Below, piece by piece: positions 1 to 64,000 of a stretch of DNA of 64,000 bases. Source of the stretch: Amycolatopsis palatopharyngis (lineage in GTDB: Bacteria > Actinomycetota > Actinomycetes > Mycobacteriales > Pseudonocardiaceae); contig NZ_PQHZ01000006.1 in NCBI RefSeq assembly GCF_003385185.1, positions 62,001 through 126,000 of the forward strand. The letters run 5' to 3'. Position numbers and translations under genes: made by a program. The first letter of the stretch is position 1. Each line of letters starts with the position of its first letter. The notes beneath the pieces are model-generated. The model was not told the DNA's origin, ran no database searches, and saw nothing but the letters and a program-made list of their open reading frames with translations.

Positions 1-767
1 AGTTCGGGGATAGGCGGTAATCGGTGCGCGCGCATCGGCATGAAGCGGCCGTCCCTGGCCAGCACCCGGCCGGTGCCGGTCGCGCCATGCCCGGCGGTGA
101 TGCGCACGAGTCCCGCACCGATCGGCCGGTTCAGCGTGGTGACGACGAGCCCACCCGCTCTGGTCTGCTCAAGCCATTCGGGCGGAATCCTCGACACGGC
201 ACAGGTTCCGAGTATTCGGTCGTAGGGAGCATTTTCCGGACAGCCGAGTTCACCGTCGTCGAGCAGGCAGTACGGGTGGTAGCCGCACTCGGCGAGTGCG
301 GCACGGGCCTTGGCGATCAGCGTCGAGTCGATGTCCACAGTGGAGACATTTGAGTCGCCGAGCCGATGGCAGAGCAGCGCTGCGTTGTATCCGGTGCCGG
401 TGCCGATTTCGAGTACCCGGTCCGCGTCGGTCACCCGGAGCTCCTCGAGCATGATCGCCATGATTCCCGGCATGCTGGACGAACTGGTCGGCGTTCCGAT
501 CACCGGTCCTTCGCGTCGCGCGCGCACCCATGAATCAGGGTCGTCGTCGAGCTGGGTCACCAGCACCGTGTCCGCGTAGATGCGGTCGATCCAGCCTGCG
601 TCGCCCTGTTCCACGGCCAGCCATCGGTATCCGGTCTGCACGAAGTACCGGCGCAGGAAGAGGTGCCTGGGCACCTCCGCGAAAGCGTCGATCCACTGTG
701 GATCATGAAGTGCCCGATCGGCGCGGAGGGTGGCGACCAGCCGCCGCTTCCGGCTTAAGAGGGACAT
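1..767 (-). CDS. PCMT-like O-methyltransferase of ATP-grasp peptide maturation type (3' end cut off by window)
   Basis: SAM-dependent methyltransferase related to protein-L-isoaspartate O-methyltransferase. I read an N-terminal VPRHLF segment, then PTSSSSMPG about 100 residues in, and the SAM-binding loop VLEIGTGTGYNAALL, followed by VDID. This arrangement matches methyltransferases that accompany ATP-grasp ligases in graspetide-type RiPP clusters, where they methylate an Asp of the modified peptide; ordinary repair PCMTs differ at the N-terminus. The ATG at 767 follows a TAGGCT box by six bases, so the mRNA is probably leaderless. Two TTA codons are present (residue 4 and near the window edge). 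No precursor or ATP-grasp gene lies upstream within the window, so those partners, if any, lie to the left. The C-terminus is missing. Confidence 0.75.
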   Translation of the reverse strand, partial: MSLLSRKRRLVATLRADRALHDPQWIDAFAEVPRHLFLRRYFVQTGYRWLAVEQGDAGWIDRIYADTVLVTQLDDDPDSWVRARREGPVIGTPTSSSSMPGIMAIMLEELRVTDADRVLEIGTGTGYNAALLCHRLGDSNVSTVDIDSTLIAKARAALAECGYHPYCLLDDGELGCPENAPYDRILGTCAVSRIPPEWLEQTRAGGLVVTTLNRPIGAGLVRITAGHGATGTGRVLARDGRFMPMRAHRLPPIPE

Positions 768-773
768 CCGCCA

Positions 774-779
774 AGCCTA
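774..779 (-). promoter_or_regulatory. -10 box of leaderless methyltransferase gene
   Basis: TAGGCT on the minus strand, six bases before the ATG at 767. No convincing -35 hexamer is seen. Confidence 0.5.
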
Positions 780-808
780 GTCCTGGTGAGCGACAACACA
801 CTCGATAG

Positions 809-829
809 TTGCAAGCAAGGTGCTTGCAA
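809..829. promoter_or_regulatory. Perfect 9-bp inverted repeat, candidate operator
   Basis: TTGCAAGCA, three bases (AGG), then TGCTTGCAA. It lies between the divergent methyltransferase and XRE regulator genes and its right arm overlaps the -35 hexamer of the regulator's promoter. Autoregulation by the XRE protein is the simplest inference; another repressor could bind it. Confidence 0.55.
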
Positions 830-852
830 TTGCTAGCACCTGTGCGTACCGT
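824..852 (+). promoter_or_regulatory. Promoter of XRE regulator/hbhA operon
   Basis: TTGCAA at 824-829, a 17-bp spacer, and TACCGT at 847-852. The -35 is inside the palindrome at 809-829. Confidence 0.6.
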
Positions 853-879
853 TGATGGTGTCGCGAGGAGGTGACGCAG

Positions 880-1350
880 GTGACGGATCCAGGCACTAAC
901 GGCAGCGGAGCCGCAGATCCGCACGGCCCGATCGACAAGGTCACCGACCTCGGACGGGACATCGGCGAGTACATCCGGCAGCAGCGCAGCAGCGCGAAGA
1001 TTTCGCTGCGTCAACTGTCCAAACTGGCTGGTGTGTCGAATCCGTACCTGAGTCAGATCGAGCGCGGGGTGCGCAAACCCAGCGCGGAGATCCTGCAGCA
1101 GATCGCCAAAGGACTACGGATTTCGGCCGAGGCCCTCTATGTGCAGGCCGGAATTCTGGACCTGCCGACCGGCGGACCGGTGCCCGACGCGGTCCGTGCT
1201 GATGTCGAACTGACCGAGCGGCAGAAGCAGGTCCTGCTCGACGTCTACGAGTCTTTCCGGCGAGAGAACGTCGCTGCCAAGGCAGCGCAAAGCAACAGCA
1301 CGACCACCAGCATCGAGCGGTCCGCCGAGACCGCCGCACCCCAGGAGTGA
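880..1350 (+). CDS. XRE-family helix-turn-helix regulator upstream of hbhA (Rv0474-like)
   Basis: DNA-binding regulator of about 156 residues. The HTH_3 domain occupies roughly residues 25-80 (ISLRQLSKLAGVSNPYLSQIERG is its core, described here by its LRQLSKLAGVS and LSQIERG parts). A linker and a helical tail (LTERQKQVLLDVYESF) follow. GTG at 880 is chosen over GTG at 871 because the GAGGAGG at 866-872 is correctly spaced (7 nt) only for 880. The next gene starts six bases after this stop, so the two are co-transcribed. The same pair, regulator plus hbhA, occurs in mycobacteria. A palindrome in its promoter suggests autoregulation. Confidence 0.85.
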   Translation: MTDPGTNGSGAADPHGPIDKVTDLGRDIGEYIRQQRSSAKISLRQLSKLAGVSNPYLSQIERGVRKPSAEILQQIAKGLRISAEALYVQAGILDLPTGGPVPDAVRADVELTERQKQVLLDVYESFRRENVAAKAAQSNSTTTSIERSAETAAPQE

Positions 1351-1355
1351 TGATC

Positions 1356-2072
1356 ATGACCGATCCGAAGAACGACAAGGCTCGCAACCAGGTGAACTCT
1401 GCCCTGGACCAGGTTCGCACCTCGATGCTCGCCGCGCTCGGTGCGGGCAACCTGGCCAGCCAGGCCGTCGTCGACGCCGTGAACAAGACCCGCGAGCGGG
1501 TCACCGAGGGCAGCGAGACCGCCAGGAAGAACATCGAGGAGCTTCCGTCGGACGTGGAGAGCCTGCGCGGGAAGCTGGACCCGGCCGAGCTGCGCAAGGC
1601 GATCGACGAGTACACCGACGCCGCCCTGAAGCTGTACAACAAGCTGGCCGAGTCCGGCGAGCAGGCTTGGGACAAGCTCGTGGCGCAGCCGCAGGTGAAG
1701 CGGGCCCTTGAGCAGCTCGAGGAGGCGCTGGCCACCGCGCAGGACCGGGCCGAGGACGTGGCGTCGGACACCCGTGGTCGGGTGGACGAGGTGCTGGCGC
1801 TGGTCACCAAGCGCACCCGTTCCACCGGCGAGAAGACCGCGCGCACCGTCAAGGAGGTCGCGGGCGAGGTGGCGGAGAAGGTCGAGGAGGCCGGTGACGA
1901 TCTGGCCTCGGAGACGCGCAGCGTGAGCCGCAAGGCCGCGAACAAGACCGCGCCGCGTACGGCGAGCACCACCCGCCGGTCGAGCACTTCGGCGTCGGGC
2001 ACCTCGAGCACGTCGAACGGCTCGGGTGCGGCGAAGAAGAGCACCGGCACCAGCTCGAAGAGCACCAAGTAA
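1356..2072 (+). CDS. hbhA: Heparin-binding hemagglutinin (HbhA)-like coiled-coil protein
   Basis: Protein of 238 residues that resembles mycobacterial HbhA, a surface-associated adhesin also linked to intracellular lipid inclusions. The first ~160 residues are charged and strongly helical with coiled-coil character (for example LEQLEEALATAQDRAEDVA). The last ~70 residues are rich in Lys, Arg, Ser, Thr and Ala (AAKKSTGTSSKSTK), like the Lys-rich heparin-binding tail of HbhA but with more Ser/Thr. The ATG at 1356 has AGGAG at 1343-1347, 8 nt away; GTG 1347 and ATG 1350 lie too close to it. No signal peptide or membrane segment is seen. In a soil-type actinomycete the adhesin role is uncertain. 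Confidence 0.75.
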   Translation: MTDPKNDKARNQVNSALDQVRTSMLAALGAGNLASQAVVDAVNKTRERVTEGSETARKNIEELPSDVESLRGKLDPAELRKAIDEYTDAALKLYNKLAESGEQAWDKLVAQPQVKRALEQLEEALATAQDRAEDVASDTRGRVDEVLALVTKRTRSTGEKTARTVKEVAGEVAEKVEEAGDDLASETRSVSRKAANKTAPRTASTTRRSSTSASGTSSTSNGSGAAKKSTGTSSKSTK

Positions 2073-2086
2073 GACGGTTCCCCTCC

Positions 2087-2118
2087 GGGCCCCGGCACCT
2101 GCACAGGTGCCGGGGCCC
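2087..2118 (+). terminator. Strong hairpin after hbhA
   Basis: GGGCCCCGGCACCTG, two bases, and its perfect complement: a 15-bp GC-rich stem without a U-tract, 14 bases after the hbhA stop. Confidence 0.75.
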
Positions 2119-2140
2119 GAGGCGTTCATCCGGATTGCCG

Positions 2141-2146
2141 TAGGCT
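2141..2146 (+). promoter_or_regulatory. -10 box of leaderless DUF2516 gene
   Basis: TAGGCT six bases before the GTG at 2153. Confidence 0.5.
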
Positions 2147-2152
2147 GGGGAC

Positions 2153-2449
2153 GTGCCGTATCCCGCGTATCTGATCGTCACGGTCATCAGCTGGGCAGGT
2201 GTACTCGCCGGCCTTTTCGCGTTCGCGCACGCCCTGACGCAGCGCGCGGACGCTTACGCAGCCGCAGACCGCAAGACCAAGCCGATCTGGCTGGCCATCA
2301 CCGGTGGTTCCACCGTGGCGATGGCGCTGTTCGGCTTCTTCGGCCCGGGGATGATCTTCTGGCTTGCCGGCCTGATCGCCTCGCTGGTCTACATCGTCGA
2401 CGTCCGCCCCAAACTCATCGAAGTCCAGCGTGGCGGCCAGAACTGGTAG
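2153..2449 (+). CDS. DUF2516 family small membrane protein (Rv0476-like)
   Basis: 98 residues with three predicted membrane segments: residues ~5-25 (AYLIVTVISWAGVLAGLFAF), ~45-65 (IWLAITGGSTVAMALFGFF) and ~67-85. The N-terminus PYPAYLI and the spacing fit DUF2516, whose function is unknown. The order regulator-hbhA-DUF2516 equals Rv0474-Rv0475-Rv0476 in M. tuberculosis. The start is GTG, apparently leaderless, so the gene has its own promoter after the hbhA terminator. Confidence 0.75.
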   Translation: MPYPAYLIVTVISWAGVLAGLFAFAHALTQRADAYAAADRKTKPIWLAITGGSTVAMALFGFFGPGMIFWLAGLIASLVYIVDVRPKLIEVQRGGQNW

Positions 2450-2480
2450 CTGCTCCCCTCACCTCCCGAGGTGGGGGCTT

Positions 2481-2601
2481 GGAGCGTCTGCAAGTACCCC
2501 CAAGCAAGATCGACTTCGTCACTAACCGCTACCAAGCTGAGCGGCTTTGGTAGCGGTTAGTGGCGTTTCTGATCTTGCTCGGTGGTACTTGCAGACGCTC
2601 C
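2481..2601. repeat. 121-bp MITE-like element with 31-bp inverted ends
   Basis: The ends begin GGAGCGTCTGCAAGTACC and are inverted; the interior also pairs (CACTAACCGCTACCA with TGGTAGCGGTTAGTG), so the whole element can fold into one long hairpin. Relatives lie at 47676-47806 (full) and 6121-6172 (right half). Both this copy and the half copy are followed by CATCCCTGGA. It separates two plus-strand genes. Confidence 0.8.
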
Positions 2602-2617
2602 ATCCCTGGACGGGGGT

Positions 2618-2623
2618 TAGGCT
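2618..2623 (+). promoter_or_regulatory. -10 box of leaderless YbaK-like gene
   Basis: TAGGCT six bases before GTG 2630. Confidence 0.5.
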
Positions 2624-2629
2624 CGGGGC

Positions 2630-3184
2630 GTGAGTACCTGGACCATCGCCGGAACCCTGAACGTTGAGTCGGCAGCGCAGCGCAGTGAGCTGCTGGCCGA
2701 GCCCGTCGCCAAGGCGCTTGCCGCCCTTCCCGAAGCCGAGAGCGTCGGGGTCGCGGCCATCGATCCGGAACTCGCGGACACCGCGGAGTTCTGCGCCGCC
2801 TACTCCTCCCCGCTGACCGCCTCCGCCAACTGCGTGGTCGTCGCGGGCAAGCGCGCGGGCGAGGTGCGGTATGCGGCGGCGATGGTCCTGGCCACGACGC
2901 GTGCGGACGTGAACAACGTGATCAAGCGCAGGCTCGACGTCCGCAAGGCCTCCTTCGCGCCGATGGCCGAGGCCGTCGAGCTGACCGGGATGGAGTACGG
3001 CGGCATCACCCCTATCGGCCTGCCCGAAGGCTGGCCGATCCTGGTGGACAAGGCCGTCGCCGAGTCGCCCGAGTTGATCATCGGCAGCGGCATCCGTGGC
3101 AGCAAACTCCTGGTCACCGGCGCCCAGCTGGCCGCCCTCCCCGGCGCCGAGATCATCGAGGACCTGGCCAAGCCCGTCGGCTGA
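2630..3184 (+). CDS. YbaK/EbsC-type aminoacyl-tRNA deacylase domain protein
   Basis: 184 residues. The C-terminal two thirds show the YbaK/prolyl-tRNA-editing fold signature: a conserved Lys in NNVIKRRLDVRKASF, the GGITPIGLP loop, ILVD, and a glycine-containing segment IGSGIRGSKL. Members hydrolyse mischarged aminoacyl-tRNAs such as Cys-tRNA(Pro) or Ala-tRNA(Pro); the exact substrate cannot be told from sequence alone. The first ~40 residues are less conserved. The gene stands alone, with a leaderless-type promoter, and is followed by short tandem repeats and a convergent gene. Confidence 0.75.
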   Translation: MSTWTIAGTLNVESAAQRSELLAEPVAKALAALPEAESVGVAAIDPELADTAEFCAAYSSPLTASANCVVVAGKRAGEVRYAAAMVLATTRADVNNVIKRRLDVRKASFAPMAEAVELTGMEYGGITPIGLPEGWPILVDKAVAESPELIIGSGIRGSKLLVTGAQLAALPGAEIIEDLAKPVG

Positions 3185-3185
3185 C

Positions 3186-3266
3186 CCCGACTTTGCAGTT
3201 CCAGGGCCCGACTTTGCAGTTCCGAAGGCTGACTTGGCAGTTCAGGAGGCCCGAGTTGGCAGTTGC
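3186..3266. repeat. Four tandem ~21-bp repeats (GACTTTGCAGTTCC core)
   Basis: Copies start at 3189, 3210, 3231 and 3253. The first two are identical over 14 bases; the third and fourth have TTGGCAGTT. The last copy and part of the third lie inside the 3' end of the DUF397 gene on the minus strand, whose stop codon is at 3242-3244. Confidence 0.8.
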
Positions 3267-3439
3267 GTGGCGAGAAACCGTCGCCAGGCCGCCAACGAGA
3301 CCAGCAGTGCCCCGGAATCGGGAGACTTACTGTCCCGGATACCGACGTTAGTCTCGGCGAAAGCCACCTCGACGCAGTTCCCGCCCTGGCCTTCGCTGTC
3401 GCTGTAGCTACTTCTGCGCCAGATGATGTGCGCGGGCAC
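3242..3439 (-). CDS. DUF397 domain protein
   Basis: 65 residues with the DUF397 signature: WRRSSYSDSEGGNCVEVA-like N-terminal half (here ...SSYSDSEGQGGNCVEVA), then a VGIRDSKSPD motif and a C-terminal LAAWRRFL. Such proteins are encoded directly after XRE regulators with DUF5753 in many actinomycetes and belong to the developmental whiJ/Scr-type gene sets; a toxin-antitoxin role has been proposed for some. GTG start with GAGGAG five bases upstream; 13 bases separate it from the regulator's stop, so the two form an operon. The final codons lie within the 21-bp repeat array. Confidence 0.9.
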   Translation of the reverse strand: MPAHIIWRRSSYSDSEGQGGNCVEVAFAETNVGIRDSKSPDSGALLVSLAAWRRFLATQLPTRAS

Positions 3440-3452
3440 GGCGGCTCCTCGG

Positions 3453-4292
3453 TCAGATCTGGCCCGCTACGCGCTCGATCAGCGCCAGGGAATCGGTCTG
3501 ATCCAGCGCCAGGCCTTCCAGGTGCTGAAAAGTGAGCCTAGCAGCGCGGACCTCGCTGGCCTTCTCTGTCTGGAACGAGCCGAACCCGTGCTCGACGTAG
3601 CCAATCTCCGGCTCGTCGGGAACCGGGAAGCGCAGGATCACGAAGCTCCCCGCGCGGCCAGGGTGAGCGGCTACCGTGCGGGGAACGACTTGCAGGGTGA
3701 TTGTGGGCAGTTGTGCTCGCTCGATCAGGAAACGCAGTTGGGCGCGGAAGCCCTTCGCGTCTGGAATCGGCCGCCACAACACGGACTCGTCCACGATGGC
3801 GTGCAGCATGAGCAGGGGTTCTTTGGTGAGCCGATGTTGGCGACGGAGTCGCACAGCGACCTCGTTCTCCAACTTGTCTCGGGGTAAGGGGAGGCGTGCG
3901 CCGACGAAGCTGCCGCGCATGTACGTCTCGGTCTGCAGTAGCCCGGGGATGTAGCCCAGTTCGTAGTTCCGCACCTCGCTGGCCTCGGCTTCCAGGCTGA
4001 CGAAGCCTTTGTCGTCCAGTCCGTATGCGTGCCACCAGCCGCGTTCCCTTGCGCGGTCGAACATGCGGACGTACTCGTCGTAGTCGGAGACGAGCACGCC
4101 GTAGAGGTCGAGCATGGCGAGGAACTCGTGGTAGTTCGGCAGCTGCCCCTGCTCCAGCCTGCTCATCTTCGCCGTCGAGAACCGCATCCGCGCGGCGACC
4201 TCCTCCTGCGTCATCCGGCTCTGCTCTCGCAGCCGTCGCAGGGTCCGGCCGAGCAGGCGCATACGGAAGTTCGGCTTGCGTGGATACCCCAC
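3453..4292 (-). CDS. XRE regulator with C-terminal DUF5753
   Basis: 279 residues. HTH_3 domain at ~10-70 (LRRLREQSRMTQEEVAARM, TAKMSRLEQGQ); DUF5753 from ~90 to 270, recognised by YIPGLLQTETYMR, LRRQHRLT, LHAIVDESVLWR and LQVVP. It is the regulator half of a regulator-DUF397 pair. In streptomycetes WhiJ-like members control development together with their DUF397 partner. GTG start with GAGGGG upstream. Stand-alone pair on the minus strand between plus-strand genes, compatible with mobile or lineage-specific history. Confidence 0.9.
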   Translation of the reverse strand: MGYPRKPNFRMRLLGRTLRRLREQSRMTQEEVAARMRFSTAKMSRLEQGQLPNYHEFLAMLDLYGVLVSDYDEYVRMFDRARERGWWHAYGLDDKGFVSLEAEASEVRNYELGYIPGLLQTETYMRGSFVGARLPLPRDKLENEVAVRLRRQHRLTKEPLLMLHAIVDESVLWRPIPDAKGFRAQLRFLIERAQLPTITLQVVPRTVAAHPGRAGSFVILRFPVPDEPEIGYVEHGFGSFQTEKASEVRAARLTFQHLEGLALDQTDSLALIERVAGQI

Positions 4293-4442
4293 CGGCTATC
4301 ACCCCTCGAAACCATGTGGACACGGATAGTAGGACGAGAGGCGGACAGTCGAGACTCTCGACTGGCAAGGGGCGGTCGGTCAGCCGATGCCGACGAGTGG
4401 AATCGTGAGTGCTGGCGGAATCGACCACAGACAGGGAGAGTC

Positions 4443-4889
4443 ATGGGCAAGGTCACGGCCACAGCGGAACGCTCGATCGACGCATCACCGGAGAAGGTGC
4501 GCGCGCTCGTCGCCGACTACACCGACACCAGGCCGAAAATCCTCACCGAGCAGTTTCGCGACTTCGAGGTGACCGAGGGCGGCAAGGGCGCGGGCACCGT
4601 CGCCAAGTGGAAGCTGCAGGCCACGTCCAAGCGAGTGCGTGACATCGCCGCCACGGTCAGCGAGCCGGAGCCGGGGATGCTGGTGGAGACCGACGCGAAC
4701 TCCAGCATGGTCACGACCTGGACGATCCGCGAGCTCGGTGCGGGCTGCATGGTGCGGATCGAGACCTCGTGGGACGGAGCGGGCGGGATCGGCGGCTTCT
4801 TCGAGAAGACCTTCGCGCCGGGCGGGCTCAAGCGGATCTACAACGGCGTGCTGACCAACCTCGACGACATCGCGCGCGAAGAGGCGTAA
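4443..4889 (+). CDS. SRPBCC/START-like lipid-binding fold protein
   Basis: 148 residues with the polyketide cyclase/dehydrase-like SRPBCC pattern: an N-terminal strand ATAERSIDASPEKVRALVADY, central strands, and a long C-terminal helix (FFEKTFAPGGLKRIYNGVL). Such proteins form a deep hydrophobic pocket; ligand or reaction is not predictable here. ATG at 4443 has a GGGAGAG site; a longer upstream open frame has no support. Followed by a hairpin at 4965-4991. Confidence 0.75.
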   Translation: MGKVTATAERSIDASPEKVRALVADYTDTRPKILTEQFRDFEVTEGGKGAGTVAKWKLQATSKRVRDIAATVSEPEPGMLVETDANSSMVTTWTIRELGAGCMVRIETSWDGAGGIGGFFEKTFAPGGLKRIYNGVLTNLDDIAREEA

Positions 4890-4964
4890 CAACAGACACG
4901 GTCGTTACTGAACCGCAGAGGGAAGCGCAGCGGGAATATCCGCCACATTCCCGGGGTTGCTTTC

Positions 4965-4991
4965 GGGAGTGACGTGTTGTGCGTCACTCCC
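4965..4991 (+). terminator. Hairpin between SRPBCC and oxidoreductase genes
   Basis: GGGAGTGACG, a 7-base loop, and CGTCACTCCC: perfect 10-bp stem, no U-tract. It ends 24 bases before the downstream start, so a 5'UTR structure is an alternative. Confidence 0.55.
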
Positions 4992-5014
4992 GCACGACGA
5001 CAGGAGCAGGTGCC

Positions 5015-6025
5015 TTGACTTCATCCGATCAGGCAACGGAGATTCGGCTCGCGGACCGCCCGTACGGTGAGCCCACCTTGGAAAATTTCTCCATTGTGGA
5101 CGTCGAAGTTCCGAAACCGGGTCCGGGGCAGGTGCTGGTACGCAACGTGTTCCTCAGTGTGGACCCGTATATGCGCGGACGGATGAGCACCGCGAAGTCC
5201 TACGCCGAGCCGTACAAGGTCGGCGAGGTGATGACGGGCGGTGCGGTCGGCGAGGTCGTGGAGTCCGATGTGGACTCGCTGGCTCCCGGCGACGTCGTGC
5301 TGCATCAGCTCGGCTGGCGTTCGCACGCCGTCCTCGACCCCAAGCACGCGGTGAAGATCGACACTGAAGCGGCGCCGATGTCGGCCTACCTGAGCGTGCT
5401 TGGCATGCCCGGGCTGACTGCCTACGCCGGACTGTTCGACGTCGCGGGATTTCGGGAGGGCGACACCGTGTTCGTGTCCGGTGCGGCCGGCGCCGTCGGC
5501 TCGCTGGTCGGTCAGCTCGCGAAGCTCAAGGGCGCTAAGCGGGTCATCGGTAGTGCCGGATCGGCGGCCAAGGTTCGATACCTGACCGAGGAACTCGGCT
5601 ACGACGCGGCGTTCAACTACAAGGACGGGCCGGTCACCGAGCAGCTCGCGGCGGCGGCGCCGGACGGCATCGAGGTGTACTTCGACAACGTCGGAGGCGA
5701 GCACCTGGAAGCCGCGATCGATTCGCTGAACCTGTATGGCCGGATCGTGGTCTGCGGGATGATCTCGCAGTACAACGCGACCGAGCCGACGCCCGCGCCG
5801 CGCAATCTGGGTCAGGTGATCGCCAAACGGTTCACCATGCGCGGGATGCTCGTGGCCGACCATTTCGACCTGCAGCCGAAGTTTGTCGCCGAGGTCGCGC
5901 CGCTGGTGCAGGACGGAAAGATCAAGTACTCGGAGACCGTGGTCGAGGGGCTGCGGAACGCGCCCCAGGCATTCCTCGACATGCTCAACGGCGCCAACAC
6001 CGGCAAGATGCTCGTCCGCCTCTGA
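5015..6025 (+). CDS. NADPH-dependent MDR-family oxidoreductase (CurA-like)
   Basis: 336 residues, zinc-free medium-chain dehydrogenase/reductase of the curcumin-reductase/leukotriene B4 dehydrogenase type. N-terminal ADH_N_2 domain (FLSVDPYMRGRM), then a Rossmann domain with GAAGAVGSLVGQLAKL and the GSAGS segment that normally reads the NADPH phosphate; EVYFDNVGG is typical. It likely reduces an activated alkene. TTG at 5015 is chosen because AGGAG lies 8 nt upstream and the family begins close to this point. Followed by a bidirectional terminator built from a repeat. Confidence 0.85.
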   Translation: MTSSDQATEIRLADRPYGEPTLENFSIVDVEVPKPGPGQVLVRNVFLSVDPYMRGRMSTAKSYAEPYKVGEVMTGGAVGEVVESDVDSLAPGDVVLHQLGWRSHAVLDPKHAVKIDTEAAPMSAYLSVLGMPGLTAYAGLFDVAGFREGDTVFVSGAAGAVGSLVGQLAKLKGAKRVIGSAGSAAKVRYLTEELGYDAAFNYKDGPVTEQLAAAAPDGIEVYFDNVGGEHLEAAIDSLNLYGRIVVCGMISQYNATEPTPAPRNLGQVIAKRFTMRGMLVADHFDLQPKFVAEVAPLVQDGKIKYSETVVEGLRNAPQAFLDMLNGANTGKMLVRL

Positions 6026-6042
6026 ATCACCGCACGTTCCAT

Positions 6043-6076
6043 AAAAGCGGCACTTTCCCGGGAAAGTGCCGCTTTT
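6043..6076. terminator. Intrinsic terminator made from a TTTCCCGGGAAA repeat
   Basis: AAAAGCGGCACTTTCC paired with its complement, 17-bp perfect stem ending in a T-run on both strands. It lies 17 bases after the oxidoreductase stop and is copy 1 of the dispersed TTTCCCGGGAAA family. Confidence 0.85.
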
Positions 6077-6094
6077 TGCGCGCCCCCCAGGGAT

Positions 6095-6116
6095 CGCACT
6101 TTCCCGGGAAAGCGCG
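6095..6116. repeat. TTTCCCGGGAAA palindrome, copy 2
   Basis: CGCACTTTCCCGGGAAAGCGCG: 22 bases, one mismatch in the arms, described by its CGCACTTTCCC left arm. Confidence 0.8.
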
Positions 6117-6120
6117 GTTG

Positions 6121-6172
6121 GGGGTAGTTAGCGACGGTGTTGATCTTGCTTGGTGGTACTTGCAGACGCCCC
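6121..6172. repeat. Half copy of the 120-130-bp inverted-end element
   Basis: Contains TTGATCTTGCTTGGTGG and TACTTGCAGACGCCCC, the right arm of the elements at 2481 and 47676, but no left arm. It continues into CATCCCTGGA exactly as the 2481 copy does. Confidence 0.7.
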
Positions 6173-6197
6173 ATCCCTGGAGGTGAGGGGGCTCGGG

Positions 6198-6223
6198 CTC
6201 GCGCTTTCCCGGGAAAGTGCGAG
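6198..6223. repeat. TTTCCCGGGAAA palindrome, copy 3
   Basis: CTCGCGCTTTCCC with near-perfect complement; abuts the purU stop at 6228, where it could terminate purU transcription. Confidence 0.8.
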
Positions 6224-6227
6224 GGGG

Positions 6228-7103
6228 TCAGAAGACGACTGTGCGGTTGCCGTGGACCAGGACGCGGTTCTCCAGATGCCAGCGCAGGCCACGGGCCAGC
6301 GTCACCTTCTCGATGTCGCGGCCCTTGCGCACCATGTCGCGAACCGAGTCGCCGTGGTCCACGCGGATCACGTCCTGCTCGATGATCGGTCCCGCGTCCA
6401 GGTCCGCCGTCACATAGTGGCAGGTCGCGCCGACCAGCTTCACCCCGCGTTTGTGCGCCTGGTGATACGGCCGGGCACCGATGAACGACGGCAGGAAGCT
6501 GTGGTGGATGTTCACTGCGCGCCCCGCCCATGCCGCACACAGTTCGGGAGGCAGCACCTGCATGAACCGCGCGAGCACCACCGCGTGCGGATCGTGCTCG
6601 TCGACGAGCTTGCGCACCTGTTCGAAGGCCGCGGCCTTGCCCTCTGGGTCCCCCGCGGGGAACGGCACGTGATGGAACGGGATGCCATGCGCGCGGGTGA
6701 TGTCGCCGAGGTTCTCGTGGTTTCCGATCACGGCGCAGACTTCCGCGTCCAGTTCCCCGGCTGCGACCCGGCCGAGCAGGTCGTAGAGGCAGTGTCCCTC
6801 CTTCGACACCAGGATCACGGCACGGCGGCGCTCGCCGGTGTCGTCGATACGCCAGTCGGTCTCGCTGCCCAGCGAGCGTGCGACCCCGGCGAACCGGGCG
6901 CGCAACTCCTCGACGTCGAACGGGATCGAGTCGGCGCGGACCTCCTGGCGGGTGAAGAACCAGCCGGTGTCCGGGTCCGTGTGGTAGGCGGCTTCGACGA
7001 TCCACCCGCCGACCTCGGCGAGGAACGAGGACACGCGGGCGACGATCCCGGTGCGGTCCGGGCAGCCGAAGGTAATGACGTAGCGGCGATCTGAAGCGTG
7101 CAC
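6228..7103 (-). CDS. purU: Formyltetrahydrofolate deformylase
   Basis: 291 residues; hydrolyses 10-formyl-THF to formate and THF, balancing one-carbon pools and feeding formate to purine synthesis. N-terminal ACT domain (residues ~7-85, FGCPDRTGIVARVSSFL) and formyltransferase domain with NIHHSFLPSFIGARPYHQA, where the first His belongs to the conserved active site, and the DLDAGPIIEQD segment containing the catalytic Asp. Full family length (~280-290). GTG start. Single gene, followed by a palindromic repeat. Confidence 0.93.
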   Translation of the reverse strand: MHASDRRYVITFGCPDRTGIVARVSSFLAEVGGWIVEAAYHTDPDTGWFFTRQEVRADSIPFDVEELRARFAGVARSLGSETDWRIDDTGERRRAVILVSKEGHCLYDLLGRVAAGELDAEVCAVIGNHENLGDITRAHGIPFHHVPFPAGDPEGKAAAFEQVRKLVDEHDPHAVVLARFMQVLPPELCAAWAGRAVNIHHSFLPSFIGARPYHQAHKRGVKLVGATCHYVTADLDAGPIIEQDVIRVDHGDSVRDMVRKGRDIEKVTLARGLRWHLENRVLVHGNRTVVF

Positions 7104-7128
7104 GGTTCGCCATCATCCCTGGTCCGGG

Positions 7129-7851
7129 TCACGGCGCGTGCAGCGGCTCCAGCAATGCTCGCTCGCCAACGATGCCCGCGCGGTGCGGGCGTCCCCACAA
7201 AGCCCGGTAGAGCTGGTCGGCGACGCCGGTGATGCTCAGGTCCGGTTCGAACGGCTGCTCGGGGTCGGCGGAGCGCAGCGGGGTGCCCGGTTCGAGGCGC
7301 AGCGACCACAGCCGGTCGACGTCGGTGGCGTGCACGAGCACCGACCCCTCGAACTGATGCTCGGTCCGTCTGCTCGGCAGGAGCATCGTCAGGAACTCGT
7401 CGACACCATCAGCGGCGAAGGTGGGCTCGAACGTCACCATGCCGATGCCGCCCCTGCCCGCGATGATCGCGTCCACACGGTGCACCGCCGCCTCGTGCGC
7501 CTGCCGCCGGGCCATCGAACCGACGGTGGGCGGGTACTCGCCGAAGGGCAGCCAAGCAGGTGCGTCCGGATCGTCGCCGAGTTCGTCGACGAGCGCCCCG
7601 CGTTGTTCGTCCCACCAGGCCAGCAGCGCGTCCCAGTCCTGGGGTGGGTCACCGGCGACGGCGCGTTCACCGCTCGGGTCGGCCAGGCTCGCACGTGCCC
7701 ACGACTGCACCCTGGCGACGTGCCGGACGAGCCGGTGCACAGTCCAGTCCGGACACGTCGATACCGGCGCGTCCGGCCCGGCCGCGGTCGCCGCGGCCCG
7801 CAGCCCGTCGCTGTGGTCGGTCAGCGCGGTCAGAATGTCGGCGTGCTGCAC
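7129..7851 (-). CDS. Maleylpyruvate isomerase/mycothiol-dependent (DinB-like) enzyme
   Basis: 240 residues of the MDMPI family: helical bundle metal-binding domain with CPDWTVHRLVRHVARV, a second His in RQAHEAAVHRVDA (three His together form the metal site), and a small C-terminal domain. Family members use mycothiol as cofactor, consistent with mshA in this window; substrate unknown. The GTG at 7851 has TACAGT six bases upstream on its strand. Its first 185 bases overlap the 3' end of the dedA-like gene in another frame, which is unusually long. Confidence 0.8.
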   Translation of the reverse strand: MQHADILTALTDHSDGLRAAATAAGPDAPVSTCPDWTVHRLVRHVARVQSWARASLADPSGERAVAGDPPQDWDALLAWWDEQRGALVDELGDDPDAPAWLPFGEYPPTVGSMARRQAHEAAVHRVDAIIAGRGGIGMVTFEPTFAADGVDEFLTMLLPSRRTEHQFEGSVLVHATDVDRLWSLRLEPGTPLRSADPEQPFEPDLSITGVADQLYRALWGRPHRAGIVGERALLEPLHAP

Positions 7852-8452
7852 GAGCCGACTGTATCCGCCTGCCAGCCTCGATACCCGCGACGGTGAGCAG
7901 CCCGAGCACGAAAGCAAGCAGCAGTCCCTTCACCGGTTCACCGGTGAACCCCACGCCTCCGGCGAACCCGATCGCGACGCTGTAGGTCGCCCAGATGCTC
8001 ACGCCGATGGCGTCCAGCGCGGCGAACCGGGCGAACGGGAACCGCAGGCTCCCGGTGGCCAGCGCGGAGGCCACCCGCCCGCCAGGCAGGTAGCGCCCGG
8101 CGATGACCAGCGTCGGAGCGTGTCGTTGCACCTTCGCGCTGGCCCACTCGTAGCGTTCCCGGCCACGCTCACCCCGCTGCAACCGCCGCAGCGCCCGTGG
8201 TCCGGCCGCCCGCCCGAGCCCGTAGCCGAGGCAATCTCCCGCGAACGCACCCGTCGCGGCGACCAGGACGAGCATGGCGAGCCCCGCCGGATCGGGACCG
8301 AGCAGAACGGCAACGGTGATCACTGTCGTCTCGCTCGGCATGAACGGCAGCAGTGCGTCCAGGCCGGACACCACGAAGACGATGAGCCACAACCACGGGG
8401 AGTCCAGTGCACCCTGCAACGTCGTGGTCAGCTGGTGCAACAGGTCAAACAC
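7667..8452 (-). CDS. DedA family (VTT domain) membrane protein
   Basis: 261 residues. SNARE-associated/VTT domain with membrane segments at ~20-40, ~50-70, ~140-160 and ~172-190, the motif PFMPSETTVITVAVLLG (conserved Glu), and GRYLPGGRVASALATG with the conserved Arg. DedA proteins act in polyprenyl-phosphate or phospholipid recycling and membrane homeostasis. The domain ends near residue 195; the remaining ~65 residues are Arg-rich and read out of frame through the start of the downstream MDMPI gene, so the C-terminus may be spurious tail or a late frameshift. It starts 8 bases inside olsA, so olsB-olsA-dedA look co-transcribed. Confidence 0.8.
   Translation of the reverse strand: MFDLLHQLTTTLQGALDSPWLWLIVFVVSGLDALLPFMPSETTVITVAVLLGPDPAGLAMLVLVAATGAFAGDCLGYGLGRAAGPRALRRLQRGERGRERYEWASAKVQRHAPTLVIAGRYLPGGRVASALATGSLRFPFARFAALDAIGVSIWATYSVAIGFAGGVGFTGEPVKGLLLAFVLGLLTVAGIEAGRRIQSARAARRHSDRADRPQRRAAGRGDRGRAGRAGIDVSGLDCAPARPARRQGAVVGTCEPGRPER
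7858..7863 (-). promoter_or_regulatory. -10 box of leaderless MDMPI gene
   Basis: TACAGT on the minus strand, six bases before GTG 7851, inside the upstream dedA coding region. Confidence 0.5.
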
Positions 8453-9227
8453 GGGTCAGCCCGCCGCGATCTCCCGTCACCGCGCCCCTGGCCGCCTCGG
8501 CGAGCGCCCGCCGGTCGCCCACCGCGAGCAGCACGGGGTGCGCGTCGATCCGCAGCGTGAGTTCGCGAGCCGACGCCACCCTGTGCAGGCTCGCCGCCAG
8601 GGTGTCGTCGCCGACTAATGCCGCGATCGTGCTCGGCACCGCGCCCTCGCGGTAGGAGATCGTCAGTGGCCTGATCGGGGCGCCCGCGTCGAGTGCCGCC
8701 TGGAACGCAGCCCTGCGGAACTGCCCGCCCGGCGCCGAGCACCACGTGGTGCCCTCGGGGAACACCACCACCGAGCGGCCCGAGCGCAGCAGCGACGCGA
8801 GGCGAGCCACTCCGCCGGGAAGGGCGCGCAGTGCTTCGCGATCGAGGAAGATCGTGCCCGTTCGGGTGGCCATCGAACCGAACACCGGCCAGTCCGCGAC
8901 CTCGCGTTTGGCGAGGAACCCCACGGGTTCGACGGCCAGCAGCCCGACGATGTCCAGCCAGGAGATGTGGTTGGCGACGAGCAGTGTGCCGGTGGCGCCC
9001 GGCACACTCAGCCGGCGCTCCGGCGTTTCCAGGCCGACGTCGAGAGCGTCGAGTACCCGCCGGGCGTGCCCGCCCAGCTTCTCGCCGTGGGCCGAGGCAG
9101 GCGCGGCGGCAGCCAGCGCCCCCACCAGCCGCCCCCAGCGTTTCACGGTCTTCAGTCTGCTGACCGGAGGTCGAGAACGGGTGACGCATCGGGGGGTACA
9201 GGGTGAACAGACCGCATAGGGATTCAT
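8445..9227 (-). CDS. olsA: Lyso-ornithine lipid / 1-acyl-glycerol-type acyltransferase
   Basis: 260 residues, PlsC-type acyltransferase with ANHISWLD (HX4D catalytic motif, about residue 110), TIFLDR, and FPEGTTW. In tandem with an OlsB-type enzyme it most likely adds the second acyl chain to lyso-ornithine lipid (OlsA role); a general lysophosphatidate acyltransferase is the alternative. ATG at 9227 overlaps the olsB stop as ATGA, giving translational coupling and supporting this start over the much longer open frame. Membrane-associated. Confidence 0.75.
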   Translation of the reverse strand: MNPYAVCSPCTPRCVTRSRPPVSRLKTVKRWGRLVGALAAAAPASAHGEKLGGHARRVLDALDVGLETPERRLSVPGATGTLLVANHISWLDIVGLLAVEPVGFLAKREVADWPVFGSMATRTGTIFLDREALRALPGGVARLASLLRSGRSVVVFPEGTTWCSAPGGQFRRAAFQAALDAGAPIRPLTISYREGAVPSTIAALVGDDTLAASLHRVASARELTLRIDAHPVLLAVGDRRALAEAARGAVTGDRGGLTRV

Positions 9228-9976
9228 CGTTCGTTGCCGAGGAAGTACCGCAGGTAGCGCTCGTCCATGCGATTGAGCTGCAGGAGTACGAAGAAGTCGG
9301 CCACACCGAACTCCGGGTCGTGCGCGGGCGGACCGCAGACCCAGGCGCCGAGGCGCAGGTAGCCACGTAGCAGCGGCGGCAGCATGGACTGGTTCGCCCC
9401 GCGCCGCTCTGGCACCGCGGGGACCCAGGGCCGGTGCGGGCGCACCCGCAGGTCCGGCGGCGAAAGGTGGCGGGCCTCGGTGAGCTGCCGGGCCGCCGAG
9501 GCGGCAGCCCCACCGTCGGTCAGCGGGACAGAGGCGCACCCGGCGAGGTACCTGTGCCCGGACAGCAGTGCGTAGCGGGCCAGTGCCGACCACATGAGGG
9601 TGATCACCGCGCCCGTGCGGTGGTCCGGATGCACGCACGAGCGGCCCGCTTCCAGCAGGGACGGCCGCAGGGGAGTCAGCGCGGACAGGTCGAACTCCGA
9701 CTCCGAGTAGAGGGCCTCGCCCCGCCCTGGCGGCAGCAGCCGGTAGGTGCCGACGATCTCCTGGGTGGGGAGGTACTCGATGATCAGGTGATCGCACCGG
9801 TCGTCGAACTCGTCTACGTCCAGGCCGGTCTCGCCGTGCACGGTCGCGCCGAGTTCGCCGGCGAACACTTCGTGCCGCAGGCGTTGAGCGGCGCGAACCC
9901 GCTCGGGTGTGGCCGCGATGGAAGTCGCGTATGTCGCGGTGGCGAGCGCCGCGGGTACCGTTGTTGCCGAGGACAT
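9224..9976 (-). CDS. olsB: L-ornithine N-alpha-acyltransferase-like GNAT protein
   Basis: 250 residues with the Acetyltransf_5 (hemolysin-like/OlsB) pattern: RLRHEVFAGELG, DDRCDHLIIEY, VGTYRLLPP, LEAGRSCVHPDHRTG and a C-terminal FGVADFFVLLQL. The family moves a 3-hydroxyacyl chain from ACP to the alpha-amine of ornithine, the first step of ornithine lipid synthesis. Next to olsA this forms the complete two-gene pathway for a phosphorus-free membrane lipid. ATG has a GGAGAG site. In many bacteria such lipids rise under phosphate limitation; senX3-regX3 is 11 kb away, but no Pho box was recognised here. Confidence 0.75.
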   Translation of the reverse strand: MSSATTVPAALATATYATSIAATPERVRAAQRLRHEVFAGELGATVHGETGLDVDEFDDRCDHLIIEYLPTQEIVGTYRLLPPGRGEALYSESEFDLSALTPLRPSLLEAGRSCVHPDHRTGAVITLMWSALARYALLSGHRYLAGCASVPLTDGGAAASAARQLTEARHLSPPDLRVRPHRPWVPAVPERRGANQSMLPPLLRGYLRLGAWVCGPPAHDPEFGVADFFVLLQLNRMDERYLRYFLGNER

Positions 9977-10158
9977 GGGTCTCTCCGTTCATCCGGAAAT
10001 GCTCCGCGCGGGCTCGTGATCAGCGAATGACGCGCGGGTGCTCGTGTTCTCCGGGGCCGCCGAGTTGCCGCTCGGCGGCCCCTTCTTGCACCGCTTGTGC
10101 CGATGCTGTCAGCCCGGCGTACTCGCAGGCCATGGCCTTTCGGCAATCTCCGGGAGAA

Positions 10159-10983
10159 CTAAGGGGTGTCCCCGACCGGGGTGTCCAGGGGGGACACGGT
10201 GTCCCAGGGCACGGTGAGTTCGCCGAGCCGCCACCGGCTACGCCTGCCGATCACCGGCCAGCCGCGTTCGGCCAGCAGCCGCACGGCCTCCACCCAGCGG
10301 GCACGGGGGCCGAACGGGCTCAGCGGGGCTGCCGCGGCCCAGCAGGCGTCCAGAGTGGACAGTAGAGCGTAGATGCGTTCGCCGCTCACGTTCCGGTGAA
10401 TCAATGCCTTGGGTAGGCGTTCGGCCACAGTGGACGGTCGTTCGAGCGCGGATGGGTTGCAGGACAACGTCAACGAGCGGGGACCATCATGAGTCACCGT
10501 GACCCAGGAACAGAGCCTGCCGATCTCGTTGCATGTTCCCTCCACGAGCAGGCCGCCTGGGGCGATCCGGTCCAGCATCGCCTGCCACGCGCCTGCGACC
10601 TCGCCCTCGTCGTACTGACGCAGCACGTTGAACGCGCGGACCAGAACCGGCGTCGTGCCGGCCAGTTCGAACCCACCACGCCGAAAGTCCAGCCAAGGCG
10701 GATCGGCGGCGGTCAGCGCTGTCGCGACGCGCACCGGGTCGATCTCCAGACCGAGCACGCGCACCTTCGGGTACACGGTGCGCAGCCTCCGTGCCAGCTC
10801 GACCGTCGTGACCGGGGACGCGCCGTACCCGAGGTCCACGACCAGCGGATCGGGTGCCGAACCGAGCAGGCGGGCGATCTCGGCGGACCCGGTGAGCCAG
10901 CGGTCCACCCGGCGCAGCCGGTTCGGGTTCGTGGTGCCGCGAGTCGGAACGCCGAGATGGGTTACCCGCGCTCGGCGAGCCAT
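10159..10983 (-). CDS. Class I SAM-dependent methyltransferase
   Basis: 274 residues. Rossmann-type SAM site VVDLGYGASPVTTVELARRL at ~50-68, acidic loop VLGLEIDP, then LVRAFNVLRQYDEGEV and LLVEGTCNEIGRL. The C-terminal part (NVSGERIYALLSTLDACW, ARWVEAVRLLAERGWPV) is a family-specific extension. The substrate is not predictable. ATG at 10983 lies 22 bases inside the upstream DUF2505 gene, so the two are co-transcribed and coupled. Confidence 0.75.
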   Translation of the reverse strand: MARRARVTHLGVPTRGTTNPNRLRRVDRWLTGSAEIARLLGSAPDPLVVDLGYGASPVTTVELARRLRTVYPKVRVLGLEIDPVRVATALTAADPPWLDFRRGGFELAGTTPVLVRAFNVLRQYDEGEVAGAWQAMLDRIAPGGLLVEGTCNEIGRLCSWVTVTHDGPRSLTLSCNPSALERPSTVAERLPKALIHRNVSGERIYALLSTLDACWAAAAPLSPFGPRARWVEAVRLLAERGWPVIGRRSRWRLGELTVPWDTVSPLDTPVGDTP

Positions 10984-11462
10984 TTCGCGGTGAACTCCGC
11001 TTCCCGCTCCAGCAGCTTCGTGACCTGCTCGCCGATCAGTCGTTCCAGCTTGCCGCCCACGAGCGGGATGCGGACCTTCACCTCGCCGGTACTGCGCAGT
11101 TCGGTGCCCGTGCCACCTACCCGCAGTTCGGTGCGGGCTTTGATCTCGCCCGGCACGCCCTCCACGGTGGCCTTCGCGGTTCCGGTCCAGCCCTCGCCGT
11201 CGCGGCGCCAGACCTGCTCCCTGTGCACGATCAGGTCACCCTTGTGGATCGTGCGGACAGCCTGCGGCAGCCGGTCGGCGCTGACGCCCTGCACCAGCGT
11301 GAACCGCACCCCGTCGCCGGTCTCGGAGTGCTCGTCGAGGCGTGCGTGCGCACCGCCGATCTCGGCGAGGCGGGCACGTAACGCGCCTTCGTCGGACTGC
11401 GCGAGGTACACGTCTGCGACGCCCTCGCGGAACTCCGCCCGGTGCTCGATTCGGGATGCCAT
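10962..11462 (-). CDS. DUF2505 domain protein (Rv0481c-like)
   Basis: 166 residues matching DUF2505, a START/SRPBCC-like fold of unknown function found in actinobacteria: MASRIEHRAEFREGVADVYLA start, LVQGVSADRLPQAVR centre, and a VRIPLVGGKLERLIGEQV segment near the end that is highly typical. ATG at 11462 is chosen over a frame starting at 11519 because TACTGT sits 8 bases upstream and the family starts at MASR. It is divergent from murB, as Rv0481c is from Rv0482. Confidence 0.85.
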   Translation of the reverse strand: MASRIEHRAEFREGVADVYLAQSDEGALRARLAEIGGAHARLDEHSETGDGVRFTLVQGVSADRLPQAVRTIHKGDLIVHREQVWRRDGEGWTGTAKATVEGVPGEIKARTELRVGGTGTELRSTGEVKVRIPLVGGKLERLIGEQVTKLLEREAEFTAKWLAERG

Positions 11463-11470
11463 GACCGCAG

Positions 11471-11476
11471 ACAGTA
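11471..11476 (-). promoter_or_regulatory. -10 box of leaderless DUF2505 gene
   Basis: TACTGT on the minus strand, 8 bases before ATG 11462. Confidence 0.5.
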
Positions 11477-11549
11477 CTTGACGGGAAACGTCTCTATGGG
11501 TCGTCTGTTCCTGATGCATAGTGCGGTCCGGTCGCCATCTCCGCTGAAG

Positions 11550-11555
11550 TACCGT
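11550..11555 (+). promoter_or_regulatory. -10 box of leaderless murB
   Basis: TACCGT 8 bases before GTG 11564. Confidence 0.5.
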
Positions 11556-11563
11556 TCGGGAAT

Positions 11564-12640
11564 GTGAGCACTGTCGAAACGGGCACCGAGGTGACCCTCG
11601 CGAGCTACACCACCCTGCGTCTCGGCGGCCCGGCGAAGGCGTTCGCCGTCGTGGACAACGTCGAGGACCTGGTGGACACCGTGTACGCGGCCGACCGGGC
11701 GGGTGAGCGGCTGTTGCTGCTCGGCGGCGGATCGAACCTGGTGGTCGCCGACGCCGGATTCGACGGCACCGTGCTCAGGATCGCCACCAGTGGCTGGACC
11801 GTGGAGCGGGAGCAGGCCGGTGAGCTGCTGGTCGAGGTGGCGGCGGGGGAGAACTGGGACTCATTCGTGGCCGCGATGGTCGAGCAGGGCATCGGGGGAG
11901 TGGAATGCCTTTCCGGCATTCCCGGTTCGGTCGGGGCGACACCGATCCAGAACGTCGGCGCGTACGGCTGCGAGATCAGTGACGTCGTGGAGTCGGTGCG
12001 CTGCTATGACCGCGCCACCGGCGCCACTTACCCGATGACCGCGGCCGACCTCGGCTTCGCCTACCGGACCAGCGTGCTGAAGGGCACCGACGCCGGTGTG
12101 GTGCTGAGCGTGCGGTTCCGGCTGCGGGCCGACGGGCTGTCCCAGCCGATCCGCTACGCCGAGCTGGCGCGGACGCTGGATGTCGAGGTGGGCGCGCGGG
12201 TACCGGCGGCCGAGGCACGCGCGGCCGTACTCGGGTTGCGCGCGGGCAAGGGCATGGTGCTCGATGCGGCCGATCACGACACGTGGAGTGCGGGCTCGTT
12301 CTTCACCAACCCCATCATCGGTGAGCCCGAGGTGGCCGGGGTGCTGGCGCGGATCGGCGAGGTCGTCGGCGCCGATGTCGCCGTGCCGCAGTACCCGGCC
12401 GACGGCGGGGTCAAGCTTTCCGCGGCGTGGCTGATCGAGCGCGCCGGGTTCGTCAAGGGACATCAGGGGCCCGGCGGGCGGGTGTCGCTGTCGCACAAAC
12501 ACACCCTCGCCCTGACCAACCGGGGGACGGCCGCCACCGCCGACCTGCTGGCGCTGGCCCGTGAGGTCCGCGACGGCGTCCGGACCCGCTTCGGCGTCGA
12601 ACTGCACCCCGAGCCACTGCTGATCGATTGCGCGCTGTAA
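11564..12640 (+). CDS. murB: UDP-N-acetylenolpyruvoylglucosamine reductase
   Basis: 358 residues; NADPH-dependent second step of UDP-MurNAc synthesis for peptidoglycan, cytoplasmic. FAD-binding domain with LLGGGSNLVVAD and SGIPGSVGATPIQNVGAYG (~residues 112-130); catalytic Ser in AGSFFTNP; conserved Glu in LHPEPLLI at the C-terminus. Type I length and layout. GTG start, leaderless-type promoter shared as a divergent region with DUF2505. A 30-bp-period palindrome pair follows the stop. Confidence 0.95.
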   Translation: MSTVETGTEVTLASYTTLRLGGPAKAFAVVDNVEDLVDTVYAADRAGERLLLLGGGSNLVVADAGFDGTVLRIATSGWTVEREQAGELLVEVAAGENWDSFVAAMVEQGIGGVECLSGIPGSVGATPIQNVGAYGCEISDVVESVRCYDRATGATYPMTAADLGFAYRTSVLKGTDAGVVLSVRFRLRADGLSQPIRYAELARTLDVEVGARVPAAEARAAVLGLRAGKGMVLDAADHDTWSAGSFFTNPIIGEPEVAGVLARIGEVVGADVAVPQYPADGGVKLSAAWLIERAGFVKGHQGPGGRVSLSHKHTLALTNRGTAATADLLALAREVRDGVRTRFGVELHPEPLLIDCAL

Positions 12641-12663
12641 CCGTTCGGCGCGGGGTGGGGGTT

Positions 12664-12712
12664 CCCCAATGTGGCATTGGGGACGCTCAAGTTCCCGAAT
12701 GCCACATTGGGG
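12664..12712. repeat. CCCCAATG-type palindrome array, cluster A (2 units)
   Basis: Units CCCCAATGTGGCATTGGGG (12664) and CCCGAATGCCACATTGGGG (12694), start-to-start distance exactly 30. Lies between convergent murB and the SDR gene. Confidence 0.85.
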
Positions 12713-12745
12713 AACTCCCACCCACTCGCACTCGACGCCCGGTGA

Positions 12746-13477
12746 CTACTCCCGGTGTGCGCGGGTGCCGTTGTACTGGGCGCGGGGTTTGACCACGATC
12801 TCGTCCAGGTTCACGTGCGGCGGCCGGGTTGCCGCGAACGCGATCACCTCCGCGACGTCCTCCGCGCTCAGCGGTCGCAGCCCTCGGTAGACACCCTCGG
12901 CGCGCTCGGCGTCGCCCTCGAACCGGTTCAGCGAGAACTCCGTCTCCACCATGCCGGGAACGATCTCGGTGAACCGGATCGGCTGGCCGAGGTGCTCCGA
13001 GCGCAGCGTCCGGTGGAGCGCCGACTGGGCGTGCTTGGCCGAGGTGTAGCCCGCACCACCGTCGTAGACCTCGTGCCCCGCGACCGAGGTCACGGTCAGC
13101 ACGTGCCCGTCGCCGGAGTCGACCAGTTTCGGCAGCAGCGCCTTCGTCAGCCGCAAGGTGCCCAGCACGTTGGTCTCCCACATCCAGCGCCAGTTGTCCT
13201 CGTCGGCGGCCTCGATGCGCTCCATCCCGCGCGCTCCACCCGCGTTGTTGACCAGAACGTCGCATTCTGAGATATAGCGCACAAACGACGCAACCGATTC
13301 GGGGTCGGTGACGTCCAGTACGTGGGCCGTCCCGGACAGCTCATCGGCCAGTGGGGTGAGGCGGTCGAGCCGCCGGGCACCCAGAACGACGTGGAAGTTC
13401 GCCGCGGCGAGCGCCCTGGCGGTGGCGGCACCGATACCAGCGCTGGCCCCGGTGATCACAGCGGTTCGCTTGCTCAT
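12746..13477 (-). CDS. Short-chain dehydrogenase/reductase (Rv0484c-like)
   Basis: 243 residues, classical SDR: TGASAGIGAAT cofactor loop at ~9-19, LGARRLDRL (Arg after the second strand suggests NADP(H)), NNAGG, and catalytic YTSAK preceded by the SVAG serine. Related to YdfG-type serine/3-hydroxy acid dehydrogenases; substrate unknown. Convergent with murB and divergent from the L,D-transpeptidase gene; the same three-gene neighbourhood is found in M. tuberculosis (Rv0482-Rv0484c). Confidence 0.88.
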   Translation of the reverse strand: MSKRTAVITGASAGIGAATARALAAANFHVVLGARRLDRLTPLADELSGTAHVLDVTDPESVASFVRYISECDVLVNNAGGARGMERIEAADEDNWRWMWETNVLGTLRLTKALLPKLVDSGDGHVLTVTSVAGHEVYDGGAGYTSAKHAQSALHRTLRSEHLGQPIRFTEIVPGMVETEFSLNRFEGDAERAEGVYRGLRPLSAEDVAEVIAFAATRPPHVNLDEIVVKPRAQYNGTRAHRE

Positions 13478-13570
13478 GACTGCATGTTGCCAGTCCCCGT
13501 GGCGACGTAACGTCGGACGGTGGCCCGCGGTTAAGCAGACAGCGGCTCTAGCGGGCGGTGCGATGGGAGG

Positions 13571-14737
13571 ATGACGGTGATCGAACGGCGGACGATGTTC
13601 AAGGCCGCGATCGCGGCAGGTGGCGCGGTCGTGCTGACCGCGTGTTCCGGTGACGGGCAGAGCCCGGAAACCCAGCCGCCTCCCGTCGAGACCCCGCCGG
13701 AGGCCACGATCACCGCCGAGCCCGCGCCCAAGGCGAAGGAGGTCTCGGTCACCGAGCCGGTGCAGGTCACGGTGACCAAGGGCACGCTGACCGCGGTCGC
13801 GCTGACCAACAGCGAAGGCACCGCGGTCAAGGGTGAACTGGACTCGGCGAAGACCACCTGGACCAGTTCAGAGCCACTTGGCTACGGAAAGACCTACACC
13901 TACACGGCCACCGCGAGTGGTGCGGACGGCAAGAACGCCGAGTTCACCGGCAGCTTCGACACGGTCAAGCCGGCCAAGGTGATCAGGGCGACGCTCAACC
14001 CGATCGACGACGCCGTGGTCGGTGTTGGCATGCCGATCAGCGTGAAGTTCGATGAGGCCGTCACGGACCGGGCGGCTGCGCAGAAGGCGCTGAAGGTGTC
14101 GACCTCCACGGAGGTCGAGGGTGCCTGGGCGTGGCTGTCGGACCGTCAGGTCGACTGGCGACCCAAGGAGTACTGGCCGGCCAACACCGAGGTCGATGTC
14201 GCAGCGAACCTCTACGGGGTGCACTACGGCGGCGGCAGGTACGGCAAGGCCGACGTGACCACGAAGTTCACCATCGGGCGCAATCAGGTGGTCAAGATCC
14301 ACACCCCGGACCACGAGATGCGGGTCTACCGCGACGGTGCGCAGTACAAGAGCTACCCGTGCAGCAACGGCAAGGACGCCGACCCAAACCTGAACACGCC
14401 GAACGGCACGGTCATCGTGATGACCAGGGAACCGACCTCGATCTTCGACAACGAGCGGTACGGCTACACCGATCTGAAGAAGAAGTGGTGCTGCCGGATC
14501 TCCAACCACGGTGAGTACATCCACGAGAACGAGGAGAACCGGGCCAATATCGGCAAACGCAACACCTCGCACGGCTGCGTAAACCTGTTCGAGGCCGACG
14601 CGAAGGACTACTTCGACTCCGCGCTGATCGGCGACCCGGTGGAGGTCACCGGCTCGAAGGTGAAGTTCCCGACGATCTCGGACGTGATGGACTGGTTACT
14701 CGACTGGTCCACCTGGCAGTCGAAGTCGGCGCTGTGA
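13571..14737 (+). CDS. L,D-transpeptidase lipoprotein (LprQ/LdtMt5-like)
   Basis: 388 residues. Signal peptide with twin Arg (ERRTMFKAAIAAGG) and lipobox LTAC, giving a lipid-anchored extracytoplasmic protein; a Pro/Glu-rich linker; two Ig-like domains (~residues 50-245); and a YkuD catalytic domain ending in SHGCVNL, catalytic Cys about residue 336. It makes 3->3 cross-links in peptidoglycan. ATG 13571 abuts GGGAGG, so GTG 13577 (spacing 6) may be the true start. Coupled (GTGA) to the next gene. One TTA codon near the end. Confidence 0.93.
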   Translation: MTVIERRTMFKAAIAAGGAVVLTACSGDGQSPETQPPPVETPPEATITAEPAPKAKEVSVTEPVQVTVTKGTLTAVALTNSEGTAVKGELDSAKTTWTSSEPLGYGKTYTYTATASGADGKNAEFTGSFDTVKPAKVIRATLNPIDDAVVGVGMPISVKFDEAVTDRAAAQKALKVSTSTEVEGAWAWLSDRQVDWRPKEYWPANTEVDVAANLYGVHYGGGRYGKADVTTKFTIGRNQVVKIHTPDHEMRVYRDGAQYKSYPCSNGKDADPNLNTPNGTVIVMTREPTSIFDNERYGYTDLKKKWCCRISNHGEYIHENEENRANIGKRNTSHGCVNLFEADAKDYFDSALIGDPVEVTGSKVKFPTISDVMDWLLDWSTWQSKSAL

Positions 14738-15570
14738 ACGCCGTGGAGCACGCCGAGGTCGTCGGCGCTGACGGTGTCCGGATCGGGTTGCGGATCGCCG
14801 GTGAGCCGCACCTGCCGCCGATAGTGCTCGTGCACGGCTGGGCGCAGTCCGCGCGCGCCTGGTCGCTGCAGCTCACCGATCCGGAGCTGACCAGCGGATT
14901 CCGGCTGATCGCGATGGACCTGCGCGGGCATGGCAACTCCGGTGTCCCGGCCGAGGGGTATGACGACCCCGCGGTTTGGGCGGGGGACCTGGCCGCCGTG
15001 CTCGAGTTCGCAGGCGCACCCGCGGTCGTCGCCGGCTGGTCCTACGGCGGTTTGGTGATCACCGACTACGTGCGTGAGCACGGAACCGCACGGCTGGGCG
15101 CGATCGTGCTCGTCGGGGCGATCACCGAGATCGGCAGGGGCCGCTCCGGCGGTCAGGTCGGTTCCGCGATGCGCGCCGCGCTGCCCGCCGCGCTGTCCGA
15201 GGACGCGGATGTCGCCCTGCCCGCGTTGGTCGGTCTCAACGAGGGCATGTCCGGTTCCCCGGTTCGCGGCGAACTCGCACAGGCGCTGCTCGGCGCGACG
15301 TTGTCGGTGCCGCCCGCGGTGCGCGCAGCGCTGTTCCGGCGCACGGTCGACAGCGCCGAGGTGCTGGCCGGGGTCGACGTACCCACCCTCGTCGTGCACG
15401 GCACGGAGGATCTCGTGGTGGATCCGGCTGCGGGCGAATTCGCCGCAGGGAAGATTCCGGGGGCCACTCGACGTTGGATCCAAGGTGTAGGCCATCTGCC
15501 GTTCATCGAGGCGGCGGAGGAGTTCAACGCTGCCCTGCGGCGGTTCGCCGAAGAGCGGTCGGCACCTTGA
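14734..15570 (+). CDS. Alpha/beta hydrolase
   Basis: 278 residues. Oxyanion region VLVHGWAQS, nucleophile elbow GWSYGG (Ser about residue 98), acid in VHGTEDLVVD and His in GVGHLPF form a complete triad. No signal peptide. Resembles non-heme haloperoxidase/esterase-type hydrolases; substrate unknown. The GTG start overlaps the L,D-transpeptidase stop by four bases. Confidence 0.85.
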   Translation: MNAVEHAEVVGADGVRIGLRIAGEPHLPPIVLVHGWAQSARAWSLQLTDPELTSGFRLIAMDLRGHGNSGVPAEGYDDPAVWAGDLAAVLEFAGAPAVVAGWSYGGLVITDYVREHGTARLGAIVLVGAITEIGRGRSGGQVGSAMRAALPAALSEDADVALPALVGLNEGMSGSPVRGELAQALLGATLSVPPAVRAALFRRTVDSAEVLAGVDVPTLVVHGTEDLVVDPAAGEFAAGKIPGATRRWIQGVGHLPFIEAAEEFNAALRRFAEERSAP

Positions 15571-15589
15571 CCGAGGAGTGAACAGGTAG

Positions 15590-16897
15590 ATGACCCTGCC
15601 CTTTCCCCCGGTGCGCACGCCGCGCCGGGTCGCTGTCGTGTCCGTGCACACCTCGCCGCTGGAACAACCGGGCACCGGCGACGCGGGCGGCATGAATGTG
15701 TACATCAGCGAGACGGCCACCGAGATGGCGCGCAGAGGCATCAGTGTCGAGGTCTTCACCAGAGCCACCTCCTCGGACCAGCCGCCGGTCGCCGAACTCG
15801 CGCCCGGGGTGCTGGTCCGGCACATTCCCGCTGGGCCCTACCAGCCGCTGGGCCGCGACGAGCTGCCCGCGCAGCTGTGCGCCTTCACGTCGGGAGTGCT
15901 GCGTGCCGAGGCGTTCCACGAGCCCGGCTACTACGACGTGATCCACTCGCACTACTGGCTGTCCGGGCAGGTGGGCTGGCTGGCGCGGGATCGCTGGGGC
16001 GTGCCGCTCGTGCATACCGCGCACACGCTTGCCAAGGTCAAGAACGCCGCGCTCGCGGAGGGGGACGTTCCCGAGCCGAGGACGCGGGTGATCGGCGAGG
16101 AGCAGGTGGTGGCCGAGGCGGACAGGCTGGTCGCCAACACGCCCGTGGAGGCTCGTGAGCTGGTCGGTTTGTACGACGCCGACCCCACCGCCGTACGCAC
16201 GGTCTCGCCCGGGGTCGATCTGGAGCGGTTCACGCCCGGCTCACAGGTCTTCTCGCGCGCGGCGCTGGGACTGCCGCAGGATGCGGTGGTGCTGGCTTTC
16301 GCGGGCCGGATCCAGCCACTCAAGGCGCCGGACGTGCTGCTGCACGCGGCGGCGAACCTGTTGCGCAGGCAGCCCGAGCTGCGGGAGCGGCTGGTCGTGC
16401 TGATCGTCGGTGGCCCTTCGGGCAGTGGGATGGAGCAGCCGAGGGAGCTGCGCGAGCTGGCTGACTCGCTCGGCATCGCGGGCCAGACCCGGTTCCTGCC
16501 GCCGCAACCGGGCCAGGCGCTCGTGGACGTGTACCGCGCCGCGGACGTGGTAGCCGTACCGAGTTACAACGAGTCGTTCGGCCTGGTCGCACTGGAGGCG
16601 CAGGCGTGCGGCACACCCGTTGTGGCCGCCGAGGTCGGTGGGCTGCCGGTCGCGGTGTCGCACGGCGTTTCCGGCATGCTGGTGCCAGGTCACCGGGCGG
16701 AGGACTGGGCGAACGCGCTGGCCGCTGTCGCCCTGCGCCCCGGGCGGCGCGCGGAGCTCGGAGCCAACGCCGTCCGGCATGCGCGCAGGTTCTCCTGGGA
16801 GCGCACCACTGACGCGCTGGTGGCCACATACACCGAGGCGGCCACGGCGTTCCGCGACGCGGTGGCGCGCGCGTTGCAGGAGGAGGTAGCGGTGTGA
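15590..16897 (+). CDS. mshA: D-inositol-3-phosphate glycosyltransferase
   Basis: 435 residues, GT-B fold family GT4. It transfers GlcNAc from UDP-GlcNAc to 1L-myo-inositol 1-phosphate, the first step of mycothiol synthesis. N-terminal [21 protein letters not shown] (read as separate [17 protein letters not shown] core), [16 protein letters not shown], and the nucleotide-sugar motif [18 protein letters not shown] are diagnostic. SD GAGGAG before ATG. Stop overlaps the YbjN gene start (GTGA), the conserved mshA-ybjN pair of actinobacteria (Rv0486-Rv0487). Confidence 0.96.
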
Positions 16898-17199
16898 GCA
16901 AGCCAGAGCAGCCGGCGGCTGGGGCTGGGACTGAGGGTGCGAGCACCTTGCACGCGGAGCGGAGCGAGGCCGATGGTGGCGGTGTGAGCAAGCCAGAGCA
17001 ACCGGCGGCTGGGGCTGGAACTGAGGATGCGAGCACCTTGCACGCGGAGCGGAGCGAGGCCGATGGTGGCGGTGTGAGCAAGCCAGAGCAGCCGGCGGCT
17101 GGGGCTGGGACTGAGGGTGCGAGCACCTTGCACGCGGAGCGGAGCGAGGCCGATGGTGGCGGTGTGAGCAAGCCAGAGCAACCGGCGGCTGGGGCTGGG
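16894..17199 (+). repeat. 90-bp in-frame tandem repeat, 3.4 copies
   Basis: Copies start at 16894, 16984, 17074 and (36 bp) 17164, period exactly 90. Copies 1 and 3 look identical; copy 2 has a few changes (GAGGAT for GAGGGT, CAACCG for CAGCCG). Each copy includes GTGAGCAAGCC, duplicating the gene start. Confidence 0.95.
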
Positions 17200-17703
17200 G
17201 TCGACGAGCTGGTGCGGGTTGTGCTGGACGAGGCGGAGCTGAAGTACGAGCGCCGAGGTGCTGGGCGCTACTTCGTCACCTTGCCTGGCACGAAGAAGCT
17301 GCAGACCAACTGCTGGTTGATCGCCACCGAGCATGCTTTCGTCGTGGAGGCCTTCGTCTGCCGCAGGCCGGACGAGGCGCACGAGGACGTCTATCGCTAC
17401 CTCCTGCGACGCAACGCCAAGCTGTACGGCGTGCACTACACGATCGACCAGGTCGGCGACATCTATCTGGTCGGCAGGCTCGCCCTGGAGTCGGTGACGC
17501 GGGCCGAACTGGACCGGCTGCTCGGGCAGGTGCTGGAGGCCGCAGACGGCGACTTCAACACCCTGCTGGAGATCGGTTTCGCCGGCTCGATCAAGCGCGA
17601 GTGGGACTGGCGGGTCTCGCGCGGGGAGTCGCTGGCGAACCTGCAGGCGTTCAAGCACCTGATCGAGCCAGAGCACGGGCACACCCCGCTGACCGAATCG
17701 TGA
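16894..17703 (+). CDS. YbjN domain protein with N-terminal 30-residue tandem repeats
   Basis: 269 residues from the first GTG. Residues 1-~102 are 3.4 exact-period 30-residue repeats ([19 protein letters not shown]... units), predicted disordered. The conserved YbjN domain (Rv0487-like) starts near [18 protein letters not shown] at ~103 and ends with [17 protein letters not shown]; it resembles a type III secretion chaperone fold with unknown function. Each repeat begins with GTG preceded by GGTGGCGGT, so translation could in principle begin at 16894, 16984, 17074 or 17164; only 16894 has a good SD (GGAGGAGG in mshA). Coupled to mshA. Confidence 0.85.
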
Positions 17704-17773
17704 TCGGACCAATGCAACGCCGCTGACCTGCGAGTCCGTCCTTCCGGCGCATACGACTGGAGGGAGCGGGCGA

Positions 17774-18685
17774 ATGAGATCACGATGGACGCGGGCGTGG
17801 GCGACGTTTCTGCTGTGCGGCGTGCTGGCAGTGCTGGTGTCGGGCTGTACCGGCGACGACGCGGGGTCGGCCACGAGCGGACAGGCGGGTGGTGAGTACG
17901 CCGGGCGAGCGCCGGCCGCCCCTGATGCGGCCGGCAGCGAGGCCGGGGTCGCGCCGCAGGAGATCCGGCCTGAGGACCAGGGCGCGAAGGCGACCGTGCC
18001 GCTGGGCCGGGTAGGTGGGCAGGACCGGCAGCTGGCCAGGAGTGCCCGGCTGGACATCGAGGCAGCGGACCTGGCGGACGCCGTAGCGCGAGCCCGGGAC
18101 ATCGCAGGTGAGGTGGGCGGCTATACCGGGCAGGAGCGCAGCGACCTGCACTCGGCCACGGTCGAGGTCGTCGTCCCCAGCGATGAGTTGGACGCGACGC
18201 TGAACCGGCTCTCCGCGCTCGGTGAGGTGGTGGCGCGCGAGCAGCATGCGCGGGACGTCACCGAACAGGTTGTCGACGTGCGGTCCAGGGTGCAGACGCA
18301 ACAGGCCAGCGTGGCGCGCGTGCGGGAACTGCTGGATCGGGCGAACTCGATCAGCGAGATCACCTCGGTGGAGGCGGAGCTGACCAGCAGAGAAGCGGAG
18401 CTCGAGTCGCTGAAGTCGCGTCAGGAAGCGTTGGCGGGAAGCGTCGCGATGTCCACCGTCACGGTGAGCATCCGGCCGGCGGCCGCTCCCGTCGCGGCGG
18501 ACTCCGGCACCGGCATCCTCGGTGGCCTCGCCGCCGGCTGGCAGGCGTTTCTCGACGTCGGTGCCGGGACGCTGACCGTGCTGGCGGCGATGCTGCCGTT
18601 CTTGGTGCTGCTGGGGTTGCCGGTGGCGCTGCTCGTCTGGTGGCTGCTGCGCAGACGGCGGACGGTCGCCGCGCTCCAGAAATGA
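17774..18685 (+). CDS. DUF4349 membrane-anchored lipoprotein
   Basis: 303 residues. Signal peptide with lipobox LVSGC (Cys ~25); a low-complexity linker; the DUF4349 domain (~85-230) with LARSARLDIEAADL, GGYTGQERSDL and a coiled-coil stretch (TQQASVARVRELLDRANSI, VEAELTSREAELESLKSRQ); a C-terminal membrane segment (~255-285) and a basic tail RRRR. Such proteins span the membrane with a periplasmic coiled coil; function unknown. Possibly expressed with mshA-ybjN but 70 bases separate them. Confidence 0.85.
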   Translation: MRSRWTRAWATFLLCGVLAVLVSGCTGDDAGSATSGQAGGEYAGRAPAAPDAAGSEAGVAPQEIRPEDQGAKATVPLGRVGGQDRQLARSARLDIEAADLADAVARARDIAGEVGGYTGQERSDLHSATVEVVVPSDELDATLNRLSALGEVVAREQHARDVTEQVVDVRSRVQTQQASVARVRELLDRANSISEITSVEAELTSREAELESLKSRQEALAGSVAMSTVTVSIRPAAAPVAADSGTGILGGLAAGWQAFLDVGAGTLTVLAAMLPFLVLLGLPVALLVWWLLRRRRTVAALQK

Positions 18686-18704
18686 CCCCCGCGCGGGGAG
18701 CGGA

Positions 18705-18742
18705 GCGGCTCGAGGGAGGGGGGAGTCGCGAACTCGAGCCGC
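18705..18742 (+). terminator. Hairpin after the DUF4349 gene
   Basis: 10-bp perfect stem GCGGCTCGAG with 18-base loop, no U-tract, 20 bases after the stop. Confidence 0.45.
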
Positions 18743-18957
18743 CCCGCTGACGTTCCCGCCGCGATGGACCCGGTGACGAGGGGGATGCCAACGGGGCCGG
18801 CGGGCGCAGCTCGGCAGGGGGGAGACGAGCTGCGTCTGTAGTCCGCACGGCTGGGGAGTGCGTGGTTTCCAGCCGAGCGGGACGTTAGCCAACTTGGCAG
18901 AACCGGGACCGTAATCACAAGACTACTGGTTACTCCATTCGAGTGAACTTGTGTTCG

Positions 18958-18983
18958 CACGTTAACGGAACGCAACTAACGTG
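18958..18983. promoter_or_regulatory. Inverted repeat upstream of gpmA
   Basis: CACGTTA, 12 bases, TAACGTG. Unassigned candidate operator in the AT-richer part of the long gpmA leader region. Confidence 0.35.
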
Positions 18984-19131
18984 ACGTGATCGAGATCTTA
19001 TTGGCGCTGTGCCGGACGTTGGAGTGATTAACTACTGCCTAGTCAACAAACTGTGGGTAGGTTCTCATTCTTTTCCGTGACAGGTCTTAACCCGCTGTTC
19101 CGGCCGGTCTCGGCTCTGGCAGGCTTGCCAT

Positions 19132-19872
19132 ATGGCCGAACTAGGGACACTCGTACTGCTGCGCCACGGGCAGAGCACGTGGAATGCGGAAAACCTGTTC
19201 ACCGGCTGGGTCGACGTTCCGCTTTCGGAGCTCGGCGAGTCCGAGGCCCGAAGGGGCGGCGAACTGCTCGCGGAGTCCGGGCTGCTGCCCGACGTGGCGC
19301 ACACCTCCCTGCTGCGCCGCGCGATCTCCACCGCCAACCTCGCGCTCGACGTCGCCGATCGGCACTGGATCGAGGTGCGCCGGGACTGGCGGCTCAACGA
19401 GCGGCACTACGGCGCGCTCCAGGGCAAGAACAAGAAGCAGACGCTGGAGGAGTTCGGCGAGGAGCAGTTCATGCTCTGGCGCCGCTCCTACGACACCCCG
19501 CCGCCGCTGATCGAGCCAGGTAGCGAGTTCAGTCAGGACACCGACGTGCGTTACGCGGACGAGGCGCCGCTGACCGAGTGCCTCAAGGACGTGGTCGCCA
19601 GGATGCTGCCCTACTGGGAGTCGGCGATCGTGCCGGACCTGCGGGCTGGGCGCAACGTCCTGGTCGCCGCGCACGGCAACTCGCTGCGTGCGCTGGTGAA
19701 GCACCTCGACGGGATCTCCGACGACGGCATCGCCGGGCTGAATATCCCAACCGGCATCCCGCTGCGCTACGACCTCGGTGCGGACCTGAAGCCGCTCAAC
19801 CCGGGCGGTACGTACCTCGACCCGGACGCGGCCGCCGAGGCCGCCGCTGCCGTGGCGAAGCAGGGCCGCTAA
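19132..19872 (+). CDS. gpmA: 2,3-bisphosphoglycerate-dependent phosphoglycerate mutase
   Basis: 246 residues; interconverts 3- and 2-phosphoglycerate in glycolysis/gluconeogenesis. Phosphohistidine motif [10 protein letters not shown] with His12, [19 protein letters not shown] (catalytic Glu region) and the second His in [10 protein letters not shown]. Full family length. ATG 19132 lies six bases after CAGGCT, so it may be leaderless. Position before senX3-regX3 matches Rv0489. Confidence 0.95.
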
Positions 19873-19947
19873 ATCCGTTGGCCCGTCGTGGGCGGCCCGG
19901 CTAGGGTCGCCCACGACGCCCGCCGATCGGCGAAGGAGGTGAGAGCA

Positions 19948-19995
19948 GTGCAGTTGCCAGAGTTCACGTGCTCCCGCCTCGGGCGGATCCACTAG
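19948..19995 (+). CDS. 15-codon small ORF with a perfect Shine-Dalgarno sequence
   Basis: GTG 19948 to TAG 19995 encodes VQLPEFTCSRLGRIH. The ribosome site AAGGAGGTGA (19933-19942) is a full anti-SD match with 8-nt spacing from GGAGG, far better than most genes here. It ends 53 bases before the acetyltransferase start. It could be a leader peptide that controls that gene; no match to a known leader was recognised. Confidence 0.4.
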   Translation: MQLPEFTCSRLGRIH

Positions 19996-20048
19996 GGCGT
20001 CCCCCACGACCCGGCCGGGAGTGCGCAGCCTTCCGGAAGGATCTATCT

Positions 20049-20963
20049 GTGACCGATCTGGTCGTACGCCCGCTGCGTGCGGGCGAGCAGCACCTCTTCC
20101 ATGCTCTTCCCGAAGCCGCCCGAGTCGGCTTTCCCTTGCCTGGCAAAGACTTCGACACGCTCTTCGCGAAGGGCGAGTATCGTCCCGAGTGGACCTGGAT
20201 CGCGTTGCGCGGCGAGCGGGTCGTGGCCCGCGCTGCCTGGTGGGCGGGCCCTGACGACGCCGAGCCGATAGCGCTGGACTGGTTCGACTTCGGCCACGAC
20301 GTCGAGGCGGGTGTAGCCCTGCTGCGCTCGGCGCCGATCCGCGCGGAGTACTGCCTGGCGCTGCCGACCGGCTGGCAACGGGATCCGGCGCGCGCCGAGG
20401 CCACCCGCGCCCGCATCGCCGTGGCCGAGCAGGCCGGGATGCGCAGGCTGGTCGATCGCCTGAGCTACACCTGGACTCCTGACCGTCCACTGCAGCTCCG
20501 GCCGGGGCGGCTGCGCTTCCGGCCCGAACCCGACGACGACGTGATCTTCGACGTCCTGTGCCGGATACACACCGCCACCCTCGACGTCCACGCACTACTG
20601 GACATCGACCGTGGCGGGCTCGACGCCGCGGCGGAGTCGGAACTGGCGTTCCTGCGCTGGATGCCCTCGCCTCGGCAGTGGTGGCTGCTCGCGCACACTC
20701 CCGATGGCGAGTTGGTGGGAATCACCGCGCCGGGCCGCAACCACTCGGGCGCGGTCGTCGGGATCATCGGCGTCGTGCCGGAGCAGCGGGGCCACGGATA
20801 CGCCTACGACCTGCTGGTGGAGTGCACGCACCGGCTGGTCGAGGCGGGAGAGACGCGAATCGGGGCAGCCACCGACGTGACCAACACCCCGATGTCCGCC
20901 ACCTTCGCCAGAGCCGGCTACCCGATCACCCAGGAACGGACGTACCTGCACCACCCGGCGTGA
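20049..20963 (+). CDS. GNAT family N-acetyltransferase
   Basis: 304 residues. An N-terminal half of uncertain fold (VTDLVVRPLRAGEQHLFHAL) and a C-terminal GNAT domain: VVGIIGVVPEQRGHGYAYDLL contains the acetyl-CoA pyrophosphate loop QRGHGY, then ATDVTNTPMSATFARAGY. Two-domain layout suggests a degenerate first GNAT repeat. Substrate unknown. GTG 20049 has GGAAGGA upstream; a longer frame from 19968 would cover the small ORF region and lacks an SD. Followed seven bases later by repeat cluster B. Confidence 0.82.
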   Translation: MTDLVVRPLRAGEQHLFHALPEAARVGFPLPGKDFDTLFAKGEYRPEWTWIALRGERVVARAAWWAGPDDAEPIALDWFDFGHDVEAGVALLRSAPIRAEYCLALPTGWQRDPARAEATRARIAVAEQAGMRRLVDRLSYTWTPDRPLQLRPGRLRFRPEPDDDVIFDVLCRIHTATLDVHALLDIDRGGLDAAAESELAFLRWMPSPRQWWLLAHTPDGELVGITAPGRNHSGAVVGIIGVVPEQRGHGYAYDLLVECTHRLVEAGETRIGAATDVTNTPMSATFARAGYPITQERTYLHHPA

Positions 20964-20969
20964 GAAGTT

Positions 20970-21048
20970 CCCCAATGTGGCGTTCGGGAACTTGAACGTC
21001 CCCAATGCCACATTGGGGAACTCCAACGTCCCGAATGCCACATTGGGG
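20970..21048. repeat. CCCCAATG-type palindrome array, cluster B (3 units)
   Basis: Units start at 20970 (CCCCAATGTGGCGTTCGGG), 21000 (CCCCAATGCCACATTGGGG) and 21030 (CCCGAATGCCACATTGGGG), exact 30-bp period, between the acetyltransferase and senX3. Confidence 0.88.
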
Positions 21049-21225
21049 AACTTCCATCCCCCGGCGATGGGCTACCCGATCGAATGAAGCGAATTTTGGG
21101 GAAGATCGACGCAGAGCGACAATTGCATGAACAGACACCGACTTGCGGGCAAATATGTAGCCCGTAGGTGTCACGACCGTCACGAGAACGCGGCCAGGAC
21201 TAGGCCAGAGGGCTACCACCGCGCT

Positions 21226-21231
21226 TACGAT
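21226..21231 (+). promoter_or_regulatory. -10 box of leaderless senX3
   Basis: TACGAT six bases before GTG 21238. A GTCACGA direct repeat at 21170-21176 and 21179-21185 lies upstream, in the region where RegX3 would be expected to bind, but its 9-bp spacing is not the usual 11. Confidence 0.5.
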
Positions 21232-21237
21232 TCCCCC

Positions 21238-22500
21238 GTGACCGCGCCTGCATCGATCGCACTGACCATCGGCGCTCTGGTGGTGGGCGTTGGCGGTGTC
21301 CTCATCGGATACCTCATCGCCAGGGTCCGCCGAGCCGACGCCGAGCGTGGGCCGACGGGACCGACCGCCGCCGAGCTGCTGCGCCGGCTGATCGGCTCCT
21401 CGCACAATGGCATCGTCGTGCTGAACCAGTTCGGCGACATGGTGCTGCACAACCCGAGGGCCGTCGCGCTCGGCCTCGTCCGGGACAACCAGGCCGACCC
21501 CAGGGCGCGTAAGGCCGCCGAGCACGTCGTGGAGAACGGCGACCCGCTGGAGATCGACCTCTCGCCGCTGGAGGTGCGCGGCAGACAGCCCGAGGCGGTA
21601 CTGGCCGAAGTCCGTCCGCTCGGCGACGGATTCACCGTGGTCGAAGCCGTCGACCACTCCGAGGCCGTCCGCCTGGAAGCGACGCGGCGCGACTTCGTCG
21701 CCAACGTCAGCCACGAGCTCAAGACCCCGGTGGGCGCGATCGCCCTGCTCACCGAGGCCGTGCTGGATGCCGCAGAGGACACCGAGGAGGTTCGCCGCTT
21801 CGGCGCCAAGATCCTTCGGGAATCGACCCGCCTCGGCACCCTGGTCACCGAGCTCATCGCGCTGTCCCGGCTGCAGGGCGCCGAACGGCTGCCGGACCTC
21901 AACGTCGTGGAGGTTGACGCAGTCGTCCGGGAATCGCTCGGGCGCACGAAGCTCTCCGCCGAGTCCGCCGAGATCACCGTCACCACCGACGCACCCAGCG
22001 GACTACTGGTGGAGGGGGACCGCACCCTGCTGGTCACCGCGCTGTCCAACCTCCTCGAGAACGCCGTGGCCTACTCCCCGCCGGGAAATCCGGTGTCGAT
22101 CAGCAGGCGGCTGGTGGACGACGGCGTGGAGATCGCCGTGACCGATCGGGGGATCGGGATCGCGGAGGAGGAGCAGCAGCGCGTCTTCGAGCGGTTCTAT
22201 CGGGTGGACAAGGCCCGATCCAGGGCCACCGGGGGCACCGGGCTCGGGCTGGCCATCGTCAAACACGTGGCCGCCAACCACGGCGGCGAGGTGCGGCTGT
22301 GGAGCAGTCCGGGGACCGGCTCCACCTTCACCTTGCGCATCCCCGCACACCTCGGCGGCGACCCCGCCGACGCCGAGCCGGGGCGACCCGGCTCGGGCAG
22401 GACCAACCCGGCCGCCGCTCAGAACGACACGTCGTCCGAGCGGCCGACGCGGCTGGCTGTGACCGGAACCGACAGGACCGACCATGGAGGAACAGCGTGA
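21238..22500 (+). CDS. senX3: Phosphate-sensing histidine kinase SenX3
   Basis: 420 residues. One N-terminal membrane segment (~5-30, IALTIGALVVGVGGVLIGYL), a PAS-like domain (~45-140), the HisKA box ANVSHELKTPVGAIA with phospho-acceptor His159, and HATPase motifs NLLENAVAYSPPG, DRGIGI and GTGLGLAIVKH. With RegX3 it controls phosphate-starvation and other responses in actinobacteria. GTG 21238 starts just before the membrane helix; the longer frame from 21127 lacks signals. The C-terminal ~45 residues are low complexity. Overlaps regX3 (GTGA). Confidence 0.94.
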   Translation: MTAPASIALTIGALVVGVGGVLIGYLIARVRRADAERGPTGPTAAELLRRLIGSSHNGIVVLNQFGDMVLHNPRAVALGLVRDNQADPRARKAAEHVVENGDPLEIDLSPLEVRGRQPEAVLAEVRPLGDGFTVVEAVDHSEAVRLEATRRDFVANVSHELKTPVGAIALLTEAVLDAAEDTEEVRRFGAKILRESTRLGTLVTELIALSRLQGAERLPDLNVVEVDAVVRESLGRTKLSAESAEITVTTDAPSGLLVEGDRTLLVTALSNLLENAVAYSPPGNPVSISRRLVDDGVEIAVTDRGIGIAEEEQQRVFERFYRVDKARSRATGGTGLGLAIVKHVAANHGGEVRLWSSPGTGSTFTLRIPAHLGGDPADAEPGRPGSGRTNPAAAQNDTSSERPTRLAVTGTDRTDHGGTA

Positions 22501-23186
22501 CCAGAGTGCTCATCGTGGAGGACGAGGAGTCCTTCGCCGACCCGCTGGCCTTCCTGCTACGCAAAGAGGGTTTCACGGCAGCCGTGGCCACCACCGGCCA
22601 GCAGGCCCTGGAGGAGTACGACCGCAACGGCGCCGACATCGTGCTGCTGGACTTGATGCTGCCCGGAATGAGTGGCACCGACGTGTGCAAGCAGCTCCGG
22701 CAGCGGTCCGCGGTGCCGGTGATCATGGTGACCGCTCGCGACAGCGAGATCGACAAGGTCGTAGGCCTCGAACTGGGCGCCGATGACTACGTCACCAAGC
22801 CGTACTCGGCCAGGGAACTGATCGCCAGGGTGCGCGCGGTACTGCGCCGCGGCGGCGAGCCGGGAACCGAGGGCGAACTCACGCCGCTGGTCCTGGCCGC
22901 GGGTCCGGTGCGGATGGACGTCGAGCGGCATGTGGTGACCGTCGATGGCGAGGACGTCTCGCTGCCGCTCAAGGAGTTCGACCTGCTGGAGTACCTGCTG
23001 CGTAACGTCGGCCGGGTGCTGACCAGGGGGCAGCTGATCGACCGGGTGTGGGGCGCGGACTACGTCGGCGACACCAAGACGCTGGACGTGCACGTGAAGC
23101 GGCTGCGTTCGAAGATCGAGCCGGATCCGGGGTCCCCGCGGCACCTCGTCACGGTGCGCGGTCTCGGCTACAAGTTCGAAACCTGA
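22497..23186 (+). CDS. regX3: Response regulator RegX3
   Basis: 229 residues, OmpR/PhoB type. Receiver with acidic pair ED (8-9), phospho-Asp52 in VLLDLMLPG, MVTARD and KPYSARELIARV; winged-helix DNA-binding domain ~135-229 with LPLKEFDLLEYLL, LIDRVWG and LDVHVKRLRSKIE. GTG start coupled to senX3, SD GGAGG. Its last 19 bases overlap the 3' end of the convergent membrane-protein gene. Confidence 0.96.
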   Translation: MTRVLIVEDEESFADPLAFLLRKEGFTAAVATTGQQALEEYDRNGADIVLLDLMLPGMSGTDVCKQLRQRSAVPVIMVTARDSEIDKVVGLELGADDYVTKPYSARELIARVRAVLRRGGEPGTEGELTPLVLAAGPVRMDVERHVVTVDGEDVSLPLKEFDLLEYLLRNVGRVLTRGQLIDRVWGADYVGDTKTLDVHVKRLRSKIEPDPGSPRHLVTVRGLGYKFET

Positions 23187-23989
23187 TCCGACCGCACCCC
23201 GGACGCCGTCTGACCCTGGTAGCTCAGGGTGAGGCGGCCGTCCTGGTGGCGGAGGATGGACAGCGAACGGAACGCGGCGGCCAGCATCAGCAGCACGCCG
23301 AAGTTCTCGCCCAGCTCCTCCGCGTGGTAGGTCAGCACGTACAGCGGGCCGCTCTCGCCGGAGGCGATCAGCACGCCCTGCAGCGCTTCCATGCCCATGG
23401 CCGAGGCGAGCAGCAGCCCGCATCCGCCGATCAGGCACCAGCGCGCCATCCCGCCCAGCCTGCGGGCGAGTACCAGCACCGCGGCCAGTACGGCAGCGCC
23501 GGCCAGTAGGCCGGGCAGCAGCCAGTAGAACGGGAAACCGTCGAAGGTGACCAGGTCCTTGCCGATCCGGTCCAGGCGTTCGTGCAGCGCGGTGTGGTCG
23601 TCGAGCGACAGCGCGCCCAACACACCCGCACCGACGAACCAGGTCCACGCGCCGCGAACACCCGACGCACGCCCCGTAAGACCGACGACGACGTAGAGCA
23701 ACGCGCCCAGCACCAGTAGGCCGGTGCTCCACCAGGTCGGGAGATTCCCCTCCTCGAAGACGTCGAGGTACACCTGGATCTCGCCGCGATCGTTGGTCAG
23801 CGGATGGTCGATCAGCGCGGGTACGGCCATACTCGCCACGCTGAGTACGACACTGACCCCGAACAGCACCCAGCCGAGCGTGCGCAGCCGCACCGGCTCG
23901 CCTTCGGCGGATCGCGCTGTGGCCAGCGTCATGTCCCGTTCCGTCTCGGTCGTCATAGTCGTCTCCACCTCCACGACGAGATCGGACAC
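23168..23989 (-). CDS. Polytopic membrane protein of unknown function
   Basis: 273 residues with about six membrane segments (first WVLFGVSVVLSVASMAVPAL; then LLVLGALLYVVVGLTG, WFVGAGVLGALSLDD, YWLLPGLLAGAAVLAAVLVL, WCLIGGCGLLLASAMG, FGVLLMLAAAF). Acid/His groups at membrane borders, LDDHTALHERL and YHAEELGENFG, look conserved in type and could bind a metal or proton, but I do not recognise the family. The start may be internal (ATG at residue 12 or 20). Overlaps regX3 tail to tail by 19 bases. Confidence 0.65.
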   Translation of the reverse strand: MSDLVVEVETTMTTETERDMTLATARSAEGEPVRLRTLGWVLFGVSVVLSVASMAVPALIDHPLTNDRGEIQVYLDVFEEGNLPTWWSTGLLVLGALLYVVVGLTGRASGVRGAWTWFVGAGVLGALSLDDHTALHERLDRIGKDLVTFDGFPFYWLLPGLLAGAAVLAAVLVLARRLGGMARWCLIGGCGLLLASAMGMEALQGVLIASGESGPLYVLTYHAEELGENFGVLLMLAAAFRSLSILRHQDGRLTLSYQGQTASGVRSDQVSNL

Positions 23990-24078
23990 GTTAGCCCGGG
24001 TCGGGAATTAAAACGGACATTGGGTGCCAATTTCCGTCGTGGTGTCCGGTTGGCCACCGGCCACACCGGGAGGCCGGG

Positions 24079-24084
24079 TACCGT
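24079..24084 (+). promoter_or_regulatory. -10 box of leaderless ppx
   Basis: TACCGT 8 bases before GTG 24093. Confidence 0.5.
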
Positions 24085-24092
24085 TGCCGTTC

Positions 24093-25112
24093 GTGCGCCT
24101 AGGTGTACTCGACGTCGGTTCCAACACCGTCCACCTGCTAGTGGTGGACGCGCATCGTGGTGCGCACCCCACGCCGATGCACTCGGAGAAGACCGTGCTG
24201 CGGCTGGCCGAGCAGATAACCGGCGACGGCGAGCTGACCGCGGCGGGTGCCGACGAACTCGTCCGCGCCGTCGAATCCGCCAAGGACGCGGCGATCCGGC
24301 TGGGCTGCGGCGACGTCATGGCATTCGCCACCTCTGCCGTCCGCGAGGCCCGCAACTCGGCGGACGTACTGCACACCGTGGCCGAGAAGACCGGCGTCCA
24401 GCTGCAGGTGCTCAGCGGCGTGGACGAGGCCAGGCTGACATTCCTCGCCGTGCGCCGCTGGTTCGGCTGGTCGGCTGGGAAGTTGCTGGTACTGGACATC
24501 GGTGGGGGCTCGCTCGAGGTCGCCATGGGCATCGACGAGGAGCCCGAACTGGCGGAATCGCTGCCCCTTGGCGCTGGACGCACCACGCGTACCCGGTTCG
24601 CGCACGATCCGCCGACCCGCTCGGAGCTGGTGGCCACCTCGGCCTGGCTGGAGGACCAGCTCTCCGGGCTGGCAAAGAAAGTGGCCCGCCTCGGCACTCC
24701 CGACCGCATCGTGGCCACATCCAAGACGTTCCGTTCGCTCGCGAGGCTGACCGGTGCGGCGCCCTCCGCCTCGGGTCCCCGGGTCCAGCGGACACTTACC
24801 GACACCGCCCTGCGGCAACTGATCGCCTTCATCTCCCGGATGCCGTCGGCGGACCTTGCGCAGCTGGAGGGCGTGAGCGCGAGCAGGGCGCACCAGCTGG
24901 TGGCTGGCGCACTCGTGGCACAGGCCACCATGCGAGGGTTGTCACTCACCGAACTGGAGATCTGTCCGTGGGCATTGCGCGAGGGAGTGATTCTGCGGCG
25001 GCTGGACCATTCCAACGGGGACGACCAGACTGCAGTGGTAACCGGGTGGGGACGTGAGACCGGACGTGGAGCTGGACGTGAATCGCGTGCGACAGGCACG
25101 GTGGAGAGGTGA
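24093..25112 (+). CDS. ppx: Exopolyphosphatase/ppGppase (Ppx/GppA family)
   Basis: 339 residues, short actinobacterial Ppx1 type. Two actin-like domains: DVGSNTVHLLV (~7-17) and LLVLDIGGGSLEV bind phosphate/nucleotide; FATSAVREARNS and the E/D residues of GVDEARLTF are typical. Releases phosphate from polyphosphate chain ends or pppGpp. The proximity to senX3-regX3 and resemblance to Rv0496 support a phosphate-stress link. GTG 24093 chosen from the -10 position and family start; the longer frame from 24024 is not supported. Confidence 0.9.
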   Translation: MRLGVLDVGSNTVHLLVVDAHRGAHPTPMHSEKTVLRLAEQITGDGELTAAGADELVRAVESAKDAAIRLGCGDVMAFATSAVREARNSADVLHTVAEKTGVQLQVLSGVDEARLTFLAVRRWFGWSAGKLLVLDIGGGSLEVAMGIDEEPELAESLPLGAGRTTRTRFAHDPPTRSELVATSAWLEDQLSGLAKKVARLGTPDRIVATSKTFRSLARLTGAAPSASGPRVQRTLTDTALRQLIAFISRMPSADLAQLEGVSASRAHQLVAGALVAQATMRGLSLTELEICPWALREGVILRRLDHSNGDDQTAVVTGWGRETGRGAGRESRATGTVER

Positions 25113-25116
25113 CGGA

Positions 25117-25191
25117 ATGTCAGAATTGCTGTTACTTCCCAGCCGGGTCCGCGAAGTCGTCATGACTACTTCGGGTTTTGGATACAGCTAG
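25117..25191 (+). CDS. 24-codon small ORF with Leu run (possible leader peptide)
   Basis: ATG 25117 to TAG 25191 encodes MSELLLLPSRVREVVMTTSG plus four residues. GGAGAGG lies upstream with suitable spacing, ppx ends four bases earlier, and the TAG stop directly abuts the ATG of the next gene (25192). Residues 4-7 are four leucines encoded TTG CTG TTA CTT, four different codons including rare TTA, and the tail uses ACT, GGT, TTT. This composition is unlike its neighbours and suggests a regulatory leader. Confidence 0.4.
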   Translation: MSELLLLPSRVREVVMTTSGFGYS

Positions 25192-26607
25192 ATGAGTCGA
25201 GAGAGCGGTGGCGAGCAGCCACAGAAGACCGTGGCCGAGCTGCTCGCGCAGCACGGCGGCCAGGTCGACGGTGCCCCGCGCCGTCGGCGACGCCGGGCCG
25301 AGGACGACAGTCCGGACATCGGCGACACCGCACCACAGGCCATCATCAACCGGGTACAAGCGGACAGCGCCGCACCAGAGGCGCCGAGCAGGCGCAACGG
25401 CCGTTCACACGACGAACAGCACGAGGAGCCACAGGCGCCGCGGCGTCCCCGCGCCGCGCCGCCCCAGGAGGAGGCGGGACCGCCGACCCGCCGTGGCATG
25501 CCGGCGCGCAGGCCCGTGCCGCCGCCGGCACAACAGCCACCGGCGGCACAGCAGTCGCAGCAGCCGCCTCCTGCGCCCGCCCAGTCGGCCCAGCCGACCC
25601 AGCAGCCGGAGTCCTACGGCCGGGGCCGCGGTCCGCGTCCTGGGCCGCGGCAACAGCCCTCACAGCCGATGCAGGTGCCACCTGCGCAGCAGGGGGCACC
25701 CTCGGCCCGCCCGGACAACGGCACCGATCAGGAGGCAGCGGGCTCGCCCATGGGCACCGGCGGATACCCGGTGCCGCAGCCGCAGCCGCAGCCGCCGCCG
25801 CCCCGCCTGCGTCGCAGGCCATTGCGCCGACCCGCCGGGCCACCGCCCGTGCAGGAACCGCATACCGAGCAGTTCCCGGCGGTCCCGGCCGACGCGTCGT
25901 CGGCACAGTCCGGACAGTCCGCACAGCAGCAGGGCGCACCGGAACACGACGAGCCCCCCGCAGGGCTGGCCGGTTGGCGGCAGCGGCGGGACAAGTCGCA
26001 GATGGACGACACCGAGGTCGGCCTCATGCCGCCGGTGACCGGGCAGGACGCGGTCGAGGCGGGCCCGGCCACCGGTGCGTTCACGCCGTCATTCGACACC
26101 GGTGACCAGCCGGCGGTCGACGACCTGGACGGGTACGACCGGCCGTCCTTCGGGGCCTTCGACGACGACCCGCTGCACGAGGGTGGCCTGCGTGCCGGTG
26201 CGGTCGGCGAACTGGAGGGCGAGGCCGACGAGGCGGACGAGTACGGCTACGCCGACGACGAGCCGCTCGGCGACGCGATCGACGACGACGACCGGGATGC
26301 CGCCGACGACGACCTCGCCGACGACGAGCCGGCGACGGAGGCCTCACCCGCGAAACAGTGGATGATGCTGGCAGGCCAGCTCGCCCTCGGTGCGCTCGGT
26401 GGTGCGGCGGTCTGGCTCGGCTTCAACTGGCTGTGGGTGGAACTGCCCGCGGCGGCACTGATCGCCGCGCTGGCCGTCACGGTCGGCCTCGTGCTGATCG
26501 TGCGCAAGGTGCGCCGGGCGGAGGACCTCCAGACCACCGTGCTCGCGCTGCTGGTCGGCCTGGTGGTGACGATTTCGCCAGCCGCCCTGCTCCTCGTCTC
26601 CCAATAG
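25192..26607 (+). CDS. Pro/Gln-rich membrane protein (Rv0497-like)
   Basis: 471 residues. Conserved short N-terminal motif TVAELLAQHGG, then ~250 residues rich in Pro, Gln, Arg and Ala, an acidic Asp-rich stretch (~330-385), and two C-terminal membrane helices (WMMLAGQLALGALGGAAVWLG and LPAAALIAALAVTVGLVLIV), followed by one more hydrophobic segment. Cytoplasmic disordered domain anchored to the membrane; function unknown. The N-terminal motif and context equal mycobacterial Rv0497 between ppx1 and the isomerase gene. Confidence 0.8.
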   Translation: MSRESGGEQPQKTVAELLAQHGGQVDGAPRRRRRRAEDDSPDIGDTAPQAIINRVQADSAAPEAPSRRNGRSHDEQHEEPQAPRRPRAAPPQEEAGPPTRRGMPARRPVPPPAQQPPAAQQSQQPPPAPAQSAQPTQQPESYGRGRGPRPGPRQQPSQPMQVPPAQQGAPSARPDNGTDQEAAGSPMGTGGYPVPQPQPQPPPPRLRRRPLRRPAGPPPVQEPHTEQFPAVPADASSAQSGQSAQQQGAPEHDEPPAGLAGWRQRRDKSQMDDTEVGLMPPVTGQDAVEAGPATGAFTPSFDTGDQPAVDDLDGYDRPSFGAFDDDPLHEGGLRAGAVGELEGEADEADEYGYADDEPLGDAIDDDDRDAADDDLADDEPATEASPAKQWMMLAGQLALGALGGAAVWLGFNWLWVELPAAALIAALAVTVGLVLIVRKVRRAEDLQTTVLALLVGLVVTISPAALLLVSQ

Positions 26608-26611
26608 CGCG

Positions 26612-27403
26612 ATGGCGATTCCGGTCGGGCTCTCCACCGCCTCGGTCTGGCCGCTGCGGGCCTCGGCCGGTTTCGAACTGGCCGCCGATCTCGGCTACGA
26701 CGGTGTCGAGGTGATGGTCTGGGCCGATCCCCTCAGTCAGGATGTGCAGGCCCTGCACAGGCTGTCCAGGGAGACCGGAATGCCGGTCCTGTCGGTGCAC
26801 TCGCCCTCACTGCTGATCACGCAGCGGGTGTGGTCGCCGGATCCGGAGATCCGGCTCCGGCGAACGGTGGATGCGGCACTGGAGCTGGAGGCGCCGACCG
26901 TTGTCGTGCACCCACCGTTTCGGTGGCAGCGCCGCTACGGTGACGCCTTCGCCGATCTCGTGGCCGAACTGGAGTACACCAGCGGGGTGGCGATCGCGGT
27001 GGAGAACATGTTCAAGGTCCGTCCGCCAGGCGCGAGCCGCAACAGCCGTGTCTCGGCGTTTCGTCCTTCGATCGACCCGACCGACGTGGGCTACGCGAAC
27101 TACACCCTCGACCTCTCCCACACCGCCGCGGCGGGCGCGGACGCGATGGCCCTGGCGGAGCGAATGGGCCCTGGACTGACCCACCTGCACCTCGCGGACG
27201 GAACCGGGTTGCCGAAGGACGAGCACCTCGTGCCGGGCAGGGGTACCCAGCCCTGTGCTGAACTGCTGGAGAAGCTCGCGACCAGCGGTTTCGATGGGCA
27301 GGTTGTGCTTGAGGTCAACACCAGGGGTGCCGGACAACGCGCTCGACGCGCACGGGAACTCGCGGAGGCACTGTTGTTCGCGCGGCTGCATTTGGGGCAG
27401 TGA
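26612..27403 (+). CDS. Sugar phosphate isomerase/epimerase family TIM-barrel protein (Rv0498-like)
   Basis: 263 residues, AP endonuclease 2/xylose isomerase-like fold. VGLSTASVWPL start, metal-ligand candidates VVVHPPFRW (His), AVENMF (Glu), LDLSHTAAAG (Asp/His), HLHLADG (His) and VVLEVNTR (Glu). Substrate unknown. Starts four bases after the previous stop, so co-transcribed. Confidence 0.82.
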   Translation: MAIPVGLSTASVWPLRASAGFELAADLGYDGVEVMVWADPLSQDVQALHRLSRETGMPVLSVHSPSLLITQRVWSPDPEIRLRRTVDAALELEAPTVVVHPPFRWQRRYGDAFADLVAELEYTSGVAIAVENMFKVRPPGASRNSRVSAFRPSIDPTDVGYANYTLDLSHTAAAGADAMALAERMGPGLTHLHLADGTGLPKDEHLVPGRGTQPCAELLEKLATSGFDGQVVLEVNTRGAGQRARRARELAEALLFARLHLGQ

Positions 27404-27470
27404 CTCGTTCAAGATCGACTTGTCCGTCGGACACCCGTCGTATCTACCCCAAAGGAGCGAAGTGAACACG

Positions 27471-27476
27471 TAGGGT
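27471..27476 (+). promoter_or_regulatory. -10 box of leaderless proline dehydrogenase gene
   Basis: TAGGGT six bases before GTG 27483. Confidence 0.5.
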
Positions 27477-27482
27477 TTCACT

Positions 27483-28409
27483 GTGCACCCGCTCCGTTCG
27501 CTGATCCTGGCCGCCGCTGGCAACGAGATGATCCAGCGTGCTGTCGCCAACGCACCGGTTGCCCGATCCGTCGTCCGGCGCTTCGTGGCAGGGGAGACCA
27601 CGGAAGCCGCGGTTCGCACCGTCCGCCGCCTCGCCGACGACGGACTGCACGCCAGCCTCGACTACCTCGGTGAGGACACCGGCGATGCGGAGCAGGCCGA
27701 ACGCATCGTGCAGGCATATCTCGCCGTGCTCGACCGGCTGCACGCCGAGGGCCTCGCGGGCTGGTGCGAGGTGAGCATCAAGCTTTCCGCCGTCGGCCTT
27801 CGGCTGGACCCCGCATTCGCGGTCAACAACGCCTACCGGGTCTGCGCTGCCGCCGAGCAGTGTGGAACCACCGTGACACTGGACATGGAGGACCACACCA
27901 CCACGGACGCGACACTCACCGCCCTGACAGAACTGCGCAGAACCTGGCCCTGGGTGGGTGCCGTACTGCAGTCTTACCTGCGGCGAACCGAGAATGATGT
28001 CGCCGCGCTTGCGGTGCCGGGTTCCCGGGTGAGGTTGTGCAAGGGGGCCTACGCCGAGCCGCCCGAGGTCGCGTTCGAGGGCAGGCACGACGTGGATCTG
28101 AACTATGTCCGCTGCGCGAATGCGCTGCTCGAAGGGGGCGGTTATCCGATGTTCGCCACACACGATCCGCGGCTGGTGAGCGTGGTCGCCGAGCGCGCCA
28201 GGTGGTTCGGTCGCAAGCGGGGTGGGTACGAGTTCCAGATGTTGCACGGAATCAGGCCGGACGAGCAGCGCAAGCTCGCCGCCGAAGGTGAGACCGTTCG
28301 TGTCTACGTGCCCTACGGGGAGCAGTGGTACGGCTATCTGATGCGCAGGCTGGCCGAACGCCCTGCGAACCTGACCTTCTTCCTCCGCTCGCTGGCCAGC
28401 CGTTCGTGA
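27483..28409 (+). CDS. Proline dehydrogenase (monofunctional, PruB-like)
   Basis: 308 residues; FAD enzyme oxidising L-proline to 1-pyrroline-5-carboxylate at the membrane. Beta/alpha barrel motifs: VSIKLSAVGL, LDMEDHTTTD, QSYLRRTENDV, RLCKGAYAEPPEVAF, ATHDPRL, YEFQMLHGIRPD, RVYVPYGEQWYGYLMRRLAERP, the last with the two substrate-binding Arg. Leaderless GTG. With proC 1 kb downstream, both directions of the proline/P5C step lie close together. Confidence 0.93.
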   Translation: MHPLRSLILAAAGNEMIQRAVANAPVARSVVRRFVAGETTEAAVRTVRRLADDGLHASLDYLGEDTGDAEQAERIVQAYLAVLDRLHAEGLAGWCEVSIKLSAVGLRLDPAFAVNNAYRVCAAAEQCGTTVTLDMEDHTTTDATLTALTELRRTWPWVGAVLQSYLRRTENDVAALAVPGSRVRLCKGAYAEPPEVAFEGRHDVDLNYVRCANALLEGGGYPMFATHDPRLVSVVAERARWFGRKRGGYEFQMLHGIRPDEQRKLAAEGETVRVYVPYGEQWYGYLMRRLAERPANLTFFLRSLASRS

Positions 28410-29230
28410 GCGTCCCGGATCCCGTGCCGGTTCCGTTCGGCACGGTGTGCTCGCCCCGGTCCCTCGGCGACGGGACATTCACCGCCGACCTGCGCCCCGA
28501 GTGGTCCATCGGTAACCACCCACACGGAGGCTTCCTGCTGGCACTGCTGGCCAGGACCGCGATCGGCGCGCTCGCCGAACGTGGTGAACCACCGGCCGAT
28601 CCGCTTGTCGTGAGCGCGGAGTTCCTGCGCCCGCCCGCGATCGGGCCGGTGCTGCTGCGCAGCGATGTGCGCAAGGTCGGCAGACGCGCCACGGTCGTGG
28701 CTGTTTCGCTCGAACAGCGCGGCCGCAGCTGCGTCGAGGCCAGGGTGACGGTGGGCAGGTTGCCGTTACGCAGGCCGCTGTGGTCCGACGTGCCGACCAT
28801 GCCTGCCGAGCCGCCTGCCGGTGCGATCATGCTGAGCGGCGCCACCGCCGAGGGAGTTTTCAATCTCTCGAAGGGCTGCGACGTGCGGCTCGACCCGGCC
28901 AGCGCGGGGTACCTCAGTGGCCGGACCGGTGACCCGCCGCGGATGCGGTTGTGGGTGCGGCCCCGCGAGGGGGAGCCGGACTCGTACTTCGCCCTGCTGG
29001 CTGGCGACATCAACCCCCCGGTGGTGTTCAACCTCGGTCGCTCTGGCTGGGCGCCGACGGCCCAGTTGACCGCGCTGCTGCGGACCCGGCCCGCGCCCGG
29101 CTGGCTGCGGGTGCAGGTGGACTGCCGGGCCGTGCACGACGCGTGGTTCGACTCCGATGCCACGGTCGTCGATGCCCAGGGCAGGCTCGTCTGCCAAGCG
29201 CGCCAGCTGGCCCTCGCCCCCGCAGGCTGA
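28406..29230 (+). CDS. Acyl-CoA thioesterase, double hot-dog fold (Rv0499-like)
   Basis: 274 residues, TesB-like. N-terminal hot-dog with IGNHPHGGFLLALLARTA and AEFLRPPAIGPVLLRSDVRKVGR; C-terminal hot-dog with WLRVQVDCRAVHDAWFDSDATVVDAQGRL. It probably hydrolyses acyl-CoA. GTG 28406 overlaps the proline dehydrogenase stop (GTGA); the longer frame from 28325 is inside that gene. One TTA codon. Confidence 0.82.
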   Translation: MSVPDPVPVPFGTVCSPRSLGDGTFTADLRPEWSIGNHPHGGFLLALLARTAIGALAERGEPPADPLVVSAEFLRPPAIGPVLLRSDVRKVGRRATVVAVSLEQRGRSCVEARVTVGRLPLRRPLWSDVPTMPAEPPAGAIMLSGATAEGVFNLSKGCDVRLDPASAGYLSGRTGDPPRMRLWVRPREGEPDSYFALLAGDINPPVVFNLGRSGWAPTAQLTALLRTRPAPGWLRVQVDCRAVHDAWFDSDATVVDAQGRLVCQARQLALAPAG

Positions 29231-29241
29231 CCCGCCCCCCT

Positions 29242-29419
29242 CTCGCACTTTCCCGGGAAAGCGCGAGACGAGCGCGCGCCGGCCCTACCCGCGCTTTCCC
29301 GGGAAGCGCGGAGCCTTGCCGCCCCGACCTGCGCCTTGCGCTGCCCGAGGTCGCACTTTCCCGGGAAAGTGCGAGCCGCCGGGGCTGGTCCCTCTCGCAC
29401 TTTCCCGGGAAAGCGCGAG
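29242..29419. repeat. Cluster of four TTTCCCGGGAAA palindromes
   Basis: Copies at 29242-29267, 29291-29309 (one arm shortened, TTTCCCGGGAAG), 29352-29373 (perfect) and 29394-29419, between the thioesterase gene and proC. Each flips GCACTTTCCC/GGGAAAGYGC-type arms. Confidence 0.9.
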
Positions 29420-29454
29420 GGCTGGTGGGCGATGGGCCCGATGGGGGAGGCAGG

Positions 29455-29460
29455 TACGTT
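29455..29460 (+). promoter_or_regulatory. -10 box of leaderless proC
   Basis: TACGTT seven bases before ATG 29468. Confidence 0.5.
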
Positions 29461-29467
29461 CTCTGCC

Positions 29468-30280
29468 ATGACCACCATCGCGGTACTTGGCGCGGGAAAG
29501 ATCGGTGAGGCGCTGCTGTCCGGCCTGTTGCAGGGCGGCCGCAACGCCGCGGACCTGCTGTTCACCGAGCGGCATCCGGAGCGTGCGGCTGAGCTGACCG
29601 AACGCTATGGCGTCGCCGCCGTCGAGGTGGCCGACGCCGCCAAGCGCGCCGACGTCCTCGTGGTGGCCGTCAAGCCCCAGGACATCGATCCCGTGCTGGA
29701 CGAGCTCGCCCCGCTGCTCGGCTCGGGGTCGCTCGTGGTCTCCCTCTGCGCCGGCCTGCCCACCGCGCTGTACGAGCGCAGGCTCGCCGAGGGCACCCCG
29801 GTTGTCCGGGTCATGCCGAACACCCCGATGGTCGTCGGTGAGGCGATGAGCGCGATATCTCCCGGGCGGCACGCGACGGCAGAGCACGTGCGAGTCGTAT
29901 CCGAACTGCTGTCCTGTGTCGGCAGTGTGGTCGAGGTCCCCGAGGCGCAGCAGGACGCGGTCACCGCGCTGTCCGGCTCCGGGCCCGCGTACTTCTTCTA
30001 CCTGGTCGAGGCCATGATCGACGCCGGAATCCTGCTCGGGCTCCCGCGTGCGGTGGCCGAGAAACTGATCATCCAGTCGGCGGTCGGCGCTGCCAAGATG
30101 CTGGACCGCACCGACGAGCATCCAGTGATCCTGCGCGAGGCCGTCACCTCACCCGCTGGCACGACCATCAACGCGATCCGCGAGCTGGAGAAGCACGGCG
30201 TGCGCGCGGCGCTGCTGGCCGCCATCGAGGCCGCCCGCGATCGCTCCGTCGAACTCGGCAAGGCCCACGAGGACCACTGA
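29468..30280 (+). CDS. proC: Pyrroline-5-carboxylate reductase
   Basis: 270 residues; last step of proline synthesis. NAD(P)H Rossmann loop IAVLGAGKIGEALLSGL, VAVKPQDI, VRVMPNTPMVVGEAMS, and the C-terminal dimer domain with ALSGSGPAYFFYLVEAMIDAG, LREAVTSPAGTTINAI. ATG 29468 is preferred; an upstream in-frame extension from 29336 translates palindromic repeats (FPGK motifs) and is not real. The next small HTH gene and bS22 follow as Rv0500A/B do. Confidence 0.96.
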   Translation: MTTIAVLGAGKIGEALLSGLLQGGRNAADLLFTERHPERAAELTERYGVAAVEVADAAKRADVLVVAVKPQDIDPVLDELAPLLGSGSLVVSLCAGLPTALYERRLAEGTPVVRVMPNTPMVVGEAMSAISPGRHATAEHVRVVSELLSCVGSVVEVPEAQQDAVTALSGSGPAYFFYLVEAMIDAGILLGLPRAVAEKLIIQSAVGAAKMLDRTDEHPVILREAVTSPAGTTINAIRELEKHGVRAALLAAIEAARDRSVELGKAHEDH

Positions 30281-30287
30281 GCCCGGC

Positions 30288-30309
30288 CCGCCGGTACGGC
30301 TGTCGGCGG
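30288..30309 (+). terminator. Weak hairpin after proC
   Basis: CCGCCG, 10-base loop, CGGCGG then TTT, eight bases after the stop. Confidence 0.35.
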
Positions 30310-30488
30310 TTTACGGCGTGAAGTACCACCAACGGTAGGCCGATCGGTGCTGGTCGGGGGCGAACTTCGCGCCAGGCGTCGCACTGGCCCCACCCGCACC
30401 GCTACCCTCGATAGAAGCACGTGCGTGTCGGTACCGCCGGTGGGGAAGCCGCGCGGCGCGACACGTGCAGGAAAAGGCACGGTGAACT

Positions 30489-30704
30489 ATGCCGCCGAAC
30501 AAGAAAGACGAAGCCCAAGGACCACGGCAGGTCCAGTTCCTGACGGTCGCCGAGGTGGCCACGCTGATGCGTGTCTCCAAGATGACGGTCTACCGGCTCG
30601 TCCACTCGGGCGAGCTGCCCGCCGTGCGAGTCGGCAAGTCGTTCCGGGTGCCCGAAAAGGCAGTCCACACCTACCTGGAGGGCGCGTACTTCGACGTGGG
30701 GTAA
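30489..30704 (+). CDS. Excisionase/MerR-like helix-turn-helix protein (Rv0500A-like)
   Basis: 71 residues; HTH_17 domain FLTVAEVATLMRVSKMTVYRL then VHSGELPAVRVGKSFRVPEKAV and TYLEGAYFDVG. This small DNA-binding protein is widely conserved between proC and bS22 in actinobacteria; its targets are not known to me. The end AYFDVG is family-typical. It is distinct in sequence from BldC (58616-58828), which has the same fold. Confidence 0.9.
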   Translation: MPPNKKDEAQGPRQVQFLTVAEVATLMRVSKMTVYRLVHSGELPAVRVGKSFRVPEKAVHTYLEGAYFDVG

Positions 30705-30826
30705 GCCCCATGGAAAGGCCGCTGGTACCTGCCGGGTAACCTGGTAGGCCGATCGTGGCAGATGCGCTCGGAGTTGGACGACGCGCTGTCTCGCGTGACC
30801 CCAACGAACGACGTGAAGGAGCACCT

Positions 30827-30928
30827 GTGGGCTCGGTGATCAAGAAGCGCCGCAAGCGCATGTCCAAGAAAAAGCACCGCAAGCTGTTGCGCCGCACGCG
30901 AGTGCAGCGTCGCAAGCAGGGTAAGTGA
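30827..30928 (+). CDS. Small ribosomal protein bS22 / AURKAIP1-COX24 domain protein
   Basis: 33 residues, 17 or so basic: [20 protein letters not shown] followed by [13 protein letters not shown]. It matches the very small actinobacterial 30S protein bS22 (Rv0500B), homologous to the C-terminus of mitochondrial AURKAIP1, which binds near the decoding site. AAGGAG lies five bases before the GTG. Easily missed because of its length. Strong hairpin follows. Confidence 0.93.
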
Positions 30929-30951
30929 CCTCTGCGGCGACCAGTCTTGAC

Positions 30952-30983
30952 GCGGCCCGTCCGACATCTGTCGGGCGGGCCGC
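30952..30983 (+). terminator. Terminator hairpin after bS22
   Basis: GCGGCCCGTCCGACA with complement TGTCGGGCGGGCCGC, one G-U pair, 2-base loop; 15-bp stem. Confidence 0.75.
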
Positions 30984-31146
30984 CGCCATCTGGGTGACAT
31001 ACCGGTAGAACCGGTGTGACCTGGGTTAACAGCAGGTAAGAGGGCCCTCGAGCTGACCAAGTTGGCGGTAGCATCCGGGACGCGTACTCGCGAATCCCGT
31101 ACTCACAGGCCCCATACGAGTGCCACAACCCGCCCCAGGGGGTCGA

Positions 31147-32196
31147 ATGCCGTCCAACATCGTGCTCGTCACGGGCGTCGGGAGTGAACTCGGCGGCCGG
31201 TTACTGGCCCGGCTGGGAAACGACTCGCGCCTCGAACGGGTGATCGGCGTGGACACCACGCCGCCAGGGAGGGCCGTCCTGCAGCGGATGGGCAGAGCCG
31301 AATTCGTCCGTGCGGACATCCGTAACCCACTGATCGCGAAGGTCATCAGCTCGGCCAAGGTCGACACGGTCGTGCACGCCTCCACCACCGCGCATCCTGC
31401 CGGACCCGGCAGGCGCTCGGTGATCAAGGAAGTCAACGTCATCGGCACCATGCGGCTGCTCGCGGCCTGCCAGCGCTCGCCGCTCGTGCGCAAGCTGGTG
31501 GTCAAGTCCACCGCCGCGGTCTATGGCGCGGGCGCCCGCTCGCCCGCGGTGTTCACAGAGGACTCCGAGCTCATCCCGTCGTCCAGTGGCGGCTACGCCA
31601 AGGACGCGGTGGAGATGGAGGGCTACGTGCGCGGGCTCGCCAGGCGGAGGCCGGACATCACCGTCACGATGGCCCGCTTCATCAACCTCATCGGCCCCGA
31701 GATCGACACCGTGCTCGGCCGTTACTTCGCCCTGCCGGTGGTACCGACGGTCCTCGGCTACGACGCCCGCATGCAGCTACTGCACTCCGCCGACGCGCTG
31801 GCCGTGCTGGAGCATGCCACGATCGAGGACAAGCCTGGCGTGTTCAACGTGGGCAGTGACGGGGTACTCACGCTCTCGCAAGCCATTCGCCGCGCGGGCA
31901 GGCTGGAGCTACCGGTGCCGCGCGGCGCTGTGCCTTCGGTCGGCAGGGTGCTGCATGGTGCGCGGGTGGTGGACTTCTCGGCCGACCAGGTGCGGTTGCT
32001 GAACTTCGGCCGGGTCGTGGACACCACTCGGCTGAAGACGGTTTTCGGCTACACGCCGAAATGGAACACGCGGGACGCGTTCGACGACTATGTACGTGGA
32101 CGGGGGCTACGTCCGGTGCTCGATGGACACCGGCTGGCCGGTTTGGCGGGCAAGGTCGCCGTGGCCGCCGCGACGGGACAGGCCTCGAGCAGGTGA
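31147..32196 (+). CDS. NAD-dependent epimerase/dehydratase family protein (GalE2-like, Rv0501)
   Basis: 349 residues, extended SDR: VLVTGVGSELGGRLLARL cofactor loop, VIGVDTTPPG, VRADIRNP, VNVIGTMRLLAAC, KSTAAVYG and ARFINLIGP. The expected catalytic YxxxK is not seen: at that place the sequence is GGYAKDAVEME, Lys at +2 and Ala at +4. A true epimerase activity is therefore doubtful. The C-terminus (RVVDTTRLKTVFGYTPKW) is conserved. ATG 31147 follows GGGGG. Overlaps the next gene (GTGA). Confidence 0.82.
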   Translation: MPSNIVLVTGVGSELGGRLLARLGNDSRLERVIGVDTTPPGRAVLQRMGRAEFVRADIRNPLIAKVISSAKVDTVVHASTTAHPAGPGRRSVIKEVNVIGTMRLLAACQRSPLVRKLVVKSTAAVYGAGARSPAVFTEDSELIPSSSGGYAKDAVEMEGYVRGLARRRPDITVTMARFINLIGPEIDTVLGRYFALPVVPTVLGYDARMQLLHSADALAVLEHATIEDKPGVFNVGSDGVLTLSQAIRRAGRLELPVPRGAVPSVGRVLHGARVVDFSADQVRLLNFGRVVDTTRLKTVFGYTPKWNTRDAFDDYVRGRGLRPVLDGHRLAGLAGKVAVAAATGQASSR

Positions 32197-33290
32197 ACGG
32201 ACACGGGTACGGACGCTGGGAAGGCGAGGCGGAACCAGTGACGGAAGGCACGGAGGCCCAGATCATCCCGCTGCACGCGCCGGAGCGGGGCAACGGGCAG
32301 CACGACCGGGGCGGGCAGGCGGCGAGGCATCCCGAACCGCCACCGGCGGACCCGCAGCGTGCCGATGCGCCGGTCTTCACCTTCCCCGGCCGGGAGGCCC
32401 CAGAGTCCGTACAGGCGGTCGACGCGGGATCGGACGGGCTGCCCGAGGGACTGGGCGCCGCGCTCGACTTCCTGCGCCACCGGCTGACCGGCGACTACAC
32501 GGTCGACGAGTTCGGCTTCGACCGCGAACTCACCGACACGCTGCTGCTGCCACCGCTGCGGCTGCTGTACGAGAAATGGTTCAGGGTCAGCACAGAGGGT
32601 GTGGCGAACCTGCCGGACACCGGTGGCGCGCTCGTGGTCTGCAACCACTCGGGCGTTCTGCCGCTGGATTCGGTGATGACCGCTGTCGCGGTACACGACG
32701 AGCACCCAAGGCACCGGCACCTGCGGATGCTCGGCGCGGACCTGGTGTTCCGGATCCCGATGGTCGGGGCGCTGGCCCGCAAGTCCGGGCAGACCCTGGC
32801 CTGCCAGCCGGACGCCGAACGGCTGCTGCGCGGCCAGGGGGATTCCGGCGGAGAGTTGGTCGGAGTCTGGCCGGAAGGCTTCAAGGGCGTCGGCAAACCG
32901 TTCTCCTCGCGGTACAAACTGCAGCGGTTCGGCCGCGGTGGCTTCGTCTCGGCGGCACTGCGCTGCGGAGTGCCGATCATCCCGTGTGCCATCGTCGGCG
33001 CGGAGGAGATCTATCCCAAGATCGGTGACCTCAAGCCGCTGGCCAGGTTGCTCGGCCTGCCGTACTTCCCGGTGACGCCGTTCTTTCCGCTACTGGGTCC
33101 GCTCGGAGCCGTTCCGTTGCCCACGAAGTGGCATATCGAGTTCGGTGAACCGATCAGCACCGACTCGTTCGAGCCGGATGCCGAGGAGGACCCGATGCTG
33201 GTCTTCAACCTGACCGACCAGGTGCGGGAGTCCATCCAGCAGATGCTCTACCGCAGGCTGGCCCAGCGCCGGAGCATCTTCCGCGGCTGA
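32193..33290 (+). CDS. Lysophospholipid acyltransferase family protein (Rv0502-like)
   Basis: 365 residues. A ~95-residue low-complexity N-terminus, then an acyltransferase domain with VVCNHSGVLPLD (His...Asp separated by six residues), FRIPMVGALARKSG, VWPEGFKGVGKPF, and GVPIIPCAIVGAEE. Similar to plant phytyl-ester/DAGAT-type LPLATs. Likely acylates a glycerolipid or a related acceptor at the membrane. GTG start coupled to the epimerase-like gene; convergent with the HAD gene five bases downstream. Confidence 0.82.
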   Translation: MNGHGYGRWEGEAEPVTEGTEAQIIPLHAPERGNGQHDRGGQAARHPEPPPADPQRADAPVFTFPGREAPESVQAVDAGSDGLPEGLGAALDFLRHRLTGDYTVDEFGFDRELTDTLLLPPLRLLYEKWFRVSTEGVANLPDTGGALVVCNHSGVLPLDSVMTAVAVHDEHPRHRHLRMLGADLVFRIPMVGALARKSGQTLACQPDAERLLRGQGDSGGELVGVWPEGFKGVGKPFSSRYKLQRFGRGGFVSAALRCGVPIIPCAIVGAEEIYPKIGDLKPLARLLGLPYFPVTPFFPLLGPLGAVPLPTKWHIEFGEPISTDSFEPDAEEDPMLVFNLTDQVRESIQQMLYRRLAQRRSIFRG

Positions 33291-33295
33291 GGCCG

Positions 33296-34294
33296 TCAGG
33301 CCGCGCGCTTGCGGTAGGCCAGGCCCGCGGCGACCGCGCCCGCCACCGCGCCCGCGCCGAGTACCGAGGGCACGCCGATCTTGGCGGCCTTGCGTCCGGT
33401 GCGGAAGTCGCGGATCTCCCAGTTCCGCTGCCGCGCGACGTCGCGCAGGCCGGCGTCCGGGTTCACCGCGACGGCGGTGCCGACGACCGAGAGCATCGGC
33501 ACGTCGTTCTGCGAGTCGGAGTAGGCGGTGCACCGGCGCAGGTTCAGGCCTTCCCGCGCGGCCAGCGCGCGTACGGCGTGCGCCTTGGCGTGCGCGTGCA
33601 GCATGTCGCCGACCAGCCGTCCGGTGTAGACACCGTCGACCTGCTCCAGCACCGTGCCGAGTGCGCCGGTGAGCCCGAGCCGGCGCGCGATGATCGCCGC
33701 CAGCTCCACCGGCGTCGCGGTCACCAGCCACACCCGCTGTCCGGCGTCCAGGTGCATCTGGGCCAGCGCCCGCGTGCCGGACCAGATCTTGTCGGCCATC
33801 AGCTCGTCGTAGATCTCCTCGCCGACCGCGTTCATCTCCTCGACGGTACGACCAGCCACAAAGGACAAACCCTGCTCACGACTGGACCTGATGGTGTCCG
33901 GACTCTCCCTGCCGCCGACTCGGAACTTCACCTGTTGCCAGGCGAAACCAGCCAGATCGGAGCTCGTGAAGTACTTGCGGGAGGCGAGGCCGCGGGCGAA
34001 ATGGAAGATCGAGGCGCCCATCATCATCGTGTTGTCCACGTCGAAGAAGGCGGCCGCCGTCAGATCCGGTTGCGCCGGTGCGGGTGGTTCGGTGGTGTCG
34101 TCCTGTTGTGCGGTTTCGGATTCAAATTCTGGTTCCGCCACCGGCGCGGCGGCCTCGGCGATGACCTCTGCCTCGGCCAATGCTGCCGTCGAGGATGCCT
34201 CCATCGCTACGGCGGCATCGGCCGACGCCTCACCGGCCAGCGCAGCGAGGCGTTCGAGTTCCTGGCCCTTACTCCGGCCACGCCACCGTGACAC
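33296..34294 (-). CDS. HAD-IB family phosphatase (SerB1-like, Rv0505c)
   Basis: 332 residues. About 75 variable, Ala-rich N-terminal residues, then HAD motifs: [11 protein letters not shown] (nucleophile DxD), [11 protein letters not shown] (motif II), and [12 protein letters not shown] (motif IV); the cap lies between. A short C-terminal Ala-rich hydrophobic segment ([15 protein letters not shown]) may attach to membrane. The family includes phosphoserine phosphatase-like enzymes; substrate open. GTG 34294 is chosen for GGAGG 8 nt upstream; ATG 34330 is an alternative. Confidence 0.8.
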
Positions 34295-34425
34295 GCACAC
34301 CGCCTCCACACCTGCGACACATCGGGCCATGGACTTACGGCCGGAGCGGCCGCAGCCCGTGCAACACAGTATCGAGTATGCCCGCCGCCCGTGTCGCGGT
34401 GGATGACGTGCGTGGGTCCGGCGAG

Positions 34426-35676
34426 CTAACCGATGCCGACGTCCGGCATCTCCGGGCTCAGCGGTGGCACGGACACCACCGCGGGCGGCTCGGGCGTCGA
34501 GTCCGGCACTCTCGACCGCGAGACCGATGTCGGAGCAGGTGCGCGTAGCCGCTCTCGCGGAACGTAGGCGGGATTCGCCGGAACCGACACCGACTCGGTC
34601 TCCGGCGAGTCCGGGATGGTGGCCGGCTCATCCGGCGACGTCCGGCTGCCGACCATGGTGGCGTTCGGCGCTGCCGGATCAGTGTCCTTCGGGCTTTCGG
34701 TGCCGCTGGTGTCCCCGTCGCGCGAGCTGGGCCCCGCCGACGCGGATGGTGTTGCCGAGCCGGCAGCGCGGTTGCCCGGCACGGTGCCGCATTCCTGCTG
34801 CGAGGGCAGGACACCGAGTTCGTCCGACTCACCAGAAGTGATCTGGTAGCAGTTCATCCGCCCGGCCAGGGCGGTCGCGCGTGCGTCGACCTCCTGCAAC
34901 AGGATCGCCGTCCGCGCCCGGTCCGCGGCCACTTCGGCGGGCAGCGCGACGCGCAGGTCGGCGAGCCGGTCGGACTGCGTCCGCACCCATTCGCGCAACA
35001 GCGTGAGCTGGCTGCCGTCGGAGGTGGTCGCGATCGTCGTCAACTGGGCGACCCCGGCGCGGGTGTCGCTGCCGAAGTCGGCCAGGGCGACCCGGAAGCC
35101 GTCGTAGTCGGTTCCCGGTTCGGCCCGGTCCGCGAGGCGGGCCAGTTCGACCAGCCGGTAGCCCGCGTACTCGAGTCGTTTGCGTGCCCGGTCCCCCTCG
35201 TCGAGGGTCAGGGTCAGCGAGGCGCTCTCCTGAGCCCGTTTCACCTGGTACAGCAGATCGCCGGGAAGCGAGTCGCTGGACATGGTCGTGCCGATGCCGG
35301 CAAGTGCGAGCACAAGGCAGAACGCCGCGGCCACCATGGCGGCCAGCCGGGGCTTGGGTCGTTCCCGTTCGGGCTCGGGACTCCTGGGACGGGGCACGGT
35401 GACTTCGGCGTCTTCGGCCAGCCCGGTGCCGGAAGTGCCGACCGGCTTCAGCGTCGTCACTCTGCTCGCCGGTTCCGGCTCACTGATCCTGGCGGCGATC
35501 CGCTCGCGAGTCCGGGAGTCCGGTGCACCTTCGGCGCCCGCGCTGCGCAGGGCGGACACGACGGCCAGTTCGTCGGCGAACTCCTGGTCGTCGAGGTGGC
35601 TGGCACCCTGGTCGACGGCACGAGCGAACCGCTCACGCGCGCCCCGCTCCCGCGGGATCCGGCCAGGCACGTCCAC
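34426..35676 (-). CDS. rsbN: Membrane anti-sigma factor with DUF5667 (RsbN-like)
   Basis: 416 residues. N-terminal ~70 residues with [26 protein letters not shown] form the sigma-binding part; one membrane helix at ~113-134 ([20 protein letters not shown]); DUF5667 outside, starting [15 protein letters not shown]; and a long Ser/Pro/Glu-rich tail. Next to a BldN-like sigma factor this matches RsbN, the BldN anti-sigma. A BldN-type promoter lies in the 176-bp gap, so the sigma factor may induce its own inhibitor. Confidence 0.85.
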
Positions 35677-35728
35677 GACACATCCTCGTCGTCAGGCAGA
35701 GTTCAACTTGGTACCCCTTCGTGCAAGA

Positions 35729-35757
35729 GCAACGAATGGCAGGGGCCACCGGTTACG
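35729..35757 (-). promoter_or_regulatory. BldN-type ECF promoter for rsbN
   Basis: On the minus strand CGTAAC (35757-35752), 17 bases, CGTTGC (35734-35729), about 50 bases before the rsbN GTG. It resembles the Streptomyces BldN consensus as I recall it (CGTAAC ... CGTTGA). Confidence 0.5.
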
Positions 35758-35814
35758 GCGGCAGCCCGGGAGCCAGTCGAAAGTCGCACCTCGCGACGTC
35801 AACCTATCGTGTCT

Positions 35815-35833
35815 TTTGCACAGAACGTGCAAA
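35815..35833 (-). terminator. Small hairpin between bldN-like gene and rsbN
   Basis: TTTGCAC, 5-base loop, GTGCAAA, 20 bases after the sigma-factor stop. Could terminate or attenuate read-through into rsbN. Confidence 0.4.
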
Positions 35834-35852
35834 GGAGGAGGACGACCGTTGG

Positions 35853-36554
35853 TCAGCGCAGACCGGTCGGTAACAGCTGGGCGAGCCTGCGCACCGCACG
35901 ATGCTGCAGCGCCTTTATCGCGCCCTCGTTGCGGTTCATGATCTCGGCGGTCTCGGCGACCGACATGCCCTGCAGGAACCGCAGGACGATGCACTCACGC
36001 TGGTCGTCACCGAGGTCGGAGATGCAGCGGAACAGCTCGTCGTTCATCGCCCTGCTGAGCACCTGCTGCTCCGGACCCGAAGCAGGCTGGGCCTGCATAC
36101 CGGTGAACCGCGCAGTACCGGTGTCACTCACCTCGTCGGTGACGATCTCCAACCGGTATCGGCTGGACTTCACGTGATCGAGCACCAGGTTGCGGGCGAT
36201 CGTGACGAACCAGGCGCCGACGTCGCGGCCCTGGTAGCTGACCGAGGTGATGCGCCGCAGCGCGCGCAGGAAGGTCTCGCTGGTGAGGTCCTCGGCAAGT
36301 TCCCGGTCGCCCAACCGGAAGAGGATGTAGCGGTAAACGACGTCGACGTAGCGGTCGTACAGCTTGCCGAACGCGCCGGTGTCGCCCTCCTGGGCGAGGT
36401 GCACCAGCTCCCAGGCCTCCGCTGTGGCGATCTCCGCGGGGTCGGGTACGGCCGGCGCCATCGGCACCGCGGGCAGCACGGGGGCGCTGACCGGCGCCAC
36501 CGCTGGGCGCGCTACCAGGGCAGGGCCTGCCGAAACAGCAAACTGCAGGCTCAT
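35853..36554 (-). CDS. bldN: ECF sigma factor, BldN family
   Basis: 233 residues. ~45-residue Ala/Pro-rich N-terminal extension, typical of BldN; region 2 with DTGAFGKLYDRYVDVVYRYI and LAEDLTSETFLRALRRI; region 4 with QRECIVLRFLQGMSVAETAEIM and NEGAIKALQHRAVRRLAQLL. The conserved phrases are those of Streptomyces BldN, which drives chaplin and rodlin genes in aerial development. ATG 36554 has GGAGG 8 nt upstream. Its own promoter was not clear; an imperfect CGTAT-N6-ATACG palindrome lies about 60 bases upstream. Confidence 0.9.
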   Translation of the reverse strand: MSLQFAVSAGPALVARPAVAPVSAPVLPAVPMAPAVPDPAEIATAEAWELVHLAQEGDTGAFGKLYDRYVDVVYRYILFRLGDRELAEDLTSETFLRALRRITSVSYQGRDVGAWFVTIARNLVLDHVKSSRYRLEIVTDEVSDTGTARFTGMQAQPASGPEQQVLSRAMNDELFRCISDLGDDQRECIVLRFLQGMSVAETAEIMNRNEGAIKALQHRAVRRLAQLLPTGLR

Positions 36555-36757
36555 CCGTCGCACCTCCAACAGCCTCGTGTCTCGCCGCTCGCGTGATCAT
36601 CGCCACCTGAGCGCGTATCGCAGCATACGTCTAGTTACCCGAAAGTAGGTAGTGGTGTTCCGATTGCGATGAGGAGACGGCGGCCGACCCTCCCCATGAC
36701 GGGGGAGGGCAATGCCAGACTGTGCATCTCTCATCCGGAAGCGAAAGGGGCTGCGCT

Positions 36758-38473
36758 GTGACCGCTGACGGGGCGTCTGAGAACAGGGAACCGCGAGGTC
36801 ATGGTGATTCGTGGAACTCGGCCGGCGAAGTCCCGCTATCGACGCGGCAGGGCGTCAGCCAGCAGAACCAGACGGACGCTGTGAGTCAGGGCCCTGGCGG
36901 TTCGATCGCGGACCCGAGTTCGCGGACAAGCTCTGACCGGGCGACCGGACACGTGGGCAACGTTGCCGATCTGCTCGCCGCCACCGCTTCAGCGAGGCCA
37001 GACGCGGCCGCGCTGGTGGACACCGCGACGTCGGTGACGCTCAGCTGGGCGGACGTGGACGCGGCGGTGGATGCACAGGCGCGCGAGCTCAGGGCCGCGG
37101 GACTGTCCCCGGGCGACCGGGTCGTGCTCTGCCTGCCCACCTCGGCGGCGTTCGTGATCGCGCTGTTCGGTGTGCTGCGTGCCGGCGGGGTCGCCGTGCC
37201 GCTCCCGCCGCAGGGCCCAGGCTCGGAGCTGTCCGGCCTGCTCGAGCACAGTGGCGCGGGCCTGCTGATCGGTGCCGATGTCCATGCCGGGGTCGATGCC
37301 GACGACCTTCCCGCCGGCGTGCGGGTGCTGCGGGCGGCCACCGCGGGTGAGCAGCGGCCCGAGCAGGTGGAGCCGGTCGGGGCGGGCGAGGACCTCGCGG
37401 TGCTCTCGTACACCTCCGGAACGACCGGAGCGCCGCGCGGGGTGATGCTGTCGCATCGCGCGCTGCTGGCCAACGTCACCCAGCTCGAACAGCTCCAGGT
37501 CCGGGTGGTCGAGCCCGGCGACCGGGTGCTGATCACCATCCCGATGTTCCACGTCTACGGTCTCGGCCCCGGCCTGCTGGCCGGCACGTCGGCGGGCGCG
37601 ACGCTGGTGCTCGCCGAGCGGTTCGACGTGCACGCCGCGCTGCAGGCCTGCGCGGAGTACCGGGTGACCTCGCTGCTCGGGGTGCCCACGATGTACGTGG
37701 AACTCGCCGCACTGCCCGCGGCCGAACTGGGCGAGGGCCTCGCGACGGTCCGCCTGCTCACCTCGGGCGCCGCCCCGTTGCATCCGAAGGTGCTGGCCGC
37801 GATCCGGGCAGCGACCGGCCTCGGTGTGTTCGAGGGGTACGGGCTGACCGAGACCGCCCCCGTGGTCACCACCACGATGGTCACCGGATACCCGAAGCCG
37901 GGTTCTGTCGGCAGGCCGCTACCCGGGGTCGAGCTGCGGCTCGTGGACAGCGACGGCACCGTGGGCCCGGTACCGCTCGACCCCGCGGACCCGGACGACG
38001 TGTTCGCCGAGGACGACGGGCAGCCGATGGGCACGGGCCTGGTGTCGATCCGTGGGGCCAACCTGTTCTCCGGCTACTGGCCCGACGGCGCGCACGGCCC
38101 GGACGCGGAGGGCTGGTTCCGTACCGGCGACGTGGGCTACCTGGACATCGACGGCGATCTGCACCTGGTGGACCGGGCCAACGATCTGATCATCGTCAAC
38201 GGGTTCAACGTCTTCCCGAACGAGGTGGAGGGCGTCATCAACGCACTTCCCGGGGTGGCGGAGTCGGCGGTGGTCGGCGTCGTCGACGAGCGCAGCGGCG
38301 AGGCCGTCAAGGCCGTGATCGTGCCCGAGCAGGGCGCGGCACTGTCGGAGCAGCAGGTGCTGGACGCGTGCGTGCGGGCACTCGCCGCGTACAAGGTTCC
38401 GCGCACGGTGGAGTTCGCCGATTCGCTGCCGCATTCGGCGACGGGCAAGCTACGGCGGATGAAGCTCAGGTAG
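36758..38473 (+). CDS. Fatty acyl-CoA synthetase / AMP-dependent ligase
   Basis: 571 residues from GTG 36758, ANL superfamily: adenylates a carboxylic acid then forms the CoA ester. Motifs: LSYTSGTTGAPRGVMLSH, FHVYGLGPG, SGAAPLHPKVL, EGYGLTETAPVV, WFRTGDVGYLD, NDLIIVNGFNVFPNEVE and catalytic Lys in HSATGKLRRMK. The conserved protein begins near VGNVADLLAATASARP (GTG 36953, residue 66). The preceding 65 residues coincide with the duplicated 170-bp element and include rare codons (CTA), so 36953 may be the true start; AAAGGGG 7 nt before GTG 36758 favours the longer form. Confidence 0.85.
   Translation: MTADGASENREPRGHGDSWNSAGEVPLSTRQGVSQQNQTDAVSQGPGGSIADPSSRTSSDRATGHVGNVADLLAATASARPDAAALVDTATSVTLSWADVDAAVDAQARELRAAGLSPGDRVVLCLPTSAAFVIALFGVLRAGGVAVPLPPQGPGSELSGLLEHSGAGLLIGADVHAGVDADDLPAGVRVLRAATAGEQRPEQVEPVGAGEDLAVLSYTSGTTGAPRGVMLSHRALLANVTQLEQLQVRVVEPGDRVLITIPMFHVYGLGPGLLAGTSAGATLVLAERFDVHAALQACAEYRVTSLLGVPTMYVELAALPAAELGEGLATVRLLTSGAAPLHPKVLAAIRAATGLGVFEGYGLTETAPVVTTTMVTGYPKPGSVGRPLPGVELRLVDSDGTVGPVPLDPADPDDVFAEDDGQPMGTGLVSIRGANLFSGYWPDGAHGPDAEGWFRTGDVGYLDIDGDLHLVDRANDLIIVNGFNVFPNEVEGVINALPGVAESAVVGVVDERSGEAVKAVIVPEQGAALSEQQVLDACVRALAAYKVPRTVEFADSLPHSATGKLRRMKLR
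36765..36936 (+). repeat. Duplicated ~170-bp element, copy 1
   Basis: Highly similar to 56391-56560. Identical blocks include GTGATTC, TGGAACTCGGCCG, CGAAGTCCCGCTATCGA, CGGCAGGGCGTCA and TTCGATCGCGGACCCGAG. It sits at the 5' end of the acyl-CoA synthetase gene. Confidence 0.9.
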
Positions 38474-38489
38474 TCAAGGAGGGCTGTTC

Positions 38490-38723
38490 ATGCACCAGGT
38501 GACCGTGATGACCAGGCAGGGCTGCTCCGCATGCGAGCGCGCCGAGCGGGACGTGGAGCGGATCTGCGGCGAGCTGGGCGTGCAGTGGTCGGCCCTCGAC
38601 GTGGACAGCGACACCGAGTGGCGGGCCGAGTACGGTGACCGGGTACCGGTGATCCTCGTCGACGGCGACGAACACGGCTACTGGTCCGTCGAGGAGGACC
38701 GCCTGCGCCGCGCACTCGCGTGA
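38490..38723 (+). CDS. Glutaredoxin-like protein (Rv0508-like)
   Basis: 77 residues, thioredoxin fold. Redox motif CSAC (Cys12, Cys15), cis-Pro in RVPVILVDG, and a C-terminal helix. It may use mycothiol or another thiol for reduction. Starts 16 bases after the acyl-CoA synthetase stop with AAGGAGGG upstream, so likely co-transcribed. Equivalent to Rv0508 before hemA. Confidence 0.88.
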   Translation: MHQVTVMTRQGCSACERAERDVERICGELGVQWSALDVDSDTEWRAEYGDRVPVILVDGDEHGYWSVEEDRLRRALA

Positions 38724-38767
38724 CGGAGACGCACCGGCGGTCGTAAGTCACCCGTAAGGTCGGCTGC

Positions 38768-38796
38768 GGCAATCAAAACCCTCATCTGCTCCGAAT
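38768..38796 (+). promoter_or_regulatory. ECF (SigK-like) promoter of the oxidoreductase gene
   Basis: GGCAATC at 38768 and CCGAAT at 38791; start-to-start 23 bases, identical in sequence and spacing to 40439-40467. CCGAAT is the -10 reported for mycobacterial SigK as I recall. Confidence 0.65.
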
Positions 38797-38804
38797 ATGG
38801 AGAC

Positions 38805-40406
38805 ATGAGCACCGATGTGACTGCCGTTGACGGCACCCAAGACCACAAACCCAGGCTGTCGGTGCCCGTTGCCGCGCTGGTCGGCGTGCTCGCGCTGGCC
38901 TCGGCGCTGGCCGCCGGGCACCTCGTGGCCGCCTTTGTCGGACTGAACGCCTCGCCGTACCTGGCCGTGGGTAACTCGGCCATCGACCTGACGCCGTCCT
39001 GGCTGAAGGACTTCGCGATCGAGACGTTCGGGGACAAGGACAAACTCGTACTCCTCGCCTCCATGGCCGTGGTGATGGTGGTACTCGCCGCGATCGCGGG
39101 CGTTCTGTCCCGCAGGTCCGCGCTGATCGGCACGGTGCTCATCGCCGTGTTCGGCCTGATCGGCATGGTCGCGGTGTTCAACCGGCCCGGTCTCGGCCAG
39201 CTCTCCCTGCTCGCCCCGGTGGCCAGCCTCGTGGCCGGCGTGCTGGTGTTCCGCTGGCTGCACAGCCTGGCGATGCGGCGCGCCGCCGCTGTCGAGCGCG
39301 ACGCGAGCACCGAAGAGGGGCAGGAGGAGTCCGGTGACCCCAACCGCCGCAGGTTCCTGGTGGGTGCGGGTGGAGTCGCCGTCGGCGCGGGCGTGGTCGG
39401 CCTCGGCGGGCAGCTCGTCTCCGGTGTGCGCGACGCCAGCGCCTCCCGCGCTGCCATCGGCGCGTTCGAACTCGCCGAGAAGGCACCGCCGATCCCGGCC
39501 GACGCGGCTTTCCCGAAGCTCGGCACTCCGCCGTTCATCACCCCGAACAACCAGTTCTACCGGGTGGACACGGCACTGGTCGTGCCGCAGGTGCGGGCCG
39601 AGGACTGGTCTTTGCGCATCCACGGAATGGTGGACCGGGAAATCACTCTCGATTTCGATGACATTCGAAACAGGCCGCTGATCGAGCGCACGATCACCAT
39701 GACCTGCGTGTCCAATCCGGTCGGCGGTGAATACATCTCCACAGCCAACTTCATCGGCATCGAACTGCGCGACGTGCTCAACGAGGCCGGTGTGCGTCAG
39801 GGCGCGGAACAGCTGTTCTCCACGAGTGAGGACGGCTGGACTTGCGGCACTCCGGTGGAGGCCGCACTGGACCCCGCGCGTGGCGCGATGCTCGCGATCG
39901 GCATGAACGGCGAGCCGTTGCCCCTGGAGCACGGTTTTCCCGTGCGCATGGTGATTCCCGGCCTCTACGGCTACGTGTCGGCCACGAAGTGGGTACGCGA
40001 CATGGAGATCACCACCTGGGAGGCGCGCAACGCCTACTGGCTCAACCGTGACTGGGCCGAGCGTGCGCCGATCAAGACGATGTCCAGGATCGACGCGCCG
40101 AAGGGGTTCGCCAACCTGTCCGCGGGAAAGGTGGTCGTCGCCGGCATCGCCTGGGCGCAGACCATCGGTATCGCGAAGGTCGAGGTGCGTCTGGACGACG
40201 GCCCGTGGCAGGAGGCCGAACTCGGCGCGGTGGTGAACGACAGGACCTGGCGGATGTGGCAGATCGCGCTGGACGTGCCGCCGGGCAATCACAAGGTGAT
40301 CTCCCGCGCGACGGACGAGTCCGGCTACACCCAGACCGAGGAGCGGGTCGGCACCGTGCCCGACGGTGCCACGGGCCAGCCGACAGTCGTGTTCAACACG
40401 GCCTAG
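38805..40406 (+). CDS. Membrane-anchored molybdopterin-dependent oxidoreductase
   Basis: 533 residues. Four N-terminal membrane helices (to ~165), then a Tat-like segment RRRFLVGAGGVAVGAGVVGLGG at ~178-199 (two short parts RRRFL and hydrophobic run), and a sulfite-oxidase/YedY-type Moco domain: TMTCVSNPVGG with the Mo-ligating Cys, DLNVDD-equivalent regions, GFPVRMVIPGLYGYVSATKWVRDMEI, and a C-terminal Ig-like dimer domain (GIAWAQTIGIAKVEVRLDDGPW). Catalysis outside the membrane; substrate unknown, protein methionine sulfoxide or S/N-oxides are possibilities. Shares a promoter type with the fasciclin gene downstream. Confidence 0.9.
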   Translation: MSTDVTAVDGTQDHKPRLSVPVAALVGVLALASALAAGHLVAAFVGLNASPYLAVGNSAIDLTPSWLKDFAIETFGDKDKLVLLASMAVVMVVLAAIAGVLSRRSALIGTVLIAVFGLIGMVAVFNRPGLGQLSLLAPVASLVAGVLVFRWLHSLAMRRAAAVERDASTEEGQEESGDPNRRRFLVGAGGVAVGAGVVGLGGQLVSGVRDASASRAAIGAFELAEKAPPIPADAAFPKLGTPPFITPNNQFYRVDTALVVPQVRAEDWSLRIHGMVDREITLDFDDIRNRPLIERTITMTCVSNPVGGEYISTANFIGIELRDVLNEAGVRQGAEQLFSTSEDGWTCGTPVEAALDPARGAMLAIGMNGEPLPLEHGFPVRMVIPGLYGYVSATKWVRDMEITTWEARNAYWLNRDWAERAPIKTMSRIDAPKGFANLSAGKVVVAGIAWAQTIGIAKVEVRLDDGPWQEAELGAVVNDRTWRMWQIALDVPPGNHKVISRATDESGYTQTEERVGTVPDGATGQPTVVFNTA

Positions 40407-40438
40407 TTCCGAAATTCACCGGAATAACTCGAACGAGT

Positions 40439-40467
40439 GGCAATCCGCCGCCCAACCTGCCCCGAAT
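40439..40467 (+). promoter_or_regulatory. ECF (SigK-like) promoter of the fasciclin gene
   Basis: GGCAATCC at 40439 and CCGAAT at 40462, the same boxes and 23-base offset as at 38768. It gives a ~68-base 5'UTR to GTG 40542. Confidence 0.65.
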
Positions 40468-40541
40468 TACCGGTGACAAGCAAGCCAGTTCGTTTTATCC
40501 GGCCCCTGTCGGAGGTCCGGACCCAGAATGGAGTGATTTCA

Positions 40542-41219
40542 GTGAGGAACGTGCGACGCTTCGCAGGAGCCGGTATCGCCGCGGTGGCAATGCTGTCCAT
40601 CGCCGCTTGTGGCAGCGAGGGAAACGGCGACGAAGCCGGTAGCGAGGGAACCGAGCAGGCGCCGGCCTCGTCGGCGATGGAGTCCCCCAGCAGCGAGGCC
40701 GCCGCCGGTGGCGACGGTGTGACCACCGCATCCGACGTCTACGGACCCGGCTGTTCACAGGTCCCGACCGAGGGCGAAGGTTCCGTCCAGGGCATGATCG
40801 ACGACCCGGTGGCCACCGCGGCCAGCAACAACCCGCTGCTGACCAAGCTGGTCGCCGCCGTCGGTGCGGCCGACCTTGGCGACACCCTGAACAACGCCGA
40901 GGCGCTGACCGTGTTCGCGCCGGCCGACCCGGCCTTCGACGCGCTGGGTGAGGAGAAGTTCAAGGAGCTCGCCAGCAAGCCGGACGAGCTGGCCCCGATC
41001 CTGACGTACCACGTTGTCGGGCAGCGCCTCGACCGCGAGGGCCTGGTTGAGGCCGGGACCGTCGAGTCGCTGAACACCTCCGGTGGCGAGCTGAAGATCG
41101 AGGGCGAGGGCGAGAACATGACCGTCAACGGCGCCAAGGTGCTGTGCGGCAACGTCCCGACCGCGAACGCGACCGTCTTCGTGATCGACTCGGTGCTCAT
41201 GCCGGGTACCAACAAGTGA
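40542..41219 (+). CDS. Fasciclin-domain lipoprotein (MPT83/MPT70-like)
   Basis: 225 residues. Signal peptide and lipobox IAAC (Cys23), a Ser/Glu-rich linker, and one FAS1 domain (~85-225) with ASNNPLLTKLVAAV, LTVFAPADPAFDAL, LTYHVVGQRL and a C-terminal ATVFVIDSVLMPG. Resembles mycobacterial MPT83, a SigK-regulated surface lipoprotein. GTG 40542 has GGAG 8 nt upstream; the longer frame from 40437 would begin upstream of the transcription start. Terminator hairpin follows. Confidence 0.9.
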   Translation: MRNVRRFAGAGIAAVAMLSIAACGSEGNGDEAGSEGTEQAPASSAMESPSSEAAAGGDGVTTASDVYGPGCSQVPTEGEGSVQGMIDDPVATAASNNPLLTKLVAAVGAADLGDTLNNAEALTVFAPADPAFDALGEEKFKELASKPDELAPILTYHVVGQRLDREGLVEAGTVESLNTSGGELKIEGEGENMTVNGAKVLCGNVPTANATVFVIDSVLMPGTNK

Positions 41220-41241
41220 TGAACTGAACTCCCGCGGCACT

Positions 41242-41277
41242 CGAAGGCCCGTGCGACACCCGTCGCGCGGGCCTTCG
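41242..41277 (+). terminator. Terminator after fasciclin gene
   Basis: CGAAGGCCCGTGCGAC, ACCC loop, GTCGCGCGGGCCTTCG; 16-bp stem with one G-U pair. Confidence 0.8.
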
Positions 41278-41376
41278 TGCTGCTCGGGGCCGGGTGTGGC
41301 GTGTACGACCGGTTATGGCGGCAGGGGCCGGTCGCGAGGCATTCTGGGGTGATGGCAACGGCATGGACCAGCCACT

Positions 41377-41394
41377 TTGTGCCTGCGTTCACAA
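41377..41394. promoter_or_regulatory. Rex operator
   Basis: TTGTGCCTGCGTTCACAA matches TTGTGAANNNNTTCACAA at 12 of 14 defined positions, flanked by T and A that extend the symmetry. It overlaps the -35 box and spacer of the rex promoter. Confidence 0.85.
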
Positions 41395-41405
41395 ATAGCT
41401 ACCGT
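41377..41405 (+). promoter_or_regulatory. Promoter of rex-hemA-hemC
   Basis: TTGTGC at 41377, 17-bp spacer, TACCGT at 41400. The Rex site covers the -35, implying repression at low NADH/NAD ratio. The 5'UTR is about 120 bases. Confidence 0.7.
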
Positions 41406-41529
41406 ATTGCCATCGACCCGCGCGGACCGGATATCGAACACCCCTGCGTTCGCAAGGTCAAGAGTTGAGCTACGAAAGTATGTACGCCGATGGCGGGCCG
41501 GATGCGGCCCGCTGACGAGGAGAGCCAGC

Positions 41530-42426
41530 GTGGTGGCAGAGCGGGGCCGGCGAAACGGGGCCCAGGCCGCGCACAAGCGCGGCCGGGGAGCCGCCAGGGC
41601 CACTCCCGACGCCGACAACGCTCCGACCGCGGAGATGCCCGCGGTCGACGCGGGTAACGGCGCGACCGGAGAGGGCGAGGCCGTCAGGGCCAAGGCCATC
41701 CCGGAGGCAGCGGTCGCCCGCCTTGCCGTCTATCTACGGGTGCTGTCCGGCATGGCCGACCAGGGCGCGACGACCGTCTCCAGCGAGGAGCTCTCCGCCG
41801 TCGCCGGGGTGAACTCCGCGAAGCTGCGCAAGGACCTCTCGTACCTCGGCTCCTACGGAACGCGCGGCGTGGGTTACGACGTGACCGTGCTGGTCGGGCA
41901 GATCGAACGCACGCTGGGGCTGACCCGCAAGCACAAGGTCGCCGTGGTGGGAATCGGAAACCTGGGCCACGCGTTGGCCAACTACGGTGGCTTCCCCGGT
42001 CGCGGGTTCCCGGTCGAGGCGTTGTTCGACGTCGACCCCGATCTGGTCGGAGTGCCGGTCGGTGGCCTGCCGGTGTCGCATCTGGACGACATTCCCGCGG
42101 TGTGCACCGAGCGGCAGATCTCCATCGGAGTCATCGCGACCCCGCCGACGGCGGCGCAGTCGGTCTGTGACCGCCTGGTCGCGGGCGGGGTGCAGTGCAT
42201 TCTGAACTTCGCCCCTGTGGTTCTGCAGGTGCCCGAGCATGTGGAGGTGCGGAAGGTGGATCTGGCCGTTGAGCTGCAGATCCTGTCCTTCCACGTCGCC
42301 AGGCGCGCGGATATCGCGGAGGCGGCGGCGTCGGCAGCGGCAGCGACCAACGGAGCCTCGAGTGACTCGCGAGTACCGACGGCGAAGCTGGGCCTTGGCA
42401 ACGGATTTGTGAGGCAAGAGACATGA
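41530..42426 (+). CDS. rex: Redox-sensing transcriptional repressor Rex
   Basis: 298 residues. A ~55-residue Ala/Arg-rich N-terminal extension, winged helix (~58-130: [50 protein letters not shown]), and NAD(H)-binding Rossmann domain with [27 protein letters not shown] and IGVIATPP. The last ~40 residues are a low-complexity tail. GTG 41530 has GAGGAG seven bases upstream. It overlaps hemA (ATGA), and a Rex site lies in its promoter, so autoregulation and control of heme synthesis follow. Confidence 0.95.
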
Positions 42427-43814
42427 GTGTGCTGGCCATCGGGCTCTCGCATCGGACGGCGGACCTGACGCTGCTCGAGCGGGCGGCCGTATCCGCCGAC
42501 GAGCTCGGCAAGGTGCTGCATGAGCTGCAGAAGGCGCAGCACATCTCCGAGGTGATGCTGGTCTCGACCTGCAACCGCATCGAGGTCTACGCGATCGTGG
42601 AGACCTTCCACGGTGGCCTGGCCGATGTGGCGGACGTACTGGCCCGGCAGGCGGGCATGGAGCCCGCACAGCTCTACGACAACCTGTACGTGCACTACGC
42701 GGGCGCGGCGGTCGAGCACGTGTTCTCGGTCGCGTCCGGCCTGGACTCGATGGTCGTCGGCGAGACGCAGATTCTCGGCCAGGTCCGTGCTGCCTACGCC
42801 ACCGCGGGCGAGGCGGGAACCGTGGGCAGCGCGCTGCACGAGCTCGTCCAGACCACGCTGCGCGTCGGCAAGCGGGTGCACTCCGAAACCGGCCTGGACG
42901 CACTTGGTGCTTCGGTGGTCTCCGAGTCACTCGCGGCGGCCGGCGACCTGACCGGCCGTCACGCGCTGGTCATCGGAGCCGGCTCGATGGGTGCGCTCGC
43001 GGCCTCCCAGCTGCGCAAGGGTGGAATCGGTTCGGTCACCGTGGCCAACCGAACCGAGAGCAACGCGGTCAGGCTGGCCGCATCGGTCAGTGAGTCCGGG
43101 ATCCCGGCCACTTCCGTGCCGATGAGCGACCTCGCGGGCGCCGTCGCGCGGGCCGACGTCGTGGTCAGCTGCACCGGGGCGCAGCAGGCCGTGCTCACCA
43201 CAGAGCACGTGACCGAGCGTCCGGAGCGGCCACTGGTGATCTGCGACCTCGGGCTGCCGAGGGACGTCGACGCCGCCGTGGCAGGAGTGGCCGGCGTCGA
43301 GGTGGTGGACCTCGAGACGGTCCGCCGCCGGATGAACGAGGCAGGGGCGCATACCGAGAAGCAGATCGCGCGGGCCGCGGGGATCGTGCTGGACGAGGTG
43401 CGGGAGTACCTGGCCGGCCAGCGCAGCGCGGAGGTCACGCCGACCGTGACGGCTTTGCGCAAGCGTGCCGCCGAGGTGGTCGACGCCGAACTGCTGCGTC
43501 TGAACAACCGCCTGCCCGACCTCGACGGCGACGTTCGCGAGGAAGTGGGCCGCACCGTGCGCCGGGTGGTGGACAAACTGCTGCACGCACCGACCGTGCG
43601 GGTCAAGCAGCTGGCCGCCGAGACCGCGGGCACCGACTACGCCACCGCGCTGAGCGAACTGTTCGGGCTCGACCCGCAGGCGCCCGCCGCCGTGTCCAGT
43701 GTCGCGGCGACTGCCAAGCACGACCAGATCGACATCCACGGTGTCCGTAATGGACCGTCGCATGTGGACGACGGGCGGACGCGCGTTTCCGATGAGACTG
43801 ACGGTGAAAACTGA
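42423..43814 (+). CDS. hemA: Glutamyl-tRNA reductase
   Basis: 463 residues; reduces Glu-tRNA(Glu) to glutamate-1-semialdehyde, first committed step of C5 tetrapyrrole synthesis. N-terminal catalytic domain with [11 protein letters not shown] (catalytic Cys) and [21 protein letters not shown] split motifs ([16 protein letters not shown]), NADPH domain [15 protein letters not shown], and helical dimerisation domain to ~420. The last 40 residues are variable. Coupled to rex upstream and hemC downstream (TGATG). Confidence 0.97.
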
Positions 43815-44785
43815 TGACACGGACCATCCGGATCGGCACCAGGGGCAGCAAGCTCGCCCTCGCCCAGACCGGCACCATCGCCAAGATGCTCGAGGATGCC
43901 GGGCAGCCGGTCGAGATCGTCAGGGTGTCCACGCCGGGGGACCGGTCGAGCGCCCCGATCGCCGAGATCGGTGTCGGCGTGTTCACCTCCGCGCTGCGTG
44001 AGGCACTGCTGGAGAAGCGGATCGACGTCGCGGTGCACTCCTACAAGGACCTGCCGACGGCACCGGAGAGCGGCATCGTGCTGGCCGCCGTCCCGCCCCG
44101 CGCCGACCCGAGGGATGCCCTGATCGCCCGCGACGGACTGACACTCGGGGAACTGCCTCCCGGTTCGGTCGTGGGAACCGGATCGCCACGCCGGATCGCG
44201 CAGCTGCGCGCGCTCGGTCTCGGCCTCGAGGTCACCCCGATTCGCGGAAACATCGATACCCGGATCGGCAAGGTCACCAGCGGCGAACTCGACGCGGTCG
44301 TGCTCGCCAGGGCCGGCCTGTCCAGGGTGGACCGGTTGCACGACATCACCGAGACGCTGGACCCGATCCAGATGCTGCCCGCGCCGGCCCAGGGTGCGCT
44401 GGCGGTGGAGACACGTGTCGATGAGGTGGACATAGAACATCTTCTTCAATCCATTGTGGATGACGAAGTGACGAGGGTCGCCGTGACCGCGGAGCGCGCC
44501 ATGCTGGCCGCGCTCGAAGCCGGTTGCAGCGCACCAGTCGGCGCACTGGCCGATGTGGTGGAGGACCTCGACGAGAACGGTTCCGTTGTGGAGCGAATCT
44601 CGTTGCGTGGGGTCGCCGCCGCTGGGCTCGACGGGATCGGGGCGGGCTCCAGCCCGGTGGAGATCCTGCGTGCATCGGCCGTCGCCGAAAAGAGCGAGGC
44701 AGAGCAGCTCGGCCGGGATCTGGCCGCGGAGCTGCTTGACCTCGGAGCCGGAATGCTGTCCGGTCCGGGGCACAACTCGCGCTGA
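43814..44785 (+). CDS. hemC: Porphobilinogen deaminase (hydroxymethylbilane synthase)
   Basis: 323 residues; polymerises four porphobilinogens. [13 protein letters not shown] start, [38 protein letters not shown], and the dipyrromethane cofactor Cys in [13 protein letters not shown] overlaps the hemA stop by one base. Confidence 0.97.
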
Positions 44786-44900
44786 GAAGGGTTGGTGCGA
44801 GGCGTGAGGTCCGCGCGCATCCGCCAACAGTGACGAACACGCCCAGTAGAGATACGGCCGCACGTGATCGCCATGGCCGCTGATGAGGAGAAATACAAAC

Positions 44901-46433
44901 ATGACCCGCGCACGAAAGACCACGGGGCGAGTCGCCTTCGTGGGCTCGGGCCCCGGGGACGCCGGACTGCTTACTGTCCGCGCCCAGGAGTTGCTGGCCA
45001 AGGCCGACCTGGTGGTGACCGATCCGGACGTGCCGTCCGGAGTGCTGACGTTCGCAGGTCCGGAAGCCGAGGTGCGTCCCGCCGTCGGTGAACCGGGCGA
45101 CGTCGCCAAGGACCTTGCCGCCGAGGCCAAGGCAGGCAGGCTGGTGCTGCGGCTGATCGCGGGCGACCCGCTGACCCAGCCCGCGGTGGTGGCCGAGGTG
45201 CAGGCCGTGTCCAAGACCAGCGCCGTCTTCGACGTGGTGCCCGGAGTGTCGCCAGGCGCGGCGGTTCCCGCCTACGCGGGTGTCGCACTCGGTGGCACGC
45301 ACACCGAGGTGGACGTTCGGTCCGAAGTGGACTGGGGCGCGCTCGCGGCGACACCTGGCCCGTTGGTGCTGCACGCGACGTCCAGCCACCTCGCCGAGGC
45401 GGCGTCCGCGCTGGTGGAGAAGGGTGTTCCCGCCCAGACCGCGGTCGCGGTCACGTCCAACGGCACGATCAACACCCAGCGCACGGTCGACAGCACGCTG
45501 GCTTCGCTGTCCGCCGACGCGGGCGAGCTCGTCGGGCCGCTGGTCGTCACCATCGGCCAGGAGGCGGGCAACCGCTCGAAGCTCTCCTGGTGGGAGTCGC
45601 GCGCACTGTACGGCTGGAAGGTGCTCGTTCCGCGCACCAAGGAGCAGGCGGGCGACATGGCCGACCGGCTGCGTAGCCACGGCGCCACCTCGCACGAGGT
45701 GCCGACGATCTCCGTCGAGCCGCCGCGCAGCCCTGCGCAGATGGAGCGCTCGGTGAAGGGGCTCGTCGACGGCCGCTACCAGTGGATCGTCTTCACCTCC
45801 ACCAACGCGGTGCGCGCGGTGTGGGAGAAGTTCGAGGAGTTCGGCCTGGACGCGCGCGCGTTCTCCGGTGTGAAGATCGCCTGCGTCGGCGAGGCCACCG
45901 CTGAGAAGGTGCGTTCCTTCGGCATCATCCCGGAGCTCGTGCCCTCCGGTGAGCAGTCCAGCGAGGGCCTGCTCGAGGAGTTCCCGCCCTACGACGACGT
46001 GCTCGACCCGGTGGACCGGGTGCTGCTGCCCCGCGCCGACATCGCCACGGAGACCCTCTCCGCGGGCCTGCGCGACCGGGGCTGGGAGATCGACGACGTG
46101 ACGGCGTACCGCACGGTGCGTGCCGCGCCGCCACCCGCCGAGACCCGCGAGATGATCAAGACTGGCGGGTTCGACGCGGTGTGCTTCACCTCGTCGTCCA
46201 CGGTCCGCAACCTCGTGGGTATCGCCGGAAAGCCGCACACCCGGACGCTCGTAGCCTGCATCGGCCCGAAGACGGCCGAGACGGCGACGGAGTTCGGCCT
46301 GCGGGTCGACGTCCAGCCGGAGACGCCGAACGTCATCGCACTGGTCGACGCGCTCGCCGAGCACGCTGCCCGCCTGCGGGCCGAGGGCGCACTGCCCCCG
46401 CCGCGCAAGGCCAAGCGCGCCCGCCGTTCCTGA
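44901..46433 (+). CDS. hemD: Fused uroporphyrinogen-III C-methyltransferase/uroporphyrinogen-III synthase
   Basis: 510 residues. N-terminal SUMT-type domain (~10-235): VGSGPGDAGLLTVRA and SNGTINTQRTV are well kept, but the GDP segment reads RLIAGDPLTQPAVVAE without the usual GRGGEE, so methylation may be weak or lost. C-terminal HemD domain (~250-490): VLVPRTKEQAGDMADRL, FTSTNAVRAVWEKF, VGEATAEKVRSFG, LPRADIATETL, FTSSSTVRNLVG, IGPKTAETATEFG. It cyclises hydroxymethylbilane to uroporphyrinogen III. ATG 44901 has GAGGAG upstream; 115 bases separate it from hemC. Confidence 0.92.
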   Translation: MTRARKTTGRVAFVGSGPGDAGLLTVRAQELLAKADLVVTDPDVPSGVLTFAGPEAEVRPAVGEPGDVAKDLAAEAKAGRLVLRLIAGDPLTQPAVVAEVQAVSKTSAVFDVVPGVSPGAAVPAYAGVALGGTHTEVDVRSEVDWGALAATPGPLVLHATSSHLAEAASALVEKGVPAQTAVAVTSNGTINTQRTVDSTLASLSADAGELVGPLVVTIGQEAGNRSKLSWWESRALYGWKVLVPRTKEQAGDMADRLRSHGATSHEVPTISVEPPRSPAQMERSVKGLVDGRYQWIVFTSTNAVRAVWEKFEEFGLDARAFSGVKIACVGEATAEKVRSFGIIPELVPSGEQSSEGLLEEFPPYDDVLDPVDRVLLPRADIATETLSAGLRDRGWEIDDVTAYRTVRAAPPPAETREMIKTGGFDAVCFTSSSTVRNLVGIAGKPHTRTLVACIGPKTAETATEFGLRVDVQPETPNVIALVDALAEHAARLRAEGALPPPRKAKRARRS

Positions 46434-46444
46434 TCCACGGCATC

Positions 46445-46500
46445 AAGGGCCACCGTGGCCACCGGCGAGGCACCCCCTCCCAGTGACCACGGTGGCCCTT
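46445..46500 (+). terminator. Hairpin after hemD
   Basis: AAGGGCCACCGTGG and its perfect complement at 46487-46500, 14-bp stem with a 28-base loop. Confidence 0.65.
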
Positions 46501-46517
46501 CCCACGTCCCCGCCCAT

Positions 46518-46626
46518 CGCCAATGCGGCGTTTGGGACGTTGGAGTTCCCCAATGCCACATTGGGGACGTTAGATGTCCCGAATGCCACATTGGGGAACT
46601 CCAAGTTCCCGAATGCCACATTGGGG
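46518..46626. repeat. CCCCAATG-type palindrome array, cluster C (4 units)
   Basis: Units start at 46518 (degenerate, CGCCAATGCGGCGTTTGGG), 46548, 46578 and 46608, exact 30-bp period, between hemD and hemB. The array ends 28 bases before the hemB -10 box. Confidence 0.9.
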
Positions 46627-46653
46627 GCATCACCGCCTCCGCGGCCGCCGGAG

Positions 46654-46659
46654 TACCGT
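46654..46659 (+). promoter_or_regulatory. -10 box of leaderless hemB
   Basis: TACCGT seven bases before GTG 46667. Confidence 0.5.
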
Positions 46660-46666
46660 CGCTGAC

Positions 46667-47641
46667 GTGTTTCCCGAGCATCGCCCGCGGCGTCTGCGGG
46701 TCACCCCAGCCATGCGGCGCCTGGTCAGCGAGACAACCCTCCGGCCGCGCCAGCTGATTCTGCCCATGTTCGTCGCAGAGGGCGCCGATTCGCCCCGGCC
46801 CATCTCCAGCATGCCGGGCGTCGTGCAGCACACCCGTGACTCGCTGCGTAAGGCCGCCGTTGAGGCGGTCGAAGCAGGCGTCGGCGGTTTGATGATCTTC
46901 GGCGTCCCCAGCACGCGCGACGCCACCGGTTCGGGGGGCTTCGACGAGCACGGCATCCTCAATGTCGCTCTGCGCGACCTGCGTGCCGAACTCGGCGACA
47001 GCACGGTGCTGATGGCCGACACCTGCCTGGACGAGTTCACCGACCACGGGCACTGCGGTGTGCTGGACGCACAGGGCCGAGTGGACAACGACGCCACCCT
47101 GCAGCGCTACGCCGAGATGGCGCTCGCGCAGGCCGAAGCGGGCGCGCACCTGCTAGGGCCGAGCGGCATGATGGACGGGCAGGTCGGCGTGATCCGCCGG
47201 GCGCTGGACGACGGCGGCTTCGTCGACACCGGCATCTTCGCCTACTCCGCCAAGTACGCCAGTGCGTTCTACGGCCCCTTCCGCGAGGCAGTGGACTCCC
47301 AGCTCAAGGGCGACCGCAAGACCTACCAGCAGGACCCGGGCAATGCCCGGGAAGCGCTGCGGGAGATCGAACTGGATGTCGCCGAGGGTGCGGACATGGT
47401 GATGGTCAAGCCCGCGCTGGCCTACCTGGACGTCGTGCGGGCTGCCGCCGAGGCGTCCCCGGTTCCGGTCGGCGCCTACAACATCTCCGGCGAGTACGCG
47501 ATGGTCGAGGCGGCCGCCGAGAAGGGCTGGCTGGATCGGGAACGCACGGTCCTGGAAATGCTCACGTCGATGCGCAGGGCCGGAGCGGACATGATCCTCA
47601 CCTACTGGGCCGCCGAAGCCGCCACCTGGCTCGCCGACTGA
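46667..47641 (+). CDS. hemB: Delta-aminolevulinic acid dehydratase (porphobilinogen synthase)
   Basis: 324 residues; condenses two 5-aminolevulinates. [16 protein letters not shown] metal-binding region, catalytic lysines in [14 protein letters not shown] and [12 protein letters not shown], and [15 protein letters not shown] 46667 is chosen from the -10 position; an upstream in-frame extension from 46574 translates the palindrome array and is not real. Separate promoter from rex-hemAC, with no Rex site seen. Confidence 0.96.
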
Positions 47642-47675
47642 CGCCGGTCACCCCCCAGCCCTCCCGCACCAGCTA

Positions 47676-47806
47676 GGAGTGTCTGCAAGTACGCCCAAGC
47701 AAGATCAACTCCGTCGCTAACTACCACCAAGTGAGATCGAGCCGAGTCAGCTTGGGTGTAGAAAACAGCGAAATGGATCTTGCTTGGGCGTACTTGCAGA
47801 CGCGCC
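47676..47806. repeat. 131-bp element with 31-bp inverted ends
   Basis: Left end GGAGTGTCTGCAAGTACGCC..., right end the near-perfect complement (two or three differences in 31). Same family as 2481-2601, but its interior is different and pairs only weakly. Lies between hemB and a membrane-protein gene. Confidence 0.85.
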
Positions 47807-47873
47807 AACTACGGGGGTGGGGACGGCCGTCAATCGCGGGTCGGTCGACGGCGTTACCCCGGCTCCTCGCCGG

Positions 47874-47879
47874 TAGGGT
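47874..47879 (+). promoter_or_regulatory. -10 box of leaderless membrane-protein operon
   Basis: TAGGGT seven bases before GTG 47887. Confidence 0.5.
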
Positions 47880-47886
47880 GCTCTGC

Positions 47887-48411
47887 GTGACTACTCCGGA
47901 CGAATCGGACGACCAGCGGCGGGCCGACGGTCTGCCGCCCGCGCCTCGGATGCCCGGGGACGCACCGAGGGTGGTGGATCCGCCCAAGCTGGTGAACGTC
48001 TCCTTCGGCCTGTGGATCGCGTCGGGTGTAGCCATGGTCCTCGGATACGTCGTGACGCTCGTCAACAAGGACGAGATCGTCGCCCAGCTGCTGGAGATCT
48101 CCGGCAACAACGAAATCAGCGAGGAGCAGCTCGCCTCCGGCACCACCAGTTTCCTCTGGGCCGCGCTGGTCGGAGCGATCGCCTTCGCCGTGATGTTCGC
48201 GCTGTTCGCCTACAAGGCGCGCGAGGGCACGCGCTCGGCTCGCACCGTGCTCACGGTGCTCGCGGTGATCACGATGCTCTTCCAGTTGCTGTTGTTCGGT
48301 CATCGCCTGTTCGGCAGCCTCTCCGCGCTGCTCGCGGCCATCGCCGTCGTGCTGCTCTACCTGCCGAGCGTCACCGGCTACTTCCCGAAGATCCCGAAGT
48401 CACTGTCATGA
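47887..48411 (+). CDS. Four-helix membrane protein of unknown function (Rv0513-like position)
   Basis: 174 residues. A ~35-residue Pro/Asp-rich cytoplasmic N-terminus (PPKLVNVSFGLW), then membrane helices ~40-62, ~90-112, ~122-142 and ~144-162. NKDEIVAQLLEISGNNEISEEQL forms an exposed loop. No family recognised with certainty. First gene of a three-gene run; overlaps the next by four bases (ATGA). Confidence 0.75.
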   Translation: MTTPDESDDQRRADGLPPAPRMPGDAPRVVDPPKLVNVSFGLWIASGVAMVLGYVVTLVNKDEIVAQLLEISGNNEISEEQLASGTTSFLWAALVGAIAFAVMFALFAYKAREGTRSARTVLTVLAVITMLFQLLLFGHRLFGSLSALLAAIAVVLLYLPSVTGYFPKIPKSLS

Positions 48412-48854
48412 CCACGGCAGGCGAGGAGCCGGTGCTCTACCGCGAGCCGGGCTCCGGTCTGGCTCCGCTGTTGTGGGGACCGATTTTCGCGCTCGTCGGA
48501 TTCCTGTCCGAGGTGGTGCTCGGCGGCCCGACCCACCCGGTGCCCTGGACGCTGATCGGCCTCGCCCTGCTTGCCATGACCGCCCTGTGGGTCTACGCGC
48601 GGCGCCGGTTCCTCGCGGTGCGGCTGACCCCGTCGACCCTCTGGCAGGGACGGGAACCGCTGCCGGTGCGGCGCATCGTCGAGGTGGACGACGTCGGCGC
48701 GCCGGTCGGTGCCACCGTGCTCGGTGGTGGCTGGACGGTCCCCCGCAAGTACGACGAGCTTCCGCTCCGGCTCGACGACGACTCCGTCGTGGTGGCGTGG
48801 GCCAAGGACGTCGAGGCACTACGCGCTGCCCTGCACGAGACCCGGCGCACATGA
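48408..48854 (+). CDS. Membrane protein, possibly DUF3093/PH-like
   Basis: 148 residues: N-terminal LYREPGSGLAPLLW, two membrane helices (~18-38 and ~48-66), then a soluble beta-rich domain (AVRLTPSTLWQGREPLPVRRIVEVDD, seen as VRLTPSTLWQG and PVRRIVEVDD) like bacterial PH or DUF3093 proteins. Function unknown. Coupled to the previous gene. Confidence 0.65.
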   Translation: MTTAGEEPVLYREPGSGLAPLLWGPIFALVGFLSEVVLGGPTHPVPWTLIGLALLAMTALWVYARRRFLAVRLTPSTLWQGREPLPVRRIVEVDDVGAPVGATVLGGGWTVPRKYDELPLRLDDDSVVVAWAKDVEALRAALHETRRT

Positions 48855-48858
48855 GATC

Positions 48859-49233
48859 ATGCACGGCATGACCGAGGTCGCCGCCGGACCGGCCGGCTCC
48901 CCAGCGTGGCCGGCGGAACCGCCACCGCCCAGCGAGCGGCTACACCAGCCGTGGCGCGCGTTCGTCGCGCTGTTCGAGTTGGGCCTGGCCGGCCTTTCGT
49001 TCTGGTTCGCCACGCTGTGCTGGTCGAACGTCGTCGTCCCGGTGGTCCTGCGCCTCGGCGACGGCACCGAGCTGACCTCCACCAGGTACGAGGGCGACTG
49101 GGTGGCGGGTGCGATCGCCCTGGGCGCGCTGGCCTGCCTGCTGGTGGTGGACGCCGTGCGCCAGCTGCTGCTCGCCGTGCGCGCACGCCGCAGGCCGAGC
49201 AAAAAGCACCGCAAGGACGCCACCACCGGTTGA
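48859..49233 (+). CDS. Two-helix membrane protein of unknown function
   Basis: 124 residues (121 from the alternative ATG 48868). Pro-rich start, membrane helices at ~37-60 (FVALFELGLAGLSFWFATLCW) and ~88-112 (VAGAIALGALACLLVVDAVRQLLLAV), and a basic tail RRRPSKKHRK. No family recognised. Five bases after the previous stop. Confidence 0.7.
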   Translation: MHGMTEVAAGPAGSPAWPAEPPPPSERLHQPWRAFVALFELGLAGLSFWFATLCWSNVVVPVVLRLGDGTELTSTRYEGDWVAGAIALGALACLLVVDAVRQLLLAVRARRRPSKKHRKDATTG

Positions 49234-49263
49234 CAGTGGTGGCGAATCCGGCGCGGGAGTCCC

Positions 49264-49284
49264 TTGACTCTGACACCGTGTGAG
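49264..49284 (+). promoter_or_regulatory. MerR-type promoter/operator
   Basis: TTGACT -35 (49264) followed by an imperfect dyad CTCTGACACCGTGTGAG (49268-49284), the usual MerR/BmrR layout with operator in the spacer before the MerR gene. Confidence 0.6.
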
Positions 49285-49304
49285 GCCGTCCACTCGGAGG
49301 CGTC

Positions 49305-50129
49305 ATGTTCACCATCGGAGATTTCGCCAGGCACGGCGGGGTTTCGGTCCGGATGCTGCGGCACTACGACGCGATCGGCCTGCTCCGCCCTGCCAGAGTC
49401 GACCAGTACAGCGGCTACCGCTACTACGGGGCAGCTCAGCTGACGCGGCTGAACCGCATCGTCGCGCTCAAGGGTCTCGGCTTCACCCTCGAGCAGGTGC
49501 GGGACATGCTCGACGAGCAGTTCAGCGTCGAGCGACTACGCGGGATGCTCACGTTGCGCCGGGCAGAGCTCGAAGCGGCACTGGCCGCCGACACGGCGCG
49601 ACTGAACCAGGTCGAGGCGAGGCTCCGAACGATCGAGAGCGAGGGCAGCATGATCGCCGCCGACGTCCTACTCAAAAGCATCCCGGCCGCCACGGTGGCC
49701 GAACTGACCGGCATCGCCGCCGACTTCCGGCCCGAGGACATCGCGCCGGTCGTCCAGCCGCTGTGCGCGGAGTTGTTTCGGCGGCTGGAAGGCACGACGA
49801 TCACTCCAACCGGGCCACTGACCTGCTATTACGAGAGGACGTCCGACGCGGAGGGCAAGGTCGTCGTGCACGCGGCGATCCCGGTGACCGGTGCGGTCGA
49901 TGACCCCAACGGCCTGACGATCACGACCCTGCCTGCAGCCGACAAGGCGGCCGTCCTCGTGCACCGGGGGTCGATGGACGACTGCATGCCGAGCTGGCAG
50001 GCGATGGCCCGCTGGATCGAGGACAACGGGTACCGGTCGACCGGCTTTCCACGCGAGGTCTACCTGGGGTGTCCCGCCGATCCGGACGAGTGGGTCACGG
50101 AGCTGCAGGAGCCGGTCACGCCGGTGTGA
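49305..50129 (+). CDS. MerR-family regulator with GyrI-like effector domain (BmrR/TipAL type)
   Basis: 274 residues. N-terminal MerR HTH (~1-70: FTIGDFARHGGVSVRMLRHYDAIGLL, SGYRYYGAAQLTRLNRI), a coiled-coil dimer helix (~75-115), and a GyrI-like small-molecule domain (~120-272) with TCYYERTS, VHRGSMDDCMPSWQAMARWIEDNGY and VYLGCPADPDEWVTELQEPV, containing the Glu residues expected in a cationic-ligand pocket. Likely a multidrug-sensing activator; no efflux gene is adjacent, so it may act elsewhere. Hairpin follows. Confidence 0.88.
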   Translation: MFTIGDFARHGGVSVRMLRHYDAIGLLRPARVDQYSGYRYYGAAQLTRLNRIVALKGLGFTLEQVRDMLDEQFSVERLRGMLTLRRAELEAALAADTARLNQVEARLRTIESEGSMIAADVLLKSIPAATVAELTGIAADFRPEDIAPVVQPLCAELFRRLEGTTITPTGPLTCYYERTSDAEGKVVVHAAIPVTGAVDDPNGLTITTLPAADKAAVLVHRGSMDDCMPSWQAMARWIEDNGYRSTGFPREVYLGCPADPDEWVTELQEPVTPV

Positions 50130-50143
50130 CCGGCGGCTCGTTT

Positions 50144-50178
50144 GCCCGGCAGCCCAGCTCCCGTGACGGCTGCCGGGC
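50144..50178 (+). terminator. Terminator hairpin after MerR gene
   Basis: GCCCGGCAGCC, 13-base loop, GGCTGCCGGGC; perfect 11-bp stem. Confidence 0.65.
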
Positions 50179-50211
50179 GGAGCTCCGCCGCGATTTGCGA
50201 GACTGGGTGTC

Positions 50212-51516
50212 GTGACACAGCCAGTTGATGAGTCCAAGGCATGGTTCGAGCGCGCGAGCGTCGCCACGCCCGGCGGGGTCAACTCGCCGGTGCGGGCGTT
50301 CAACTCGGTCGGCGGCACCCCGCGGTTCATGGCGGCCGGTGACGGCGCCTACCTGACCGATGTGGACGGCAACCGGTATGTCGACCTGGTTTCGTCCTGG
50401 GGGCCGATGATTCTCGGGCACGCGCACCCGCAGGTCGTCTCCGCCGCGCGGGCGGCCGCATCGGAAGGCCTCTCGTTCGGCACCCCGACCGTCGGCGAGG
50501 TGGAGCTGGCCGAGGAGATCATCGACCGGGTGGATCCCGTCGAGCAGGTCCGGCTGGTGAATTCCGGTACCGAGGCGACGATGAGCGCCATCCGGCTGGC
50601 CAGGGGATTCACCGAGCGTTCGAAGATCATCAAGTTCGCGGGCTGCTACCACGGTCATGTGGACGCGCTGCTCGCACAGGCCGGTTCCGGAGTGGCGACA
50701 CTGGGCCTGCCGGCCTCGCCCGGCGTCACCGGCGCGCAGGCCGAGGACACCATCGTCCTGCCCTACAACGACATCGAGGCCGTCCGGCAGACCTTCGCGG
50801 ACGCGCCGGACACGATCGCGGCGATCATCACCGAGGCCGCGGCGGGCAACATGGGTGCGGTCGCGCCGGACCCGGACTTCAATGCCGCGCTACGCGACAT
50901 CGCACACGAGCACGGCGCGCTGCTGATCATGGACGAGGTGATGACCGGCTTCCGGGTCTCCCGCAGTGGCTGGTTCGGTCTCGAACGGGTCGCCGGTGAC
51001 CTCTACACCTTCGGCAAGGTCATGTCCGGTGGACTGCCTGCCGCCGCGTTCGGCGGGCGCGCCGACGTCATGGCCAGGCTCGCCCCGACCGGCCCGGTCT
51101 ACCAGGCGGGCACCCTCTCCGGAAATCCCGTCGCGGTCGCGGCGGGGCTGGCCACGCTGCGTGCCGCTGACGAGTCCGTGTACCGCGCGCTGGACGCCAA
51201 CTCCCAGCGCCTCGGCGCCCTGCTGGGAGAGGCGCTGACCGCCGAGGGTGTCCCGCACAACGTGGCGTACGCGGGCAACCTGGTGAGTGTGTTCTTCCGC
51301 GAGGAGCCGGTGCGCAACTTCCACGACGCGGCCGCCGCCCGTACCGACTGCTTCCCGCCGTTCTTCCACGCCCTGCTCGAACGTGGGGTGTACGCCCCGC
51401 CGAGCGCCTTCGAGGCGTGGTTCGTCAACGCCGCCATGGACGACGACGCGTTCGAGGCCATCGAGGCCGCGCTGCCGTTCGCGGCTCGCGCCGCGGCGCA
51501 GGTCGTGCAGGCATGA
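50212..51516 (+). CDS. hemL: Glutamate-1-semialdehyde 2,1-aminomutase
   Basis: 434 residues; PLP enzyme giving 5-aminolevulinate, completing the C5 pathway begun by hem[51 protein letters not shown], catalytic Lys in [15 protein letters not shown] start after TGGGTGTC, no SD, probably leaderless. Coupled (ATGA) to the downstream phosphatase and then the cytochrome c maturation genes. Confidence 0.97.
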
Positions 51517-52142
51517 CAACGACCATCGTGCACGTGCTGCGCCACGGCGAGGTGCACAACCCGGACGGGATCCTCTACGGGCGGCTCGCCGGTTTCGGCC
51601 TCTCGGAGACCGGACGCAAACAGGCAGTGTCCGTAGCGGAGGCGCTGTCCGGGCACCAGCTGGTGCACGTCGTGGCGTCCCCGTTGCAGCGGGCGCAGGA
51701 AACCGCGGCCCCGATCGCCGCCGCCCATCGGCTCGACGTCGACACCGACGACCGGCTGATCGAGGCGGACAACCAGTTCGAAGGCCTTCGAGTCTCGGTG
51801 GGTGACGGTGTGCTGCGTCAGCCGAAGCACTGGTCGAAGTTGTGCAACCCGATGAAGCCCTCGTGGGGTGAGCCCTACGCCGAGATCGCGCAACGGATGC
51901 TCGGGGCCGTGCACGCGGCCCGCGCGAAGGCCGAGGGGCACGAGGCGCTCTGCGTTTCGCACCAGCTCCCGGTCTGGACGCTGCGCCGGTATCTGGAGGG
52001 GCGTCCGCTGTGGCACGACCCCCGCAGGCGGCAGTGCTCACTGGCGTCGCTGACCAGTTTGGTCTTCGAGGGTGAAACGCTGGCCGACATCGTCTACAGC
52101 GAACCCGCGGGAGCCAGCGACCCGACTAAGACCGGTGCCTGA
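51513..52142 (+). CDS. Histidine phosphatase family protein (Rv0525-like)
   Basis: 209 residues; phosphoglycerate mutase-like fold: [12 protein letters not shown] with catalytic His ~10, [10 protein letters not shown], and [14 protein letters not shown] with the second His. Function in this operon unknown, though conserved after hemL in actinobacteria. One base separates its stop from the ResA-like start. Confidence 0.88.
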
Positions 52143-52143
52143 C

Positions 52144-52770
52144 ATGAATACGAGAAGAGCGCGAAAGGCCGGCGCGGCACTGTGTGTGGCGGTGCTGGTA
52201 CTGGCGGGATGCACGTCGGGAGACGACGCCGTGTCCCAGGGCAGCACGTTCGAGTTCGTCTCACCCGGCGGCAAGGTCGACATCTTCTACGACGATCCGG
52301 ACCGGCAGTCGCTGGAAATCACCGGTGAGGACCTGTTCAACGAGGGCCAACAGCTCTCCACGGCGGACTTCCCCGATGACGTGATCGTGATCAACCTGTG
52401 GGGCCAGTGGTGTAACCCCTGCCGGGCCGAGGCGCCGGAGTTGCAGAAGGTCTACGAACAGACCAAGGACGACGGCGTGATGGTTCTGGGGATCGACCTG
52501 CGGGACCCGAACCGGCAGGCCCCGATCGACTTCATGCGCGACCGGGACCTGACCTATCCGTCCATCTACGACCCATCAGGGCGGACCCTGCTACAGCTGT
52601 CCGGATACCCGCGCAACATCGTGCCTTCGACGATCGTGCTGGACCGCCAGCACCGGGTGGCCGCGGTTTTCCTGCGCACGCTGCTGGCGAGCGACCTGCT
52701 GCCGGTGGTCGAGCGCCTCGCCGCCGAGCGCCCCCCAGCCGCGGCGGCGGCGGCGCCCCCGAGCCGCTGA
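52144..52770 (+). CDS. ResA/TlpA-like thiol-disulfide lipoprotein
   Basis: 208 residues. Lipobox LAGC (Cys ~23), thioredoxin-like domain with INLWGQWCNPCRAEAPELQ (CxxC), MVLGIDLRDPN, and cis-Pro in NIVPSTIVLD. Membrane-anchored on the outside; reduces apocytochrome c thiols with electrons from CcdA. C-terminal Ala/Pro tail. First of the cytochrome c system II set resA-ccdA-resB-ccsB. Confidence 0.92.
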   Translation: MNTRRARKAGAALCVAVLVLAGCTSGDDAVSQGSTFEFVSPGGKVDIFYDDPDRQSLEITGEDLFNEGQQLSTADFPDDVIVINLWGQWCNPCRAEAPELQKVYEQTKDDGVMVLGIDLRDPNRQAPIDFMRDRDLTYPSIYDPSGRTLLQLSGYPRNIVPSTIVLDRQHRVAAVFLRTLLASDLLPVVERLAAERPPAAAAAAPPSR

Positions 52771-52790
52771 GCGGTGCCGCGTCGGGAGTT

Positions 52791-52899
52791 CCCCAATGTG
52801 GCATTCGGGACATCTAACGTCCCCAATGTGGCATTCGGGACATCTAACGTCCCCAATGTGGCATTGGGGAACTCCAACTGCCCAAACGCCGCATTGGCG
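52791..52899. repeat. CCCCAATG-type palindrome array, cluster D (4 units)
   Basis: Units start at 52791, 52821, 52851 (CCCCAATGTGGCATTCGGG or ..TTGGGG) and 52881 (degenerate, CCCAAACGCCGCATTGGCG), exact 30-bp period; the first two spacers are identical (ACATCTAACGT). Lies between the resA-like gene and ccdA. Confidence 0.9.
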
Positions 52900-52957
52900 G
52901 CTGTGACCGGGCTCCTGCTCGTGGCCACCCGCAGCGCCTCACGTCGTTCACACTCCT

Positions 52958-52963
52958 TACCCT
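52958..52963 (+). promoter_or_regulatory. -10 box of leaderless ccdA
   Basis: TACCCT six bases before GTG 52970. Confidence 0.5.
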
Positions 52964-52969
52964 GATCGT

Positions 52970-53743
52970 GTGGATCCCGTGACCGAGCTGGCGACCTCAG
53001 GGCCGCTGTTGCTCGCGGCCGGGGTGGCGCTGCTCGCCGGGACGATCTCCTTCGCTTCACCGTGCGTGGTGCCGCTCGTGCCGGGCTACCTCGCCTACCT
53101 CGCCGCGCTGGTCGGCGCGGACGCGCCTGCCGTTAGCGAGGACGAGGAGCGCAAACGGGGCAGGTACGCCGTGGTCGGCGCTACCGGGTTGTTCGTGCTC
53201 GGCTTCACCGTCGTCTTTGTCGCAGGGGTCGGCACCCTCGTCTGGCTCGCCGACGCCCTGCTGGTGAACCAGGACGTGCTGCAACGCGTCGGCGGGGTGC
53301 TGACGATCGCGATGGCACTGGTGTTCCTCGGCCGCTTCCGGTTCATGCAGCGCGAGGTACGCGGGCATCACGTGCCGCGCGGCGGACTGTGGGGCGCCCC
53401 CGTGCTCGGGGCAGTGTTCGGCCTCGGCTGGACGCCCTGCATCGGGCCGACGTTGTCCGGTGTCCTCGCGATCGCGAGCGCCAGCGGAAGCAGCGGCGCA
53501 CGCGGCTTCCTGCTCGTACTCGTCTACTGCCTCGGGCTGGGACTTCCCTTCCTGCTCATCGCCCTCGGTGCCCGCTGGGCCGTGCGCGCCACCGACTGGC
53601 TACGCCGCAACGGCAGGCGCGTCCAGCTCGCCGGCGGCGGTCTGCTGTTGCTGGTCGGAATCATGCTCGTCACTGGATTGTGGGGCGACCTGGTGGCGTG
53701 GATGCGCGACGCTTTCATCGCTGACACGGAGCTGCCGCTGTGA
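52970..53743 (+). CDS. ccdA: Cytochrome c biogenesis protein CcdA
   Basis: 257 residues, six membrane helices. The two redox Cys are in FASPCVVPLVPGYL (helix 1) and GWTPCIGPTLSG (helix 4). Moves electrons from cytoplasmic thioredoxin to the ResA-like protein. GTG 52970; overlaps resB (GTGA). Confidence 0.95.
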   Translation: MDPVTELATSGPLLLAAGVALLAGTISFASPCVVPLVPGYLAYLAALVGADAPAVSEDEERKRGRYAVVGATGLFVLGFTVVFVAGVGTLVWLADALLVNQDVLQRVGGVLTIAMALVFLGRFRFMQREVRGHHVPRGGLWGAPVLGAVFGLGWTPCIGPTLSGVLAIASASGSSGARGFLLVLVYCLGLGLPFLLIALGARWAVRATDWLRRNGRRVQLAGGGLLLLVGIMLVTGLWGDLVAWMRDAFIADTELPL

Positions 53744-55353
53744 CAACCACCGAAGCCCCGCCCGCACAGCCGCGCAGGCCCTACCGGCAGACGCCGATAC
53801 GTCGTGCGCTCGCCTTCGTCCGAAACACCTGGCGCGGGCTCATCTCGATGCGCACAGCGCTGATCCTGCTGTTCCTGCTCGCGCTGGCCGCGCTGCCCGG
53901 CGCACTGCTGCCGCAGCGGTCGCTGAACCCACCGAAGACCGAGGAGTACATCGCCGCCTACGGCTGGTGGGGTGAACTGCTGGACCGGCTGCAGTTCTTC
54001 GACGTCTACAGCAGCGTCTGGTTCTCCGCGATCTACCTGCTGCTGATGGTGTCGCTCGTCGGCTGCCTCGCGCCGCGCAGCCGGGACTACGTCCGGTCGA
54101 TGCGGGCGAAGCCGGTACTGACCCCGCGCAACCTGAGCCGGATGCCGCATCACCAACGCGCCGAGGTGGCAGCCGAGCCCGCCGAGGTGCTCGCGGCCAC
54201 CAGCACCCGGCTACGCGGCTGGCGGGTGGCGGAGCGCGAGGAGCCCGACGGCGCGCGCAGCATCAGCGCCGAACGCGGCTACCTGCGCGAGACCGGCAAT
54301 CTGGTGTTCCACTTCGCCATGCTCGGGCTGATCGTCGCGTTCGCACTGGGCAAGATGGTCTCCTACGAGGGTCAGGTCATCGTGCAGGCGGACGGACAAC
54401 CGTTCTGCAACTCCGGCATCCTCAACTACGACTCGTTCAACCCCGGTCTTCAGGTGGACGGCACCCAGTTGAACCCCTTCTGCCTGCGGGTCAACAGCTT
54501 CACCGCCGAGTACACCGAGGCCAACCAGCCAGAGCACTACGAGGCCGACCTCGAGTACCAGTCCGGGAAGGACCTGCAGACCGGCACCTGGCGGCCGTAC
54601 ACCCTGGAGGTCAACGAACCGCTGCGTACCGCGGGGGATCGGGTCTACCTGCTCGGTCACGGGTTCTCCCCGACCTTCACCGTCACCTTCCCCGACGGCA
54701 GTGTGCGGACCCAGACGATCCAGTGGCGCCCGATGAACCAGACCACCCTGCTGTCCGAGGGGGCGACCAAGTTCGACCCGCCCGGCGTGACCGACCCCGT
54801 GCAGCGCCGCGAGCAGCAGTTGGCGATCACCGGGCTGTTCGCCCCGACCTCGCTGTTGCACGGCAATGTGCTCAGTTCGGCCGGCCCCCAGCTCGACGAT
54901 CCCGCCGTCGCGGTGGACGTGATGAAGGGCGATCTCGGCCTCGACTCCGGAAAGGCACAGTCGATCTTCGAGATCGACCAGGGCATGGTGGACCAGGGCA
55001 GACTGGAACGGGTGGCCAGGGAGAACCTGGAGCTCGGTGAGCGGATCACCCTCGACGACGGCACGACCGTCAGCTTCGACGGGGTGCAGCGGTGGGTCTC
55101 GCTGCAGGTCTCGCACGACCCCACCCAGCTCTGGGTGCTCGGGTTCGCCGTCGCGATGCTGCTGGGCCTCGCCGGTTCCCTGCTGGTCAAGCGCCGCAGG
55201 CTGTGGGTGCGCGTGACCCCTGCGGTGGGTGCGGACGGTCAGCGACTTACCGTTGTGGACATCGGCGGTCTGGCCAGGACTGACCAGGCCGGGTACGGCG
55301 AAGAGTTCAACCGGATCGCAGCCGGACTGCTGCGCGAGACAAGGAAACACTGA
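53740..55353 (+). CDS. resB: Cytochrome c biogenesis protein ResB
   Basis: 537 residues. Membrane helices at ~40-60 (MRTALILLFLLALAALPGALLPQ), ~95-112 (FSAIYLLLMVSLVGCLAPRS), ~190-207 and ~463-485, with a large external domain between the last two (~210-460). Together with CcsB it brings heme to the external face and attaches it to apocytochrome c. One-base overlap with ccsB (TGATG). Confidence 0.95.
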   Translation: MTTTEAPPAQPRRPYRQTPIRRALAFVRNTWRGLISMRTALILLFLLALAALPGALLPQRSLNPPKTEEYIAAYGWWGELLDRLQFFDVYSSVWFSAIYLLLMVSLVGCLAPRSRDYVRSMRAKPVLTPRNLSRMPHHQRAEVAAEPAEVLAATSTRLRGWRVAEREEPDGARSISAERGYLRETGNLVFHFAMLGLIVAFALGKMVSYEGQVIVQADGQPFCNSGILNYDSFNPGLQVDGTQLNPFCLRVNSFTAEYTEANQPEHYEADLEYQSGKDLQTGTWRPYTLEVNEPLRTAGDRVYLLGHGFSPTFTVTFPDGSVRTQTIQWRPMNQTTLLSEGATKFDPPGVTDPVQRREQQLAITGLFAPTSLLHGNVLSSAGPQLDDPAVAVDVMKGDLGLDSGKAQSIFEIDQGMVDQGRLERVARENLELGERITLDDGTTVSFDGVQRWVSLQVSHDPTQLWVLGFAVAMLLGLAGSLLVKRRRLWVRVTPAVGADGQRLTVVDIGGLARTDQAGYGEEFNRIAAGLLRETRKH

Positions 55354-56345
55354 TGCCGGTCAACGAGACACTGTCGCAGTACAGCGACTGGTCCTACACC
55401 ACCGCGGTCGTCGTGTACGTGGTCGCGATGATCTTCTTCCTGGTCGAGCAGTCGTTCGGACATAAGGGTGCGCAGGCTGCCCAGCGGACCCGGGAGCGTG
55501 CCGCCGAACTCGTCGGAGCGGGCGGACCGTCCAGCACTGTCGAGCCTCCTGCCGAGCACACCGGGACGACCTCCGCCAGGCCCGAACGCAACCGCGCCGA
55601 GCGGTTCGGCCGAATGGGTGTCGCCTTGACCGTGCTGGCGGTCTTGCTCCACCTGAGCGCGCTGGTGCTGCGCGGTCTGTCGGCCGGCCGTGTGCCGTGG
55701 GGCAATATGTACGAGTACACGATGGCGATCTGCCTGGTCGCGGTCGTCACCTGGCTCGTCGTGCTACGCCGGTCGCCGCTGCGGCATCTATCGGCGTTCG
55801 TGCTGTTGCCGGTCGTGATTCTGATGTTCATCGGCGGCACGATGCTCTACAGCGAATCCGCTCCAGTGCAGCCCGCCCTGCAGTCGTACTGGTTGGTCAT
55901 CCACGTTTCGGCCGCTGCCGCGTCCTCCGGGGTGTTCCTCGTGCCCGGTGTGGCGAGCCTGCTTTACCTGGTTCGGTCACGGCACGAGAAGAACCCGCAG
56001 AAGTTCGCGCGGTTCGGTGCCCGGTTGCCCGCGCTCGACGTGCTCGACCGGGTCGCATACCGCACGACGGTCTTCGCGTTCCCGGTGTTCACCTTCGGTG
56101 TCCTGTGTGGTGCCGTGTGGGCGGAGGCCGCGTGGGGCCGGTTCTGGGGCTGGGACCCCAAGGAGACCGTCGCCTTCATCGCCTGGGTGGTCTACGCCGC
56201 CTACCTGCACTCGCGGGCGACGGCGGGCTGGCGGGGCAACCGCGCCGCCGTGATCAACGTGATCGGCTTCGCGATGACCGTCTTCAACCTGTTCTTCATC
56301 AACCTCGTCACGACGGGATTGCATTCCTACGCCGGGGTGGGGTAA
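55353..56345 (+). CDS. ccsB: Cytochrome c biogenesis protein CcsB/CcsA
   Basis: 330 residues, eight membrane helices. Heme-handling WWD-type loop WGWDPKETVAFIAWVVYAAYLH and the flanking conserved His residues (YWLVIHVSAAAA, YLHSRA) are present; WGNMYEYTM precedes. The ~50-residue loop after helix 1 is variable. Last gene of the cytochrome c set. Confidence 0.95.
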   Translation: MPVNETLSQYSDWSYTTAVVVYVVAMIFFLVEQSFGHKGAQAAQRTRERAAELVGAGGPSSTVEPPAEHTGTTSARPERNRAERFGRMGVALTVLAVLLHLSALVLRGLSAGRVPWGNMYEYTMAICLVAVVTWLVVLRRSPLRHLSAFVLLPVVILMFIGGTMLYSESAPVQPALQSYWLVIHVSAAAASSGVFLVPGVASLLYLVRSRHEKNPQKFARFGARLPALDVLDRVAYRTTVFAFPVFTFGVLCGAVWAEAAWGRFWGWDPKETVAFIAWVVYAAYLHSRATAGWRGNRAAVINVIGFAMTVFNLFFINLVTTGLHSYAGVG

Positions 56346-56355
56346 CGCACCTGCG

Positions 56356-56385
56356 TTCGACCCCCGGCCTTCCTGCGACTACCGT
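56356..56385 (+). promoter_or_regulatory. Promoter before the duplicated element and MinD-like gene
   Basis: TTCGAC (56356-56361), 18 bases, TACCGT (56380-56385). Predicted transcription start ~56391, the first base of the 170-bp element. Confidence 0.5.
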
Positions 56386-56390
56386 CGCTA

Positions 56391-56560
56391 CTGACAGGGC
56401 GTCTGGAGTGCGGATTCCGAGGTCACAGTGATTCCTGGAACTCGGCCGACGAAGTCCCGCTATCGAGGCGGCAGGGCGTCACGCGGCAGAACTGGACAGT
56501 GCCTGGGTGCCAGAGCCCTGGGGATTCGATCGCGGACCCGAGTTCTCAGACAGGCCCTGA
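56391..56560 (+). repeat. Duplicated ~170-bp element, copy 2
   Basis: Near-colinear with 36765-36936 (lengths 170 and 172). Non-coding here in the sense that no ATG/GTG/TTG start opens the frame conserved with copy 1, although that frame stays open and ends in a TGA overlapping the GTG of the next gene. Confidence 0.9.
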
Positions 56561-56611
56561 TGGCGCCGGGGCGTGCGCGTCCTGCGACAAGCACAGGAGG
56601 AATGCAGAGCG

Positions 56612-57988
56612 GTGACCGGACCCAACGACGAGCCGGCTGACGGCTATACCGGGGACCAGGAAGGGCTGGCCGCCGAGACGCCCACGCAGTGGCACAACCC
56701 GCAGACGGATCAGGCCGAGGGTGCCGCGGCGTTCTCTGAGGAGAGCACCGACTCGACTCCGCACCCCGCCGCACCGAACTCCTCGGCTCCGGGTCAGCAC
56801 CAGGCGCCGGCAAACCCGAGCACCTCGGGGCCGTACCAGGTGCCACCACCTTCTTCCGACCCAGCGCAGCCCACCTACTACACCGAGGCCACCCCCTCCG
56901 GTCCGCAGCAGCAGCCCGTCTATCACCACGGCTACGACCCGAACCTGCCTCCGCTGCACCCACCGCAGTACCAGCAGCAGCCGCCGAACCCGGGTCAGTA
57001 CCCCGGCCCGCCACCGCCCCTGCCGGGACAGCAACAGGGCGGCAGGCACGCCCTGGCCGGGGGCAGCGACCTGACCTCCGCGCACCTGGTCAAGCGGATG
57101 AAGCGGCGGCCGCAGACGGGCTGGCGCAAGGCCCTCTTCGTCGGTACGGGTGGGCTGATCAATCCTGGTGAGAGTCCAGCGGACCGGCGCAAGCGGGAGC
57201 TGATCTCACGCGTCAACCAGCCGCTGCGTGGGTGCTACAAGATCGCCATGCTCAGCCTCAAGGGCGGGGTGGGCAAGACGACCACCACGACCACACTCGG
57301 CTCCACCTTCGCTTCGCTGCGGGGGGACCGGGTGGTGGCTGTCGACGCCAACCCCGACCGGGGGACGCTGTCACAGAAGATCCCGATCGAGACCACGGCC
57401 ACCGTGCGGCACCTGCTGCGGGACGCGGACAAGATCACTCGATACAGCGACGTCCGCTCCTACACCTCGCAGGGCGCGAGCAGGCTGGAGATCCTCGCCA
57501 GCGAACAGGACCCCGCGGTGTCGGAAGCGTTCTCCGAGGACGACTACCGGCGCACGGTCAACCTGCTGGAGCACTTCTACAACATCGTGCTCACCGACTG
57601 CGGGACCGGCCTGATGCACTCAGCGATGAAGGGCGTGCTCGACGTCGCCGACGCGCTCGTGATCGTGTCTTCGGGTTCCGTCGACGGCGCCCGCAGCGCC
57701 TCTGCGACCCTCGACTGGCTCGACGCGCATGGTTACGGCGACCTGGTGAAACGCTCCGTCGCGGTGATCAACTCGGTGCGGCCGAAGGGTGGCTCCGTCG
57801 ATCTCGAGAAGCTGTCCGCACACTTCGGCGCCCGGACGCGGGGAGTGTGCAAGATTCCGTTTGATCCGCACCTGGAAGAGGGCGCGGAGATCGAACTGGA
57901 CCGCCTGGACACCGGCACGAGACTGGCGCTGCTGGACCTGGCGGCGACGGTGGCCGACGGATTCCCGAACGACCGCACCGTCCGCTGA
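56612..57988 (+). CDS. MinD/ParA-like ATPase with Pro-rich N-terminus (Rv0530-like)
   Basis: 458 residues. Residues 1-~150 are Pro/Gln/Ser-rich and disordered; a basic bridge (LVKRMKRRPQTGWRKALF) follows, then a ParA/MinD P-loop domain with deviant Walker A LKGGVGKTTTT at ~215, VVAVDANPDRGTLSQKI (Walker A'), and VLTDCGTGLMHSAM (Walker B). Similar in layout to ESX-associated EspI-type ATPases. The role in a cytochrome c/menaquinone neighbourhood is unknown. GTG 56612 with AGGAGG 12 nt upstream. Confidence 0.82.
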   Translation: MTGPNDEPADGYTGDQEGLAAETPTQWHNPQTDQAEGAAAFSEESTDSTPHPAAPNSSAPGQHQAPANPSTSGPYQVPPPSSDPAQPTYYTEATPSGPQQQPVYHHGYDPNLPPLHPPQYQQQPPNPGQYPGPPPPLPGQQQGGRHALAGGSDLTSAHLVKRMKRRPQTGWRKALFVGTGGLINPGESPADRRKRELISRVNQPLRGCYKIAMLSLKGGVGKTTTTTTLGSTFASLRGDRVVAVDANPDRGTLSQKIPIETTATVRHLLRDADKITRYSDVRSYTSQGASRLEILASEQDPAVSEAFSEDDYRRTVNLLEHFYNIVLTDCGTGLMHSAMKGVLDVADALVIVSSGSVDGARSASATLDWLDAHGYGDLVKRSVAVINSVRPKGGSVDLEKLSAHFGARTRGVCKIPFDPHLEEGAEIELDRLDTGTRLALLDLAATVADGFPNDRTVR

Positions 57989-57991
57989 CGA

Positions 57992-58022
57992 AGATCGGCA
58001 GGGCACCAGACCCTGCCGATCT
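57992..58022. terminator. Bidirectional terminator
   Basis: AGATCGGCAGGG, 7-base loop, CCCTGCCGATCT: perfect 12-bp stem between convergent genes. Confidence 0.8.
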
Positions 58023-58024
58023 CA

Positions 58025-58207
58025 CTACTTCTCGTCTTCGCGCCGCCGCTTACGCTGTTCCTCCGCGAGTTTGCGGAGGAAATCCGGGTCGTCGTCGGGT
58101 GCGGTCGGCGCCTGCCGTGTCGGCACGCCGACGCGCTCGGAGCCGAACGACCGCCACAACAGTACGGCGATGGTCAGTGCGCCGATCACCGCGAGCAGGT
58201 AAACCAT
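58025..58207 (-). CDS. Small single-helix membrane protein
   Basis: 60 residues: one membrane helix at ~2-19 (VYLLAVIGALTIAVLLW), then a charged cytoplasmic tail ending KLAEEQRKRRREDEK. ATG 58207 has GGAAGGAG upstream and is preferred over an ATG at 58291. Family unknown; similar small proteins are common and mostly uncharacterised in actinobacteria. Confidence 0.7.
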   Translation of the reverse strand: MVYLLAVIGALTIAVLLWRSFGSERVGVPTRQAPTAPDDDPDFLRKLAEEQRKRRREDEK

Positions 58208-58302
58208 GCCCGCTCCTTCCGTCGTGGAATGCGTGCCTGTCACTTCCGAGGTTAACCCTTTTGTCAGGATATGGGGGCACAGGCCTGCCACGATTGTCTT
58301 GG

Positions 58303-58642
58303 GCGCGCTTCGCGGCGCCTCACGGGCACGCGAGTGAGCGCGGTTTTGGCGTTACAACCGTGGCGTTGGCTCACTCGCTGTGTTGGCCCGGCGCGCTCCG
58401 CGGCGCCTCACAGTGACGCGAGTGAGCGCAGCTTTTGCATTACAACCGTGGTGTTGGCTCACTCGCTGTGTTGGCCCGGCGCGCTCCGCGGCGCCTCACA
58501 GTGACGCGAGTGAGCACAGCTTTTGCGTTACAACCGTGGCGTTGGCTCACTCGCTGTGTTGGCCCGGCGCGCTCCGCGGCGCCTCACAGTGACGCGAGTG
58601 AGCGCAGCTTTTGCATTACAACCGTGGTGTTGGCTCACTCGC
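58303..58642. repeat. 88-bp tandem array, four copies, running into bldC
   Basis: Copies start at 58303 (diverged), 58391, 58479 and 58567 (last one ends ~58642), period exactly 88. Each copy contains GCGAGTGAGC ... GCTCACTCGC, a 10-bp inverted repeat. The last copy includes the final nine codons and stop of bldC (58616-58642). Fills most of the 408-bp gap between the small membrane protein and bldC. Confidence 0.95.
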
Positions 58643-58828
58643 GTCCGTGGTCAGTTCGGCCAGGAGTTCGTTCACCTCGGCCTCGCGGAATCGGCGATGT
58701 CCGCCCGGGGTGCGGATCGAACCGATCCGGCCCGCGGTGGCCCAGCGGGTCACGGTCTTCGGGTCCACTCGGAACAACGCTGCGACCTCACCCGGTGTGA
58801 GCAGCCGTCCTCCCATGGTCGCGGTCAT
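58616..58828 (-). CDS. bldC: Developmental regulator BldC
   Basis: 70 residues, MerR-like single-domain DNA-binding protein: LLTPGEVAALFRVDPKTVTRWATAGRI then GSIRTPGGHRRFREAEVNELLAEL. The central part is nearly that of Streptomyces BldC, which binds direct repeats cooperatively and holds back sporulation genes. AAGGAGG six bases before ATG. The C-terminal ASEPTPRL is encoded by the 88-bp repeat unit, so this tail differs from typical BldC ends. Confidence 0.95.
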   Translation of the reverse strand: MTATMGGRLLTPGEVAALFRVDPKTVTRWATAGRIGSIRTPGGHRRFREAEVNELLAELTTDASEPTPRL

Positions 58829-59025
58829 TTTCCGCCTCCTTCACGCGCTGCCTGTTAGACCTGCGGTGGGCTTCGGCCGTTCGGCCGAAGGACCCGGTCT
58901 TCCAACAAGGGCAATCGTTGCATCTCACCCGTCGGGTACTCGAACGGTTGTCGGACAGTAAAGAGGTAGTAATGGGACAAATCGCCCCAGCGTTGGCGCG
59001 TACTGCCCACCGCCTGGCCGATGGT

Positions 59026-59031
59026 TAGAGT
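59026..59031 (+). promoter_or_regulatory. -10 box of leaderless Lrp-family gene
   Basis: TAGAGT six bases before GTG 59038. Confidence 0.5.
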
Positions 59032-59037
59032 GGGCTG

Positions 59038-59517
59038 GTGGATCAGCTGGACCGCAAGATCATCGCCGAGCTGCGGCTGAACGGCAGGGCCACCTACGCG
59101 GAGCTCGGCCGCACGGTGGGGCTGTCACCGTCCTCGGTGCACGAGCGGGTCGGCAAGCTAGAGGCCGCCGGGGTCATCACCGGTTACCACGCGGTGGTCG
59201 ATCCGGGCACCGTCGGCCTCGGCGTCACCGCGCTGGTCGGTATCCAGCCCACCGACACCGCTACCGACGACGATGTGGCCGAGGCGCTCGGCCAGCTCGC
59301 CGAGGTGGAGAGCTGCTATGCCGTGGCAGGTGACGAAGCCTTCGTGGTCAAGGTCCGCGTTGCCACCGTGGACGAGCTGGAGCGCACTCTCGGCAGGCTT
59401 CGCCGGATCGGTGGTGTCGCACGCACCCACACCACCGTCGTCCTGTCCACGCGCTTCGAGGGCCGTCCCAACAATGCCGTTCTCACCGAGCGCGTAGCCT
59501 CTGCAGACCGTGAGTGA
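59038..59517 (+). CDS. Lrp/AsnC family regulator
   Basis: 159 residues. N-terminal HTH (LDRKIIAELRLNGRATYAELGRTVGLSPSSVHERVGKLEAAGVI in sequence order; core LGRTVGLSPSSVHERVGKL) and C-terminal RAM ligand domain (~65-150; CYAVAGDEAFVVKVRV). Senses an amino acid or derivative. It heads a run with the DUF4229 protein and a cysteine-synthase-like enzyme, which may be its target. Confidence 0.9.
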   Translation: MDQLDRKIIAELRLNGRATYAELGRTVGLSPSSVHERVGKLEAAGVITGYHAVVDPGTVGLGVTALVGIQPTDTATDDDVAEALGQLAEVESCYAVAGDEAFVVKVRVATVDELERTLGRLRRIGGVARTHTTVVLSTRFEGRPNNAVLTERVASADRE

Positions 59518-59863
59518 ATCCCCCGACGAGCAGCGAAACACCCCCGGCCACCTCGCCCGCGACCTCACGCTGTACATCCTCGCCCGCTTCGTGCTGATCG
59601 CGGTTGTCGCCGGGATCCTCGTGCTGTTCGACGTTCCACTGCTGGTCGCGCTGGCCGTGGGGACAGTCGTCGGCCTACCGCTGGGCCTGCTCACGTTCCG
59701 CGGTCTCAACGCCCGCGTGACCGCTGGGCTCGCCGCCCGCAACAAGCATCGCGCCCGGCAACGCGCCAAGCTGCGGGCAGAGTTGCGTGGCGAAGACGTG
59801 CCGAAGGAACCGGAGGACGATACGTCCGAGCAGCCGACCGAGGACCGGGAGCAGGAGAAGTGA
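59510..59863 (+). CDS. DUF4229 membrane protein
   Basis: 117 residues. Two membrane helices ([41 protein letters not shown]) then a basic, charged tail. The LYxLARFxL start is DUF4229-like; this family is often next to menA. Function unknown. Eight-base overlap with the Lrp gene and GTGA overlap with the next. Confidence 0.82.
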
Positions 59864-60939
59864 GCCAGCCGGGCAGGGCATGGGTCCGGGAGGCCGTGCG
59901 GATCATCGAGGCCGACGCGAACCGCAGTGCGGACACGCACCTGCATGTCTTCCCGCTGCCCGCGGACTGGGGCATCGATCTTTACCTCAAGGACGAGTCG
60001 GTACACCCAACCGGATCGCTGAAGCACCGGCTGGCCCGTTCGCTGCTGCTCTACGGCCTGGTGAACGGCCATATCGGCCCGGACACCGTGCTCATCGAGG
60101 CCTCCAGCGGATCCACCGCGGTGTCGGAGGCGTATTTCGCGCGGATGCTCGGCCTCGACTTCGTCACCGTCGTGCCGCGAAAGACCAGCCAGGAGAAGGT
60201 CGCGCTCATCGAGTTCTACGGCGGCCGCTGTCACTTCGTGGACACCCCACCGGAGATGTACACCGAGGCCGAGCGCCTCGCCGCCGAATGCAACGGGCAC
60301 TACCTGGACCAGTTCACCTATGCCGAGCGCGCCACCGACTGGCGGGGAAACAACAACATCGCGGAGTCGGTGTTCGCGCAGCTGCGCTCCGAGCGACACC
60401 CGGTACCGTCCTGGATCGTGGTGGGGGCCGGAACCGGCGGTACCAGCGCGACCTTCGGGCGCTACGTCCGTTACCGCAGGCACACCACCAAGATCGCGGT
60501 CGTCGACCCGGAGAACTCCTCGTTCTTCGGGGCCTGGCAGACCGGTGCGCTGGACTACTCCACCGGAATGCCGTCCCGGATCGAGGGGATCGGGCGGCCG
60601 AGGGTGGAGCCGTCATTCGTGCCAGGTGTGATCGACGAGATGTTCCAGATCCCCGACGCCGCGTCCATGGCCGCCATCCGGCTGCTGCGCGAACGCACCG
60701 GGCACTGGGCGGGCGGGTCGACCGGGACGAACCTGTGCGGCGCGTTCCAGCTGATCGCCCGGATGCTGGCGATGGGCCAGACCGGCAGTGTGGTCACGCT
60801 GTTGTGCGACGGCGGTGACCGCTACGCCCACACCTACTACGACGACGACTGGCTGGCCGAGCAGGACCTCGACCCGGCGCCGTACCGGGAGTCGATGGAG
60901 CGCTTCCTGGCTACCGGCACCTGGTCCGGCCAGTACTAG
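59860..60939 (+). CDS. PLP-dependent cysteine synthase family protein (CysK2-like)
   Basis: 359 residues, fold type II. PLP Lys in [11 protein letters not shown] (~52), substrate loop [15 protein letters not shown], phosphate-binding [15 protein letters not shown], and Ser-Thr-Gly-Thr [12 protein letters not shown]. Similar to mycobacterial CysK2, which makes S-sulfocysteine from O-phosphoserine and thiosulfate; cystathionine beta-synthase-like activity is possible. Coupled to the DUF4229 gene. Followed by two TTTCCCGGGAAA repeats. Confidence 0.85.
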
Positions 60940-60953
60940 CGAGGCCCAGAAAC

Positions 60954-61037
60954 CGCACTTTCCCGGGAAAGTGCGAGGTCGGAAAACTCCAGCCGCAGGT
61001 CGTGGGCGTGCTCGTCGGCACTTTCCCGGGAAAGTGC
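60954..61037. repeat. Two TTTCCCGGGAAA palindromes between convergent genes
   Basis: Perfect copies at 60954-60975 and 61018-61037, 14 bases after the PLP gene stop and touching the menA stop codon (TAG at 61037-61039). Probably act as terminators for both genes. Confidence 0.9.
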
Positions 61038-61912
61038 TACGCCGCTAGCACCAGTCCCAGTGCCGTGAGTACCGACCAGACCAGCATCGCCATACCGGTG
61101 TCCCGCAGGGCCGGAATGAGGCCCGGACCGGTGGCCCCGCCCGTCACGGCCCGCACCGGCTTGAGCAGGGGGGCCGCGGCGAGCACGGCCAGCAGCGCCA
61201 ACGGGAAGGCCGGGGCGAGCGCGAGGGTGATCAGGAACGGCACCAGCGCCAGCCCGAGGTACAGCCTGCGGGTCCCCGCGTCACCGAGGCGAACCGCCAA
61301 TGTCCGCTTGCCGGCGGTCACGTCGGTGGGAATGTCGCGCAGGTTGTTGGCCGTGAGCACCGCCGTGGAGAAGCAGCCCACGGCGACGGCGCAGCCCAGC
61401 GCGGCCCAGCTCACCGTGCCTGCCTGGACGTACACCGTGCCGAGCACCGCGGCGAGGCCGAAGAAGACGAAGACAGCGACCTCGCCGAGGCCGGCGTAGC
61501 CGTACGGCCGCCTGCCGCCGGTGTAGAACCAGGCTCCCGCGAGGCAGGCCGCCCCGCCCGCGAGCAGCCACCAGCGTCCGGTCGCGGCGACGAGGGCCAG
61601 GCCGAGGACGCCCGCGACGCCCAGCGAAGCCAGTGCGGCCGTCAGCACGGCACGGGGCCTCGCGGCCCCCGAGCCGACGAGTCGCAGCGGGCCCACCCGG
61701 TCGGCGTCGGTTCCCCGGATGCCGTCGGAGTAGTCGTTGGCGAAGTTCACGCCGATGATCAGGGAAAGCGCCACCAGTAGCGCGAGCAGCGACTGCCACC
61801 AGGAGAACGCATCCAGTTGCGCCGCGACACCCGCGCCTGCCAGCACGGGTGCCACCGCGTTCGGCAGGGTCCGTGGCCGGGCACCCTCGATCCATTCCGT
61901 CACCGTCGCCAT
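61037..61912 (-). CDS. menA: 1,4-dihydroxy-2-naphthoate polyprenyltransferase
   Basis: 291 residues, UbiA superfamily with about eight membrane helices. [16 protein letters not shown] start, first Asp motif [12 protein letters not shown] and second [17 protein letters not shown] bind the prenyl diphosphate Mg. Attaches the isoprenoid tail in menaquinone synthesis. ATG 61912 matches the family start; ATG 61921 and 61930 are in-frame alternatives. Confidence 0.95.
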
Positions 61913-61964
61913 GGCGATCATTCTTCCCATGGCGGCCGTAGGTACCGGCCGCGGCCTCCCGTGA

Positions 61965-63191
61965 TCAGCAGGCGCCGGGTGCGGAGCCGATCCTGACGTA
62001 GGCGCGGGCGACGTACTTGCCGCTCGCCAGGCGATACCAGAGATTCGAGGTGCCCTGCGTTCCCGTGACACTGGCGCCGGTCACCTGGCACTCGATCCGC
62101 ACCTGGGCGTGCCTCGCCGCCAAACCCACCTGCGAGGCGGACCCCTGCGGCCCGGAGCGGACGTTCAACGGCGTGCTCTCGGTCGCGATCGTGCCCCACG
62201 GGCCGGAACCGGTCCATTCGTAAGTCACGTTGACCCAGGCGTTGTCGGCGAGTTTCAGCCCGTCCCAGAACGTGCCGTCGGCGAGGTCGATGCCCGCCGG
62301 GTTGGCGACCCTGCGGCCGAACTGGTCCTTGCCGCCGTTGTAGCCGTCCTGGTACGCGGCCTGTGCCTGTGGCTTGCCCTGCGGCAGGTCGGTCCACATC
62401 TCGCGGTCGGCGTTCCAGTAGTCGTCCTTGGTGTTCCAAGGTCCGACGTCCCACACCGGGGCCCACTCGCAGCGCGCGTTGTCCGAGGTGCAGACCTGCA
62501 CGGTGTAGTTGCCGCTGCCCTTGTTCGCGAGGCCCCTGCGGGAGGGCAGCGCGACGAAGTGGTCCCGGCTGACGATCACGTGCCCGTTCGCGGTGGTGCC
62601 CCCGACGAGTCCCTCGCGGGTGGCGAAGACCCGGTAGGTGGAGGCGGCCGCCTGTACCGACCGGGTCGCGACGGTGTTCCCGGTGTTCCCGGCGTTCCAT
62701 GCCGTCAGGTCGATCCGGTCGACGTCGGCTCCCTGAGTGCCTTCCGGTGTGATCAGCACGAGTCGCGTCTGCACCGAGGTCGTGGCCTCCGGCAGCACCG
62801 CCGCTGCCTCCGGGGTGATCTCGGTCCACTCGCTCCACATGCCGTCGGCCCGCAGGCCGCGGACATCCACCGCGGCTTGTGCCTCGTCCGGGATCGTCGC
62901 GTCCAGTTCGGCCACGACGGTGTTCACTGGCGACTCGAGTCGTTCGGCCGGAAACTCCTCGATCGAGGTGAGCTCGCTTCGCTCGGCACTCGCATAGGTG
63001 CCCGCGGCCGTGCCGTCGTACTGGGGCTCGGCCGGATTGACGAACCAGGTCAGGGTGCCGCTGGCCGGTACGGGTGGCCCCGCCGAGGCCGGTGCGGCGA
63101 GCGCGGTGGCGGCGATCGCCACTCCTGCGAAGGCCGCCGCCACGGAAGTCCACCGTGGACGGCGTCTCGTTCCGGTTCTCGTCGGCGTCAT
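61965..63191 (-). CDS. Secreted protein with C-terminal SH3b-like domain
   Basis: 408 residues. Signal peptide [29 protein letters not shown] (Arg-rich n-region, AxA cleavage near residue 37); an N-terminal domain of unknown type ([41 protein letters not shown]) recalling the pre-domain of some actinobacterial amidases; a middle region with [10 protein letters not shown]; and a bacterial SH3 ([17 protein letters not shown] ... [11 protein letters not shown]). Cell-wall association is likely. ATG 63191 has GGAGGAG upstream. Confidence 0.72.
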
Positions 63192-63409
63192 CGGGCATCT
63201 CCTCCGGCGGGCCACGGAGCGACCTCCCGCAGGTCGCTACAGGGCCGCACCCCGCCTGGCTAGGGAGAGCCAAAACCGATCGTGGTGATCTGTCAACCAA
63301 CCGTGTGAAAGCGAGTGAAAATTACCGACTATCGTCGCCCAGCAGAGTGTCCAGCTCGGCAAGTGGGCGTGCCGCGTTGCTGCACCCGGGGGACGCTCGC
63401 GCGGGGGAG

Positions 63410-64000
63410 TCACCCAGCGAGACGGCCTCGCACCGCCTCGCGGTCGACCTTGCCGGGGCCACGCAGCGGAAGTTCCGCGTTGAACTCCAGCCGCTTCGGC
63501 ACAGCGGCGCGCCCGAGTTCTGCCCGCACTCCGGCCAGCAGCCGGGAGTGCAGCTCCTCTCCGCCGGACGAGCTCCCGGTGGGCACGACGACCGCGGCGA
63601 CGGATTCGCCCCACTCGGGATCGGGCAGGCCGACCACGCAGGCCATGGCCACCCCAGGGTCTGCCGTCAGTACGCGTTCGACGGCCGCCGCCGCGATCTT
63701 GACGCCGCCAGTGTTGATCACGTCGTCGGCGCGGCCCAGGATCTCCAGCCTGCCGTCGTCGTGCAGCCGTCCGAGGTCGCTGGTGCGGAACCAGCCTCCG
63801 GTGAAGGTCGTCGCCGTGAGGTCGGGCCGCAGCCGGTAGCCGTGCGCGAGCATCGGTCCCGCCAGCTCCACGCGGCCTCCGGTGTCGAGACGCACGCGCA
63901 CCCCGGTCAGCGGAACCCCGTCGTACACACAGCCGCTGGCGGTCTCGCTCATGCCGTAGGCACTGATGACGCTGATCCCCGCCCAAAGGGCAGCCGACCG
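63410..64000 (-). CDS. menE: o-Succinylbenzoate-CoA ligase, C-terminal part (5' end beyond window)
   Basis: About 197 residues of an ANL ligase: ISAYGMSETASGCVYDG, LDTGGRVELAGPMLAHGY, WFRTSDLGRLHDDGRLEILGR, DDVINTGGVKI, and catalytic Lys in LPLRGPGKVDREAVR. Small size of the C-terminal domain and proximity to menA point to MenE, which activates o-succinylbenzoate in menaquinone synthesis. The open frame continues to the window edge; the N-terminal domain is missing. Confidence 0.85.
   Translation of the reverse strand, partial: RSAALWAGISVISAYGMSETASGCVYDGVPLTGVRVRLDTGGRVELAGPMLAHGYRLRPDLTATTFTGGWFRTSDLGRLHDDGRLEILGRADDVINTGGVKIAAAAVERVLTADPGVAMACVVGLPDPEWGESVAAVVVPTGSSSGGEELHSRLLAGVRAELGRAAVPKRLEFNAELPLRGPGKVDREAVRGRLAG

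Follow-up and report, generated by a model that had tools for sequence, protein, structure and literature searches.

The window, a stretch of 64,000 nucleotides (C88:62001-126000 of genome G000, an assembly of 7.01 Mb in 131 contigs with a listed contamination of 6.49%), holds two copies of an element of ~170 bp, each 5' of a gene on the same strand (Table 1). The preliminary description had reported this duplication, and it is real and not a chance likeness: the copies are colinear, with 83% identity over 143 ungapped bases (36794-36936 against 56418-56560), and copy 1, used as a query against its own genome, retrieved copy 2 at E 3.2e-38. CTGA stands at both ends of each copy, at exactly the bounds given in that description. 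Copy 1 sits between divergent genes, copy 2 begins 45 bp past the stop of the upstream gene (55353-56345), and neither is placed exactly at a stop codon. The gene starts at 36953 and 56612 are predictions from a purpose-built gene finder based on codon bias; because both fall 3' of the elements, we consider both copies intergenic. Copy 1 had been proposed either to precede the acyl-CoA synthetase-like gene or to form its 5' end, and given the predicted start only the former stands. The promoter-like motif pointed out 5' of copy 2 is indeed there.

Table 1. Features of the two element copies and of the genes that follow them, in window coordinates.
Feature	Position	Strand	Basis
Element copy 1, flanking CTGA repeats included	36765..36936	+	Sequence and repeat search
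Left end of copy 1, CGGGGCGTCTGAGAAC	36769..36784	+	Agrees with the IS terminal repeat GAGGGCGTCTGAGAAC at 14/16 bases
Structured core of copy 1, three-way junction P1/P2/P3	36809..36924	+	Covariance model R2, 83.3 bits
Right CTGA of copy 1	36933..36936	+	Direct repeat of 36765-36768
Acyl-CoA synthetase-like gene, 3' of copy 1	36953..38473	+	Start by codon bias; named by eye
Promoter-like motif TTCGAC-N18-TACCGT, 5' of copy 2	56356..56385	+	Consensus resemblance only; kept in relative G011
Element copy 2, flanking CTGA repeats included	56391..56560	+	Sequence and repeat search
Structured core of copy 2	56433..56548	+	Covariance model R2, 89.1 bits
Right CTGA of copy 2	56557..56560	+	Pairs with CTGA 56391-56394
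MinD-like ATPase gene, 3' of copy 2	56612..57988	+	Start by codon bias; named by eye

An open frame that reaches from 36722 across copy 1 and on into the gene might be taken for what is left of a conserved N-terminal coding region. Loop lengths differ by +1 or +2 between copies and shift the frame, so the peptide reading fails, as had already been argued on other grounds, and codon bias starts the gene only after the element. We thus ruled out a coding explanation, whose chance of being right we consider negligible.

The window copies are intergenic members of a dispersed family. With copy 1 as query we obtained 43 matches in G000 at E <= 10, spread over many contigs and both strands; roughly 16-20 are long, and we put the element at ~20 copies in this genome. 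A search of this and related genomes had been suggested as a check, and it found further intergenic copies in G000, in other Amycolatopsis and in other genera. The covariance model of the core (R2, see below) matched 17 of 40 Amycolatopsis genomes at E <= 1e-6, with 9-45 matches each and 401 in total, of which a few may be opposite-strand matches of the same copy; the remaining 23 genomes had no match at this threshold. A family-wide search with R2 at E <= 1e-5 and stricter filters matched 14/150 genomes, eight of them outside Amycolatopsis and belonging to seven genera. An exact 24-base pattern of the core was found in 32 stretches of the genome collection, all in Amycolatopsis records. The element is short (~170 bp), non-coding (its frame is not conserved) and multi-copy, as is a MITE, and with this length and no frame kept across copies it does not encode a transposase as an autonomous IS5-family element would.

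To describe where copies lie among genes we used a sample of 140 (19 from G000, 24 from G011, 73 from other Amycolatopsis and 24 from other genera), in which same-site loci were merged among the other Amycolatopsis and sites shared by G000 and G011 were left unmerged. Relative to the element, both flanking genes pointed in its own direction in 92 cases (++), with 17 --, 17 +- and 14 -+, and among copies adjacent to a stop codon 81 were sense, 13 antisense and five both (two-sided binomial, p 1.2e-13 for ++ against -- and 3.6e-13 for stop-adjacent sense against antisense). Most often a copy lay right behind the upstream stop codon of a co-directional gene pair. Insertion is not strictly oriented, since antisense copies exist. 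The downstream genes, named by eye, were unrelated (acyl-CoA synthetase-like, MinD-like, SecA-like, acyl-CoA dehydrogenase-like, JAMM-like, DoxX-like, NuoH and IspF), without the consistent class of gene that would be expected behind a riboswitch.

The core of the element is predicted to fold as a three-way junction made of an outer stem (P1), a small hairpin that often has a GAA loop (P2) and a long stem (P3). Model R2 describes it with 119 positions and 31 pairs and was built from 29 sequences (alignment A6), 21 of which were selected with an exact pattern for the 5' P3 arm, making that arm constant in them by choice; one row (L133) is 40 bases too long. In the window R2 gave two strong matches, and the next best, at 23 bits, was copy 1 read on its opposite strand. 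We fetched 100 high-scoring loci out of the 401 matches; these loci yielded 109 matches (seven on the opposite strand and two duplicated by overlapping loci). Among these, 98.3% of cells were paired, against 94.0% in shuffles and 31-53% in slid versions of the structure, 20/31 core pairs had changed on both sides, and 0/500 shuffles reached the observed covariation values. In 24 loci from other genera (26 matches) 92.0% of cells were paired and 12/31 pairs had changed on both sides; shuffles reached the observed value in 3/500 cases for both-side changes, in 12/500 for further pair types and in none for the other measures. The alignments behind these numbers (A7-A9) were fitted to the model and therefore favour its structure. 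Within the window subfamily alone the arms barely vary and covariation is weak (1/34 pairs), while adding diverged subfamilies brought out compensatory changes in the outer stem. Single-sequence folding gave weak signals (z -1.84, -0.46 and -1.19).

The strandedness of the fold can be read from wobble pairs: a position able to pair as G.U in one strand's RNA is A.C in the other's. Once opposite-strand rows were dropped, G.U outnumbered A.C in helix cells by 122 to 7 in one alignment (102/109 rows kept; 67 of the 122 come from a single pair) and by 41 to 8 in another (51/55 rows, four opposite-strand rows dropped). In the 35 copies of the window subfamily (the part of the 51 rows that belongs to it, the other 16 being dropped), transitions that make G.U and those that make A.C stood at 30:9 in helices and at 55:56 in unpaired columns. 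The excess of G.U in helices points to the RNA of the sense strand as the one that folds. Taken together, covariation and the strand test support a conserved RNA fold. The preliminary description recognised no known RNA family, and this holds against Rfam 15: we found no match in the window at gathering scores, and none overlapping the element in scans of five loci (E up to 5) and six loci (E up to 1).

Comparison of sites in relatives, made on aligned genome sequences, shows that the element is mobile. For ten sites of G000 we searched the joined flanks in G011, G021 and G001; one (L005) had no match in G011, and the other nine were aligned between the two genomes. The element was absent from G011 at five of them, of which L006, L010 and L012 were clean empty sites and L002 and L004 had ~10 differing junction bases. 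At L003 and L013 the G011 sequence differs and contains no clear element, at L011 there is another insert with similar ends, and at the site of copy 2, before the MinD-like gene, there is a short remnant (L112), also with similar ends. The flanks of copy 2 were matched in one piece in G021 (266 bases for 258, 71%), that is, as an empty site. Two inserts of G011 (L118 and the L112 just named) thus have similar ends with a different or deleted interior, at sites that are filled in G000. Five sites could be recognised as occupied in both genomes, and a single one of them (L041; its G000 partner is given as L008/L078) is intact in both. The other four have a broken partner: the G011 partner of copy 1 (L059) bears an internal deletion, L009 is paired with a partial copy (L058), L044 corresponds to a remnant in G000 (L089), and copy 2 to L112. 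Wider samples of two junctions gave the same picture of filled and empty sites. Before an SMC-like gene, which we take to be jetB-jetC-like, 6/30 genomes were filled, 23 empty and one had another insert (these are the 30 with the best-matching gene among 70 that have it, and the junction was chosen by its neighbouring gene, not by element score). At the nuoG-nuoH junction (identified by eye for NuoH and by assumption for nuoG) two of 24 genomes were filled, 21 were empty and one (G002) was not comparable. As a separate observation, the different insert at the SMC-like junction (L225, in G034) lies where six other genomes carry the element.

The ends of the window subfamily consist of repeats such as GAGAGCGTCTGAGAAC, with GTGCCTGTCTGAGAAC at the other end read inward and CTGA outside. 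The pattern GWGNNYGTCTGAGAAC matched 7/60 genomes, all Amycolatopsis, and a reversed control pattern gave four single matches. A candidate partner is an IS of G012 (L163:1501-2517), 1,017 bp long, which has GAGGGCGTCTGAGAAC at each end as an inverted pair and a TTA target duplication, of TNA type. It encodes a frame of 294 residues that matches Pfam DUF4096/DDE_Tnp_1 and NCBIfam NF033580 transpos_IS5_3 (228.9 bits). In the copies compared, element ends agree with this repeat at 12-15 of 16 bases and not exactly, the IS being from another species; the inner GTCTGAGAAC of the repeat is identical in the better element copies. The window subfamily may have ends akin to those of an Amycolatopsis IS5-family IS. 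Unlike the IS, the element has no transposase, and the 1,017-bp IS sequence shows no such core by eye. No close relative of the G012 transposase was found in G000 or G011 at E <= 1e-30 (eight genomes searched); other IS5 members are present in both. For instance, an IS5-family IS in two reading frames (L336 in G011:C21; L337/L342 in G000:C120) is present three times in G011 and once in G000, and its 20-bp ends, CTAGGGCGTGTCTGACAATG, were seen at both ends of L336 and at the left end only of the G000 copy. By eye, the left end of the element is variable and its core constant: other subfamilies have the same core with GAGCCTGTTGG / CAACAGACAC ends or with no visible IS-type ends, and such ends were not seen in the subfamilies with GCGCGC outer stems.

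Direct repeats at the flanks also vary. Many copies show, by eye, a duplication of CTGA (as in the window) or of TNA. In a comparison of flanks 21/104 copies had direct repeats scoring >= 9, 15 of these at constant offsets, with lengths of 9-17 bp (longest 17 bp); random pairings of flanks gave 95% at 8, 99% at 10 and a maximum of 13. At nuoG-nuoH, ~30 bp around the overlapping GTGA stop/start are doubled. We had considered a strict 3-bp TNA duplication and dropped it on finding these 9-17 bp lengths, and we claim no single duplication length, repeats ranging from 4 to ~30 bp.

The reading that we favour, and judge probable, is that of a non-autonomous, MITE-kind element with a conserved structured RNA for its cargo. 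An IS5-type transposase would move the element into TNA/CTNAG targets. A TGA stop codon is such a target, and its duplication would spare the upstream gene. After insertion the operon transcript would include the element as a 3'-UTR or intercistronic structure, and sense copies would be kept over antisense ones if the folded RNA were harmless or mildly useful in the sense strand, as an example by stabilising the mRNA or having it processed between two genes. Against this reading stand the varied lengths of the direct repeats, which are unlike the work of one DDE transposase, the position of the window copies away from exact stop codons, the subfamilies devoid of IS-type ends, the inexact end match to an IS of another species, whose transposase has no close relative in G000 or G011, the scant covariation inside the window subfamily and the unconstrained helices of the one site intact in both G000 and G011. 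The element might also be nothing but a selfish MITE whose fold serves transposition or a DNA cruciform, without any role in mRNA, the sense bias being due to purging of antisense copies; this has a substantial chance of being right, if short of even. The decay of four of the five sites shared by G000 and G011 speaks for it, as does the fifth, L041, where helices show no constraint (3/60 helix and 3/56 unpaired positions differ, and all three helix changes break pairs). A cruciform, however, is symmetric between strands, yet helices, unlike unpaired columns, have more G.U than A.C. At the SMC-like junction the evidence cuts both ways. Pairwise differences among the six filled genomes are scarcer in helices (60/930) than in unpaired positions (197/850) or in third codon positions of the downstream gene (1131/7500), which argues against a purely selfish element, but among the helix changes that did occur, pair-breaking ones exceed pair-keeping ones (46 against 14). 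Differences between the two genomes filled at nuoG-nuoH amount to 2/62 in helix and 13/56 in unpaired positions, with 24/400 for third codon positions of nuoH. Same-site clusters gave 37/1476 for helix and 323/1342 for unpaired positions; their loci were chosen by model score, and we do not use them as main evidence.

Mobility could instead be mediated by the RNA itself, the folded molecule being inserted in sense by retroposition or reverse splicing with variable duplications, and IS-type ends being acquired in some subfamilies only. Direct repeats of varying length, up to those at the stop/start overlap, a variable left end around a constant core, the sense bias of copies and one core common to subfamilies with different ends would all fit, but the likeness of element ends to an IS5-family terminal repeat and the 13 antisense copies at stop codons do not, and we find this route doubtful. 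A further reading would have a three-way-junction RNA of Pseudonocardiaceae whose fold is needed for spreading or tolerance: it would enter gene ends in sense, at stop codons and stop/start overlaps, with variable duplications that keep both genes intact, and would then be selected as an intercistronic RNA. As a whole we deem this chain rather unlikely. The preliminary description had offered a structured, riboswitch-like leader RNA or a mobile repeat with a regulatory role as main options. Empty sites bear out the mobile part, and covariation and the strand test the RNA fold; the riboswitch-like part fares worse. A host leader RNA sensing something for the downstream gene would have a conserved fold, which the model-fitted alignments display, and would be located before genes, where copy 2 even has its promoter-like motif. 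Its unrelated downstream genes and the decay of several copies, among them the G011 partners, make a riboswitch unlikely, and the common position after an upstream stop within co-directional pairs and the emptiness of most orthologous junctions examined count against it too, so that we hold it to be highly improbable. 

Several known repeats offer parallels. Correia elements and ERIC come from proteobacteria. Like our element they are intergenic repeats, compared here by description only, and they are said to cause transcript cleavage when transcribed (PMC3049150). The same source describes the BOX, RUP and SPRITE repeats of Streptococcus pneumoniae as short, dispersed between genes, co-transcribed and predicted to form RNA structure, mentions a similarity of BOX ends to an IS, and gives the three as over-represented between convergent genes (PMC3049150). 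In contrast, and again by description only, our element lies mostly in sense, among co-directional genes and at stop codons. The repeats bcr1-bcr18, reported from the Bacillus cereus group, are MITE-like and often found in UTRs or intergenic regions of operons, and some of these families have a conserved secondary structure (PMC3446304). By description, our element may be viewed as an analogue of the BOX and bcr repeats, structured and intergenic as they can be, and we do not claim membership of either. We found no published report of it in the open-licence literature. It would add a structured RNA family with no Rfam 15 match in the scans run, one that would be spreading through actinomycete operons while leaving flanking genes intact. 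Filled and empty versions of the nuoG-nuoH and SMC-like junctions would constitute a natural experiment on how a mobile RNA structure affects operon expression and on why sense copies persist.

The window contains other repeats as well. A palindromic repeat with a 30-bp period, like TTCCCCAATGTGGCATTGGGGAACTCC, occurs at 12655-12718, 20939-21080, 46487-46658 and 52760-52905, and another MITE-like inverted-repeat element, with arms of ~56 bp that are 79-86% complementary (TGGAGCGTCTGCAAGTACCCCCAAGCAAGATC...), at 2477-2610, 6111-6181 and 47672-47815. Tandem repeats of three copies each were seen at 58302-58642 and 16885-17198, with spacings of 88 and 90 bp. Finally, a palindrome like CGCACTTTCCCGGGAAAGTGCGAGGTCG is repeated at 29322-29452 and 60954-61005, and two weak R2 matches (19.1 and 17.8 bits, at 29327-29454) overlap the first of these.
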